The position numbers were made by a program, and so were the translations under genes. Below the pieces are notes generated by a model. That model ran no database searches and was not told the origin of the DNA. It saw only the letters and a program-made list of their open reading frames with translations. DNA of 64,000 nucleotides from assembly GCA_011033025.1 (NCBI GenBank), contig WFMF01000096.1:124001-188000 (forward strand). Direction: 5' to 3'. Shown here in pieces: positions 1-64,000 of the stretch (within the stretch, counting starts at the first letter, position 1; the number at the start of each line of letters is the position of its first letter). Source of the DNA: Beroe forskalii. Its lineage: Eukaryota > Ctenophora > Nuda > Beroida > Beroidae.

Positions 1-58
1 GGTTGGGGTCTGGGTTGGGGTCTGGGTTAGGGTTGGGTCTGGGTTAGTGGGTTATAGT
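1..58. repeat. Degenerate TTAGGG-like telomeric repeat block
   Basis: The first bases are variants of GGGTTA and GGGTCT units (GGGTTGGGGTCT, GGGTTAGGGTTGGGT). Because it is short and degenerate it looks like interstitial telomere-like sequence rather than a chromosome end. A second block with the opposite strand bias (CCCTAA-like) lies near 44.2 kb inside a small inverted-repeat element. Confidence 0.6.
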
Positions 59-1039
59 TTAAAACTTTAAGAGGTGCATGGACAAAACACTGCCTGGGGT
101 GCATGGACAAAACACCACCTGGGCAAAAATGCAACCTGGACAAAACACAACCTTAGAGCACAAATTGTGCAAAAGGGATGCCCATGCATAATCCTGTGAA
201 ACAATTCTACAGTTAGGGTCAGGAGTTATGATCTGCACAAGCATTCCCATCGCCTAATTTTGCCTCTAAGGTGGCATTATGTCCAGCTGGTGGTGTTTTG
301 TCCGGGTGGTGTTATGGTTTTAACATAACATAACTGGATAATGTTATTTAATCATCACTCTTCACAAAGACAATAATGAAGAAAAATATATAACACTATT
401 ACACACCATTTACCTCAGGTGCCCATTACTCAATGAAAACATTCATAAATTAATCAAATTCAAATTCAAACTGATTTATTCTTTATTTTACAAAAACAAA
501 CATGTTCAAAATACTCAATTAAAGGATCCTCCATCTTTATCACAGGCAATACAATGAAACAGTAAAACTCTGTAATGAAATGAATGGATGAATATGTTCA
601 AAATACTAGTTGTTTATAGCCCCGTTAAGAATAACGTTTTGATATTTTAGAGTTAAAGGGGTAAAGGGGGTGTTGGGTGTAAATTTGAACAGGTTTTATT
701 TTAAAAATAGGTGGGCTGCGCAACAGCAGATTGCTGGCCAACGCGCTACCCAATATATCTATAGATGATAAGATTCAGTCAAAGGCTTCAAGCCTTTGTG
801 ATCTTCGCTAGCCTTTGCGATCTTCGCTAAATAAACTGATTTTTAATGTGATCCTTCATGATATCAAGTGAATGACATGAATGAAACTCGATGATGATAA
901 TGAAAGGAATGAATCAAACAATTTCACACAACCACGCAAATTGACTGACAGTTTTGGAATTTAAAATTCCATCTTCAGGATCCCCGTGCGAATGTTAATC
1001 ATCCTCAGTTAGTTAATTTAATACGTGTTGTGTTGTAAG
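59..1039. other. Intergenic, with a small inverted pair
   Basis: No gene is seen. The motif GGACAAAACACCACC at 105-119 recurs as its exact reverse complement at 289-303, which suggests a small foldback repeat of about 200 bp next to the telomere-like block. The rest is AT-rich and unrecognised. Confidence 0.4.
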
Positions 1040-1640
1040 TTTAAATAAACTGAATATGTGAAAACAACTCAGTGAAAAAATACTTTGATAATAAGTTAAG
1101 AGTATGAAATCACTGTGACTAATAGTTAAGAGTATGAAATCACTGCAATTAAAAAACTGGGTAAGGTTAGGTTTATGGTTAGGTGGTTTCATCGTTCTGC
1201 GTCGATCAAATGGATTGATCAAATGAAAAACGCACACAATACACTTTTATGAAGACATCCGCTCAAAAAATCAAGCGCCCGATTGTGTGCCATTTTCATT
1301 TGATCAGTTCATTCGATCGACGCGTAACAATGCAGGTGCCTGAGGTTCAGGAATGGAAGAAAAATACTGTGATAAAAATGGAGATAAAATGCTGTGAGGT
1401 GAAATGTCAAGTAGTAAAAATAAACTGAATATGTAAAAAAATACTTTGATAATAAGTTAAGAGTATGAAATCACTGTGACTAATAGTTAATAGTATGAAA
1501 TCACTGCAATTAAAAAACTGGATAAGGCCAGGTTAGGTTTATGGTTAGGTTCAGTAATGGGAGAAAAATACTGTAATAAAAAATGGAGATAAAATGCTGT
1601 GAGGTGAAATGTCAAGTAGTAAAAATTCAGGCTCCTGAAT
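1040..1640. repeat. Imperfect tandem duplication, unit about 360 bp
   Basis: The motif TAAGAGTATGAAATCACTG with its flanks occurs at about 1096-1160 and again at about 1454-1520. A companion block (GGAGATAAAATGCTGTGAGG) appears at about 1380 and 1575. Each unit also holds the short direct repeat GTATGAAATCACTG twice. No coding sequence is supported. Confidence 0.6.
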
Positions 1641-1851
1641 ATCCCTACTACTGACTTAAAGAATTGGGATGTGATCTGCAAGAGATCCAGACAGATACCC
1701 CTGCACAAGATCACCCACTACAGGAGATCCCAGTTGAATGAATCACAAATATTAAGTGTGATTTCATGGTGTTTTAGCAAGAATTCATTTAAAAAACCAA
1801 CTCATTAGACATCTTGTTTGTTTATCGATGATAGACCCAATCCCCTATAAC

Positions 1852-2172
1852 CTTGTCAGGCGTCGCGTTGCCTGACCCCCTCGACGTCGCGTCAGACAAC
1901 TATAACCAGGGGCGTAGCGGAACTCCGTGCGCGTAACCAGGGTCCTAGTTAGGGCAAGACCCTTCCGAGCGAGTAACGACGCGCCGCGCACCGCTCAGTG
2001 GCTTCATCTTGTCTGACGTCGTCATACCTTGCTAAACACGTATATCCCTGTCTGCGTTGCGCGGCGCGCGTACGCACACCTATGCGGGCTTAGGAACGTC
2101 ATACCCATTATAATTATTTTATTCTGCGAGTCGGGGCGCGCGCGATCAGGGGGTCAGGCAACGCCTGACAAG
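1852..2172. mobile_element. GC-rich foldback (MITE-like) element
   Basis: Terminal inverted repeats are visible: 1852-1881 starts CTTGTCAGGCGT and ends TGCCTGACCCCCT, and 2148-2172 is its reverse complement apart from a few extra bases. The interior is CpG-rich in an otherwise AT-rich region, and no transposase is encoded. A smaller foldback with AACCAGGG / CTAGTTAGGGC ends (about 1899-1956) sits inside it. Similar GTCTGACCCCCT / AGGGGGTCAGAC ends occur near 46.0 kb. Confidence 0.65.
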
Positions 2173-2189
2173 CTGCATCAACGTTTATT

Positions 2190-2258
2190 TAACTCACCCT
2201 CCGCCGCGCGCCAATTTTTTCTATGGAAAAAATTGGCGCGTGGCGAAGGGTGCGTGAG
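2190..2258. repeat. Strong GC-rich hairpin
   Basis: The core is a perfect 15-bp inverted repeat, CGCGCCAATTTTTTC (2207-2221) and its complement (2226-2240), around a 4-nt loop. The arms extend imperfectly outward through CTCACCCT / AGGGTGCGTGAG. It lies just outside the 1852-2172 foldback. Confidence 0.7.
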
Positions 2259-2660
2259 TAGCAACTTATTTTTTAATATTTCATATTTGCTTTCGTTATC
2301 TTGATATATGTTTGAAGTGATTGATCATTGAGGCAGTGGAAGTGCAGTGAAACAATAAATGACATCAAACCCACACACTTCGTAAACCACTAATCGACTG
2401 ACAGTTTCAAAGTTAAACAATTCTTCCTCTGGATCTCCACATATAATTGTAATAAGAAGTGTTGTTAAGTTTAAAACTTGATATATATTTAGATACATTC
2501 AGTAATAAACTAACAAACCAGTGGAGTTTTATTTTATTTTAAATGTTGTGTCAGCCGAGTTCGAAAATTTTGGATAACACGCATTCCATGAGTTAGTTAA
2601 TTGTATTATTTAGAAGTTTCTGTCTTCTGCATCTTATTTGTTATGTTGCCTATATCTTTC

Positions 2661-2730
2661 CCCTAACCAGGGGTTTAGCGGCTTGCCGCGCCGCGCACCC
2701 TGTGCGCGAAACCAGGGCGCTGGTTAGGGC
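2661..2730. mobile_element. Short foldback element
   Basis: CCCTAACCAG (2661-2670) is matched by CTGGTTAGGG (2720-2729), with a GC-rich interior containing GCCGCGCCGCGCACC. It resembles the segment at about 1899-1956, so a small repeat family has at least two copies in the window. Confidence 0.55.
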
Positions 2731-4192
2731 AACCTATATCAAGGCTCTAGCTTTTCCTTCAGTCTTACAATAGTATATCTTTCCATTCAGGTCTGACATT
2801 TGACAACACTTGCTTGGATTGAATGCATATATTATAGATTCGCAAGTGCTCCTTTACCAAATAAATTTCTTTTCAGGTCTTTTGAACTCTTGTGATTTCG
2901 TGATGACTTTTCACTGCTTAGACTTGGTGTTATTACTTCCCTCTAAACTGTGTTGCTCAGGAATCCGGAGTCCTGGGTGGCCCAGCCTTGCAGTTGTAAG
3001 CTGTGAGGGGTACGTGGGCACTGGGCCGAAACTCCTCCGTTTCCCTTTGTCACCTGCTGATGGGACACCTACATTGCAGATGGCAGATGTAGGGTAACCG
3101 CTGATGATTCACAGTTTAGTCTCTTCCGCCTCTTATGTCAATCCTTGAATTAGAAAATCGATGTACAGTATTTTGTTATGTTTGTAGTATACCCATACAC
3201 CTCTATAGATAAGACATTGGATTCGGTTTAATTGCTCCTTCAGAAACTTTTTTTGATGTGCTCATCAAAATCCTTTATTTCAGTTCATATTCTTGCAGTA
3301 AAAGGATCATTGCTCTTTGTGTTTATTCAAACTTTGAATAACTGTATTAAAGGTGGTCTATTGGCTCAAATGATATTCACAAAACTTTGTTTAGTGCCTC
3401 AGTTGATAGATAATGTGTGTCGCTGTTTAATGTGTTTCCTTCAGTGTGAAAAGTATTACAATGAAAAGGCAAATAATGAAGTAACGAATTGGTTTAATGA
3501 GCTTGGCACATGGATCTGAAATATTTGTATGCCTGTGACTACTTGCCTGGATAAAACTGATTCAGTTTCCTCTGTAAAAGTAAAGCCAGAAAACTCTCTC
3601 ATTGCTCATCCATAGTCTTGGAAGTTTAATATGACATTAATTACTGTGCTTAATTCTTTATACATTGGCTGATTATTAGAATGTGCAGATTTAAGTCTCC
3701 TGATCTCAAATTCTCTTGTATCAGCTAATCATTTGAACTTCAGGTACCTGCATAGACATTGGTCAATCAATCAAATTGATAAACTCAAAACATGCAAAAG
3801 TGGTCTGAATGCAGGCTCTGCTTTGTTTTGTCATACTTGTAAAAGCACAAACATATTCACAATACTTATCCTTCAAATCCACTCCTGTTCAAGTACTTAT
3901 GCATGTTTAAAATTTGATACTTCATTTGATTGACCAATGTCTATTCAGGCCCATCATACTCCATTTTCACTTGTTCACCACTATGGAGGAATTTTATTTG
4001 ATGATACTATCATGACTGATTATTCATTGGTAGATAATATTCTTGTTTATGTTCTTATTCCAATCATAAAGAAAATTTTTCTCGTTCTTCTATGTTTACC
4101 CAGCTCATTGTTTATTCAGCTCATTTTTTTGAGGACATGTAATGAAGCAGTGACCATGTGATGTGAAGGTATAAAGAAGTTCACTATGAAAA
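2731..4192. other. Intergenic upstream of the adenylyl cyclase
   Basis: No gene or convincing upstream exon is seen. Several stop-bounded reading frames of 60-95 codons lack any family motif. A GC-richer patch at about 2960-3100 contains GGCCCAG ... CTGGGCC pairing and could be an old short repeat. A 5' UTR exon for the cyclase could be here but cannot be placed from sequence alone. Confidence 0.4.
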
Positions 4193-7100
4193 ATGCCCTA
4201 CTACCGACAGAAAATAATAGCAAACAAATCCAGCTACAAACCACTTAAATGTCAAGATGAAGTGAAACCCAGCTACACATGGCACCAAGGGTGTTGCATT
4301 GATGTGAGCTATCAAGCTAAAGAAGTTGAAAGACAATATCAATTATCAACAGTATCTGAAAGCAGATGGAATCTCCAGCTTGCATCTATCCTTCAGTCAA
4401 TGATATCATTACTTCTGGTAATCTTCTTTTCAGTAATGTATGGAACCACAGACCCAAAATCAGATGTGTGGAGTACACTTCTGTATGCAATGGCTGCCTC
4501 TTCAATAGCCAACTTAACATTGGTTGTTATATCTTTTACCATCGCCCATCACTCTATAATGGTAGTATCTTTATTTACATTGGTGCTGGGATTCTTGCCT
4601 TCATTCATAATCTTCCATTTTGGCAGGAACATTGTCACACATCCTGTTTACTTTGTTCTGATATGGAGCTGCCCAATACTCTCATCATACTATCTCTTGC
4701 ATCTACCATTAATAATATTGTTAGCATCTGGAAATTTATATTCCATTGGCTTAGCTTTATTTGCATATTTTGAGCTGGAGCAAAACAACAACAATAGCAC
4801 TGGTTTGGATTCTGTTTGGATATTTGTAGTTCTGTTTGGTGTAAATATCATTGGTGCTGTAGGAAAGTTCTATGACAGTTTGTCATCACGACAAGTCTTC
4901 TATAAAATTGGAAAAAGTTTACTTTATCAACAACAAGCATTAGATGAGACTCTCCTAAAGGAAGTATTAATAAGATCTATCATGCCAGAGGGTGTCTGTA
5001 ACCAGATATTATATAGTGGGAAGCTTCATGATGTTGTGCTATGCAAAGATCCTGAAAATAAGATGAGAGATCTTCCAATAAAGCTAATGGAACCTGTTTC
5101 TATTCTATTTGCTGACCTAGTTGGTTTTACAGCCATGAGTAGCACATTAGAGGCTGCAGAACTTGTAAATTTGCTAACAGACCTTTATGGTAGATTTGAT
5201 TGTGTTGCTGAAGCATACAGTTGTGAAAATATAAGCATCTTAGGAGACTGTTACTTTGCAGTCTCAGGTTGTCCTGAAGCAGATGAAAGACATGCTGATA
5301 ACTGCATGTATACTGGTATTGGACTTGTCAAAGCCACTCGTGAATTTTGTGCTGAAAGGAATAAGAGCATTGACATTAGGGTTGGGATTCACACAGGAAT
5401 TGTTCTGTGTGGTATTGTCGGAGGAACCAAGTTCAAATATGATGTCTGGTCAAGTGATGCAAAGATTGCTAATTACATGGAATCTGGTGGTGTGCCTGGT
5501 CGAGTTCATATATCAGAGCAAACAAAGAGCTACCTTAAAGATGAGTGGGAGTTTGAAGATGGCTTTGGTTCCAGACGTGAGCCAGAGCTCCAAGGAATTT
5601 TAACATTTTTATTGAAAAAGGAATTTCAGGATACCATAATAATTGAATCCAAGAAAAAAGATGTTGTTGATAGTGCTATTTATAGGAGTATATGTAAATC
5701 AAAGGCAAAGCAGACAAGTGAAAGTAGCATATCTGTGAAGAGTGAAGACTTGCATGGTCGATATTCTCTTTTGCATGTCCTCCATCCTATCTTGAATGTT
5801 CATGAATCAAAGAACCAACATAATGGACCATGTGAAAAATACAGAAATGTAAGTGCCAAAACCAGTAAAGTCTCAAAGACCATCGATGTACTTGCTGATG
5901 GCACTTCTAATACTAATAACTGTGAAAATGGAAATGGCATTAAGCATTCGTTAGTAGAGGGTAACGAAGATAACATCATGACTCACCAACGTGAAATGTT
6001 ACATGCTGCCTCTCATTCTTGGAACATTCACAAAACTTTTAGACAAGAAGGAGAAAAAATAGGGCGAAGTTTCTCAATTAATCCTTTTACAGCAAAGTTC
6101 CGTAGCAGCACATTTAACTCAGACTATTTCAGTCATGGTGGAAGCTGCTCATGCATTTTCTCAAAAGGATTTGCTGTGCTTTCGATGTTGACAGTATTTT
6201 TTATTGCTGTTCTAATCTTTGCATTGATGATCAAAAGTTATCATGAGGAAAATCAAACTGTTATGATTGTCAATGGTGTGGTAACTCTGCTGATCCTTAT
6301 TGCTCTAGTGATAACTGTGCAATGGGCAAAGGTTAAAAAGGTAGCCTCTTTATTGAACAAAGTACATTCTTTACCATATTTCGTGCTGCCACTTGCCCTT
6401 ACTCTGTTGTTAATGACTGGCACAATGACGGCAGTAGGTTGTTCTTGGAATAGCGAGAAAAATGTTTATGTTATTTTCTCCTTCACTTTACTGCTGTCCC
6501 ACTTCTTGATATATGAAAGATCATACTGGACAGTTCAAGCTTTGTTGCTTTCAACTACTGCTGGAGTTTCAATAAGCTATCTTGCAAATGGTGACTCTGA
6601 AACAAAGTTTGGCATTGCATCAATTTTATGCTCTTATCTAACAGTGTTTATTCTATCTTGGATTAAAAGTGTTAAAAGTGTTTTGAGATTTGGAACACTT
6701 TTGGAATGTAATACTGAACTAGCTGTAACTAAGGAAGAAGAGAATGTAACAACTCAGCTATTTAACACAATCATTCCTAAACATGTATCAGAGCAGTTCC
6801 TTACAGAACTCAATTACTCTCATTCCTATGACCATGTTGGAGTTATCTTTGCATCTGTCACAAATTTCTGGGATTTTTATGAAGAAAAATTCGAAGGTGG
6901 CATGGGATGTATCCGAGTATTGAACGAGATAGTACGAGACATTGATGACCTATTGACAAACATTGATAGCAGCTTGAAGAAAGCTGATCCTCGGTGGACA
7001 GCAATACAAAAAATCAAAACTATAGGTTCGTGTTATATGGCTGCATCTGGACTAGATCCTATTACAGAAGAGCAAACTAGACAAGGAAATCACCAGCACA

Positions 7101-7501
7101 TTATTCATCTTATGGAATTTTGTTTTCAAATCCTAAAAACTATCAAGGACTTTAACGACCACACATTTGGCACTGATTTCACAATTAAAATAGGTTTCAA
7201 TTATGGACCTGTAACTGATGGTATTATCGGTAAGAACAAAGTGCTATATGATATTTGGGGTGACACTGTCAATCTTTCAAGTCGAATGATGTCCACTGGT
7301 GTTGTTGGACGTATCCAAGTTCCTGCAGCTTGTGTGCCTTTCCTTATTGATCACTTCAAGATACCAAAACGTGGAAAAGTGCCAGTCAAAGGGAAGGGGG
7401 ATGTAATCACTCACTTCTGCATAGAGAAGAAGCCTGCTGAACAGATCAAAGCTAATTTAGCTGCAAGCGCAGCTAATAAACTCAATGCATCTGATGCATG
7501 A
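4193..7501 (+). CDS. ADCY9-like: Membrane adenylyl cyclase, AC9-like, intronless
   Basis: Class III transmembrane adenylyl cyclase of 1102 aa: converts ATP to cAMP at the cytosolic face of the plasma membrane, normally under G-protein control. An in-frame TGA at 4187-4189 makes the ATG at 4193 the first possible start. Order: hydrophobic domain 1 (about residues 63-240, several helices), catalytic C1 (about 290-480), a Ser/Lys-rich linker, hydrophobic domain 2 (about 655-845), C2 (about 885-1085). C1 keeps both metal aspartates, D308 in LFADLVGFT and D352 in ILGDCYF. C2 keeps K942 (KIKTIG), D1020 (YDIWGD) and N1027/R1031 (NLSSR), so the enzyme should be active. Closest resemblance from memory is AC9 (RVGIHTG.VLCGI, KVLYDIWGDTVN). 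The whole ORF has no intron, unlike the PRDM and kinesin genes downstream. No frameshift or stop is seen. Confidence 0.95.
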   Translation: MPYYRQKIIANKSSYKPLKCQDEVKPSYTWHQGCCIDVSYQAKEVERQYQLSTVSESRWNLQLASILQSMISLLLVIFFSVMYGTTDPKSDVWSTLLYAMAASSIANLTLVVISFTIAHHSIMVVSLFTLVLGFLPSFIIFHFGRNIVTHPVYFVLIWSCPILSSYYLLHLPLIILLASGNLYSIGLALFAYFELEQNNNNSTGLDSVWIFVVLFGVNIIGAVGKFYDSLSSRQVFYKIGKSLLYQQQALDETLLKEVLIRSIMPEGVCNQILYSGKLHDVVLCKDPENKMRDLPIKLMEPVSILFADLVGFTAMSSTLEAAELVNLLTDLYGRFDCVAEAYSCENISILGDCYFAVSGCPEADERHADNCMYTGIGLVKATREFCAERNKSIDIRVGIHTGIVLCGIVGGTKFKYDVWSSDAKIANYMESGGVPGRVHISEQTKSYLKDEWEFEDGFGSRREPELQGILTFLLKKEFQDTIIIESKKKDVVDSAIYRSICKSKAKQTSESSISVKSEDLHGRYSLLHVLHPILNVHESKNQHNGPCEKYRNVSAKTSKVSKTIDVLADGTSNTNNCENGNGIKHSLVEGNEDNIMTHQREMLHAASHSWNIHKTFRQEGEKIGRSFSINPFTAKFRSSTFNSDYFSHGGSCSCIFSKGFAVLSMLTVFFIAVLIFALMIKSYHEENQTVMIVNGVVTLLILIALVITVQWAKVKKVASLLNKVHSLPYFVLPLALTLLLMTGTMTAVGCSWNSEKNVYVIFSFTLLLSHFLIYERSYWTVQALLLSTTAGVSISYLANGDSETKFGIASILCSYLTVFILSWIKSVKSVLRFGTLLECNTELAVTKEEENVTTQLFNTIIPKHVSEQFLTELNYSHSYDHVGVIFASVTNFWDFYEEKFEGGMGCIRVLNEIVRDIDDLLTNIDSSLKKADPRWTAIQKIKTIGSCYMAASGLDPITEEQTRQGNHQHIIHLMEFCFQILKTIKDFNDHTFGTDFTIKIGFNYGPVTDGIIGKNKVLYDIWGDTVNLSSRMMSTGVVGRIQVPAACVPFLIDHFKIPKRGKVPVKGKGDVITHFCIEKKPAEQIKANLAASAANKLNASDA

Positions 7502-7570
7502 ATTCTTTCAATAAGTTTGGCTCTTGATAAATTGTTCATTGTGCTACAGTTTCGTTAAGATGATAGGTAT

Positions 7571-7619
7571 TATGATATTCATTCTTTGGTCATAATATGA
7601 TCCAAGAATAAATATCATA
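7571..7619. repeat. 3'-flank hairpin
   Basis: TATGATATTCATTCTTTGG (7571-7589) pairs with CCAAGAATAAATATCATA (7602-7619) with one mismatch and one bulge. It probably lies in the 3' UTR of the cyclase and covers the only nearby AATAAA. Confidence 0.55.
7607..7612 (+). terminator. Candidate poly(A) signal of the cyclase
   Basis: AATAAA lies 106 nt after the cyclase stop codon. It falls inside a hairpin, described separately. This is a motif match only. Confidence 0.4.
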
Positions 7620-10600
7620 TTATGATTGAAATTAACTGAGATTTCACTTAATCATCACATGATTCAATTTTTATACTTTTCTCTTTTGCTATTGTAAGTA
7701 TGTTGTTGACTCCCATTTTTCATGAATTTTTATTTCCAGCTATGATCATCGATGATAATTTAAGAATCATTTCATTTTGAATTTCAGTTTAAAGCCACAA
7801 TCTAACATCAAGACATTATACCTAGTACGTTATATACAGTAATCACGACTACTACTCTGCGACTGTAAAGTTTTGAAATTGTTCATTGAAGGAGCAAAAG
7901 ATAATATTGTTGCTACTTGAGTTCTGAAAATTTCATGAATGCAATTCAATGATTTTTATCAGTTAGGTAGTACCTAAGTAGATAAGATTTTATCGATTTC
8001 ATGATGTTTTGATATTGATATTATGGTACCTATTGCAATCAATCATGTAAAAGTAGAAAAAATACAATATTATATTTAGTATAGATTTTAGATGCCTTAT
8101 TGAATGATGAGTGGATATTGTTTGAAGTTCTTGGAATTATGTGAAACTCTTGAAAATTATCTGATAATAATACTTTTAGTCGAATAATAATATGAGACTT
8201 TGTGATTAAACACATTATATATTTTACGGATCTTGTTGGTTTTGGAATCATCCATAAATTTAACCGATGAAATGATAAAAACGGATTTTAAAAGTTTAGA
8301 TAATTAGTTTTGGTATATATTATGCTTAGAGGTGAAAGAAAATATCAATGCCCTGAACTTGCTGTCCAATGTGTGATTTTATATTCGTAAACATGATTCA
8401 CTCTCATGTATGGTAGTTTCAAAATCCTATTTAATTTAGTTACTTATTTTTAACGATTGGTACTTGGAATTCGAATATTTTTTACGAAAATTTGTTTGAT
8501 ATTAATTGTTTTAATATCTAAGTTTTAATATACGAGCCACAACTGGCTAAATTACCAATTACCATGCTACGAATTGTTTGAGCTACCTGAGTTATCCTCT
8601 TGTTATTTCTTGGTGTTTATTTCCTTTTGTGGGTCTAGGATCAAAATTTATGATTCGATTTCAAGATATTATCCTATAATTAGCATTTAGAGTGGAAAAA
8701 TCTTATGTACTTAACACGATATTGTTCTATTGTCATTTGAGTTATTACTGATATTTTAATAAAATCCCGTTTATTCTATTGTTGCTCTAATTCAGCTTTA
8801 ATTCAACTCTGATCACTGATGTCACATCAATAAATATGTATAATTGGGAAGCATGTAGTTCAGATTGATTGTCAAAGAGCCTTGCCGCATAACTTTCAGG
8901 AGTGGGGTATCTCGGGCGTGGTTGTCTTTGTACGAGCTATTATTATTAAAGCTACCAAAGGATTTCATATCGTTAGTACTGAATCGATCAGAAGCTTTAC
9001 ATAAAGTTAATGATAATATTTAATATGATTACTTATTGCGAGCATTTTGCATTAATCATGCTGATACAGTAATATGCAACTATATGACTGTACATGATAC
9101 AGCGGCATTGGGGTGCATATCAGGGCTCATTGGAATTTGGACTATTGGATGAGAAACAGGTGAGCCGTGAGTGTTATATTAAAGTATTAACAATATGCAT
9201 CGAAATGATGGCCTTTATTGATGTATTAGTGAGGGAATCTAGTGGCTAGTAATGAATCTGATATCAGGAAGTATGCGTAACTACTAACTAGGTAAACACT
9301 AAACCCTAATGGTTATAAGGCTTTTGCTTGATGCCTTAAATACAAATGGTCAGGCTGGTCCTACAAACATTTTAGGCTTGTAAATCTTTTCATCCTCATG
9401 TGCAATCAGGACTCCTATTGCACTCGCTGTCTTGTTGATGGCTCTGTGGATATTAGATAAAGAGAGACTGAGAGAGAGAAAGAGAGTTACAGTCATCAAA
9501 CACACCTGTTACTCTGTTGAACTGACGAGCTGAATTAATTCATCGTCTCCGTTATGGCTTGTCATTGTAGTGCAAGTTTCAGACTTCAGTTATATGGTAA
9601 TTTTGCTATTTAAATAGGTAGACTTGACGAATTGCTAAGATAATACTAAACTCATGAATATAATATCTTAATATTATGTACCTAAAACTATAAAATTATA
9701 AAATTGAATATATACTTGTAGCTTCCAAAGTTTCCTTACCCAACCAGATGGCTGACATTGCATGTCAATATTATATCAAAATGTTATTTGTTGAAAAGAT
9801 AAAATTTCTGTTCTTCCTAAGTTACTACTTAACTTGTACAGTAAACTTTGCCGATAGGAACAGATAGCTGACGAATGACGATCCTATTTGAATATTAAGA
9901 CCTCCCAAACTTGAATATTTTGCACCTCCTAACCTCCTGCTCCTGAGTTCGACTCTAATTAATTGAGGTCAAGAAATCATGAGAATCATATATCAGAACA
10001 TCTTAACTGTCATAATGATACCTAGACTTTGGTGAGACGGGCGCTGATATGAAATCTATAACTCTTGTGGCTGATTCGATCTCATTAAATTGATATATTT
10101 CTATAATAGGTATCAACTGGACAGTGGACACGATTTCAGACGATTTGCAAATATAATAAGATAATATGAGAGGGAGAGGGAGACTACTTATGTAGCTTGT
10201 TACACACTTGAGATGAGGAGAGTGTGTAGTAAGTTCTGATGATCATTATATCAGCTGCTCACACATCCCCGACAAAGAAGGTGTTGACAGCACTCCAGGT
10301 GTTGTTATTGACAACAACCTTTAGAACTTCTAGGCTTCTTATAATTTTGTATTGTATGCAAAGGGTTAACCCTCACATTCTCACAGACCGCAACCTTACG
10401 TCCTTACATCTTGGAGTTTGCTCCTGTGGTTCATATTCAATGTGATGTCTGATGAAAAAGCATAATCTATCTAGAAGATGAATTACAGCCTTGACCATAA
10501 AATGATTATGATAATGGTTGCTTATATGGTTTTGGCAAATTATGAAATAAATCAATAAGTGAAAGTGAATCTTACAGTTGATCTATATTCTGTTTTTAAA

Positions 10601-12801
10601 ACCCACAAATTAGCAAGTCAGTGGATTTTTCCTGATTTCATTCAATATCCGAATAAGCTGAAATCGTGATTGAACTTTCCGACTTTTTCATCAGTTTCTA
10701 TAATCCATAGACACCTTCATCCCCCCTCGGTCTGTTGGTCTTAACTGTATACATCCCGCCCTTTGGTTGCGCCCTTTGGAGGTGTCCCAAAATAAAACTG
10801 ATGGATGCATGTCTAATGGCTAATGTCTATGTATTTTAATCTACAAACCACAGACAAGAAGTGCTGTGATTTGATCCGTCCATATCTCTGTGTTACAAAT
10901 GGCAAACAAAATATTTTGAAAAGATGTGGTGGACAGTGGTGACCCGGATGAGTCTAGCAACCTCGCCCCTTGTTGGCTAATGGCTACAATATCTGATGGA
11001 ATAAATCCCCGCAATGTAAGAGTTGAGTCAATAATTTACCGACTACCGAGACATGACCTCTTAAGTGCAGTTTTTCTCATTTAGGTGATAATGGACTTTG
11101 TGAAGACCTCCAGTCTCTGATGAAATCGCTGTTATCCTAAAATTAAACCTCTATTTTAGTAAAATTGTTGGTGCATCACAGTTCCATCTTCCGGCATATT
11201 ATTAATGGAATTTCAATTTACCCTTTTCAGTATAATCAATTTGTTACTTAAATATGTACAGACTACAGGGCTATCGGGTTACATATTTGAAATTTTCACT
11301 GGAAAAAATCCATTAAAATAAATCGGATTTAAGAATTGCATACAGTCATGGTATAGAAAAAGCTCATGTGCCTATAGCGAACAAATCAATTTGCACTGTT
11401 TACATAATATACATGATAAACCTACACCAGCTACATAGTACATACGCATACTACATGAATTCAGTTCGCGATCTTGATCCCGAATACAAGTATCTCAACA
11501 CATATTCTTGATGCAAATTTATGCCGATTTATGCCGGCCTATACGATATATAGACATTGATTTACCTAACATATCCGCATTATAGAGTTATTGGTGAGTA
11601 CACTGTTACATAATATATTATGAAAGTATGTACATATAATACATGTCAATGTATTACATGCTGAAATATATTAAAGTCGGTGTGACTGTACTAAACATAC
11701 TAATTTCTGACATTCTGAGCAGTCCGTGTACTGCTTGACATGCATGCTGGAATTATTGTACTGCTGCATATCCACTGTTCTCGGTGTTCAGCTAAAGTAC
11801 AGCCGACACCGTCAAATTGTTTTTAGGTGATCATGTGTCTATAAGGGACTAAGGGTCTTCGTAACAGTGCAGCCATCCTGTCTTACGGCATGAAGTTAGT
11901 TTCATGAAGAGCTACCTCCATCGGCTCCATTGGTTGAGAAGTCTGTTTTTTCATTCAAGACCACAATATTAGGTATGATGATATGATGTGGCATGGTTTT
12001 CTGTATACTGTTGGTATCCACTATCCAGTTACTCTTACAGCATAATACTGGGGAACAGTAAATGGACGGCTGTATGGCAAAAATGCCCGCACACACAAAT
12101 AATTCTTTCACACTGTTCAATGTCCTCTGACAGTCTGACAGATTGAGTGTTACTAGCATGGATTTTAAAGAGAATGCACCTATTATACTATTATAATACC
12201 TCCGGCTTAAGTTCGTAAATTTGAAGTTTGCAATTTGATTCTGAAAAATTGACCTAAGGACGAATGGTGCACGTCATGACAAAGCAAAATGATGGATATT
12301 TATGGTAAATCAACTTCTATAACCGTTGATATCGACCCAACTTATCCATCGCCTCTCAACTTAGGACGTAAAATGAGCTAAATTCTTAAATTGTCCCTCT
12401 CTATTTTCTGGAATCACCAAATCATAGCTCGTTTCAGGAAATTAATAGAGCTATACGGCTATTCTGCTAAATTCTACTAAACTTCTCAAGCAATAACGAT
12501 GAGATCTCATCTATTTTTCACCGTCCTGGTATAGTTTAACTATGAGCTTTTAAGATATTGATATAAACTGGTCTTATGAAGCTCTGAAGGTATGTAGCTG
12601 TAGGTATGTTACTGCTATATGAGCGGAAATTAGATGAAAGTACCACTTAACTTAAGTCTTTAAGAAACTTTAAACTGTTCAGCTATTCATTCTTTGATCT
12701 CTGCAGATAAATTATATAATTTCAATGACCTGCACGTACAAGAATGGGTCAAGTGCAAAGCACAATTTTAAGATAATCTAGTAAAACGTTCCCATTTTTA
12801 T
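7620..12801. other. Intergenic, no gene recognised
   Basis: AT-rich sequence with frequent stops on both strands. A purine-rich GAGA microsatellite is present at about 9459-9486, and a shorter GAGAGGGAGAGG tract near 10168. No RNA gene, transposon ORF or splice-consistent exon series was recognised. The longest reading frames (60-85 codons) carry no family signature. Confidence 0.45.
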
Positions 12802-12962
12802 GGATCGTTCACATATTACGTAATCACCTAGGGGGAGGGAGGGGGTTTCCGAATGATTCCGTTACATGTTATTGTAACAAATACAACTACTGTAAACTTG
12901 ATTACGAGGGGGAGGTGGTTAAAATCGGCCAAAAATTGATTACATAAAATGTGAACGATCCC
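12802..12962. mobile_element. MITE with 25-bp inverted termini
   Basis: The ends GGATCGTTCACATATTACGT... and its complement at 12938-12962 match at 23 of 25 positions. The 161-bp element has no coding capacity. Its interior holds a G-rich tract (GGGGGAGGGAGGGGG, about 12831-12846) and a second GAGGGGGAGG tract. This organisation is typical of non-autonomous DNA transposons. The flanks do not show a clear target-site duplication. Confidence 0.8.
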
Positions 12963-15900
12963 TTAATGAACGTGCGGGATCATCGGAGTTATTTACATCC
13001 TTTCACAGCAAAGTGATTGGTTTAATCGAATGAAAATTTTTGAAATTAATATAATTTAATGCATTTAAAAAAAAAGTTCTAACATTTCGTGAGTTACCTT
13101 TTTCCTGAAATTATCAGGGCTAAATAATACAATAAGAATAAATACCACAATTTCGTTTTTTGAAGCGAACTAAATTACTAAATTTGAGCTGAGTTACTTG
13201 GCCCATCTATGCTTCTATTGATTGTTCAAAGTTTTCAATTTTAGGACATTTCAACTTGGCCCAGCAATTTCCAATTTTAAAATTTCACAGTTCAGTGTTT
13301 GTTATTATTCAATTATCAATTAATTCTCATGATATTTCATGGGTTAACTCACTGAACCTATTCTTACATTCAACTATATATTTAAGATCACTGTGACCGG
13401 TGACACATCACTAACGTAGCTTCAAGAGTTCAAGCTCACCTTAATGAATTAGTAAATTATCCGAGCTTATCTGCATACACGACCGGCAAAATATTGCTCA
13501 AGTTTTGGAACCATAAAACTCGCCTCTTTCTCTCATAACTGAATATAATATAGTGGAAGTAGAAGAAGTGACAACGTAGGGGATACTCTTGCATTTGCCG
13601 TTTAGGTTGTTCCTCTGATTTTCTTGCGAAACATGTACGCAGTTTTTGTATTCAAGTCGGTTCAAACTCTCAGAGTATTTCGTATATGGCTTAATTCCCT
13701 AGCACCTTTAGCCATTATGTCGTCGAATGTTCCATTCGTGTTTAGAACAAAGAACTAATTTCAATTTTCCCACGAAAAACCAAACAGACTTTTCCCTTCT
13801 CTCTTTCCCCATTTTTTTGCAACTGTTCAATTACAGTTCTTTCATTTCAAGAAATAATTTACCAGAAGTATTCGCATGGAACCTTTGCTGGACACATTGT
13901 AAGTGTTTAAATTAAAGGAAACATTGAAACAACAGTTTGCTTTTTTCTAACATAGCAACAGTGCAATGGGGACTCGGGAGAAGTGTCAACGAAGGAAACG
14001 AAAGTGAGGGGCTCCGTACGGGTCATTGCTATCGGCATTGCGACGAATGTGATTATACAGCCAAGAATAAGATTTCAGAGTACAGTATTGTATATTATGC
14101 AAAACTGTCAAAGTGTCAGTGGGTTAATGTACAAGTGATTCATGTGGGTGACGAGAAGTGTGTGAGTGCTCCTGTTGCGGACAATACAAAGATTATACGA
14201 GTACTTAGGGAATTATTTATATTGCTAAGAAATGATTTAAAAATGATGAAAATGATAGATGAATGAAAAAATTAAAATTCCCGTGTATTCATTTGATGCT
14301 ATTGCTGTTGAGCTCACATTCTATCCTAGCTGATAGCTGAGCTCATAAGATGTGTTTAAATCACATAAACCTAATCAATTATTGCCTATTACTCGTTAAG
14401 CTGTTATCAGTTATGCAATTACTGTACTGGGCACATAGCACGATATTCAGTAATGTTTAAATGACAATGCTATGGACATTTAACCCCTTAGTAAATTGAC
14501 TATCAGCGTAGTGCACACTGCACATCGTAATAGCCTTTGTATGGTTCCTATCGGCAACCAATTACATCCACGTTTTATATCTATTTCTTAGTAGTAGTAG
14601 TCATATTTCTTATCAAAATATGAGTAATACTAGCAGGCCCGTTGGGCCTGCAAACACAGCTCACTCGGTGCTGCTATGCAGCACCTCGTTCGCAAATTTT
14701 AAACACTGCCATTTAAACTTGATCGGATACTTTTTACCGCATCAAAAAGTTCTTGTCAGATGAAAAGTTATGAGTAAATAAATCAAATAAATCAAATATT
14801 CAATTTTATGAAGGAGCAGAGTGGAAAATAGAACTTCGTCGGTTACTCTTAGTCGTGCTAAACCATGTGACTTTCGTTTCGTTTTGATTTCAAGATGATG
14901 TTAATTCTGACAATTGATTTTCATACTGACATTGGACACTTTTGTTTTTGATCACAGTTAGGAACTGTATTCGTAATCTGCTACAGTTATATTTCTACTC
15001 GATTGAATGGTGAACTTTTGTAGACTTTAATTGCTCTAAACGGTTAATTTCACAACTGCAGTTACTACTGTTTTCACCGACTCAGCTTTGATTATCGACC
15101 AACCTCTGCCACAATGAAAGCAATATATCCTCCGTTATTCAAGTTACATCCTTTCTCCGTCTTGAGATCTTGAATTTGAAGTGAAGGAAACGCCAAATTT
15201 TCAAAACCTACAGCACAGCATTAAACAGTCGTAGCGTAATAGAAAGCAATCGCATAGAACTGATTGTAATCTGCACGTGCGCAAAATTGGTCTCCATAGC
15301 AACGGCACCTCATTTCTCTCGTTTGCATTCGTTTTCCTTGATATTTTCTTGGCAAGCTCAAATTTAAACTGTGCGCCCGCACAGACATAATTCACGTGCT
15401 CTTACGAAATTATATATAAGATATTATGTATTTACGGATATATTCATGATAAGTCATCACAACTCATATTGTCGTATCATTTTAGGTACTGTGCCATGGT
15501 TGCCTTGATGTTGATGCTACTGGATGCTATTTATAGCTCATCCTGACTACAGCGCTGATTTACTGAGTTTTAACTTACAATAGTGTACGCCGTGTAGGGT
15601 TCATTGTCAGATGGTAGGTACGTCATAGTCACGTCTCATAACAGTGGATTGAGTACGTTGAAATAAACGCCTTGGCTTCGTGCGCAGAGTATCGTTTATA
15701 TTGAACCAAAGTAACAGTTATATTATATATGCCATTTTTTATTTGGAGGTGTTAAGAAGTCATTTTTCACAGTGTAAAACCTAATTAGCTAATTGTTGGG
15801 TAAAACAGCATCTTTTGTTCTAGAGTTGCATATTACAACATATTATAAGCTTGATTTTAAGAAAGTTAGAAGTTGCGTCCAAAGAGTCGAATGGGCATTC

Positions 15901-17825
15901 GATTCGGAGAGGACATGCAAGACAGTCGCCAGAATCTATCAACATGCTACATATCATTATTACTGCGGATATATTTAAAACATATTACACTCAAAACAGT
16001 GACATTAGCAGCAATTTTTTCGTCAATACTGGAAAACGTCAAATGAAATTCTTGATAGAAGCGCCCTCTTGCGCAAGTTTGTAATATTTCACATTTGAAA
16101 TTATATCCTAGGTGACAGGTCTAAGGTTTTTGATCAACAGGATTTGCAGGTTTTCTAAGTTATTAATAAACTGAATTATCACCCTCCCGTGGCTCAAACT
16201 CCAGTGCGATAATTATCAATAACGCACTCCCATTCATTGTTTGTTAATTATTTGATAATAACCCTTCATTGTGCACCGGCCTTATTTTGTGCTCAGTCTT
16301 CTTCGAATGCATAGAAGTATGTATGGCTGGAACTGTCCCGCTCCCGGTAACTGTCATTTGATTTTCTGATTTCTATGGCACTAATTCGGATATGTCAACT
16401 GAGCATAAGTCATATTTGATACGTATATCACAACCGTCGACAAACTTGGGAGTTGGTATACATACATTGAATACATGATTTCTTTAAAAGTTTAAATAAT
16501 GATTTGAACTGTACTCCCACCCATAACATAGGCAGGTAGTACCTAACTGGAAATTTCGTTCATGATAATTGATTGCACACTTTTGAAATATTAAGCTGTC
16601 ATGAACAGCTCAACAGTGCGTAATTTTGATTGATTGAAAACCCTCGTGAGGGCACCGAAAAGGGCTTCTAAGTATATTGAATATATAAACATAGATCATT
16701 ATAAACACAATGATATGGTAAGTCTTCAACCAGGGCAGTGAGTATTGCCAGAATCTTAAAACAGGGCTATTAACAGCGCTTAAATCACGCTCCCGAGGGT
16801 TATTCTGTTCAGTCCTGTGTGATCACATGAAAGCAACTTTCTAAACATGCAAAACTATCAATGTGCCACAAAAACTAACTCATAAACTTGAGGCAACCTT
16901 ATCCTTGGAATGTATTTGTCCACCCTTAATGAATAAAGTCTTCCCTGGTTCCTTTGAGGCCATCCCCTCCATCTCCTTCTCCAAGTCTCTCTGAATCTGA
17001 CGCTGCTATGGTGATCGATCCGGACAGACAAAAAAGGATTTAAAGATACGCTGCTAATAAGGGATAGAACTAGAAGTATAGTACTATAGTAGTGTGGTAA
17101 GTACATGATAGCTTATCATAGCTTGTGCGACAGCAATCAATATACCTCAGCCCTTTATTAGTTTATTATCTAATAAGTCTTGAGCTCTTGAGGTATTTAT
17201 GCGAAGGTTCGGCTGATAAATTCTTAGAAATCCATCACTAAAGCACTAGGAATGGAGACTCAAAGTCGGCCTTCAAATTGTCAGATAGTGAACATACTTC
17301 AGTATGAGCACCCTGCGTTATGCAATGGCATTTAAAACTGTTCAGCATTTAAGCAATTCCATTATAACCTACCAAGGAAACTTTTCATTAAATTCTACAT
17401 AATATTACATCAAACCTACAATTTGCTTCTGAAAATTCATAGATTTTGAATCATGGAACATCATATTATGCATCTTTAAATTACCTACATGATCTATTAC
17501 TGTAGGGCATATTTAATAAGTTAATATCATAAATTGAAAGCCCTAAAATTCGTTGAATATTCTAGAGTCATATTTACAGGAAAGTTTAAATCCTGGTTTT
17601 TTAAGAGCACTTCCTCCTTTAATTACCATGACAATTGACAATCCCTACCTATAAAGCTATAATATTGAAATATTTTCATATTTTGGGTTTCCAGGTCCCG
17701 TTATGTCGCAATTTTTCGTCTATTTCTAAAGCTCTAAATAGCTTTTACAGCATATAAGCCATAATTTCGCATATTTCTATAATTCAACCCAAAACAGCTC
17801 ATGATATTTTTCTCATCATTTGCTT
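12963..17825. other. Intergenic, no gene recognised
   Basis: AT-rich DNA without a supported gene. The one reading frame worth noting is + strand 13937-14266 (109 codons, with CYRHCDECDY), which follows a good acceptor-like tract (CTTTTTTCTAACATAG, ending about 13956). It has no recognised domain and no partner exon, so it is not called. Confidence 0.4.
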
Positions 17826-18910
17826 TCAGGGGGGGGGGGGGTTCCGGGGCCTATTTTCGGGCTTTTGATGTTTCTGCCAGAGCAGAAAGAGAGAAAGACA
17901 GTTATCACTCTACCAGTAGGTTTTCACCCCATGAAAATATTATTCCTAGCCGAAGTTATGAATTTTTCAAATCGCAGTTTCGCCTGTAATTACAGTCCTA
18001 TACACACGAATTTCTTACACCATTTGCCGGAAATCAACTTTAGAATTTGTCTCCTCCTACAGTTTTTACGGAAACCCCTTGAAGGCTGAAGCTTGGTAAT
18101 TATGTTCTTGCATTCTAGACTTCTAGGCCTGGGACTACACTCCCCTTAGTTTTCGAAAAGCCCACTCTAGAAATATCTGTGAGGCCTTGGCCCAAACTAA
18201 GTAACTAGGATTTTCTTAAAATTTGTTGTTCCTTGCCGATGTTATGAATTTTTCAAATCGCGATTTCGCCTGTAATTACAGTGCGTGCGCAAACTTACGA
18301 CGCATTTTGCCGAAAATTAACTTTAAAATCTATCTCCTCCTACAGTTTTTGAGGAAAATCCTTGAAACTTGGTAGTTATGTTATAGGGCATAAAAAGAAA
18401 CTTTTGATCGGTCAGATTTTTGATCTAGGCCTCAGAAGTGAGAATATGAATTTTCAAAGTTGGCTCCTGTCCAAAAATTGGTCAAAAATGACAATTTTCA
18501 AATTTCAAAAGCCAATATAATATTCACTTCTGAGGCCTAAATCAAAAATCTGACCGATCAAAAGTTTTATAATAAAACTTTTGATCGAACAGATTTTTCG
18601 AAAATCATCTTTGAAATCTATCTCCACCTACAGTTTTGAGGAAAACCCTTGAAACTTGGTAGTTTTGTTCTAGGGCATAAAATAAAAATTTTATTTTATG
18701 CACTAGAACATAACTACCAAGTTTCAAGGGTTTTCCTCAAAAACTGTAGGAGGAGATAGATTTCAAAGATGATTTTCGAAAAATTCATAACTTCGGCTAA
18801 GAACAATATTTTTACACGAAGTAAAAACCTACTGGTAGCTGGCGTTCTCCTCTATCAGAAACAACAAAAACCCGAAAACTGACCTCAAAACCCCCCGGCC
18901 CCCTTGCCCC
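17826..18910. mobile_element. 1.1-kb foldback element
   Basis: Nearly the whole segment is self-complementary about a centre near 18483. The block CTTTTGATCGGTCAGATTTT (18402 onward) returns as its complement ending about 18566. The block around GTAGGAGGAGATAGATTT (18741) complements copies at about 18042-18060 and 18330-18350. The outer CCAGTAGGTTTT (about 17912) pairs with AAAACCTACTGG (about 18825). The left arm is itself duplicated directly (17955-18090 and 18235-18370). Ends are poly-G (17829-17840) and CCCCCCGG. No ORF of interest is present. Confidence 0.75.
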
Positions 18911-19254
18911 CTTAAAGGCCATTAATATATTTTAATGAAAAAACTGCTGTTTCCATACTCACGCATTTAATAAATACGTGAGTATTTATCTTACAGAGTA
19001 ACAGTGTCACATACTACTGTACTAGGGTATTAGGGTGCACATGGATACATAATTAGGGGTGTCACATAGATATATGTAGGCTTTTTAATTTCCTGTAGTG
19101 AGTGGGAAACGATGCCGTTTCCAACAAAAGATATCCCTAATATTGCAATTTCATTATATTTACTAGTCGGTTCCCGTCCTACGGACGGCGAATTATGGCA
19201 GCCGCATGAGCTAACAGCCACATGTCCCTTTGACAGTGATTTGACCGTGCGAGT

Positions 19255-19845
19255 TTGGAGGGGAAATTCGAAACTTTAATTTCTGCGAAATATAAGCTTC
19301 TCACGCCCCCAACGGTAAACCAATATTGCCGACAATATTCTCAAAACCTTTACTCATCATAAGCAACTCCATAGCGAAGGAATTTTGAAAAAATTCGAAA
19401 ATCTATTTTTAGACAAAGGGCGTGGCCTCCCACGCCCCTTAGGGTGACCCAATAATTCGGACAAAATTCTCAAAACTTTTATTCATCATAAGCAACTTTG
19501 ATGGCGAAGGAATTTTGAAAAATTCGAAAGTTTAATTTTTGCGAAAAAGGGCGTGGCCCACCACGCCCTCAGGGTGACCGAATAATTCGGACAAATTCTC
19601 AAAATTTCTATTCGTCATAAGCAACTCAATGGAGAAAGAATTTTGAAAAAATTCGAAAGTTTAATTTTTGCGAAAAAGGGCGTGGCCTCCCACGCCCCTC
19701 AGGGTGACCCAATAATTCGACAAAATTCTCAAAATTTTTATTCATCATAAGCAACTCAATGGCGAAAGAATTTTTGAAAAATTCGAAAGTTTAATTTTTG
19801 CGAAAAAAGGGCGTGGCCCCCCACGCCCCTCAGGGTGGCCGAAAA
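19255..19845. repeat. Tandem repeat, unit about 120-130 bp
   Basis: Four to five consecutive units share GACAAAATTCTCAAAA, CATCATAAGCAACT, GAAGGAATTTTGAAAA and GGGCGTGGCC..CCACGCCC. Each unit ends in this short GGGCGTGG/CCACGCCC hairpin followed by CAGGGTGACC. It abuts the left end of the 6-kb palindrome. Confidence 0.8.
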
Positions 19846-20544
19846 AATTTTTCATTATTTTTCTGTTTTATTACTAAGGTTTTGCAACACGACTAAAACA
19901 TAATTTCGTTGCCTACCTGAAATTGCTAACGCCTGCCAACCACATATATATATCAGGGCGCTGGCAAGCGCCCGCAGCCACGGAAAATTCCCTCCGACCG
20001 AGGGCATCTGCCCGAAGGGTAGATGCCCTCGGCCCGAAGGGCCGAGGGTAAGCAATAGGTTAGAAGTCCCGGCCCGAAGGGCCGGGACTGCTGGCCAGAC
20101 ACTCCTAACAAGCCAGTAATACCAGCATGAAGTGCTAAAAGTGGTAGCGGAACCGTTTTTCAAGTATTGAAAATACGTTTGCCAGCGCCTATTATATAAA
20201 AATACAGTAAATCGCGAAAATCGCGATTTTCGAGTCGCATTTTTAACATGTTAATTCAATCTGTTGGTCATGAAAATTTGTACAGGCGTAGTCCATAACA
20301 TGAATAACAAACCCTGTAAATTTCATGAAAATCGACCGCGTCGTTTTCTCACAATAAATTATCAAAAAAACGCTATTTTATCAAAAATTAGAACATGGAC
20401 TACGACGACCCGACCCGACCCGACCCGACTCGATGATAAAAATTGTGTTTGAGTGTTCTCGAGAACCATAAAAGATAGAATCATAATCTAAACGGCATAT
20501 GAAACTTCAGAATGATGTGCGTGCATTAGGCCATATAATATTTG

Positions 20545-21490
20545 AAATTGACGATTCCTTAATTGGTTAATTGGCCAATTAAAGTGATTATCGCGCATAA
20601 CTCCAAAAGTAAAAATGTTAGCGTCTCAATTCTAACGGCATCATTAATTTAAATCAAAATTACAATTTGTACGTCTAATTTAAGTACCAGTTGCCTGCCG
20701 CTTAATTAGTTAATTGACCAATTAAGGTAATTATCGCCTATAACTCAAAAAGTAAGAATGATAGCGACTTAATTCCAACGACATCACTAACTAAAGCTAA
20801 AATTACGATTTGTACGTCTTATGTAAGCACCAGTTGCCCGCCGCTTAATTAGTTAATTGACCAATTAAGGTAATTATCGCCTATAACTCAAAAAGTAAGA
20901 ATGATAGCGACTTAATCCCAACGACATCACTAACTAAAGCCAAAATTACGATTTGTACGTCTTATTTAAGTTGCCTGCCGCTTAATTAGTTAATTGGCCA
21001 ATTAAAGTAATTATCGCCTATAACTGAAAAAGTAAGAATGATAGCGACTTAATTTCTACGGCATCAGTAACTTACGTCGAAATTACGATTTATTCGTTTA
21101 ATCTAAGTACCGGTTGCCCGTCGCTTAATTAGTTAATTGACCAATTAAAGTAATTATCGCCTATAACTCAAAAAGTAAGAATGATAGCGACTTTATTTCT
21201 ACGGCACGAGTAACTTACGCCGAAATTACGATTTATTCGTTTAATCTAAGTACCGGTTGCCCGCCGCTTAATTAGTTAATTGGCCAATTAAAGTAATTAT
21301 CGCAAATAACTCAAAAAGTAAAAATGTTAGCGTCTCAATTTCAACGGCATCATCAATTTAAGCCAAAACTACGAATAATTCGTTTAGTCGAAGTATCGGT
21401 TGCTAACCCCTTAATTAGTTAATTGACCAATTAAAGTCATTATCGCCTATAACTCAAAAAGTCAAAATGATAGCGACGTAATTCTCACGT
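20545..21490. repeat. Left arm tandem array, unit about 140 bp
   Basis: About seven units are recognised by CTTAATTAGTTAATTG-CCAATTAA, ATTATCGCCTATAACTCAAA and AGTAAGAATGATAGCGAC. The same family appears in reverse orientation at 24310-25410. The AATTAGTTAATTGGCCAATT core is itself partly palindromic. Confidence 0.85.
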
Positions 21491-21867
21491 TTAGAGCATG
21501 AAAGTTCTTGGCAGTAGCAATTATCACAACTTGAACTGATAGTCGTAAGTTTTATGCCAAAAAAGAGTGATATGGATAGCCAAAAACAATTGAAAATTGT
21601 TTGGGTTACGCAGCCACTCCAGTACCTAAAATTATACGATTAAAACTATTGATATGAGTTTAAATCGCAGCCTGTCCGTGGCGGTGTGCTTTGGTTACCA
21701 AGAAATATCTTGGTGACGCATATGATGAGAGCTTATTACACAGTACACCCGTTCTACTTCATTCTTGTCGAATATATTCACAATCGCGATGTTGTCACTC
21801 CAACCATAATAAGTGCGACTACGTGTTTCCTTACGGCATTATTAAAGTAGTGGCTTACCTTCCAAAA

Positions 21868-23185
21868 GGAAAAATCCCCTCGGTTACACCATTCCAAATC
21901 CCCTCACTTTCAATCAAAATTTTTCATGTTTTCTAAGGCTCCCCTAAGTTTCAAAGATAATAGGGCCCGCTTGCTTTTCTCACAAAAGCACTAACAATTA
22001 ACAAGTGCAAGGCAATATTTAATTCAGAATCCCTACTGTCCCTTTCTAGGCGCCGCAGGCGAAATTTTTGAAGGTTTTACATCTGAGACTGTGTGTAAGA
22101 TCAATTAAGTAACATAATTTGATCACAATTCACTGTTCACAACAGCTCGCCGCAGGCGAAAATTTTCAAGGTTTTACCTCTAAGACTCGGTATGGGATAA
22201 ATTCAGTAAAATGATTTGATCACAACAGCCCGCCGCAGGCGAAAATTTTCAAGGTTTTTATCACATGAATCTGCCTCTAAGATCAATTTGGTAATGAATA
22301 ATTTGATTACAACAGCCCGCTGCAGGCGAATTTTTTTAAAGTTTCACATTTCTGGGTGTGTCTAAGACTGAAGGTCAAAATTTTCAAGGTTTTACCTCTG
22401 AGACTTCGTATGAGATCAATTCAGTAAAATGATTTGATCACAACAGCCCGCCGCAGGCGAAAATTTTCAAGGTTTTTATCACATGAATCTGCCTCTAACA
22501 TCAATTTGGTAATGAATAATTTGTTTACAACAGCCGGCTGCAGGCGAATTTTTTTAAAGTTTCACATTTCTGGGTGTGTCTGCAGGTGAAAATTTACAAG
22601 GTTTCACATCCGAAGCTGAATTTTGAATCATGAAAGTGACAGAACACTCTCACTTCCTCCAATTCGATGGGAAAAGGCTCTTATTGAAAAGATTGTAGGG
22701 TGAGAGAACACCCTCACTTCTTTGAAATTGATTGGAAAAGGCCCTCGTGCAAATGATAAAAGTGAGGGCTCAAGTGAAATAACACTCACTCTTTACAAGT
22801 TGATGCTAAATGGCTCTCATTCAAATGATAAAAGTGAGGGCTCAAGTGAGGAAACAGTAAACACCCACTCTTTACAAGTTGATACTGAAAGGCTCTCATT
22901 AAAACTTTCAAATGATGAAAGTGAGGGCCAAAGTGAGATAACACTCACTCTTTACAAGTTGATACTAAAAGGCTCTCATTGAAATCATTAAAGTGAGGGC
23001 CCACGTGAGAAAACACTCTCACTTCATCGAAATTGATAGGAAAATGCTCTCATATCTCTTAAATTGATGGAATTAAGGCCTTCATTTTGGGCTCTGGTTC
23101 ACGCACAAGTAAGTTTGTCAAAAATCAAAATCCCCTCACTTTTGATAAAAATCCCCTCGGTTACAGTGTAACCCGTGCAACCCAA
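21868..23185. repeat. One-sided 1.3-kb insertion made of tandem repeats
   Basis: This block interrupts left-arm sequence that is continuous in the right arm (ACCTTCC at 21860 resumes with GGAAGGTAAG near 23190). It contains two tandem families: about 22040-22610 with GCCCGCCGCAGGCGAAAATT, and about 22640-23060 with AAAGTGAGGGCTCAAGTGA plus CACTCTTTACAAGTTGAT (unit about 70-85 bp). Both edges carry AATCCCCTCGGTTACA and AAATCCCCTCACTTT motifs. The open frame at 22722-22982 is a by-product of the repeat. Confidence 0.65.
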
Positions 23186-23451
23186 CTTTGGAAGGTAAGA
23201 GTAGTGGACTCGTTTTTTACATTGCAATCGCCCTCAAAGTCGCTAAAAGATGACGATTTCAATCATCAAATAGGGATGAACGTAGGATTAATTTCAGCAT
23301 GCGTTCAAGCCTTTTCACGTGAAAACACCTTCAAAGAATGCTAGAAATTATAGGTACTTTCTTTATTTGCGTCCACTCACGCTTAATTAGTTAATTGAAG
23401 GAGATTCAAACGGCAGTGAGTTGATGAATGTTGTTCTGCTTATTTCTTAGT

Positions 23452-23565
23452 AACCAAAGCACACCGCCACGGACAGGCTGCGATTTAAACTCATATCAAT
23501 AAGTTTTAATCGTAATTTTGGTATTGAGTGGTTGCAATCTAAATTTTTCAATTGCTTTTGGCTAT

Positions 23566-23600
<35 letters not shown>

Positions 23601-23725
23601 ATAGCCAAAACAATTGAAAATTGTGTGGGTTTCGCAGCCACTTCAGTAATAAAAATTATACGATTAAAAATATTGATATGATTTTAATCGCAGCCCGTCC
23701 GTGGCGGTGTGCTTTGTTACTAAGA
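23452..23725. repeat. Palindrome centre with (TA)n loop
   Basis: GTAACCAAAGCACACCGCCA (from 23452) is matched by the complementary TGGCGGTGTGCTTTGTTAC near 23702-23721. The two arms meet at an uninterrupted TA tract. It is the symmetry centre of the 6-kb element. Related sequence recurs at about 21540-21720 and 24110-24310. Confidence 0.8.
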
Positions 23726-24309
23726 AATGAGCAGAACTTAACATTCAAGACATCTCACTGCCGTTTGAATCATACCTCTTTTAAGTAACTAATGTAGCGT
23801 AAGTTAACGTAAAGCAAATACCTATGATTTTTAGCATTCATGAAGTGTGTTTTCACGTGAAAGGGCTTCAAAGCATGCTAAAATTAATCGTAATGTCATC
23901 CTTATTTGATGATTTAAATCGCCAATTGGCAAAGCGACTTTTGAGGGTCATGAAAATTAAAAACATGAGTCCACCACTTTGATGATGCATGATTTTAAGC
24001 TTTGTAGGAAACACGCCGTCACCACTTATTATGGTTGGTAGGTTGGTGACAGCATCACGATTGTGAAGATGTTCGACAAAAAATGAAGTGAAAGTTTTCA
24101 CTGAGTGTACAATTCAATAAGTTCACATCATATGCGTGACCAAGGTATTTTTTCGTAACCAAAGCACACCGCCACGGATTAAAAAATCATATCAATATTT
24201 TTAATCGTATAATTTTTGGTACTGAAGTGGTTGCGAAACCCACAATAATTTTCAGCAATTGTTTTTGGCTATCCATATCACTCTTTTTGGCATAAAACTT
24301 ACGCAATCA

Positions 24310-25410
24310 GTTCAAGCACGATGCCGTTGGAATTAAGCCGCTATCATTCTTACTTTTTTAGTTATAGGCGATAATAACCTTAATTGGCCAATTAACTAAT
24401 TAAGCGGTAGGCAACTGGTACTTAAATTAAACGTGCATCTGGTAATTTTGAGTCTTGTGACTGATGCCGTTGGAATTAAGTCGCTATCATTTTTACTTTT
24501 TGAGTTATAGGCGATAATTACTTTAATTGGCCAATTACTTAATTAGGCGGTTGGCAACCGGTGATTGAATTAAACGAATAAATCGTACTTTTGACGTAAG
24601 TTACTGATGCCGTTGGATTTAAATCGCTATCATTCTTACTTTTTGAGTTATAGGCGATAATTACTTTAATTGGACAATCAACTAATTAAGCGGTGGGCAA
24701 CTGGTACTTAAATTAAACGTGCATCTGGTAATTTTGACTCAAGTGACTGATGCCGTTGGAATTAAGTCGCTATCATTTTTACTTATTGAGTTATAGGCGA
24801 TAATTACTTTAATTGGCCAATTAACTAATTAAGCGGCGGGCAACTGGTACTTAAATTAAACGTGCATCTCGTAGTTTAGGCTTTAGTTACTGATGCCGTT
24901 AGAATTAAGTCGCTATCATTCTTACTTTTTGAGATATAAGAGATAATTACTTTAATTGGCCAATTAACTAATTAAGCGGTGGGCAACTGGTACTTAAATT
25001 AAACGTGCATCTGGTAATTTTGACTCTATAGTGACTGATGCCGTTGGAATTAAGACGCTATCATTCTTACTTTTTGAGATATAAGCGATAATTACTTTAA
25101 TTGGTCAATTAACTAATTAAGCGGTTGGCAACCGGTACGTAAATAATACGCATAAATCGTTATTTTGGTTCAAGTTAATGATGCCGTTGGAATTAAGTCG
25201 TTATCATATTTACTTTTCGAGTTATACACGATAATTACTTTAATTGACCAATTATCTCATTAGGCGGTTGGCAGTCGGTACTTGAAATGAACGAATAAAT
25301 CGTAATTTTTGCTTAGGTTAATGATACCGTTGGAATTAAGTCGCTATCATATTTACTTTCTGAGTTATAAGCGATAATTACTTTAATTGGCCAATTATCC
25401 AATTAAGGAT
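24310..25410. repeat. Right arm tandem array (inverted copy)
   Basis: About eight units of GATGCCGTTGGAATTAAGTC, CTATCATTCTTACTTTTTGA, TAGGCGATAATTACTTTAAT and GGCCAATTAACTAATTAAGC, each about 140 bp. They are the reverse complement of the left array but differ in copy number. Confidence 0.85.
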
Positions 25411-26006
25411 TTGGCGAAAAATATTTTCGTGCCCTAATTACGTACTCATTCTAAAGTTTCATATGCCGTTTAGATTACGGTTCTATCTTTTATGGTTCTC
25501 CCGTGAAGTGTTTTCCCGTTTTGTCGTAGTAGTCGTCGTCGTCGTCGGAGGAGTCGTACCGTCCATAAATACTTGTTTTGGCAAACTGATTTTGATAATT
25601 TATTGTGCAGGCATTTTCATGAAATTTTCAGGGATTATTCTTCATACAATGGACTACAACTGCAAATTTTCATGTCCAACAAGAGCTCGTTAACATGTCG
25701 CAAATACGACTCGAAAAATCGCGATTTCGCAAATCACTGTATTTTTTATATATAGTGGGCGCTGGCAACTCATTTTTCAAAACATGAAAATTGGTTCCCG
25801 CTACGACATTCAACACTAATTCGTGCTGGTACTCCCTAAGCTTTTTGCCGTGTCTGGCCAGCAGTCCCATTTCCGGGCCGGTACTGTTGCCTCAGCCCTT
25901 CGGGCTGATCGGTCGAGATGCCCTCGAGCCCTGTCGAGGGCCGGCCCATCGGCAGATGCCCTCGTCCAGAGACCCCATCCCGTGGCTGCGAGCGCTTGCC
26001 AGCGCC

Positions 26007-26008
<2 letters not shown>

Positions 26009-26044
<36 letters not shown>
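26009..26044. repeat. (TA)n microsatellite
   Basis: An uninterrupted TA run forms the right boundary of the 6-kb palindrome. Both foldback elements in this cluster have TA-rich outer boundaries. Confidence 0.9.
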
Positions 26045-26047
<3 letters not shown>

Positions 26048-26291
26048 TCAAAATTCAACAGGACTCAAATGAAACGACATTTAACTGATCTGGAACTTCC
26101 GATAAGTTACACATCTTCTGGGGATCATATAGCTAAAATACAAAAACAAATTAGTATCACAGAATACAATATCAATTTAGAAAAGTCAAGTGGTGACGTA
26201 CGGTCAGAGCACAGATTAGGTAATTTTTACAATATCATGAATCATTACATCTAAAAGAAAATATCCCAGTGACAGAACACAGTTAATATAT
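26045..26291. other. Spacer between the two large foldback elements
   Basis: About 250 bp separate the two elements. A + strand frame (to 26254) reads through but starts in the repeat and TA tract, has no recognised motif, and is not called as a gene. Confidence 0.4.
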
Positions 26292-26991
26292 AGCCCCCAC
26301 CCAGAATGCGACATCGCCATGAAGAGCATTGATATCGCCTCAGTGGAATCAGTTATCGCCTCCTTCTGAAAATTGTCGCCAGCAATTACATCATTTGCGA
26401 CAATTTTCTAAGTAGGCGACCATTTAGTTTGTTTTTGTCGCCTACAATGTATTTTTGTCGCCTAAGTAGTACTTGATTATCATAATTTGTCGCATGTAAA
26501 AAATAATCGCCTTCTGGACTATGTCCAAGTCTTGAGCAAATTTGTCGCCTCATGTAATAAATTGTCGCTTACTCTGGTGATGTAATAAATCCGTCGTCTT
26601 TAAGAAAAATAATCGCGTTTGATATTTTCGTAGAATATCCAATTCTAGATTAAAATCGTCGCACATATCCAGGTTGATTGTCGCTTTCAGGGATCTTTTG
26701 AAATTTAATTAGAATATATAATTAATGTTGAAACAACGTACATTGGGTTGTTACACATGGCAGAGAGAGAGCTTGGTTGAAACATCTTTCTCAGTTTTAC
26801 GAAAATTACGATAGGTGGATTGCAGATTTAGCAAAGAAATGAAATTGCGTTATTCGTAATTAATGATACACACAATGAAACTATTTCAACATGTTTTCAT
26901 GGTGCGAGGTTTAAAACTAAAAGTAGGCAGATACGTTGACGTTATAATCAATGGCGCTATCATCATCTTTGAACTTTGATATACCTTATTG

Positions 26992-28440
26992 TAGGAAATT
27001 AAGCACTCAAAAAACTAAGCCTACATGTCATTAGGCACCATGAAATTAGGCCCTTTTGAGAGGTCTGATGCTTAATTAGATGTAAGCTTGATTACATGGA
27101 GGCCAAATTACATGTAGGCTTAATTTAAATTTTTCAAAATTTATTCAAATGACACGTAATGTTTAATGTGCATCTGTTATCTAAAAACAGATTTAAGTTC
27201 TGACTGAAGAACAGTTCTGGTCACCCATCACACAAGGAGGGCTTTAGATCAAGAGTCAGGTCAAACTTGAACGGTCAGTTGAAGGAAAAGCTAAGTTTTT
27301 GGTGTTCTGTGGACAGGAATCAAGACAATAACGGTGACTTTGAGAATGTTATTTCACGCGATGACAAAACAATGATAGCTATTTATAAATCATTAATCAG
27401 GCCACATTTAGAATATTGCGTTCAATTGTGGAACCTGTCGCTGAGCATGGGAGTTGGAACTTGATTTTATCTCTCTAGAGAACAAGCAAAGAAGATTTAC
27501 TAGATTAATTGACGAGATAGAACTCTCCCTTATTCTCAGCGATTGGACATACTCAATTTAACTACTTTTAGCAGAACGTAGAAATCGTGGAGACTTGATT
27601 GAAACTTTTAAAGCTATAATGGGTGAATCATGCATAGGGAATATGTACAACGTTAGTAGGTCTGGATTGAAACTTGTTTCTGATAGCAGAGTTAGTAAAA
27701 GGAAATGTTAAAGTGCAGAATTTATCTAAGAAATTTTTCTAAAATAGGGTTGTTGGTTTCTGGAACAAACTTCCCAATGACGTTAAGCTATCGAAATCAG
27801 TCAACGATTTTAAAGAGTTGGCTTAGAGGAATTTAAACAGAAGAATAAAGATAGCATGGGAAGTGGGAATTTTGGGAAGTGTCTGATGAAGTATTGTCAA
27901 AAATAGAGGGTCCAAGCTATTTAGAAAATAAAGCCCTACAGAATAAGTATCTAATGGATAATCCTTTCGCTGCAAAGAAAAAGTTCATAAATATATTCGA
28001 CAGGGCTTTATACTGGATAGTAAAAAAAGTAAATAATTTGGACGTTATTAATTGAGATAAGTTGATTTTTCGTAAAACTAAAGGAGATGATTATTTTAGA
28101 TGATTATTGTCATTATATATTTGATTTGATTTGATCTGATTTGTAGAACCAAGACTTTGTGGAAGCTGAAGACGAGGAGATGGAGGCTTACGACGAAAAT
28201 ATCAATTGATTATTCCATTTATTATTTTCAATTCATCATTAAATTATTATTTAGATTCTGTACTTCCATTGCTACATTACTACTGCGAAATATCGAAAAA
28301 TTTTTGACGTGTAAAAATCCCAAAATTATTTGAAAATTAAGGCATTCAAAAATTAAGCCAGCATGTCATTAAGCACCATGAAATTAAGCCCTTTTCGAGG
28401 CATTGGTGCTTAATTTTCTGAGTGCTTAATTTCCTACAAT
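26992..28440. mobile_element. Nested element inside the left arm
   Basis: The right arm of the host element is continuous where the left arm is interrupted, which defines the insertion. The insert has inverted ends: GTAGGAAATTAAGCACTCA at about 26992 and its complement at about 28418-28436. TTAAGC/CATGTCATTA-GCACCATGAAATTA follows inside both ends. It carries a degraded LINE reverse-transcriptase fragment. Confidence 0.7.
27240..27890 (+). pseudogene. LINE reverse transcriptase remnant (C-terminal part)
   Basis: Conceptual translation in shifting frames gives the usual end of a non-LTR retrotransposon polymerase: IAIYKSLIRPHLEYCVQLWN, then RRFTRLID, AERRNRGDLIETFKAI and, further on, WNKLPND-like and VNDFKELA segments. 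Several frameshifts and stops interrupt it. It lies inside the nested element, so it is probably an older passenger. It is not functional. Confidence 0.75.
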
Positions 28441-29344
28441 AAGGTAGACATGTCACATATCTTTTTCCTTCCTACCCTCCCTTTATGCAAATATGCGATC
28501 GAATTAAGTGCTGCAGCTCTCTTCCGCATCCAGTTCTGATCTAATGAAGCGATAATTGCGTGTTTGCTTAATAGCTCGTAATGAGGTTAGAAGAAGGTCT
28601 AATTTCATACTTGCCCTGTCTCTCAATTCTTGTGTGTAAATGTAAGTGTTACTGTTATGTCATCTTCTCAGTAAATATGTAGCACATCATGATACACGCT
28701 AGGAACCGACCGGATCTCAGATCCGGTCCCAAATCAGGCGTTTTTGGGCGATCCGATCCCGGTCCGGTTTGAGGGTCAAAATTTCACTGGATCCGGATCA
28801 CAGGGTTACTGTATCGGAGGTTTCACCCAAAATATGAATATCCTAAATTATGAAAATTCAATACTTCAATACTCTGATGCGTACAATAACAAGTTGATCA
28901 AGTTACCCTGTCTCAGTTTTCATTGAATCCCTTTCAGTGCTGTAAAGATATATACATTGCTAGGTATATTGAGGCTCATTAGTCCCTTGACCATTAGTCG
29001 TTTGACTGCCTGACAGCCAGTAACATCCAATTAGACATTAACTTGTGATTTTCTGTGGTTCATATTTCCAGTACCAACCAATCAATCCAATAAAGCACTA
29101 ACTGCCTATCTAAATTCTAAGCATCGAACTACGGACTCTGTAACTTACAATAGTATGTACATATAAAAAACTCTATGAGATGGATTATTAAAGTATTAAC
29201 GCAGCATATCGAAACAAAATGAGGTATAGGTGTTCTGAGTAAGCAAAGTTGCTTATTCGATTTGATACGGTTAAGGGTAAAATCTTGCCAAAAAATCCAG
29301 ATCCGGTCCGATCCGTTCCGGTAAACCAGTTTTTCTATAGATCC

Positions 29345-30628
29345 GATTTGATTCGATTCAATTCGACGACTCGACTCGACGATTCGATTCGTCGATTCGA
29401 TTCATGTCGATTCGATTCGTCGATTCGTCGATCGATTTGTTGATTCGATTTGATCTGATTCGTCGATTCGATTCGTCGATTCGATTCGTCGATTCGATTT
29501 TGTTGATTCGATTCGTCGATTCGATTCGTCGATTCGATTCATCGATATTCGTTGATTCGATTCGTCGATTCGATTCGTCGATTCGATTTGTCGATTCGAT
29601 TCGTCGATTCGATCAAATCGTCAATCAAATTCGACGAATCGATTGACGAATCGATTGACGAATCGATTCGACGAATGGATTCGTCGAATCGAATCGACGA
29701 ATCGAATCAAATCGAATCGACGAATCGAATCGACGAATCGAATCAACAAATCGAATCGTCAAATCGAATCAACAAATCGAATCGACGAATCGAATCGACG
29801 AATCGAATCGACGAATCGAATCGACGAATCGAATCGACGAATCGAATCGACGAATCGAATCGACGAATCGAATCGACGAATTGAATCGACGAATCGAATC
29901 GACGAATCGAATCGACGAATCGAATCGACGAATCGAATCGACGAATCGAATCGACGAATCGAATCGACAATCGAATCGACGAATCGAATCGACGAATCGA
30001 ATCGACGAATCGAATCGACGAATCGAATCGACGAATCGAATCGACGAATCGAATCGACGAATCGAATCGACGAATCGAATCGATGCGAATCGAATCGACG
30101 AATCGAATCGACGAATCGAATCGACGAATCGAATGTCGAAATCGAATCGACGAATCGAATGACGAATCGAATCGACGAATCGAATCGACGAATGAATCGA
30201 CGAATCGAATCGACGAATCGAATTGACGAATCGAATTGACGAATCGAATCGACGAATCGAATCGACGAATGAATCGACGAATCGAATCGACGAATCGAAT
30301 CACGAATCGAATCGACGAATCGAATCGACGAATCGAATCGACGAATCGAATCGACGAATCGAATCGACGAATCGAATCGACGAATCGAATCGACGAATCG
30401 AATCGACGAATCGAATCGACGAATCGAATCGACGAATCGAATCGACGAATCGAATAATCGAATCGACGAATCGAATCGACGAATCGAATCGACGAATTGA
30501 ATCGACGAATCGAATCGACGAATTGAATCGACGAATCGACGAATCGAATCGACAAATCGAATAATCGAATCGACGAATCGAATGGACGAATCGAATCGAC
30601 AAATCAGATCGACGAATCGAATCGATTA
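29345..30628. repeat. 13-bp satellite with head-to-head inversion
   Basis: The unit is CGATTCGATTCGT. The orientation flips at about 29615-29645, after which the complementary unit CGAATCGAATCGA runs to 30628. Because 13 is not a multiple of 3, the array is open in several frames on both strands and reads as a 13-residue super-repeat (DESNRRIESTNRI on +, IRRFDSSIRFVDS on -). I treat these frames as artefacts of the repeat and not genes. Confidence 0.95.
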
Positions 30629-31825
30629 ATAATAATATCAGCTTTTTTGAATAAGCGTCCCTATATTTTCTTTATTTACAAGTTTTATATTTTTCACTCA
30701 TGAAATTAATTGTTTTTATATGAATTATTATTGTTTTGACATTTTGTTTTAAGTTATTCTTTAATGCTAAAACAAATTTTAAATAATTGTTTTGATATTT
30801 TTTGCGATATACTTCACAACTTCACGACAAAAATCACTCAGTATTTCAGTGAATGTGTGCGTGTATCATGATGTGCCAGCATTACTCGTGAAGATGACAT
30901 AACAGCAACACTTACATTTACACACAAGAATTGAGAGACAGGCAAGTATGAAATTAGGACCTTCTCTCTAACCTCATTACGAGTTATTAAACAAACACAC
31001 ACTGATCGCTTCATTAGATCAGAACTGATGCGGAAGAGAGCGCAGCACTTAATTGATCGCATATTTGCATTAAGGGAGGCAGGAAGGGAAAAGGGTATGT
31101 GGCATGTCCAATGTCCATATCAAAGTTCAAAGATGATGATAGTGCCATTGATTATAACGTCAACGTATCTGCCTACTTTTAGTTTTAAACCACGCACCAT
31201 TAAATCATGTTCAAATAGTTTCATTGTGTATCATTAATACGAATAACACAATTTCATTTCTTTTGCTATCGTAAAACTGAGAAAGATGTTTCAATTCAAG
31301 CTCTCTCTGCCATGTGTAAAAATGTAACCCACACGTTGTTTCAACATTATTTATATATTCTAATTAAATTTCAAAAGATTCCTGAAGCGACTATCAACCT
31401 GATACGCGACGATTTTAATCTACAATTCGGATATTTACGAAAATATCAAACGCGATTATTTTTTCTTATAGGCGACGGATTTATTACATCACCAGAGTAA
31501 GCGACAATTTCTTACATGAGGCGACAAATTTGCCCAAGACTTGGATATAGTCCAGAATATGATTATTTTTGTTACATGCGACAAATTATGATAATCAAGT
31601 ACTACTTAGGCGACAAAATACATTGTAGGCGACAAAACAAAATTAAATGGTCGCCTACTTAGAATATTGTCGCAAATGATGTAATTGCTGGCGACAATTT
31701 TCAGAAGGAGGCGATAACTTATTCTACTGAAGCGATATCAATGCTCTTCATGGCGATGTCGCATTCTGGGTGGGGGCTATATATATATATATTAACAACA
31801 CGCATTATATATAGTAAGATGGAGT

Positions 31826-32130
31826 TATGAAACTGCGTTGAGAAACGCAGTGTCTATGATGATTACAAAAAACTGCGTTGAAAAGCTAGATGAAGTGTGA
31901 TGAAGAAAAGCCGCTTTGAGGAACTGGAAGAAACTGCGTTGAAAAACTGGAAGAAACGTGATTATGACATAAAAAATGCGTTAAGAAACTTGAAGAATGA
32001 AGAAGTGCGATGTTTACAAAAACTGCTCGGAAGAAGTGCGATGATTACAAAAAGCTGCCAACTTGAGAAACTGGAAGAAGTCTGATGATTACAAAAAACC
32101 TGTGCTGAGAAACCGGATGAAGTGTGCTTT
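31826..32130. repeat. Minisatellite, unit about 35-40 bp
   Basis: Degenerate units share AAACTGCGTTGA-AAACTGGA and GAAGTGTGATGATTACAAAA. It lies between the 5.5-kb foldback element and the DD3-3-like gene. The short + frame at 31897-32085 follows from the repeat. Confidence 0.75.
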
Positions 32131-32634
32131 TGTGGAGGAATGAATATGAAGCTGTACTGCTGCTGACCGCTATGATCCTACACTCATACACGAATACCTA
32201 TTTTAAGAAACTCGTGTTTTGAATTTATGATAGCAATATGTAATATCCCTCACTAGATCTAAGCTACTCATTGCGCTGCTGGAGATTGGTATACCTCGTG
32301 AACAGTTTATCGGTATAAATTATTTATAGAAATGTAAAGATCCAACAGTGGTGTAATAGACTCGTTTTAGCTACCCATCTAGCAATCTGTATGCTGTAAT
32401 CTAAGTTAGTTGAGGGATCACTGCAGCTGCTTGTCATTCTAGAAATGAAACTGCAAATAATTGATGCGTACTAAACCTCTAAAAGAGAATATCGTTTCTA
32501 TGTCTTACTTAGCTAACCACTAAAATTAATGAAAGAGATTTACAGTAAACCATTTTCTTAGTTAAATTCAAAACTTTTAAGAACACATAAAGCACCACTA
32601 TTCATTCATACAAGCATCCCAAATTAGGAAATTA

Positions 32635-34947
32635 TTATTCGGTAACCTTGAGCACACCCTTCTGGGAACGATTTGTAAAGTTGTTGTTCCGAGTGCAGAT
32701 GTACACGAACTCCCCTCCCTTCTTGAATTTGAGGACATGTCCGAAGTAACTGGCGGGGGCATTGTTGAGTTGTTGTTGCATGGCAGCCTTGTTGCTTGTA
32801 ACACGGTCATTGGCAGTACACATGTCACCAGAAGCGGACTGGTAACCACAGTAGTATCCTGAGGTGGCGTACCCAATAGCCAGGTCCATGGCACTGGTTT
32901 GAGGGTGGTTGACACTTTCCACACTCTCCCAGAAGGTTGTCTGCTCGTACGGCATCGGGTAGTTGAGATCGCTCTTCAGCATCTGCAGGAAGTTGTGTCT
33001 GTCCGTACCGGCTGTGCCTTCCCCGGCGTCCCCTGTCTGTCCATCTCCACCGTCGTTACCATTGTTGTGCGTGTTGGAGCCTGTCCACTGGATGTGCAAC
33101 ATGTCTGAGGCAGACATGGTCAGGTTGTTGGGAATAAAGTCGTACTCCACCGCCGGGAAAGTCTGCACAATGTTGCCTCTCTTGCCACGCACGTTCAGGT
33201 TGTGTAGGATCTTACCTGCCATGCCACTGGTTCGCGGGAGAACCTTGAACATGTGGGTCCTGTCTTGGAACGTTCTTCCGTACTGGTTGGTATTCATAGC
33301 CAGTCTGAGGGGTTTAGACTCTCCTCCTGACACGTCAATGGTGGGATCCTGCTCCACTGGAGATATGACTCCCTGGTCGGGGAAATTGTTGTGTCGTCGG
33401 TCAGTTCCGTAGTTATCAAACTCGTCCGTGGTTATGTTGTACCTGAGTCTGAGAGTGCAGCGTTTAGCAGCCCCACTGGGAAAGTAAGGCATGTCAACTT
33501 CAACTCGAGATGCTTCTCCATCAGTATCCGCTGAGTTACCCAGATGATTAACTCTGGTGAAGGGTGCCTTCTCACACTTAGGTTCAGGGGCCTGCACTAC
33601 ACAGTACTTGTCATTTGGCTTATCACTTCTGAGAGGCATCCAGGCAATCTTATTCCTCTGATCCGTAGCCTTGTAAGTGTTACACTGAGCTTCATTGTTA
33701 GCAGCAGATATAATCTCAAGGAAACCGTAAAATTCTACCCAGGTACCTCCTTTTGCACCGAAGCATCGCTTATTGGCTGATATAGCATGATTATCAAATG
33801 TTTTGGTATTTCCATCCGGTTTGGTCTTCAGATAACACCGCTTTGTGTCCGTATTCATTGTCACTGCTTTGCACTGCTCACTTTCACTGCACTTCTCGAT
33901 ACATTCGTCAAAGGATTCCACGATCATGCTGGTAAAATCCGCCCCACCATAGTTGACATTTTCGAAAATGCACCCTCCCTCTAGTTCACAAGATTCTTTG
34001 GTTATGGCACGTCCGTAGGTCCTCGAGCTCTGCTCAGGCATGACACACCGGAACTTTGGGACCCGGTTCTCAGTCCCCTGAGACACTCTGTCACAGTCAC
34101 TCATGTTTCCAGTGAGGTACGCCACGTCTATCCAAGGGGTTGTTTGGTACTTGTCCATGAATTCGCTTTGTTGGGTTGGTTGCCAGTACGGGTAATGATC
34201 CCTCTCTTCGGGGCACTCATACCCGTTCCTATTTCCGTTGTTGTTCTGTCTGGTCCTCTCACTGCCGGTGTACCCCAAACTTCCCGCGTTGGTCTGCTGG
34301 TCAGCTCTGTAGACTCCCCAGTTTCTAGAGCGGTACCTGCACATATCGTACCACCACAACGTCTCATGAAGGCCCCTGTTCGTCTGTACATTTGCATAGT
34401 TACCATTCATCCGATTGTTATACTGCTGGTTCTTGGTGTTCTGATTGTCATTCAGAAACTCATTCTGGTTGGGTTGGTTGTAGTTCTGAGTGTTGGTGGT
34501 AGTTCCGTCCCTCATGTAGAAGTTCCTCTCCCTAACATCATTAGCTCCGTTACCCTGTCCTGTTGGGTAGTCTGCATCAGTGCCTTGATTCTGACACATC
34601 ATCTGTATCACAATGTTGCAGTTAGTCTTGTGAGAGGATCCTTGGTTTCCACATCCGTGCTGGTTCGTCCATTCTATCACCATCTTACTCGCCTCACCTT
34701 CAGTGGGCCCACTGGCGTAGTACTGCATAGCATATTGCTTGGTAGCGTCATTTCCAGCCGCTGTGGACGTCCTGTCCCCTGTGTTGTACCCTCCACGGGC
34801 GTTGTTCTGTGTGTCAAAGAGACGGTTTCCGTTATTCCGAGTTGCTGACTGCTCGTTGACTCGGTTGTTAGAACCTCTTGGATTACTGAGGTAGACATCC
34901 GCTAGAATAGTCCCAAACAGGCAGCCCAGTAGGACCAGAAACTTCAT
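32635..34947 (-). CDS. DD3-3-like: DD3-3-like secreted protein with PAN/apple-like segment
   Basis: 770-aa secreted protein of the DD3-3 family (named after a Dictyostelium protein and found in many invertebrates; molecular function not established). Residues 1-16 form a signal peptide ending ILA before DVYLSNPRGSNNR, the family's N-terminal signature. RLFDTQNNARGG (about 43), WTNQHGCGNQ (about 93) and GLHETLWWYDMCRYRSRN (about 194) follow. Residues about 155-193 are Asn/Gln-rich. Residues about 325-393 look like a PAN/apple adhesion module (CIFENV ... DECIEKCSESEQCKAV ... RCYLKT ... RCF). The C-terminus has the conserved YICTRNNNFTNRSQKG. Several NxS/T sites fit secretion. One intronless ORF; start chosen as the ATG opening the signal peptide. 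Family assignment is from remembered motifs. Confidence 0.87.
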   Translation of the reverse strand: MKFLVLLGCLFGTILADVYLSNPRGSNNRVNEQSATRNNGNRLFDTQNNARGGYNTGDRTSTAAGNDATKQYAMQYYASGPTEGEASKMVIEWTNQHGCGNQGSSHKTNCNIVIQMMCQNQGTDADYPTGQGNGANDVRERNFYMRDGTTTNTQNYNQPNQNEFLNDNQNTKNQQYNNRMNGNYANVQTNRGLHETLWWYDMCRYRSRNWGVYRADQQTNAGSLGYTGSERTRQNNNGNRNGYECPEERDHYPYWQPTQQSEFMDKYQTTPWIDVAYLTGNMSDCDRVSQGTENRVPKFRCVMPEQSSRTYGRAITKESCELEGGCIFENVNYGGADFTSMIVESFDECIEKCSESEQCKAVTMNTDTKRCYLKTKPDGNTKTFDNHAISANKRCFGAKGGTWVEFYGFLEIISAANNEAQCNTYKATDQRNKIAWMPLRSDKPNDKYCVVQAPEPKCEKAPFTRVNHLGNSADTDGEASRVEVDMPYFPSGAAKRCTLRLRYNITTDEFDNYGTDRRHNNFPDQGVISPVEQDPTIDVSGGESKPLRLAMNTNQYGRTFQDRTHMFKVLPRTSGMAGKILHNLNVRGKRGNIVQTFPAVEYDFIPNNLTMSASDMLHIQWTGSNTHNNGNDGGDGQTGDAGEGTAGTDRHNFLQMLKSDLNYPMPYEQTTFWESVESVNHPQTSAMDLAIGYATSGYYCGYQSASGDMCTANDRVTSNKAAMQQQLNNAPASYFGHVLKFKKGGEFVYICTRNNNFTNRSQKGVLKVTE

Positions 34948-34949
34948 AC

Positions 34950-34990
34950 TTAGAGCTAAGAGAAAAGAACGATAGTTATATCTTTATATG
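34950..34990 (-). promoter_or_regulatory. TATA-like box and acceptor-like tract before the DD3-3-like gene
   Basis: Reading the minus strand, CATATAAAG (TATA-like, 34982-34988) is followed by CGTTCTTTTCTCTTAG, then CTCTAAGT and the ATG. If the TATA box is used, the 5' UTR would be very short. The polypyrimidine-AG stretch could instead be the acceptor of a 5'-UTR intron or a trans-splice site. Sequence alone does not decide. Confidence 0.35.
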
Positions 34991-37900
34991 AGTAATAAAT
35001 CCAATTACAGGCACCTCAAATATCATTATTATGTCAATGTTAATGACGTTATATATTTAAATGATGGCACAGGAGACAATATCAATGTAAATGAGTCAAT
35101 GATGAAAATTGGGACAATTTAAATGATGGGAATTGGGACTTCAAAACAAAAAATAGCTGTTTAAACCATATCCTTATCCAACAAAAGTAAAACTCAGTTT
35201 AGAATTGCTCAAGTTTACTCGCAAACACTCCAGCAAATTTTTGCACTATGATAAAGGTTGAATGCTGTCCTGAAAGAAAAATAAAACTCTCGTAGAGTCA
35301 TAGTAAAGTAGTAACAATGGCAACTTGACGGCTGAATAATAACTCAAGTCCATCCTTTTGATACACAAGGTGCCACACATTATGGCACACACGTAAAACT
35401 ACTTAACAATATAAATGGCTCAAAATTATTACTGCTTCTCATTCTGCCATTTCGTAGAAAAAAACCCCACAACTCCCCTTCCCTCCCCAAAGATATTGCC
35501 ACACAATGGACCAATGAGCTAGTGGAGTGAAGAAAGCTAGTGACAAAGGCAACACCCTTGGCGGCTTGATGTGTAATGTGACGGAAATATGCCGCTTGTT
35601 TTTATGTGTCAAAGGCCACAAAAGATCAGCTGACGGTACTGCTGAGACGGACGACAGGGGTGATAGAATGATCAATGACACTCGACGGAGCTTGTTCTTC
35701 TGGAGACAAGATGTTCGGCGTGTTTTCAAGTTGTGAGCTATTTTGTCTATGGGTTGGTAGCACGTGCTTTGTAATAACTGCTTGATGACCAATATATCCC
35801 GGGATGGTATGTCGCTGAGGGCTGCTAAAGTACTAAAGATAAGGGTGGATTGGAAAGTTAAGGGCGTGTTCACGTTCTGAAGGGGGGCAAGAGAGTATGG
35901 TGTTTGTGAGGGAAAGGAATTTTAAAGAATTTCGACTGTCACCATGCGCCATGAGCCACCATTTGTTATCTGGCACCATGTGCAATCATCTGTTTTCAGT
36001 CACCATGTGCCATCATTTGTCATAGAGCGCCATGTGCCATCAGCTGTCATCAAATGCCCATGGCCATCGCAGATAACGGGATAAAAGAAAACCGGACCAC
36101 TGGACTTTATTTGTCGGAGGAGAAGGAATGGGAAACTCCTTATATATTATTGTGGTGCACTGAACATCTCGTGACTAATGGAGCACTGGGGTACTCACAT
36201 ACGCATACTTACATACTTACATAGTACAGAATATTGGATTGTAATTATCAGTGCATCAGTACACGTTCCAACTTCCAGTATATCTGCTACATCTCTTCAT
36301 TACATTGAACTAGTTAATTAATAACTCTCCGGTTCTTGGAACATGATTTACTAGTAACCCATCGCTTAATCCGTCAAATGATGCCTCCATCGAATGATTT
36401 ATTCACTAATTCTCCTCTAATCTGCTAGAGTGATTCGCGGTCATTTTCATAGGCAGCTCCAGCTCTCCAGGAAACAACTTGTTACACTTTAATATTTTAC
36501 ATATGAAATAATGGTTTTATTGTTTTATTATTGCCAACTTACCAATTTTAATTTTAAATAAACCAACTCGATATGCAGATTTATCATGAAATCATATCCG
36601 TACATCCTTCCTTAACAACCTTTTGTGCATAAGTGAGTAACCGACAGTGATAGTTAATGATTATCATTAATTTATCATTACATAAGAACAATGTTTAATG
36701 CGCATCGAACCCGATCGAACAGTAATTCTATCAATGAATGCTCACTTGTAGAGTTGTAGAAAACTTAAAATAAGTAATATCTTGCTAACTTACGCGAATC
36801 GGATGTATGGAGACATCCGGAGACATGGCTATGATAACTTTCTTCCTTCATGTATGTGATTAGGTCGTGGCCTATTGTTAGATTTATCATCAATAAATGT
36901 TCCATCTATTTATAACTTTATATATTATATGTGTACTAAATGGTGGTGGTGCTCATTAACGTGCATAAATATTCAATTCACATGATATTGGACAATGGTG
37001 CTAACATATTTTAATTATAATGGTTCGATCATTACCCTCCTCAATAAACTGCTAATTATATAACTTTATGATGTCGGAATAGTTTAGTAATGAGCCATAC
37101 ATGCGGCGCAGTTCACGCTGGTCTGGCACTCATCATGTCTTGTGTGTGAATAGCTATTGTGCGTTATAACACTGATCAATTCATACTATAATGTGGACTG
37201 AGGTTTACTCTGATCATGCACATGCACTTTTTATCACACAAATATTGGATTGCATTCTCACTGTCGACCACATGATCACATAATTTGAATGTTATCCTAT
37301 GGACCTTATCACCCCACGCATGTGCATGAGGGGGAGGGTCGACCTATGATCTCTTTTTGTTAAGTTTTTGTCCAGTGATTTTTGGTAAAAACAATGAAAG
37401 AAAAAAGAAGTACGGTAAAGAAAAAAAAAGATTGTATGAGGTTATAACAGTACAGTTACAGTGTTATAACACTGTAACTCCAGGTTAGTGAAAGCTGCTC
37501 AGGGCAAAAGAGAGGACTTCATGGGAATTAGACAGGTATCGAATTTCTTTCGACACCAGCTTTCGACACCCAGTCTCTCTATTTTGTGTTCTGTAAACTC
37601 TGTGATTATTGACCGGCAGCCAGCTGATTATTTACCAGCCTACCACGGACCTTTATCCGTACATTTTACTGTGAAGTTATGAAGTTACCACATCATTCAA
37701 TAAATTATGGAGGGCAAATAATGGAATAGGCCGACAAATTGTCAAATATCTAAATATGCCTATAATTATAATTGAGACATTGAGAACAATATTTAGATCT
37801 TTGTCTGCATTGGCTGAAAAACGAAGAGGCAAAACAGAAACTGTTAGGTTTGACCAGATATTATTTTTGGTGAATTTCGTTAAATTGTTAATCAACGAAA

Positions 37901-40900
37901 AGCAATCCTTAATTCCTGACCACCGATAGAGCGGCTAGCTCTCTCTATATGTCTATAGCTCTGTAGAAGCCGGCTGTCAGTTGACACTGGTACACGTGGG
38001 TGTTTTGATGCTTTGATGGCACTTCCAACTATCCGGCTGCACCTGTTGTCACAGCCGCAACAAGCCCAGCCTTACATGTCTGTGTATTATAGCATCGGTA
38101 ATTTTAATGTGTCGCTTTTGAAGGGACAAGCTGCTACCCTCTCCCCAAACATAGCTATTCCTACGTCATCAGCGTGTCTCTTTGAACCATGATGATGACG
38201 CAACTTCCACCCGCCTGGGTTATTTGTCCACGGAATCTCATACAAAGTTTAACGTCAGTACACGTCACTCTGAGGATATAAAGCAACATCTGTACCGGCT
38301 GAGGGGAGCAATTTAGGCGGTGGGAAGCAACGTCACTGCCATTGTTTTCAATGCAGACAATTGATGTCGTCAAACCAGCTACACTCTGTGAGGGAGCTAA
38401 GCTGGGCGTTAACTACCAAGGGTTGGGAATGTGTCCCTGTATCCATTATCTGGAGATGTGTGTGTAGAATTCATCGGGTTTATAATAATGCCATGAAATC
38501 TAAATTGTGCTCTATTGAGAGAGAGAGTTTACGTCCACCTTCGAGTATGTTTGGGTCTCCTGCTGGCTGAGAAATGAGGAGTTTTTACTTCACTTCCCAC
38601 TGTTGTGGGTATTCAGTTAGGTATATATTTTTAAAACTTTCTTTTTGTACAGAATACACAGTAAAACAGTAAAATAACGGCTATTTTTGTACACATTTTC
38701 CTTAGAAAGTTACAAAAGAATGTAAAAATAGCACATGGACAAAATTCAGAGGAGTGAAATAATAGCTTGAGTACTGGCTGGGTTATTGGTCCTCTATTTA
38801 TAGTTTTTAGCTCATGGGCAGCTTTTCACAATAAAAATCTGAGAAATATAAATGTGAATCCTGTGATTTGAGCTGCTGGCTTGCGTTAGCTAACACCCAC
38901 TCATGATGAAGAGCACAGTTATCTGGCTGGTAACTGGTAAACCACCCCTCGTATATAAACGGTTTAGTGGTATAGGTTTATAATAATACGAGCTCTGCCA
39001 TCTGCTGGCATGTGTGTTTGAAAGTTCCAGCATGTTAAATGACCTTCCGGTGGTTATTAAAATCTCCATTTCTTCAGCAGTATTTATGTATTTATAGTAC
39101 TGTCAGGGGGCCTTTATTTATGTAAGTTAGTATACTTTAATACTTTAGTACGTTAGTAAATACTCGTGGTCTAGAAGCACCATTCCATGATATCTAGAGT
39201 ATTTACTGTATTTAATCACTTGGTAAGTAATTAAATGCACCCAATGCGGTTTTGAAGATGGTATCAATTATGCACCTGGTGCTGCCCCAGTGCTTTGTAA
39301 CCATTGATTTGTATTGTACATGATAGTATAGTATTGGGGCCATCCATAAAGCTTCAGGGTTGTCCGCAAAATCTCACAGACTTTCTAGACCCCTCTCCCT
39401 TACCCGCAATCCTACTCCTCGGACGTCAGCATTTTTCGAATAATTTATAAAACTGTGGAATCCCTTGTGAAAATACCGATAATAAAGGAGATAGTTCTAT
39501 CGAAATTTCTACAAACAAAACATGGAAGTCCACATTTGGCCAAGCACCCCTTCCCTCCTTCGTGTACAAACGTCCGCATTGGCCAGTCCCCTCTGCCTTC
39601 ATTGCGGAGAGCGGACGTCCTTCACCTACTTCTCTATCGGGGCTGACAGATCCAGTGAAATGAGAGTCTCGACTTGCGTCATACTGGAGTACTGACTACT
39701 GGAGGGTACTATGAATTTAGGGGACTGAGTCAATAGTCATTGATTTGATATCTCATTGACCCTTATTTAATCGGCTGGGCTTATAAAGTTATAACAAAAA
39801 CTGTGATATTTTTCCAAAGGGCTGCTTTAAAAAATTTAAAAAAGGCTGGTTAATGTCGGGCCAGTTGAATGAAAGGCCAATCAAGTTAGGTCAAAATATA
39901 AACTCTTATTACTTGGCTTATACAGTGTTTAATTCACTTGAATGTCATTAAATAGCATAACTCATATAATGACCTCAATCATCCTATTAGAGTATTAGAC
40001 CCGGATTTGTGTCTTTTGATGCAATTTATTGATTATCAATGGGTTTTGGTTTGTTATTTTATTAGAACATGAAATCCTTGATATGGCAACAACTAGGAAG
40101 AAAATGTCGGTGTAACAAAGGCTGATTAAAAATGGGCCAGTTTAATTAAGGCCAAAACAGCAATAATAAGGTATACGTCCAATTGACTAAAAATGCCTGG
40201 TTTTCTAATAATCTATATCAACATAATTTTATCCTAGTATATTAAATCTATGAGCATGTTAAGAGCATGATGTTAATTTATGAGCATGTTATGAGCATGA
40301 TGTTATTTTATTACTTTCTTTGTTATCATTTTCGCCTACTACTATAAACTTATAAAGACATAAAGACATGGACTGATCAGGGTACAGCAATTCTGTACTG
40401 TGGTTAGTAGATAAAAATATTTGATGATTTAAAGAGAGTATACTGGATTAGCATCTGATAAAACTCAAAACCTACAAGAGACCCCACAAGTTGCTTAAAT
40501 CCTCTGATCCTCAATCTTTGCCGTGCCTAAGTGGATGTTACGTCACCACCATTGTTCAAAATGGAGCGTCAATGACAGGAGACTGCTGATATTCTTTACT
40601 TGAGGTCTTGTGACCTTAAACCACAATGGTATGATACATCGTGCAGCTATTTACCTAGCAAAACATTAGTATCATGATAGTCTCATAATAATGTTTGAAT
40701 CCTCGTGTTTGATTTGGAGATATGTTTTGTTCTCAAAAACAACGACAACTATGTTTAAATTTCATGGAATGCACTTAATTGAGCTTCATTAGTACTTGCC
40801 ATCATATGCCAATTCTTCATGATCAATCGATCTATAGTAGAAGAATTCAGAGCTACTCTAATAACCTAATAGTAAGTTGTACATTCCACACTTCAAACAG

Positions 40901-41218
40901 AGCCAGAGGGCCACCATATTATTCTCCCTTTTTCTTTGTAAAAGCGCTCCGAAAGGAAGAAGTGCACTTCAATAATGGAATATAATGTACAAATGGTGGT
41001 CGCGGCGTCGTGCCTCACTGATCATGTGGCACTGCACTTCACCTAGTGAGCAGCACATTGAAGTGATAATTCCACATGTGAGCTGTGTGTGAGTGCTGTG
41101 TTTTGTAATTATACTATGCGCTCTGAGAGACGGAGTGAGATTTTAGCTGTAATTATAGCACTCTCCGATCATTCCCCTCCTCGAGTTAGTGAAGTGTGAG
41201 GGAAGTGCGAGTATGAGT
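34991..41218. other. Intergenic, no gene recognised
   Basis: AT-rich sequence without a supported gene. A degenerate array of CACCATGTGCCATCATTTGT units (about 30 bp) lies at about 35936-36062. Related short stretches GGGCCAGTT-AAT-AAGGCC occur near 39858 and 40133, and a similar one near 60330. The minus frame 35439-35873 (144 codons) has no recognised motif and is not called. Confidence 0.4.
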
Positions 41219-41990
41219 GTGTGCAAGTGTTTGGTCGAGTGTACACGGTGCAACGCACTGCTAGTGTTTGGTCGAGTGTACACGGTGCAACGCACAACAA
41301 GTGTTTGGTCGAGTGTACACGGTGCAACGCACTGCTAGTGTTTGATCGAGTGTACACGGTGCAACGCACTGCAAGTGTTTGGTCGAGTGTACACGGTGCA
41401 ACGCACTGCAAGTGTATAGTGTACACGGTGCAACGCACTGCTAGTGTTTGGTCGAGTGTACACGGTGCAACGCACTGCTAGTGTTTGGTCGAGTGTACAC
41501 GGTGCAACGCACTGCGAGTGCTTGGTCGAGTGTACACGGTGCAACGCAATGCAAGTGTTTGGTCGAGTGTACACGGTGCAACGCACTGCGAGTGCTTGGT
41601 CGAGTGTACACGGTGCAACGCACTGCAAGTGTATAGTTTACACGGTGCAACGCACTGCTAGTGTTTGGTCTAGTGTACACGGTGCAACGCACTGCTAGTG
41701 TTTGGTCGAGTGTACACGGTGCAACGCTCTGCTAGTGTTTGGTCGAGTGTACACGGTGCAACGCACAACAAGTGTTCGGTCGAATGTACACGGTGCAACG
41801 CACTGCAAGTGTATAGTGTACACGGTGCAACGCACTGCTAGTGTTTGGTCGAGTGTACACGGTGCAACGCACTGCTAGTGTTTGGTCGAGTGTACGCGGT
41901 GCAGCGCACTGCTAGTGTTTGGTCGAGTGTACACGGTGCAACGCACTGCTAGTGTACAGTGTACACGGTGCAACGCACTGCAAGTGTGTG
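41219..41990. repeat. 37-bp minisatellite, about 20 copies
   Basis: The unit is GTGTACACGGTGCAACGCAC + TGCTAGTGTTTGGTCGA, with the palindrome GTGTACAC in every copy. Shorter variant units (AGTGTATAGTGTACAC junction) recur at about 41412, 41632, 41812 and 41952. Variants such as CACAACAAG and CTGCGAGTGCTTGG appear more than once, which points to duplication of multi-unit blocks. Open frames across it are repeat-derived. Confidence 0.95.
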
Positions 41991-43995
41991 AGTGTGTACA
42001 ATGTTCATCCGTTTGAGTGTGTCTGAGGGGGGACCATGGTAAAGTGAGAAATAGAAAGTGTTGCTCATACATAGCTGCAATGATAATGATGTTGCACAAC
42101 TTTGTGACAGGTCGTAGATTGAAACGTATTGGAATAAGTAGCCGGGTTATTAACTATATGTGATATACCAAAGCTGTCTATTTCAAGTGTCAGGGAGAGT
42201 GAGAGTGTGAATGTGGGTATACTCAGTTCAATGTACAGTGTGTATTATTATCATCGGTATTATGATATTCAAACTGTGATATTGAATAATATTGAATACC
42301 AGTTACTCCTGAAAGTCTAAACTGACCCCGTTTCATCACATAAAACACCCTGCTTGTAAGCTTGTAAGGGCCTAACGATTGTTCAATTCCATCTAGACTG
42401 GTTTCTCACCCACCGCACTCATCCCAATATTCCTGGCACCGTAAATGATGAAACTGCTAAAGGCAATACAATAAGTATTACCACCACTTTATCTGTTGCT
42501 GTATACTATTTTCTCTCTAACTACCATGTCTAGTGGTCTAGATAAGTTCTATACAGCCCATTTTACTTTATTCAGAGCTCGTTGTAGTGAGACAGTGAAG
42601 ACACACATAAAAGGTCCTGGTGGGTTGTTATCCCTTCCCCCACAATAGCGAGTCTCTCCCCCTGTACATGCCATAAAGGATCCGGGTGTTTATTGCCGTA
42701 GTTGTTTAACCGCTTTAATAACCACACTATAAACAGCTTAAACACAATACCCACAACACGCTGCACACGAAGCGTTGGCAGTCTAACATGACGTCATGAC
42801 CATAGGTTGGAGTAGTGAAGTGATGATATCAAGATGCCGTCTTTGTATTTCCTGGGAAGCCTTTATAATATGCTGGTAAAAGTCCACATTCTCATTGAGA
42901 AGACTAATTGTGAGCAGACGTAGTGCTTTGTGTGCCTGGGCGGTTTTAATGGGCAATTATTAACTTCATCCCAACTCCACTGTATTTGTGTGCACTCAGG
43001 CGGTGTCGCTCAGCGATCAGCATTAACTGCTCTGCGTTATTATAAAACTGAAATCTCGTACACTTAAAATACACAAGTTTAGTCTTTCTAGACCTTATTG
43101 AAATGCTCATCATTATATAAGTATATAGTTAGATAAGTTCTCAAGGATTTAAGTATTCCCAACCATTTCTAAATTCATTTCAGTTTACTGTGAACTTCCG
43201 TAACTCATAAACTTAGCAGTACCAAATACCAATTACTAAATAAGGTGTTTACTGTTTGTAAACGTGTAGCATGACTTACTGGTAAAATACATCATTTAAA
43301 ACTAGAGAGTGGCTCAGCGAATGGAAAGGTGTCATTTTGAGCCAGGAAATGGAACAATCAACCTTTGTCAGACGACTTTCAATGTTCACGGTCAACCTTC
43401 TTATTGACTTCACACCTTTTATGACAACTTTCGTATTGAATTGTGAACTTTGAGAAATTGATCCTGATTTACGTATAAATTTGACGTTACTCCCATATGG
43501 ACCCACAGATTAAAAGTAACGTTTCCCTCATACGGACGACTCACAGTGAAGTCAGTTAATAGACCCCTTCACTGGGCTTATAATCTACTGGAATGATGGA
43601 ATGTGGTTAAACCCTTCAGTAGCTCAGTGGTCACCTCATTAGTGTTTGGTGACAGTACATGTCAATATAGTTGCTGTACACTGCGCAAGCAATTCTGTAA
43701 CTCCGTACACTTGTATACAGGGACTATGCAGTTAATAATGTGCTCCCAAGGACAGTCATTTAATTACATTCATAAGATGGTGCATGATTTGGGGATTTTT
43801 CGAAAAAACAAAAAAAAACATTTTTTGCTCCACAAAACTTTCACCAATCATGTGCACTAAATTTTTGTCAGCAAATCAATCATCTACCTCTATGATGATG
43901 CAAATTTTGGAGTTCGTCCCTCGTATAGAAACATGGTAGTTCAATTGCCAGTAAAACAAATCACATGGCGAGGCACAGTTTAAGAGTTTAGCATC
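41991..43995. other. Intergenic, no gene recognised
   Basis: No gene, RNA or clear transposon was recognised. Short reading frames (63-85 codons) lack family motifs. Confidence 0.4.
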
Positions 43996-44074
43996 ATGCC
44001 AGATGTGGAAATGACTAAATGGGCGAATAACTTTGCTGAGGAGACAGTGCATTCTTCACGAGTGAGAAATATCG
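43996..44074 (+). CDS. Possible orphan first coding exon
   Basis: An ATG at 43996 opens a 26-codon frame (MPDVEMTKWANNFAEE..., ending RNIG) that runs into a good donor, ATCG|GTAAGC. Composition looks coding, but no downstream exon on the + strand was found and no family is recognised. It could be the start of a gene whose other exons I missed, or chance. Confidence 0.22.
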
Positions 44075-44165
44075 GTAAGCATATTTTTATCTACCTATAT
44101 ACTTTTTTCTGCAGCCATATCCGTAAAAGTAGTTATGTTGAAAAGTGAACAAAAGGTACGGGTGT

Positions 44166-44330
44166 ACGACATTTCATCTCGGTACACTTCATCCCCCCGT
44201 CCTGACCCTAACCGTAACTCTAACCGTACCTGGAACCCTAACTCAAACCCATACCCTAACCCTAAAGGTCTAAACCTAGCCCAGACCCTAACCTTTGCGT
44301 AAAATCGACATAGTTCGAGATGAAGTGTCG
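44166..44330. mobile_element. Small inverted-repeat element with telomere-like core
   Basis: ACGACATTTCATCTCG (44166-44181) and the near-complement CGAGATGAAGTGTCGT (about 44310-44325) flank a degenerate CCCTAA-type array (CCCTAACCGTAACTCTAACC ... ACCCATACCCTAACCCTAAA). The arrangement suggests a non-autonomous element with a telomere-like interior rather than a relic chromosome end. Confidence 0.6.
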
Positions 44331-45381
44331 TGAGATAAAATGTCCGTTCCCCACTGAAACATAGGGAGAACAGGTAAAATTTTGTGGTAACATGAAGGGG
44401 TCGCCCGTCTTGATTTTGAAATATGACCTCCACTAAGAATGTACCTCAGATTGTCGACTTCCTCGAAGCTTCTTTCGAATCATATTGGGACTGAGACCTT
44501 CGAACCAGTCTCCATTTATGAGTTTATGGATGGATTTACGAGCGATTTCTTTTTTGAGTATGAGGTAGGAAACGCAATTTAGGATTATCAAATTATCAAT
44601 ATTGGACAGAGTGCTATTTAAATCGAGTGTAGATCCGAGCGTCAAACTCATAGTCCCGTCAACTTGGAGCCGGTCTGAAACAGTGAAACGAACTGGGGTA
44701 TTGCTATGCGGGTGACGGCAATAGCCTTTGTCTGACCACATGAAACCAAAGTCCCGCTACATTTGTTGAGGACTTTGAGGTTATTTGGAGGGGGCTACAA
44801 TGTCGATATACACGCTACCTTCAATCGTCGTCATTAGCATTGAAAACCACGCCCACATTACAGTAGGTATTTGCAAAATACCATTTCGCTGAATTCTGCC
44901 TTTGATTATATCAACTGTAATCCAGGGTAACAAGTAAGTGGCTTTCAGCTAGGAGGTTCACATAAGTGAGATTGTGCATATGCGACTCAAAATAGTTTTA
45001 CAGTTACGCTCGAACTCAGGAATGTTAATGCATCCTTGCCTTGTGCACAACTTGATCAGTTCCGGACCGGATCAAAATAGTACGAGATGACGCAGGTAAG
45101 ATGTCTCATGTAAAATAGAAACATCGACACAGGTGTTCTACTCACTGACCAGATACATATCGCTAAATCTTTACAGAGTAGTGCTAAAAACGATGGAACA
45201 AAAAATTGGGGCTTGATGAGTTGCTGCGTTTCTTGAGAATGAAATTCGATCACTTGGAAATTGGAATGTGTTTCCCATCTTTAACGGGGTATTTTACATT
45301 TGCGTCCCAACATACCATGTACAAACAGCTTACTATAGATTTGCTACACACAGCTTATAGCTGTTGTTTTACACCGTGTTC
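44331..45381. other. Intergenic; one unexplained reading frame
   Basis: The minus frame 44433-44741 (102 codons, with GLSPNMIRKKLRGSRQ) has a plausible composition but no recognised domain and no clear splice partner. Nothing else is seen. Confidence 0.3.
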
Positions 45382-45770
45382 ATAGTGATTAGTGAACAGC
45401 TCTCCACTCGAGTACAGTGCAGCAGCTAACACAAATTAATTTTCTGGGTAACGGGGCAGCCCTGTTATTTAGCACAAATCCAGTCCAGGAATAATTATAG
45501 GACTTGATGGAAGGCGCGGACTTTTGTAAAATTGATATGTATGCGCGTGAAATAATGAACTCGGCACGCGCCGCGGTCAGTCTCGGCTGTCGCCTCGACC
45601 AGTAAGTTGCATACGGTCACCACTTCGAGCGCGCGCATTTTACCGTGCGCGTGATTAGTGAACAGCTCTCCATAGGTGTTGCAGCAGCTAACACGCGCGC
45701 GGCGCTTCCCCTGTTATTTAGCGCGCCGCGCAACGCAGGAATAATTATCGGACTTGATGGAAGGCGCGTG
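45382..45770. repeat. Direct duplication with CpG-rich block differences
   Basis: GTGATTAGTGAACAGCTCTC starts both copies (45384 and 45650), and GGACTTGATGGAAGGCGCG ends both (about 45500 and 45750). Between shared segments the second copy carries blocks such as ACGCGCGCGGCGC and GCGCGCCGCGCAACG where the first has ordinary AT-rich sequence. It sits directly upstream of the 45959-46218 foldback. Confidence 0.65.
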
Positions 45771-45958
45771 CCATGCAGTACTGCTTCGCGCGTGAAACTC
45801 TGATAATCGCGCCGGGTCAAAACGCGCAGGATTTTCAATTCCACGACCGCGCGCCGCGCGCCATTTTTCCATGGGAACACGACCCTCCAAATTTGCGCGG
45901 CGCGCTTCCCCAGAACAGGGAATGGGTGAAATCCATATACTTAAAACAATATTGATCG

Positions 45959-46218
45959 CACGATAATCGTTTGAAGATGTTGCCAGACGTCCGCGTCGTC
46001 TGACCCCCTCCGCGCTCGCGCTTGTCTGACGTCGCCCTAGTCGTGGCGCGCGCGCGAGGGGGTCAGACAACTCCGCGCGCGCATTTGGCAATGAAAATGA
46101 TATTTTATCATTGCATTTTCTAATTTCTATTGCCAGACGCGTGCGCACGAAGGGGCCAGGCATGAACGATGTGACAAGCTGACAACGTCTGGCAACATTT
46201 TCAAACGATTATCGTGTG
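45959..46218. mobile_element. 260-bp GC-rich foldback element
   Basis: Left terminus CACGATAATCGTTTGAAGAT + GTTGCCAGACGT (45959-45990) pairs with ACGTCTGGCAAC + ATTTTCAAACGATTATCGTG at the right (about 46187-46218) with one mismatch. An inner pair, GTCTGACCCCCT / AGGGGGTCAGAC, is shared with the element family at 1.9 kb. The minus-strand frames through it are CpG-rich noise. Confidence 0.75.
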
Positions 46219-47095
46219 ATTGTCGTTTTTACATTTCATGCAATTATTGTAAATTGAAGTTTTTCAACAATTTGAATTATCGAGCGATAGATGTTTTTAA
46301 ACGACTACCGTGCGATTGTTGTTTTTAACGATTAATATCGTGCGATTAATGTCGCTTTTAACGATTATCGTGCGAAATGCGATTGTCGTTTCAACGATTA
46401 TCGTGTACGATTGTCGTTTTAACGATTAATTTTAAACGACTATCGTGCGATTATCGTTTAGTTTTACTTTTAACGATTATCGCTTTGAATGATTATCGCT
46501 TTGAACGATCATCGTTTTTAACGATCATCGGTTTTAACGATTATCGTTCTTAACGATTATCGTTTTTAACGATTATCGTTTTTACCGATTATCGTTTTAA
46601 CGATTATCGTTTTTACCGATTATCGTTTTTACCGATTATCGTTTTTAACGATTATCGTTTTTAACGATTATCGTTTTTAACGATTATCGTTTTTAACGAT
46701 TATCGTTTTTAACGATTATCGTTTTTAACGATTATCGTTTTTAACGATTATCGTTTTTAACGATTATCGTTTTTAACGATTATCGTTCTTAACGATTATC
46801 GTTTTTAACGATTATCGTTTTTAACGATTATCGTTTTTAACGATTATCGTTTTTAACGATTATCGTTTTTAACGATTATCGTTTTTAACGATTATCGTTT
46901 TTAACGATTATTGTTTTTAACGATTATCGTTTTTAACGATTATCGTTTTTAACGATTATCATTTTTAACGATTATCGTTCTTAACGATTATCGTTTTTAA
47001 CGATTATCGTTTTTAACGATTATCGTTTTAACGATCATCTGTTTCAACGATTATCGTTTTAATGATTATCGTAAGATTGTCGATTTTAACGATAA
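46219..47095. repeat. 16-bp satellite TTTTTAACGATTATCG
   Basis: About 45-50 units, divergent at both edges and nearly perfect from about 46540 to 47020. Each unit contains CGATTATCG, which is the terminal sequence of the adjoining foldback element. Confidence 0.93.
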
Positions 47096-47337
47096 ATTTT
47101 TCAAAAACGATAAAGAATTATGATTATGAAAAGAACTAATGAAATGAATTTTTGAAAAACAATTTTGGAGCATTATATATTTATCAGAATCATTACAATT
47201 TTCAAGAGACAAGAATCATTGAAGTAACCCTTTCGTTCGCACGCCCTAACTCAAAGATTTCGATAAGTCTGACAATTGATTCAAAGTGCAAAAAAAGAAG
47301 TAGATAAAAAACAATTATCTATTGGGGCGGGGGTAAG

Positions 47338-47440
47338 GCAAACTTTGGCAAACTTTGGCAAACTTTGGCAAACACTTTTTTTTGGCAAACTCCTAAATTT
47401 AGGGATTAATTTGCCAAAGTTTGCCAAAGTTTGCCAAAAA
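47338..47440. repeat. Hairpin of tandem CAAACTTTGG units
   Basis: Several GGCAAACTTT units (47338-47370) are followed about 40 nt later by complementary AAAGTTTGCC units (47412-47440). It forms a foldback whose arms are themselves tandem repeats. A small CTAAATTTAG palindrome lies in the loop. Confidence 0.75.
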
Positions 47441-47619
47441 TTACATGACTTATCAAAACATTTGTAAGAATTTTTTCACTTGAATAAGTGTCAGATGGTA
47501 ATCCAATGTCTTATCTATAGACTTATCAACATTCAAAGAAACGAAAAAGGCATCAGTTAGTAATTGAGTAAAGGATCGAGGTGATCTATATTGGTATAAA
47601 AAGATTAATTTTAAACCAG

Positions 47620-48010
47620 GAATGTAATATATAGGCTGATTGGGGTGGGTTATGGGTGGAAAGGGGTGAGTCATGAGTCGAAAAGGATGGGTTATGAGTG
47701 GAAAAATATGGGTTACGAGTGTAAAGGGGTGGGTCATAAGTGGAAAAAGGAGGGGTTATGAGTAGAAAGGGGTGGGTTATGAGTGGAAAACGATGGGTTG
47801 TGAGTGTGAAGGGGTGGGTAATGAGTGGAAAGCGATGGGTTATGGGTTGATTGAGGTGGGTAAGAAGTTGGTCGGGGTGGGTAATGAGTTGCTTGGGGTG
47901 GGTTATGAGTTGGTCAGGGTGGGTTATGAGTTGATTGGGATGGGATATGAGTTGATTGGGGTGCGTTAGAAGTAAATAGGGGTGGATTATCAGTGGAAAG
48001 GTATGGGTTA
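47620..48010. repeat. G-rich tandem repeat, unit about 23-24 bp
   Basis: Degenerate units of the type GGGTTATGAGTGGAAAAGG/GATGGGTTATGAGTTGATT. The long minus frame over it (47586-48110, ITHPFPL-like repeats) is repeat-derived, not a gene. Confidence 0.85.
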
Positions 48011-49260
48011 TAAGTAAGCCTAACATACTCCTAAGTAAGCCTATCACACTCCTAAGTGAGCCTATCATACTCCTAAGTGAGCCTATCATACTCCTAAGTA
48101 AGCCTATCACACCCTAATTAAGCTAGTTAGTCTATCACACCCCTAAGTAAGCCTATCACACTCCTGAGTAAGCCAATCACCCTCCTTAGTAAGCCTATGA
48201 CTCTCCTAAGGAAGCCTTTCACACTCCTAAGGAAGCCTTTCACACTCCTAAGTAAGCCTATCACACTCCTTTGTTACCCTAACGCACTCCTAAGAAAGTT
48301 TATTGCCTAGCACACCCCTAAAGCCCTTAGCAAGTTAATTGAAATCCTAAGATAGCATATCATACTCCTGAGTAAGCCTATCACTCTCCTGAGTGAGCCT
48401 CTCACACTCCTAAGTGAGCCAATCACACTCCTAAGTTAGTCTATCACACCCCTAAGTAAGCCTATCACACTCCTAAGTGAGACTATCACACTCCTAAGTT
48501 GGCCTATCACACCTCTGAGTAAGCCTATCACACTCCTGAATAAGCCTGTCACTCACCCCTTAATAACCTTTCCTTATTATCACACACCAATAAGCCTATC
48601 ACACTCCAAATGAGCTTTCACACTCTAATAGGATGCCTATACACCCTGGGGCCCTATCACACTGAATGCCTTTTTCCCCCCTTTATATGCCATCACCCCC
48701 GGGAGTAAGCCTACCACACCCTTAGTGGGCCCATACCTAAGAAACCCTTCTTACTCCAGATTTACCATACTTTCCCTTTGAAGCCAATCACTTGAGTAAG
48801 CCAATCACACTCCATATAACCAAAATTTACCACCCTGAGTCAGCCTATCCTTCCCCAAGTAAGAATTTGAACTGTACAAAATGATATTCAAACAAATTTA
48901 AGCCGACCCCGGTGAACCCTATCACTCCCCTTGTTTATCACACACCAAAAAGGTATCCTCCTAAGTGAGTATCAAAACTTTAAAAATTTTCACATCCAAG
49001 GACCCAAACCCCCCAAGTTAGCCATCACCCCCTTTGTTTTTATCACACTCCAAGAACTATCACACCCTGGGTTTGGGCCCTACCACACCTCTAAGGGGCC
49101 CTTTTGCACTTGGGAGAAAGCCATCACACCCTGAATGCCTTTCCACCCATGAAGCCATCATCCCCATTATTGCTTTTGCCCCCTGTTTTTTACCTATCAC
49201 CCCCCTAAGTAACCCTTTTATCAAACTCCGGGGGCCCAAAAAACAAACTGGGAATTTCCA
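48011..49260. repeat. Tandem repeat, unit about 21 bp, decaying toward the gap
   Basis: Units of AAGCCTATCACACTCCTAAGT are regular to about 48550. They then become increasingly broken, with many indels and homopolymer runs, up to the assembly gap. The decay looks partly like sequencing or consensus error rather than only divergence. Confidence 0.85.
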
Positions 49261-49556
49261 TAACACTGGTTTTTAAAAAATTAGGGGATTAAAATCTTTA
49301 AAGCCCTGGAAAGGCCCTTTAGTAGATCTTTTATTTTTAAGGCCAAACCTGACCTCACAGACAGTATACCCAGTTTAAAACAATATATTTTTTTCGTTAA
49401 TAAAGTGCAGCTATGATGATTTCCCCATCTTCAAAAATACAATTTTATATTTTTTAAAAAATTGTATAACCTTGAAAATTGAGTTTTGATATTGATATAA
49501 TTTTTTTTATTGATTGATAGTACAAAAAAAAATAGTTGTTTGATAAAAAAATTTTG
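49261..49556. other. AT-rich flank of the assembly gap
   Basis: No feature is recognised. Long A/T homopolymers lie next to the gap. Confidence 0.4.
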
Positions 49557-49656
49557 NNNNNNNNNNNNNNNNNNNNNNNNNNNNNNNNNNNNNNNNNNNN
49601 NNNNNNNNNNNNNNNNNNNNNNNNNNNNNNNNNNNNNNNNNNNNNNNNNNNNNNNN
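49557..49656. other. Assembly gap (100 N)
   Basis: Exactly 100 consecutive Ns, the usual placeholder for a gap of unknown size. Order and distance across this point are not guaranteed, and reading frames running through it are meaningless. Confidence 0.99.
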
Positions 49657-50355
49657 GAAATTTGTACATACTACCTCAACTGTGTTAACCATGCTAACAA
49701 CCAATCATAATCAATAATGCAACAAAATTAGGCAACAAAACAAGGCAACAAATATCTCAGGAAATAACAATCCAATTGCTACGACATTAAAGCAATCGAT
49801 GCAATTTGAGTTATGGGACTAGCTACTGAATCGTCAAAGTTCTTTTCGAAGAAATGTGTTGAATGAATTCCAATATTATAAAGTATAAACCATTGAATCA
49901 TGAGGACTGATCAAAAATTATCTCGGAGTAAAAACCATTTTTATTAACCATTAATTATATCACCAAAGAAGCGTAATCATAAGTAGGCAAACGCGTATGA
50001 GGAGTCGACTGCGAACGAAACAAGACTCAAGTAAAATTAAATGAAATAAAAGCTTCGCGCAAAATCTCAAATGTACGAAACATGCGCGGCGTTCATAAAC
50101 ACGTGAAACCTACGCGCCTCCACAAAGTTATGATTTCTTCGTGATTTCTTCTTATCTTATTACGAGGAGGGAAATTAAGCGCCTACATACGGGAATAGTG
50201 GAAAACAAGAACTGTGCCGCCGTGCCGGCAGGCGCAATTCTTGTTATAATTAATTCATTGAATCTGGTAGTGCAATAGTCACTTAAAAATGAATCGATTT
50301 TTAAAATTATTGTCTTCGGAATTTCTATAAAATGATCTACAAATTTGAGATAATT
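49657..50355. other. Intergenic or 3'-flanking sequence
   Basis: AT-rich sequence with no feature recognised. It lies downstream (minus strand) of the coiled-coil terminal exon and may contain its 3' UTR. Confidence 0.35.
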
Positions 50356-50439
50356 TCATCTGAAATGTTTCAATTTTCTCTTCAGTTCCGCATTTTCTTC
50401 CGTAAGTTCAGCGTTTTTAGAGGACAGAAATACGGAATC
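50356..50439 (-). CDS. Terminal coding exon with leucine-zipper-like tail
   Basis: The minus strand has an acceptor (GTGCGTGCAG|GATTCC) followed by 27 codons and a TGA. The frame is in phase 0 and includes SKNAELTEENAELKRKLKHF, a heptad-like coiled-coil end. It fits a last exon. It may belong to the kinesin-like gene upstream (phase 0 is compatible with that gene's last resolved junction) or to another gene lost in the low-quality stretch in between. Family unknown. Confidence 0.4.
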   Translation of the reverse strand, partial: DSVFLSSKNAELTEENAELKRKLKHFR

Positions 50440-51959
50440 CTGCACGCACGCGGGGGGTTTCCCTGATCCAGCAGTGGTGCGTTTCGTCTCAAACCCAAAT
50501 TGCCAAGGGGGAGGGGGTTTCCCTTTTGTTCCTTTTAAATGCAGGGGATTGGGGGCATTTTGTTTTTTAAGTTTTGGTTTTAAATATAAATGGTTTCATT
50601 GAAGGGATTTCCCCATTTTCCAAGAGCGTTTCCTACTTTTTGTTTCTAAGTTGGGGGAAGTTTCTTTTTAAATTGAATTAAACTACTAATGGCCGACCCT
50701 CGAGCCCAAAAAAAATGAAAGCACCTAAAATTAATCAACCCGGGAAAAAAACCTGAAGACAGTAAAATACGGAAATTTTCCCAAATTTAAAATCAATTAG
50801 AAGATTTAAATAACATAACTAGTGCCAACCCCGCTTGCCCACTTCAACCACTAACCAACCAGGACTTTTTTTGCCGTTAGCCTAAAACCCCCTGAAAGCT
50901 GCCAAAAAAACCCTACCTTATCTTCTATTCAAAACAGCATCGTTTGGGCAAAATCAGACTAAAACCTACTGTCAATATATAAAATAATTCCCCAAAACAA
51001 CCCCTGTTAAGAACCCAACTTTTAAGTTTGGTAGAAATGATGCAATTTTATGGTCCCCGGGGGTTTGGGGCCGTAATTTTCCTGTTCTCATTCCCCGCCT
51101 GAAAAACATTGATGAAGATGGAGCGGGGCCGGTGTGCTTCTGAGCAGTTTTTTGGGGTTGGGCAGGAGACCCTTGGGAGGCTGAAAACCCAGCTGAAGAG
51201 GTGGGGAGCCTTTTTTAAAAAACTACATTTTCTCTGAAATATTATATAGCTATAGGTTTCCCTATCATTTAGGGTGAATATCTTCAAACCCTTTCATATG
51301 TCCCTCGGACCTCTGATCCCCTTGGACTCTCCTTCTCCTCATCCAGGAAGAGTTTGTTATCTTTTTGGGGTGGTTCAGCCGCCCTCTTCATCATCATTCA
51401 TGAAGTTACCACACCTCTCCCCTTTGGGATCTCCCCGGTTCCTAAGGGTGGGTGAATGTAGTCAATAATATCCCTTATCAAAAGTAATAATTATAACGCA
51501 TTTTTTTAGGGGAGGGGGTTTTGGTTCAATTTTGGGGGACAGGGAGAAATTTAGGGCTGGTTTTGAGATTAAAATACTTTGAAACATGATCAAGTCTTCC
51601 TGCTTTTGAATCAGCAAAGGAGTATTACCCTGAGTTTATCCACCCTTAAATTCTCTTTTCCTTTTTCTCTTTCTGTTTTACATCTTGAGAGTGGAATCCC
51701 CCCGCTTCCAGCACTCTCACCTGGTTGGTTTTTAAAAGTTTCGTTTTTGATCCCAGACTGCCCCCCTGAGAGTGTCCTGTCCCGGGGGGTCTTACCCAAC
51801 ATCTTTTCCTTATGTTTTGACATAGGGAAATAGGGTGTGGGGAGAAGTCTCTGTTATCCCCTCCAACCTCCCGCAAAATATACTTTTCTTTTAGGCAGAG
51901 GGGGGGGAGGAAGGATTCCCGAAATTGGGGGCCCCCCACTTTTAAATTTTCATTGCTTA
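50440..51959 (-). other. Error-rich stretch, probably hiding exons
   Basis: Homopolymers are expanded (runs of G, C, T and A such as GGGGGGG, CCCCCC, TTTTTTT) and composition shifts sharply from neighbouring sequence. Minus-strand fragments look coding in changing frames (MLGKTPRDRTLSGGQSGIKN near 51.8 kb, NFMNDDEE near 51.4 kb). I infer that further exons of the kinesin-like gene lie here but are broken by consensus errors. Confidence 0.45.
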
Positions 51960-54900
51960 GCGGCTTTCCTCCGCAAGACTACTGGCTCTCTCCCGCTCCG
52001 GCCACTGGAGCCGCTTTACGGCGGACAAAGCCGCCATGCTGCTCTCCAGCTCTGCAACGTCTTCCTGACATAAGTGTTACTTGAATTTGGGAAATAGGTT
52101 CATGATTATTCATCGACCTCCGTTAAACCGAGCAATAATTGTTGTGCAGCGCATTCAGCTATTCAATGATAGTTCAAAGATGAAAATTATTGAAGTCATT
52201 GAAACAAATATTTCAAACTGATTTAAAGCAATTCCACAACCCAGGCACGGTGTGACGCAAACCTTTGGGAGTTTGGCAGTTTCTCAGAGTTCTGTGAGAC
52301 CAACCTTGGGAGTTTCCCTGATCTCTATGCCACGAACCTTAGGGAGTTTTCCTGAGTTGTTGTGTGACATGATGTTGTTTCTGGAGGTTGCTACCCGTTT
52401 CCTCAGCTCTGCGATCAGCTCCTGAGGGTCTAGGGTCCGGGACTTAGGCTCCACCTCAATCTCCTTGAACTTCATGAGTAGGTTGACCGTGTCCGTGGTA
52501 ACGCCTAAGCTAGGTGGGATCAGTGTGAAAACGTCATTTCAGGTAGTCTTCTCCAAAAAATAAACCAATAGTTCATGTGGAAGCCCCATTCGAAAGTTCC
52601 TTGAAATACTTCAAATTCAATGTGGCGTCCTCAGAAAATTAAACCCAGCTCGGCGTAGTAGCAATTCAGTATTTTACGATCTAACTGTCTGAACCACCTA
52701 TTTCCGTGACTGATCCTACCTCTGTGAAGATGAGGAGACGTGACCTATAACACCGAGATAAGACGACCTGTCCAGGAGAGGCTTGAGAATCTGTGTCAAC
52801 TTGCTTCCCACGTGACCTGATGTCATGGATACGTTATCAGTAGTCATGGATACGTTATCAGTAGTCATGGATACGTTATCAGTAGTCATGGATACGTTAT
52901 CAGTAGTCATGGATACGTTATCAGTTATCATGGATACGTTATCAGTAGTCATGGATACGTTATCAGTAGTCATGGATACGTTATCTGTAGTCATGGATTC
53001 GTAATCAGTAATAAAGGAGCTTCGTTTAATCAGTAGTCATGGATACGTAATCAGTAGTCATCGATAGTGGATACGTTATCAGTAGTCCTGGATACGTTAT
53101 CTACTATATCGATTTGTTGTGAAAAAGTAATTCAACGAGTGATTAAACGAAAGATGCCATGGTGAAATAAGAATTAGATTTCTGGAGATACGGGTTGAAA
53201 GGCAATGTCAGTTTAAGAACTAACTATATATTCTTAACCTTTACTTTACTTTTAAAACCTACTAATGAACTCACTACCCTACTTTGTCTCCTTTTACAAC
53301 ATATTTTTACAATCTCCTACCACTAAAGTTGTGCTGTACCGGTTTGTCTCTTGGCAGCCCCGCTCTCCAGTACCACACTCTGCAGACTGGTCAGACTGTT
53401 CGACACATCGTGGTCCTTGGAGTGGTTCAGACCGGCCACGTTGAAGAAAAAGATCTGACTCCTCACTAAACGCTGTTCTTTGGTCTTGTGCTCACAGGTG
53501 ATCTTAAAGATCACATGTGATTTGGTGCCGGGGATGCTCTGTTCTAACTCCAGTATCTTACGGACTTTGTTGCCTTGGAAATAAGTCGTAAAATCATAAC
53601 GGGGTGCTGCAGTTTCAGAAATTCAGAAAGTACTAGAAGTTTTACTTAATTATCTCTGAATTTTACATTTATGTCCTCAAGATACCAAGAAAATTAGAGG
53701 AGTGTTTACCTTGGTCAAAAAGTCGCATAAGATCTGGCTTTGACTTGACATGAATCTCTGACAGTTCCTCAAAGTATTGCCCGAAGTTAGGATGAGATTT
53801 CACCTGAAACACATATGTTTTTTGGTCATAAAAATGGCATTTTAAAACAATTGCTGACTTCAGATAATTTTGTAAGAATCTACTTATTTAGTAAAATAAT
53901 ATGTGTTGCACGTGGATGTATAGTTGCTAGATCGACAGATCAATAAAACGCACATACAAATTTCAGTCGGCGTTCTCATTGAACTCACGACACCTACATT
54001 TAATTAGAGTATTTGAAAGTACCTTGATATCCTGATCAGCTGGGTTGAGCAAGTCTGTAAACTTCTCCTGATAGATATTGAGATAGGAGACCCCCACGAA
54101 GTGATGCTGCTTCTCCACATGGCTAAACACTGAGTCAGCAGTCAGAGCTACCAGTCCCTGTTGCTGAGCTGACGAGGGGGAGGCAAGCGAGTGGGACTTA
54201 CCACTCTTACTCTGACCAACACACAGGATCCCAACGTTGATACCACGTGATATGCCCTGATGGAATGTTTACTGGGTTAAGATTTACCAATATTACTCTG
54301 AGCAAAAGCTCAAAAGACAGGGTCCTAACCCTTATAGATTTCTTGAGTTTAGTGTTGCGAATGTCTGATTGATCACTTTGATCTAGAATCTAGGCATTAT
54401 TTGTAGAATGCTGATTATCGGTGAGCAATGGAACACAAATATTTGGATTTCGGTTCCAGTCTTCTCAACTTAATGCCCCTAGTCAATCAGTCTGAATGAA
54501 GGAGGTTTTCAAAATTACAACTCAATAATGGTTGAATATGTCGCTATTGTTGCATAATATGTTTTAATTCAGGAACAATGGAACTATGGTTACCATGGTA
54601 GATTGGGAAATCCATAACGTTTCTATACGAATTAATTTCAGTTCCGAACATTATCCTATACCCCAAGTTATATTGTTAGAGACCATAAGTATATAGTATG
54701 AAAAAGACACAAATATTAAATCATTAAGTAGTAACGGTCGCAAACCCAAGCAAAACAAGTAAAAGCAAAAGTAAAACTAGGCAGTAAACCTGTAACACAA
54801 GGGTCGTGCAAATGCAAGTAAAAGCAAAAGCAAAACTAGGCCGAAAACCTGTAAGACCAGGGTCATGAGATGGTCGGTGTAGATCTTCTCAGAAGAGACA

Positions 54901-55272
54901 TCAGGGCCATATCCAGGAAGGGGGTAGGTTTTATCATTAACTGAAAGATCGGGGTTACAGCGATAGTGGGTAGTGGAAAGTCAGAGTTAGGAGTACAGGA
55001 ATAGTGGAAATTAGAAGCCAGTACATTAGAGAAGTATTGGATCTTAGAGAGCTGTGCAACCGCCTCGACTGCGTCTCGGCAGTTACTTGCACTGTGAGAA
55101 GGCATCAGTTTAATACAACCCAATAAAACTATAAAGCTATAAAACACAATATGGGGAAAAGTTTAGGAAAACCTGTAATCCTGTCTTGTGAGCATTTCAC
55201 CACATTCCTGTCTTTCTGTTCAGCCTCTGTTGCTGGTCTGACCCTCACTAACACAGGTATTCGTTCAGACAT
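51960..55272 (-). CDS. Divergent kinesin-like motor protein, 3' part unresolved
   Basis: Kinesin motor-domain gene. Seven motor exons join in phase by GT/AG: 55173-55272, 54849-54940, 54023-54256, 53710-53803, 53340-53606, 52720-52816 and 52305 (or 52338)-52509; an eighth (51960-52064, EDVAELESSMAAL) is probable. Start chosen at the ATG giving MSERIPVLVRVRP, the kinesin beta-1 strand. The P-loop is GQSKSGKS (canonical GQTGSGKT), followed by VSYLNIYQEKFTDLLNP. Switch I is degraded (GTKSH for SSRSH), and switch II reads FFNVAGLN where DLAGSE is usual. SKLTQILKPLL and LIAELRKRV mark the end of the motor. ATP binding may persist, but hydrolysis and microtubule stepping are doubtful (inference). 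A minisatellite abuts exon 6. Subfamily not recognised; the tail is lost in error-rich sequence. Confidence 0.8.
52822..53101. repeat. 21-bp minisatellite at a kinesin splice acceptor
   Basis: The unit ATGACTACTGATAACGTATC+C (minus strand) repeats about nine times almost perfectly at 52822-52995, then with indels to about 53101. It is in frame with the following exon and would read MTTDNVS. However, the phase-matched acceptor (ATGACATCAG|GTCACG, exon start 52816) lies immediately after it, so I place it in the intron. Confidence 0.9.
54735..54872 (-). repeat. Tandem duplication covering the exon 2 donor
   Basis: The segment GTAAAAGCAAAAG..AAAACTAGGC..AAACCTGTAA..GGGTC occurs twice about 62 bp apart (about 54758-54808 and 54818-54872). 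The copy at 54849-54872 includes the last bases of kinesin exon 2 and its donor, so a second donor-like site sits just inside intron 2. Confidence 0.6.
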
Positions 55273-56483
55273 AATACCAACTTTAGTTCTTCCAACGATT
55301 GATGGAACTACACTGCATTTCAAGTAACATCCGTCATACTTCTAGCTATAGGATGGACATGCAATTAGTCAGTTATCAGCAGTTTGTAAATTAAACTGAG
55401 ACCCATTGAAACATCTTTCGCTCCAATGAGTTCCATTTATCTAGTTTAAATCCCGTATCTGATAATAAATTTGATATCGAGTGGAAAATTACGTTTGAAA
55501 TTAAATGAAACCCTGCAAGATGCTGATGAACTGCAGATCCTTATATATACCACGCCTGTTTAGCACTCCTAATTCATGACTATAGACTTAGGGAGTAAGA
55601 TAAAAACGTTTAAATGATACGACACGTTCTAGCAAAGTATTGTAAAGTTCCTTCACTTTTCATGTGCATATCATGCATGTTCTCGCATATCGTTTCTTTT
55701 ATAAACTCGGGTTCGCCTCGTTCGAATATGCTCTATGAAAAATCTCATGCTGTCCAATATTTAGATCAAACCTTTTCATTCTCAAGTTAAAAGCAGGAAA
55801 CACCCGATCCGCTGGAGGGCGTTCCACGGCTCACAAAGAGTATTAAGACCGTGTTAAAATAGACTAAAGAGGTCAGTACGAGGGAATGAAAGAAGGAACA
55901 TCTCACTCTATTGTTGTCAATGCTCTACATACAGTCTCCTGATATGAGGAGCTTTAGAAATTAATGTGGTGGAAATTATTGACGTCAATTGTTGCTATGA
56001 CAACGGTATACACATGGTAATTAGGAACCACCTCAACCCATATAGTAGTTACATAGGGAGCCTCACTGTGATATATGGCTGTAGTGTAAGGAAGTAAGTA
56101 ATTAGGTGTAGGGTATTATGTGAGTATGTGTTGTTTAAGGAGTACTTTATTATTCTCTTTTGACTCAATGGTACACGTGCAAATGGAAACGATGTGGTTC
56201 TTTAATAACGATGTGGTTTCCATTTGTACGTGTACCATTTATCGACGGGCAACGATGCAGGAGAATAAATAAAGTACTCATGAATTGCAATCATGCGACT
56301 CTTATTCAACGACCCGATCCGTGAAATCAGTATGTGCTGTATTTGAGAAAAACCTAGTACCTACACTATTACAGTAGGTACCTACTGAGCTGGAAACCCT
56401 ACAAGTCCTCAGTACACTATGAGAAAATCTGCGCTTGCAAGTAAATAAAAAAATCAATTCAAAATTTAGGAAAACAATAAATT
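55273..56483. other. Interval between the kinesin and PRDM genes
   Basis: About 1.2 kb between two minus-strand genes. It should hold the kinesin promoter and the PRDM 3' flank. It contains a near-perfect 24-bp hairpin at 56167-56239, described separately. No other feature was recognised. Confidence 0.5.
56167..56239. repeat. 24-bp stem hairpin, possible small-RNA precursor
   Basis: AATGGTACACGTGCAAATGG+AAAC (56167-56190) pairs with 56216-56239 with a single mismatch around a 25-nt loop. The loop edges contain the direct repeat AACGATGTGGTT. It could be a miniature inverted repeat or a pre-miRNA-like hairpin; sequence alone cannot say which. Confidence 0.6.
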
Positions 56484-56489
56484 TTTATT
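56484..56489 (-). terminator. Candidate poly(A) signal of the PRDM gene
   Basis: AATAAA on the minus strand, about 225 nt after the PRDM stop codon and just beyond the duplicated finger segment. Motif match only. Confidence 0.45.
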
Positions 56490-56549
56490 CACTCCATAAC
56501 ATTATTATATGAAAAATGACCTGACATAAAAATGAATGAATAATTTTCA

Positions 56550-56675
56550 TTTACAGGATATTTCGTGTCTTGATTTATCACCAGTAAACCTAAACATTCT
56601 ACTACAATACGAGCAGGAAAATGGTTTCTCACCAGTTTGTATATACGGTTGTGTCTTCTCAAACCACCCGATTTC
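56550..56675 (-). pseudogene. Decayed duplicate of the last zinc finger in the 3' flank
   Basis: This segment duplicates 56722-56850, about 172 bp away. Read in frame it encodes TGEKPFSCSYC..MFRFTGD and a stop, closely matching the ninth finger. Before it, SGGLRRHNRI matches the helix of finger 8, but a 2-nt insertion (CGTATATACAAACT against CGTATACACACT) shifts the frame between them. It lies after the functional stop, so it is probably not translated. Confidence 0.8.
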
Positions 56676-56713
56676 AAAAAGTTACCAGGAACGAATATCC
56701 TAATATTGACATT

Positions 56714-57504
56714 TTATTTGCTTTTACAGATTATTTCGTGTTTAGATTTATCACCAGTAAACCTAAATTTCTTACTACAATACGTGCAGGAGAAAGGTTT
56801 CTCACCAGTGTGTATACGCATGTGTCTCCTCAAAGTACCCAACCGTTTAAACCCCTTATCACAAACACTACACTTGTGTGGTCTGTAACCAGTGTGAGTT
56901 AGGTGGTGTCGTGCTAAATCACTAGCTGAAGAAAACCTCTTGTTACAGTACTCACACTGGTGAGGTGCACTGTCTTTACTGTGTGTCAGTTTGTGACGTG
57001 TGAGATAGTAGGAGTCACTAAACGACATAGGACAGGTATCACACTGGTACTGTTGTACGGGATGATCGGATCTAATGTGTTGGTACAGTGCTTCCTGTGA
57101 TGTTCTCTTCACACCACACTTCATGTAATGACACTTGTACACCTTGTTAGTGTGATGAGTATTAACATGAATAGTTAGACGAGTCTGCTGTGAAGCAGTA
57201 TAGTTACAGTGCGTACACCTGAACATCTTTTCACCTGAGTGTATTGTCATATGTCTTTTCATGTGTCCAGAGCAATCAGTACGGTAGTGACAGTAGGGAC
57301 AAGATAACCGCTTTATCTTTTCGTGTACAGTTCTGATGTGTCTGCGTAGATTATCACTCGTAGTAAATGGTTTACCGCACGTGGTGCACGCAAACTTCTT
57401 TTCCTTTACATCCTGCCGTTCCTTTCGCGTACCACAATTGTGTTGTTGTAGTTCACAATCATTCTTGAAGAGCTTGAAGCATTGCAAACAGTGAAATTTG
57501 TCAC
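56714..57504 (-). CDS. PRDM C-terminal exon: nine C2H2-type zinc fingers
   Basis: Acceptor TTGCTTTCAG|GTGAC at 57505; frame runs to TAA at 56714. Fingers 2-8 are regular C2H2 (for example CTTCGKPFTTSDNLRRHIRT). Finger 1 (CLQCFKLFKNDCELQQHNC) and finger 9 (CTYCSKKFRFTGDKSKHEIIC) use cysteine at the last position. TGEKP linkers are few (HSGEK, HTGEKP). Fingers are clearly different from each other, unlike the homogenised array of vertebrate PRDM9. Phase 1 joins it to the last SET exon. Confidence 0.93.
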
Positions 57505-60500
57505 CTGAAAGCAATTTAGAATTGGAATCGAGGCACGGTTTTGGAGCTTTAAATTTTTAACGTATTTTTACAACACCCGTACAAATTTTTGGAAATTCCA
57601 GCAAAATTTTCCAAATTTTTAAAAATTTTAATAAAAAGTGGATATGCTAACTCTCCTGTCACAATTTATACTGCATCTAGTGTTCAGTCATTGACCACGT
57701 CTCAACAACGTGTTGGAAGCGTGATAGTATTGAAACGACTAAACTAACCTATTTCTGGTTCATCTTCCTCCACAAGATACCCTAAGTCAGTGAAGTAGCC
57801 ATTTCCATAAAACACGAGTAGCTCTGTTCCAATAGCAACCGGTTTGAATGTATAGTACTCTACTTTACCTGTGACGACGTGAGTGGTTATCTTACTACTT
57901 ATAATTCTTCCTCATATATAAATAAATATATATCTGTCTGTCCGGTTTATGATTTCTGTCTGTCTGGTGGCTTATATATAGCCACAGATTTTTCTGACAC
58001 CACTCAGTACCCAATCAAGCATGCCGATGATCGGAATGTTCATACTATGACGACTTAGACAGTCTAAAATTCGTGTTACTCGGCAATGCACTCAAAATTG
58101 TTGATAGCTATTGCTACCTGGGACTAATATTGCATAAAAGTGGCGAACTAAGGACAGCAGAATTAACACTTAAGAATAAAGCAATGAGAGCATTCTTTGG
58201 ACTTAAACGAACAGTCATTCGTTCCAGACTATCATTTAAAGCATTGAACACACTTTTTGATTCACTTATTAAGCCTATTGCATTATACGGCGCACCAGTA
58301 TGGACCCCAACTAGTGCAATTAACAAAGCAATTATCAAGCATTGCACAGGGAGAACAATGGATGTTGACAACTTTTTTGAGTAAGGTCTCACGTACTATG
58401 TCAGAAAAGGTTCATCTATCTTTCTTGAAATGGGCACTTGAGTACACAGAAAGGCATCAAACATTGGTGTGTGGGGAGAGAGTGGCCGATATCCGCTAAT
58501 CTATCAATCAATACGACTTACTCTCAATTACTATAAACGTATATCTGAAGCAGCAGAGGGCACATTTATCAAAGCTGCTCTGAGAGAACAGAAGTCACTT
58601 AAACTCCCGTGGTTCAAAAATATCGAACCACTCCTCAAATTAGACGAAATTTTCAACTTGAATCATGTTTCCGCGTTTCGTGTAATGAAAAACAAAAACA
58701 TTGTGTTAGCTGCTAAGAAAGACCACGATACAAATGGTGCTAGAATGTTACCAAGTGGGAAATTCCGCGTCCAAAACGTAATCAAAACTGTGTCGGATCA
58801 TTTCATCGCGTGTTGGGAAAAGGAAAAGTCTGTATCCACTAAATTATCATTCTACAATGAATGCAAGCATAAATTCGCCAGAGAATCATATCTAGATGTT
58901 ACAAAGGGTTTTTTTCGCGCCGTTACAGTACCTCAAAGCTAAGAATAAGCGCACACGATCTCGAAATCGAAATAGGAAGGTATAACAAAACGCCGAGAGA
59001 TCTGCGCACTTGCACGTGGTGTAAGCTCTCAATGGGTGTGTACACATTGGAAACCGAAAAACACTTACTGTATGAGTGTGATCTGTACTCTGGTTTGCGG
59101 AACAAACTTGTAACTAAGTTAAACAACGCTCCACAACACAGTCTTGATTCCCACCCACAGCTAAACGTCAACCTGCAGTCACTCAAGGACAATCTAGTCA
59201 ACCTGTTATCGCCATACTCACACAGTGACCCAGTCAATATGGATCTTAATGCATACAACTTACACCATAACACAAAAAACACAAAACTACAAGCAAGAAC
59301 GCACACACAAACATTAAATTCTGAATTAGAAAACGTCGGGCTTACATAATCACTTGTATCTGTAGCTTTATCTATCGTGCGATGGACAAACGGCACAAAT
59401 ATCTCAGCGATGTGAGGGAGCGTGAGGCCCAACTTAATACTCTGGTTATTCATTTCAACTAATCAACTAATCAATGATAAATCACTCCACACACCGTGCC
59501 ATCATACAAACCATTGGAATTAATAAATGTTAAAAAGACCAAATTACAATGTATGCGCAATCAGTGTTTGCGACATATGAGATAATTTTTCACTGCCCAT
59601 TTACGCTGTACAATATTATCACAGCGATTCACCCAACACGCTTTTTTTACAGCAAAGCAGATCACCAGGTACTCCAATTAAACTTAATCAACCGTATGCC
59701 CCAAGTGTGAAACTCAATATTGTATAATATCGTAAAATATAAAATGAGTGAGCCAGTTAACAAGCTATTGAGTACCTACTGCAATAAGCAAGAACACAAC
59801 GCTGAGCCAAATAAGCGTATAATGAATGTCTTGATTTGGTCTGGTTTAAGTCGCCATATTCAATGCGAGGTATGAGATTCGAACTAGTAACATTTCAATT
59901 GAAATAAAGCAAAATGTTTGTTGTTGTTTTTTCTTTATTATGCTGTTTGTAAAATATGACGGGCAACGATAGTTACCCAATATTTACCTTTAAACCTTGT
60001 AAACCTTGTAAACCTTGTACCAGAGTACCAGTGACGTTTGACACCACCTGACATATAGACAGGAGTAGGCACCTGACATATAGACAGGAGTAGGCACACC
60101 CGATTAAAATATGGCCTCATCACTGATATTACAACTACAGTACTGCATTATACTGTAGTTCTAATATCTAAAGCGAAAAAATTGTGAACGGTGGCCGGAG
60201 GCCAAGGGCCCTGCTAGTTTTAAAAGATCATTGACAAATAAAGAAATAATCACATTGTAGTTCATATATGGCAAGTCATGTAATTTGCAATTAATTCAAA
60301 TTCCCCAGCTGGTAAAAAAGGCGGTTAAAGTGGGACCGATTAAAATGAAACCAAGTTAATTTAGGCCAACACGATAGGATAGACTACTTTACCTGGTAAA
60401 GTTCGCACCATAATATTTTCCTCGCATTTTCCTCTAGCACAATTAACAAATCTTAACCAATTGCTACTTTGATAATTAGAACCATCAATGTAGAGCGGTT

Positions 60501-63500
60501 TGCCGTCTTTGCCATAGGTTTTCCAAGCGTAGCCTGATTCCTTTTGTGCCATTTCTAGCTTTTTGTATTCATTCTCAGTTACCTTTTTACCCTTGTATTC
60601 ACCTGAATAAATATGCCATATAGTAAAATTTTCCAGCAAGAAGAAGGGAAAAGATAGTCATACATACCTGCAACTTGCAAGTGAAAGTAACGTCCCATAA
60701 TTGCACGATTTAAAACATTATCTTTTTGGGAAAAATTTGGCGCAAAAATTTGGCGCTTTTTGCGCCAAAAATTTTTGAAGGCCTAACTCAAAAATCCGGC
60801 TCCATTTGTATCTGAGGAATTTAGTCTAGTTTCACGTAAAAAAAGAATTATGCAAAAATATCAATCGTAGCCGAAGTTATAAGCGTTTGAGTAAAGTGCA
60901 CTTTGGAAAAAACGCGAACTGAGAAAATGGCGATTTTGTAGTTTTTAGAGGTTTTTTGGACCTCAAATCGCTATTTTAGCAGCAATCAAGCCCAAACTTG
61001 CAGAGAATACATAATTCAATGCTACTTATCGAATAAAGTTGGTTTCATTCAAAAATATTGATATTTGCCCAGGTTATGGGCCAGAATTGGCTTGCGTGAC
61101 GCGCGTATGCCCATATATGGGCATACGTTTTTCGGCCATAACTCAGCCATTTTTTGAGATATCGACTTCAAATTTTTTATGGTAACTCAGGGGACCATTA
61201 TCTATCGATTGCATACCTCAGATCCCACCCAAGTTGCTTTTGAAAAAATATGCCCATTTTGTGCCCATATTTGGGCATGGCGCCACGGCAGCGCCAGTGG
61301 GTCTGGGGTACCAAACCTGGCCAAAAAAAAAAAAAAAGATGGCCCACGGGGTATACCTTTTGGGTCAACCGTTATCTCAGAAACGTGTTTTCCCAAAAAT
61401 TTGGCTTGAACCCCCCCCCCCCCCCCCTTAATATAATGATTTAAGATTTTTATGTTCGATAATAATCAAATTATCTACAGCATTACAGCTTACCAACTAT
61501 TTGACCAGGTTTTATGAACTTGGTAGCGAAGACACCCTTCCCAGCTCCTGGTATACCTGAGTCTCTGATTTCCACAAAACTGGGTGTGGGAAATTTATCA
61601 GGATTCTTAGTTCCTCTGCTAGTAATATGCTCACTACATGGCAAAAGAGGGCCATGTTTTTCACATGCAGCTGTTACAAGAACCTCACATTTCCAACAAT
61701 CTGAAAAAGTTAACAATTCATTTTGATTATCTAGTTTACTAAGATATAATGAAGCAAAGAGGCAAAGTTTGCTGATCATGTTGGACCAACACAGTGGAAA
61801 AAAGACGTAACTTACAATAGGCACCCATATCATCTTCTTCGTCGAATTCATGGTAATGTACGCCAATCTTAGCATTTCGAGGAGGATTTAATCTCAAAGA
61901 AACAACATCATTACTTTCACCGTCGTTTTCATTGCCTCCATTTACTCCATTCCTGGCGCTGCAGACTGTAACTATGCTAGCATCAGGGCTGGCAGAAGCT
62001 TCTGTTCCTATCTCATTGTTACATATTTCTTGTGGACCAGGGATGCCATTATGCAGTTCAGAAGAAGATGAAAAAATACTCGACGAAGCTTCAGTGTTTT
62101 CCTCTTCGAATAAACTGTTTAAATAACTGTCATCCAAGCTGCCCAAGTAATCGAAATCATCCATTTCTGAAGCCAAGGTAATATTCTTTGTACGATCGAC
62201 AGAATTCTCACTGACACTGTAGCTTTCAGATTTTTGGGATTTGTCTCAGTAACGATGCCACTTTCAACATTTTGAGTAAATTGAGTCATGATGGGAGAGG
62301 GAACCTTCAAATTCAAACCATTGCTGTCAGATTTCATTTCCTCACTTTGTAGCGAATCAGCATTGACCCTTTCATTATTTTCCGATATAGGTTCACCATC
62401 ATCTGTGGCCTGCATCTCAGAACGTTCAGTATCCGGTTCAACAGCTTCATCCTCTTCATCATCAGATACCTCAATTCGTTCCAAGTTACATAGGATAGCG
62501 TCCATCTTCTGAGTGTATCTAGAAAAACATAGGAAAATGAACATGCTATTTGATATAGACTCGAGCAGTTAATATTAGAATTTTTACGATGCCCCAAACT
62601 TTCATTGCCCATCAACGACCAATACTGATTGAAACGACAAAAAAAACAAATCGGACAAGCAATAACATTTCAACACAAAACTACTTTCGCTAGGATTATG
62701 TCTTACCTGTCAATGTCCGTAATGTTAAAGGATTTCCTCAATTCCTTGGCATCCATCATCATTTTAGTTTGACTTTCCCTGCACTTTTCCTTATTTCTAC
62801 AGCGCCTGTGTATCTTACAAGGCGCATCAGCTACCAGCTCATCTGATAGCTTATCGTTAGAAGTGGTTGGAATACCATGGTGGAGGTCAGGTAACTGTTC
62901 TGAACTGGTCCTGTGAAGTAGATAGTAGCAGGAATGTACTAAAAAAGTAAAAATACTAAACATTCAGCTGAGGATTTCCTCAACCGAATGTTTAGATATT
63001 TTTCAAGGCCAAGAAAAATGTAAAGCGAAATTTGTGCAAAAACCAGAATAAAATATGATAACTAGTATAGGTACTGGTATATACATTGATAAAATAAGGC
63101 ACTAACTTGTGAGACTGGATAAAGTTTGTGAATCCCTCTGGATTCCTCTGCAGGAACATTTCAATGAACCGATCATGTGAGAGTATTTTCCCAGACAGCA
63201 GGATATCATCACGTATCTCTGGATAATCATCAATCAGATCAGGAAGGTTGCTAGGAAGGGACACAACATGTCGAGTGAGATCATTGTAAATGATCATGTC
63301 TTCTAACACTGAATCTGAGGCAGGGGTATTGTGTAACATCATCTCCATTTCTGATAAATGTACAGCTGTTGGTTCCAATGTTCCAACATGATAAGCTCCT
63401 GATGAAGATGGCTGTTCAGAATCTATAAATTCATTTTTTATTCGAACTGGCTGTGACACTCTTTGGGTCTTTTTAATTGATTTCTTGGGTCGTGTTTTCT

Positions 63501-63701
63501 TGTCGACACAATTTTCTAACCCCAAGCCTCTCTCGGAAGAACATGGCATTTCAAATGCCTGATTACTGAAATCTGCGTAATTTTCCTCCAGATTTTGATC
63601 AAGTTTTGTGTCACCAGAAGATGATTCCTGATTTGGATCACAGTCCAAATCCTCCTCTAACTCCTCAATACCTGCTTCATACCTCTTCAGGGCGGATTCA
63701 A
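56714..63701 (-). CDS. PRDM9/11-like PR/SET zinc-finger protein (5' end open)
   Basis: Nuclear PRDM-family protein, expected to bind DNA through zinc fingers and act on chromatin through its PR/SET domain. Seven exons, mostly phase-matched: 63107-63701, 62707-62910, 61816-62518, 61494-61700, 60393-60602, 57749-57868, 56714-57504. Order: a helical segment before an NLS-like basic stretch (KKTRPKKSIKKTQR), a SUMO-consensus-like IKNE, a possible CARD/death-fold segment, an acidic region, a zinc knuckle (C-x2-C-x7-C-x2-HGP), PR/SET, and nine C2H2 fingers. Knuckle and SET align without gaps to remembered PRDM9 over most of their length. Exon 63701 begins in phase 1 after an acceptor, so upstream exons exist. 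The 703-nt third exon needs a one-base frame change. The intron 57869-60392 contains an antisense LINE fragment. Confidence 0.85.
57749..61700 (-). CDS. PRDM zinc knuckle and PR/SET domain (three exons)
   Basis: Exons 61494-61700, 60393-60602 and 57749-57868, all split in phase 1. The first gives CWKCEVLVTAACEKHGP (knuckle) and SGIPGAGKGVFATKFI. The second gives SGYAWKTYGKDGKPLYIDG and SNWLRFVNCARGKCEENI. The third gives VEYYTFKPVAIGTELLVFYG, matching the PRDM9 end IRPGCELLVWYGDEY. Two tyrosines of PRDM9 (in RYVNCA and in the FQY segment) appear as Phe and Leu, so methyltransferase activity is uncertain. Confidence 0.88.
58010..59460 (+). pseudogene. LINE ORF2 C-terminal fragment, antisense in a PRDM intron
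   Basis: Fragments in at least three frames make up the end of a non-LTR reverse transcriptase: a HADD remnant (about 58020), VDSYCYLGLILHKSG, LIKPIALYGAPVW, LKWALEYTERH, then a C-terminal region ending in a Cys/His motif (RTCTWCKLSMG ... EKHLLYECDLYSGLRNKL). Frameshifts and stops between 58384 and 58500 and at 58942 show it is dead. It lies wholly in the PRDM intron on the opposite strand. Confidence 0.88.
60000..60100. repeat. Short tandem repeats in the PRDM intron
   Basis: AAACCTTGT occurs three times in tandem from about 59993. The 25-bp unit ACCTGACATATAGACAGGAG+TAGGC is then repeated twice (60049-60098). Confidence 0.7.
60660..61440. repeat. Intronic dispersed repeat with palindromic motifs
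   Basis: Within a PRDM intron: AATTTGGCGC / GCGCCAAA inverted motifs near 60740-60770, and GCCCATATATGGGC at about 61109. The ATAACTCAGCCA/AACTCAAAAAT-type wording resembles a dispersed element. It includes A15 (61323-61337) and a C run (61412-61427), both likely to be length-unstable. Confidence 0.5.
61816..62518 (-). CDS. PRDM acidic linker exon with a frame break
   Basis: After TTTTTCTAG the exon reads YTQKMDAILCNLERIEVSDDEEDE and stays open to about 62200 in one frame. From about 62220 onward a second frame reads SVDRTKNIT..MDDFDYLGSLDDSY to the donor at 61815 (DDMGAY). Both halves are acidic and Ser-rich and both junctions are phase-consistent with neighbours. The total length is one base off, so a single-base indel or an unseen micro-intron lies at about 62185-62235, perhaps in the A5 run near 62237. 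Confidence 0.65.
62707..63701 (-). CDS. PRDM N-terminal exons (possible CARD-like segment)
   Basis: Exon 63107-63701 follows CTCTTCCTCAG and begins VESALKRYEAGIEELEEDL, a coiled-coil-like start. Its last 65 or so residues (63107-63305; EDMIIYNDLTRH, NLPDLIDDY, GKILSHDRFIEMFLQ, NPEGFTNFIQSHK) resemble the helical pattern of a CARD, especially the final 'drfiemflqrnpegFtnFi' half. This is a weak pattern judgement. The exon joins 62707-62910 in phase 2 (lysine across the junction), which supplies a basic Cys-containing segment (CKIHRRCRNKEKC) and joins the next exon through NITDIDR|YTQKMDAIL. Confidence 0.65.
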
Positions 63702-64000
63702 CTGAGGAAGAGGATTAAAATCAAGATTAATGTCAAAATCAAGTATACCTCAGCTCACACGGAACATAATTATGAGTTTATGTGGGACAATTTTGGAGGT
63801 TCGAAAGACGAAAATGAGAGTTTTATCGTTAGATGTAGAAACCAATTGCTTAATCAAACTCTCAAAACCTTAGAAAAGTCGCCAACTAAAGGTACTTATC
63901 TGAAAACCTTTTAAAACTACTCAAACTCTGCGTTGATTTTCACATCTTGTTCCCACCGTTCAGCACTATACCCGACAAAAGGTTTATCTACTTCTCCCCC
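63702..64000 (-). other. Upstream PRDM sequence at the window edge
   Basis: A short minus-strand frame at 63921-63999 (VDKPFVGYSAERWEQD...) ends in TAG and might be an upstream exon. I found no donor with the phase 1 needed to join the exon starting at 63701. A + strand frame to 63914 also looks fairly coding. Neither is called. Confidence 0.25.

Follow-up and report, generated by a model that had tools for sequence, protein, structure and literature searches.

An apparent 6-kb palindrome in Beroe forskalii, very probably formed by two separately inserted copies of one dispersed repeat

Layout of the palindrome-like locus

We analysed a stretch of 64,000 bp from Beroe forskalii (the window; contig WFMF01000096.1, positions 124,001 to 188,000), in which Rfam and tRNA scans found nothing. 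The window contains a 6-kb region that an earlier note had described as a near-complete palindrome with tandem arrays in its arms and a TA tract at its centre (Table 1). Self-BLAST returned one inverted match of 20084-21484 with 25868-24473 (1434 columns, 79.8% identity) and further inverted matches between the arrays and between the blocks of the locus, and TRF placed one array in each half. The same blocks are thus present in inverted order in both halves, as had been proposed, and the repeat unit, given before as ~140 bp, is 143 bp long. The GC-rich hairpin termini, the GTGGCGGTGTGCTTTG block and the TA centre were all found as well. However, "near-complete palindrome" is too strong a term, since the arms are inverted but only 80% identical overall, and the palindrome is lopsided because the left half holds a nested insert that makes it 1346 bp longer.

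The region is overlapped by 21 ORFs of at least 50 aa. Its two longest stop-to-stop frames (131 and 144 aa) matched no Pfam model at E≤1, and for these two frames the statement that the region carries no recognisable transposase was confirmed.

Table 1. Features of the palindrome-like locus (positions in the window)
Feature	Position	Strand	Remarks
Unit A, left (hairpin) end to right end	19954..23567	+	~2.27 kb without the nested insert; 97.9% identical to the copy on C339
Terminal hairpin of unit A, GGGCGCT-GGCA-AGCGCCC	19956..19973	+	fold and covariation
Subterminal box CGCAGCCAC, adjoining the terminal hairpin of unit A	19973..19981	+
GC-rich CCC-GAA-GGG hairpin domain of unit A; inner edge is an inverted GCCAGCGCC copy	19954..20190	+
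Unique linker, unit A	20191..20557	+
143-bp tandem array of unit A, 6.6 units	20558..21489	+	TRF
Right block of unit A: ~138-bp inverted arms (21570-21707, 23441-23571) around a spacer holding the insert	21570..23571	+
Nested 1346-bp insert, foreign to unit A	21854..23199	.	inverted ends CTTACCTTCCAAA
8-bp target site duplication (TSD) AGTAGTGG of the nested insert	21846-21853 and 23200-23207
TA tract common to the right ends of A and B	23568..23598	.	TRF, (TA)15 at 23569-23598
Unit B, different subfamily, opposite orientation	23599..26009	-
Right block of unit B, with 23594-23728 inverted against 24147-24278	23594..24278	-	self-BLAST
143-bp tandem array of unit B, 7.6 units	24320..25407	-	TRF
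Hairpin domain and terminal hairpin of unit B	25757..26009	-	fold z -1.7 (unit A folds more strongly)
TA tract at the left end of unit B	26010..26044	.	TRF, (AT)17.5

Origin of the two units

The earlier note had suggested that the whole 6 kb may be one foldback element, of an undescribed class, which moves or replicates by way of hairpin or cruciform DNA. The inverted arms and the TA centre are real, and the genome does contain a true foldback of ~2 kb with similar hairpin ends (the sister family, see below). Nevertheless, when the genome was searched with all 6058 bases, the only full match among the 40 of 1029 candidates that were scored was this locus; the other strong matches listed covered either one ~2.3-kb unit that lacks the insert or just a portion of a unit. 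The note had also reasoned that a sequence present only once, with no insertion polymorphism, would be an assembly or local duplication artefact. The complete palindrome was indeed seen nowhere else, but the half-unit has many copies.

A single copy located on a different contig, C339, shares 97.9% identity with unit A (96% for the end-to-end alignment), compared to just 80.2% between A and B, indicating that the two arms were inserted independently. In a tree of 18 two-ended copies, B falls into a different clade from A. This placement rests on the tree, since plain pairwise identity with the 17 others puts an A-like copy nearest to B (81%). The genome search also revealed closer partial relatives of B, with 91% identity on C402 and 89% on C954. 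Furthermore, the right ends of A and B meet across the TA tract as independent ends, in the same way as at two other loci (C2 and C235). A single 6-kb foldback element is therefore highly improbable.

Fold-back errors of assembly are also known to take this form, with inverted arms around a near-central TA tract. Such an artefact, or a recent local inverted duplication, predicts nearly identical arms; the observed identity is 80%, the arrays differ in length, and the 1346-bp insert with its own TSD is found in one arm only. We consider this explanation the least likely of all. The site of the insert was uninterrupted in the five other copies examined (L002, L003, L004, L005 and L008), with one base of the 8-bp word altered in L008. 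The insert is a different, MITE-like element, and pieces related to it were noticed on C14.

We conclude, with a probability of roughly 0.88, that the apparent palindrome consists of two copies (A and B) of one dispersed non-coding repeat, which face in opposite directions and were inserted separately. Two independent insertions into one TA microsatellite make the palindrome a by-product of TA-tract targeting.

Ends, arrays and neighbouring copies of the repeat

Exact searches of the genome detected 226 left ends and 412 right-end motifs, while the same patterns read backwards gave 0 matches. A copy measures ~1.7-2.7 kb. Among the matches listed for contigs up to C235, 27 of 56 exact left ends have an exact outer right end 0.9-4.5 kb away, and 25 of these 27 pairs span 1.66-2.73 kb. 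AT directly precedes the left end in 48 of 48 cases, sister-family ends included, and most copies have TA-rich right flanks. The right end, opposite the hairpin end, begins with (T)GGATAGCC. No terminal inverted repeat (TIR) is common to the two ends of a unit; each carries a 9-bp box, CGCAGCCAC, which lies 19 nt in at the hairpin end and 33-35 nt in at the right end. Among the 18 two-ended copies, 16 have the box at the two ends in opposite orientations, and all 18 have it at offset 19 from the hairpin end (at most one mismatch). The right block is an inverted repeat in its own right, as seen by self-BLAST. A supposed stand-alone right block at C159:449202 was rejected, as it proved to be truncated.

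The left-end hairpin is under strong pairing constraint. Across the genome, 410 matches have a base other than C in the terminal hairpin, and in 99 of the 100 that were listed the opposite base is altered to compensate; a C facing a base other than G occurred in three cases. In 48 end domains, 136 CCC-GAA-GGG hairpins were counted on one strand, compared to 0.05 in shuffled sequences, and GAA forms the loop in 136 of the 203 hairpins with a three-base loop. Folding was not significant for the hairpin domain of unit B (z -1.7), two sister-family ends (z about -1.4) or the right end of unit A (z -0.7).

Of the 18 two-ended copies, 17 contain the 143-bp array with 3 to 9 cores, and no cores were found in the remaining one (C25). 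Array monomers of unit A are only about 82-88% alike, whereas A and its C339 counterpart agree at 96% from end to end, suggesting that satellite-length arrays are dispersed as cargo. The sister family (~2 kb), which bears a hairpin end of this type at either side and has TIRs of 500-600 bp (L089), is a true foldback elsewhere in the genome.

Adjacent units were observed tail to tail at TA tracts (C2 and C235), in direct orientation (C234) and head to head (C716). Neighbouring insertion into shared TA tracts thus happens in all orientations. The copies on C25 and C171 sit inside a sister element, at a TA tract of that element.

As to the target site, 16 two-ended copies lie outside the window, and two of them (C83 and C155) have flanks that match over 8-9 bp, both in AT-rich linkers of another repeat. 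The mean match length of flank pairs was 4.44 compared to 3.21 in shuffled pairs when the window pair was included (reached by 0.011 of 2000 shuffles), and the excess was weak when it was left out (3.13 compared to 2.79; 0.07). Empty sites, taken from the flanking repeat (L078-L088) and from the C331/C292 flanks, are microsatellite-like, and the best-fitting number of removed bases at them was 1 for C25, 4 for C331, 0 for C155 and 3 for C83. At the C25 site, an insertion without TSD fits best, by a small margin and in microsatellite-like sequence. A TA duplication of the Tc1/mariner MITE type would agree with the TA-rich flanks on both sides, but it is read against these microsatellite-like empty sites. 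Most likely, the target duplication is 0-2 bp.

Possible mode of movement and comparison with known systems

The units are best read as a DNA transposon that is non-autonomous, carries a satellite array and gathers at TA tracts, to some extent as the plant SaTars do. An enzyme supplied in trans would recognise each end by the terminal hairpin and the inverted CGCAGCCAC box and, where the DNA is rich in TA, insert the element at an A|T junction. TA tracts beside the copies may then become landing sites for more elements and, because copies sit in such tracts, stacks would build up end to end. The 143-bp array may be carried as a passenger or may offer extra binding sites. In place of the supposed giant palindromic element there would be a rule: landing in TA tracts yields end-to-end copies, and with them false palindromes and false tandem duplications. 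End-to-end stacking of such elements is described for plants in the parts of the papers cited (PMC5907723, PMC4486113) and is now seen in an animal genome. Literature searches for foldbacks or MITEs in sponges gave nothing relevant by title and abstract, and those for SaTars in invertebrates found nothing. The strongly constrained GAA-hairpin domain should help to find the moving enzyme.

Profile searches of the genome matched MULE (46), DDE_1 (22), DDE_3 (5) and Helitron_like_N (20 places, with frames up to 2871 aa). Eight of the 20 Helitron loci were examined (L069-L076), and none of them has a hairpin end or a right end within ~1.5 kb of its match. Among the Helitron, DDE and MULE matches on contigs up to C237, 0 of 17 is located within 6 kb of the hairpin ends listed; the nearest listed end is 9.1 kb away, and four of the 17 matches are on contigs without any listed end. 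A 5.2-kb pair of sister ends on C178 was rejected as an autonomous element after its middle 2.8 kb had been read: it contains sister-family fragments, a frame resembling a LINE reverse transcriptase (by eye) and no full transposase, so that the pair is not regarded as one element. A 3.0-kb end pair on C225 is a candidate span for the autonomous partner.

A TIR-type (cut-and-paste) transposase appears slightly more likely than a Helitron-like enzyme. The units may thus be, with somewhat less than even probability, TA-directed relatives of MULEs (SaTar/MuTAnT) or of Tc1/mariner-pogo elements. This is consistent with the MULE and DDE matches, the sister-family TIRs and the inverted right block. 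As far as the excerpts of the two papers go, SaTars (guayule, rice) and MuTAnT (Medicago) are plant MULEs of 0.2-1.7 kb with TIRs and, outside microsatellites, TSDs of 9-10 bp (PMC5907723, PMC4486113). Like the units, they are non-autonomous, flanked by (TA)n and stacked via microsatellites, and they have inverted modules and a foldback structure. The units differ in their dissimilar ends, 143-bp array and GAA-hairpin domain. In contrast to most TIR transposons they share no TIR between their ends, and 14 of 16 copies outside the window lack a TSD of 8-11 bp; that none of the 17 matches on contigs up to C237 lies within 6 kb of a listed hairpin end also speaks against this type. SaTars are never nested according to the same excerpts (PMC5907723), whereas two copies (C25 and C171) lie within a sister element and unit A holds an unrelated insert.

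Alternatively, the units could be non-autonomous rolling-circle (Helitron-like) elements with the hairpin end as 3' end, which we regard as rather unlikely. Read on that strand, the end is a hairpin followed by CTGA|T, in agreement with the hairpin, CTRR and A|T target without TSD of canonical Helitrons and with the C25 empty site; the hairpin abuts CTGA, however, instead of lying ~11 bp away, and the opposite end lacks the 5' TC. The Helitron_like_N matches favour this reading, whereas the absence of ends at the Helitron loci examined, and the hairpin ends on both sides of the sister family, are awkward for it. In the portions of the sources considered here, HINE, DINE-1 and oyster Cg_HINE resemble the units in their central satellite-like array between conserved flanks (mostly 140-180 bp per unit in Cg_HINE), terminal palindrome, subterminal inverted box, high copy number and lack of coding sequence (PMC4067079, PMC7492417). 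The covarying hairpin corresponds to the palindrome near the 3' end of Helentrons and HINEs. Instead of their 12-15-bp subterminal inverted repeats and insertion into TT or T-rich sites, the units have only the 9-bp box and A|T insertion in TA-rich DNA; their right end is a ~140-bp inverted repeat, and no Rep-Hel partner is linked to them at the 8 loci examined of 20. Helitron2 likewise has hairpins at both ends with compensatory changes and an inverted box beside one hairpin (PMC3627910), but its 5' box (ATIR) is 0-2 bp from the end and inside the 5' hairpin, while that of the units is 33-35 nt in and outside.

Still more speculatively, the hairpin-domain elements (the unit, which has a single end of this type, and the sister foldback, which has a pair) might represent a distinct transposon group, recognised at its ends as folded single-stranded DNA: the covarying terminal hairpin and, behind it on the 5' strand, a series of mini-hairpins with GAA triloops. 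An undescribed enzyme would insert these elements at A|T sites of TA tracts and leave no target duplication.

In a foldback of the FB/Tetris kind the arms would move as one, whereas A and B belong to different subfamilies and A occurs alone elsewhere at 97.9% identity. Tetris of Drosophila virilis carries array-bearing TIRs on both sides, while each unit has one array and unlike ends; the two are similar in being modular and non-autonomous, in tying tandem repeats to inverted ends and in having end segments in common with a smaller relative (PMC4079207).

Structure of the locus and its copies in the genome

A self-BLAST of the window paired 20084-21484 with 25868-24473 in inverted orientation at 79.8% identity, and a tandem-repeat search found a 143-bp array in both halves. 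Together with the TA tracts (see table), this bears out the inverted layout described in the earlier note. A 1346-bp insert in the left half had been overlooked, as had the fact that each half is a full unit with two ends of its own. The insert site is uninterrupted in five loci used for comparison (L002, L003, L004, L005 and L008). The insert itself is MITE-like, with internal repeats of its own, and pieces related to it were seen on contig C14 and close to a Helitron gene in locus L073.

Features of the locus, of the repeat unit and of the surrounding window
Feature	Window position	Strand	Description
Unit A	19954-23567	+	left half of the locus
Unit B	23599-26009	-	right half of the locus
TA tract	23569-23598		
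TA tract	26010-26044		
Extra insert	21854-23199		1346 bp, left half only, nested in unit A; 8-bp duplication AGTAGTGG, 13-bp inverted ends CTTACCTTCCAAA
Unit, left side inward			hairpin GGGCGCT-GGCA-AGCGCCC, box CGCAGCCAC, GC-rich domain ending in inverted GCCAGCGCC
Unit, further inward from left			unique linker, 143-bp array, right block with terminus TTTTGGCTATCC
Unit, right side inward (typical copies)			GGATAGCCAAAA, hairpin ACAATT-GAA-AATTGT, box CGCAGCCAC at 33-35 nt
Other dispersed repeat, end	19302-19947		129-bp array unit with GGGCGTGG..CCACGCCC
Another repeat, half	26045-26264		at least 43 matches (best 40 of 127 candidates scored)
26-bp array	29340-30625		(ATCGAATCGACGA)n; frames without stops: 227 aa (+), 288 aa (-); probably not a gene
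37-bp array	41222-41987		regular units with GTGTACAC inside
16-bp array	46468-47072		regular, unit TTTTAACGATTATCGT x38
782-aa frame	32635-34983	-	uninterrupted; PAN-domain match
1103-aa frame	4190-7501	+	uninterrupted; two adenylate/guanylate cyclase stretches
C2H2 zinc-finger gene			

A C2H2 zinc-finger gene and the gene with the two cyclase stretches indicate an animal genome. This genome (216 Mb, 1134 contigs; window at C1091:124001-188000) was searched with the whole 6058-base locus. At least 273 matches were found, a lower bound since the best 40 of 1029 candidates were scored. Among these, the full query was matched solely by the window locus. The next-best matches cover query positions 46-1901, and many of the same loci also match 3248-3630, which corresponds to one insert-free unit.

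Exact matching gave 226 occurrences of the left end TATCAGGGCGCTGGCAAGCGC and 412 of the right-end motif CAATTGTTTTTGGCTATCC, with 100 places listed for each; for either pattern read backwards the count was 0. A unit often contains the right motif two times, once in each inverted arm of its right block, and both arms are exact in at least 34 right blocks of 372-730 bp among the places listed on contigs up to C235. For 27 of the 56 left ends listed on these contigs, a listed outer right end lies 0.9-4.5 kb away; for the other 29, the listed places include no exact outer motif at such a distance. Certain left ends run into different arrays and different right parts (C122).

Independent origin of the two units

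Identity and tree comparisons were made with 18 two-ended copies, including units A and B. Unit A is 97.9% identical to the copy on C339 and 93-96% identical to five further copies, but only 80.2% identical to unit B. An inverted duplication or a fold-back artefact would be expected to give near-identical arms, and was rejected on this ground. In a FastTree tree, in which C25 and C159:528821 sit on long branches, B groups with C25, C35, C83 and C14 (support 1.0), apart from A. This clade rests on the tree, because by plain identity the nearest of the 17 others to B is C458, at 81%. Closer partial relatives of B lie outside the 18-copy set (C402, 91%; C954, 89%).

The interpretation as one foldback element was therefore not upheld, and A and B are two independently inserted units. 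They would have inserted separately, as neighbours in one common TA tract. Neighbouring copies in a shared TA tract were also found elsewhere, arranged tail to tail (C2 and C235), in direct orientation (C234) or head to head (C716), and insertion of this kind explains the inverted pair.

A foldback of the GAA-hairpin type does exist, as a sister family of about 2 kb and not as a 6-kb element. In L089 (C163) and L090 (C192), a stretch of about 2.0 kb has a CAGGGGGCTGGCAAGCC-type end on either side. The inverted ends of L089 measure 500-600 bp and contain GAA hairpins of the same kind, and stop-to-stop frames in these loci reach at most 182 aa. Among the 100 sister ends listed, at least 8 convergent pairs are less than 6 kb apart (spacing 1.88-2.08 kb in six pairs, 3.0 kb and 5.2 kb in the other two). 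The TA tract within the sister element serves as an insertion place for the present family (C25, C171).

Ends, hairpins and target site

A tolerant motif count found 3 to 9 cores of the 143-bp array in 17 of the 18 two-ended copies and none in C25. Allowing one mismatch, the box CGCAGCCAC is present on the left in 18/18 and on the right in 16/18; the two copies that lack it on the right include unit A. The right-end hairpin, recognised by eye, is degenerate at unit A's own outer end. Directly before the left end, AT was found in 48/48 cases, counting sister ends (TAT 40, AAT 7, CAT 1).

The terminal hairpin shows covariation: C..G in the present family is replaced by G..C in the related end. 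A non-C base at this position occurs in 410 genome matches, and the pairing base is C in 99 of the 100 listed, the remaining one being T..G; C opposite non-G occurs three times genome-wide. The end domains of the two families (48 in all) contain 203 hairpins with a three-base loop and a stem of at least 5 bp. The loop is GAA in 136 of them, with 42 different arms, compared to a mean of 0.05 GAA hairpins and 17 three-base-loop hairpins in total in 20 mononucleotide shuffles; the counts come from related copies and thus are not independent events. GAA loops give very stable DNA mini-hairpins, in line with the literature listed on this subject. Compared with shuffled sequences, the folding energy of unit A is far lower (z -7.0), as is that of L002 (z -10.7); this does not hold for unit B, with z -1.7, for two ends of the sister family (-1.4) or for the right end of unit A (-0.7).

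The flanks of the units are mostly TA-rich, and several are part of other repeats. The C25 copy has a sister-family element as host. When its joined flanks were compared with two empty copies, no duplication fitted best (score 144), followed by the next lengths (142 and 141), with a TA duplication at 133. Of 50 empty places for this site, 43 carry exactly the allele predicted by no duplication, three are one TA shorter and four are others. C155 and C83 show 8-9-bp repeats at their flanks, within the AT-rich linker of another repeat, although their empty sites are fitted best with 0 and 3 bases removed, respectively. Exact matches between flanks have a mean length of 4.44 versus 3.21 after shuffling (reached by 0.011 of shuffles) with the window pair included, and 3.13 versus 2.79 (0.07) with it left out, a weak excess. 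A target duplication of 0-2 bp is most likely, and one of 8-11 bp is unlikely.

The TA-rich stretch at the end of the 129-bp-array repeat is used repeatedly as a landing site by the present units; a relative of this repeat, with at least 114 matches (best 40 of 583 candidates scored), lies beside the C155 copy. The repeat at 26045-26264 forms a near-perfect palindrome with (TA)n at its centre at C159:449002.

Candidate enzymes and known systems

Domain matches in the genome comprised Helitron_like_N (20), MULE (46), DDE_1 (22) and DDE_3 (5); among the loci examined and the ends listed, Helitron_like_N, MULE and DDE matches had no tie to the unit ends. At C1099:13833 (L075) and C432:166483 (L076), Helitron-type matches lie in frames of 2871 and 2814 aa, stop-free inside the match, which are large and possibly intact Helitron genes.

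Overall, the repeat is transposon-like and non-autonomous; it carries a satellite array, inserts in TA tracts and is marked by an unusual end with hairpins. A description of this family was not found in the open-access literature queried without the host name. In Helitron2, both ends bear hairpins, and these show compensatory changes (PMC3627910); Helentron ends are treated in PMC4067079. Arrays are carried by the foldback Tetris (PMC4079207) and by oyster HINEs, with units mostly of 140-180 bp (PMC7492417). TA microsatellites are also the target of MuTAnT, whose TSDs are 9 nt long where the site is not a perfect repeat (PMC4486113). SaTar elements of guayule and rice form stacks linked through (TA)n and other microsatellites (PMC5907723); these stacks are non-nested, whereas the present units insert within the sister element at its TA tract.
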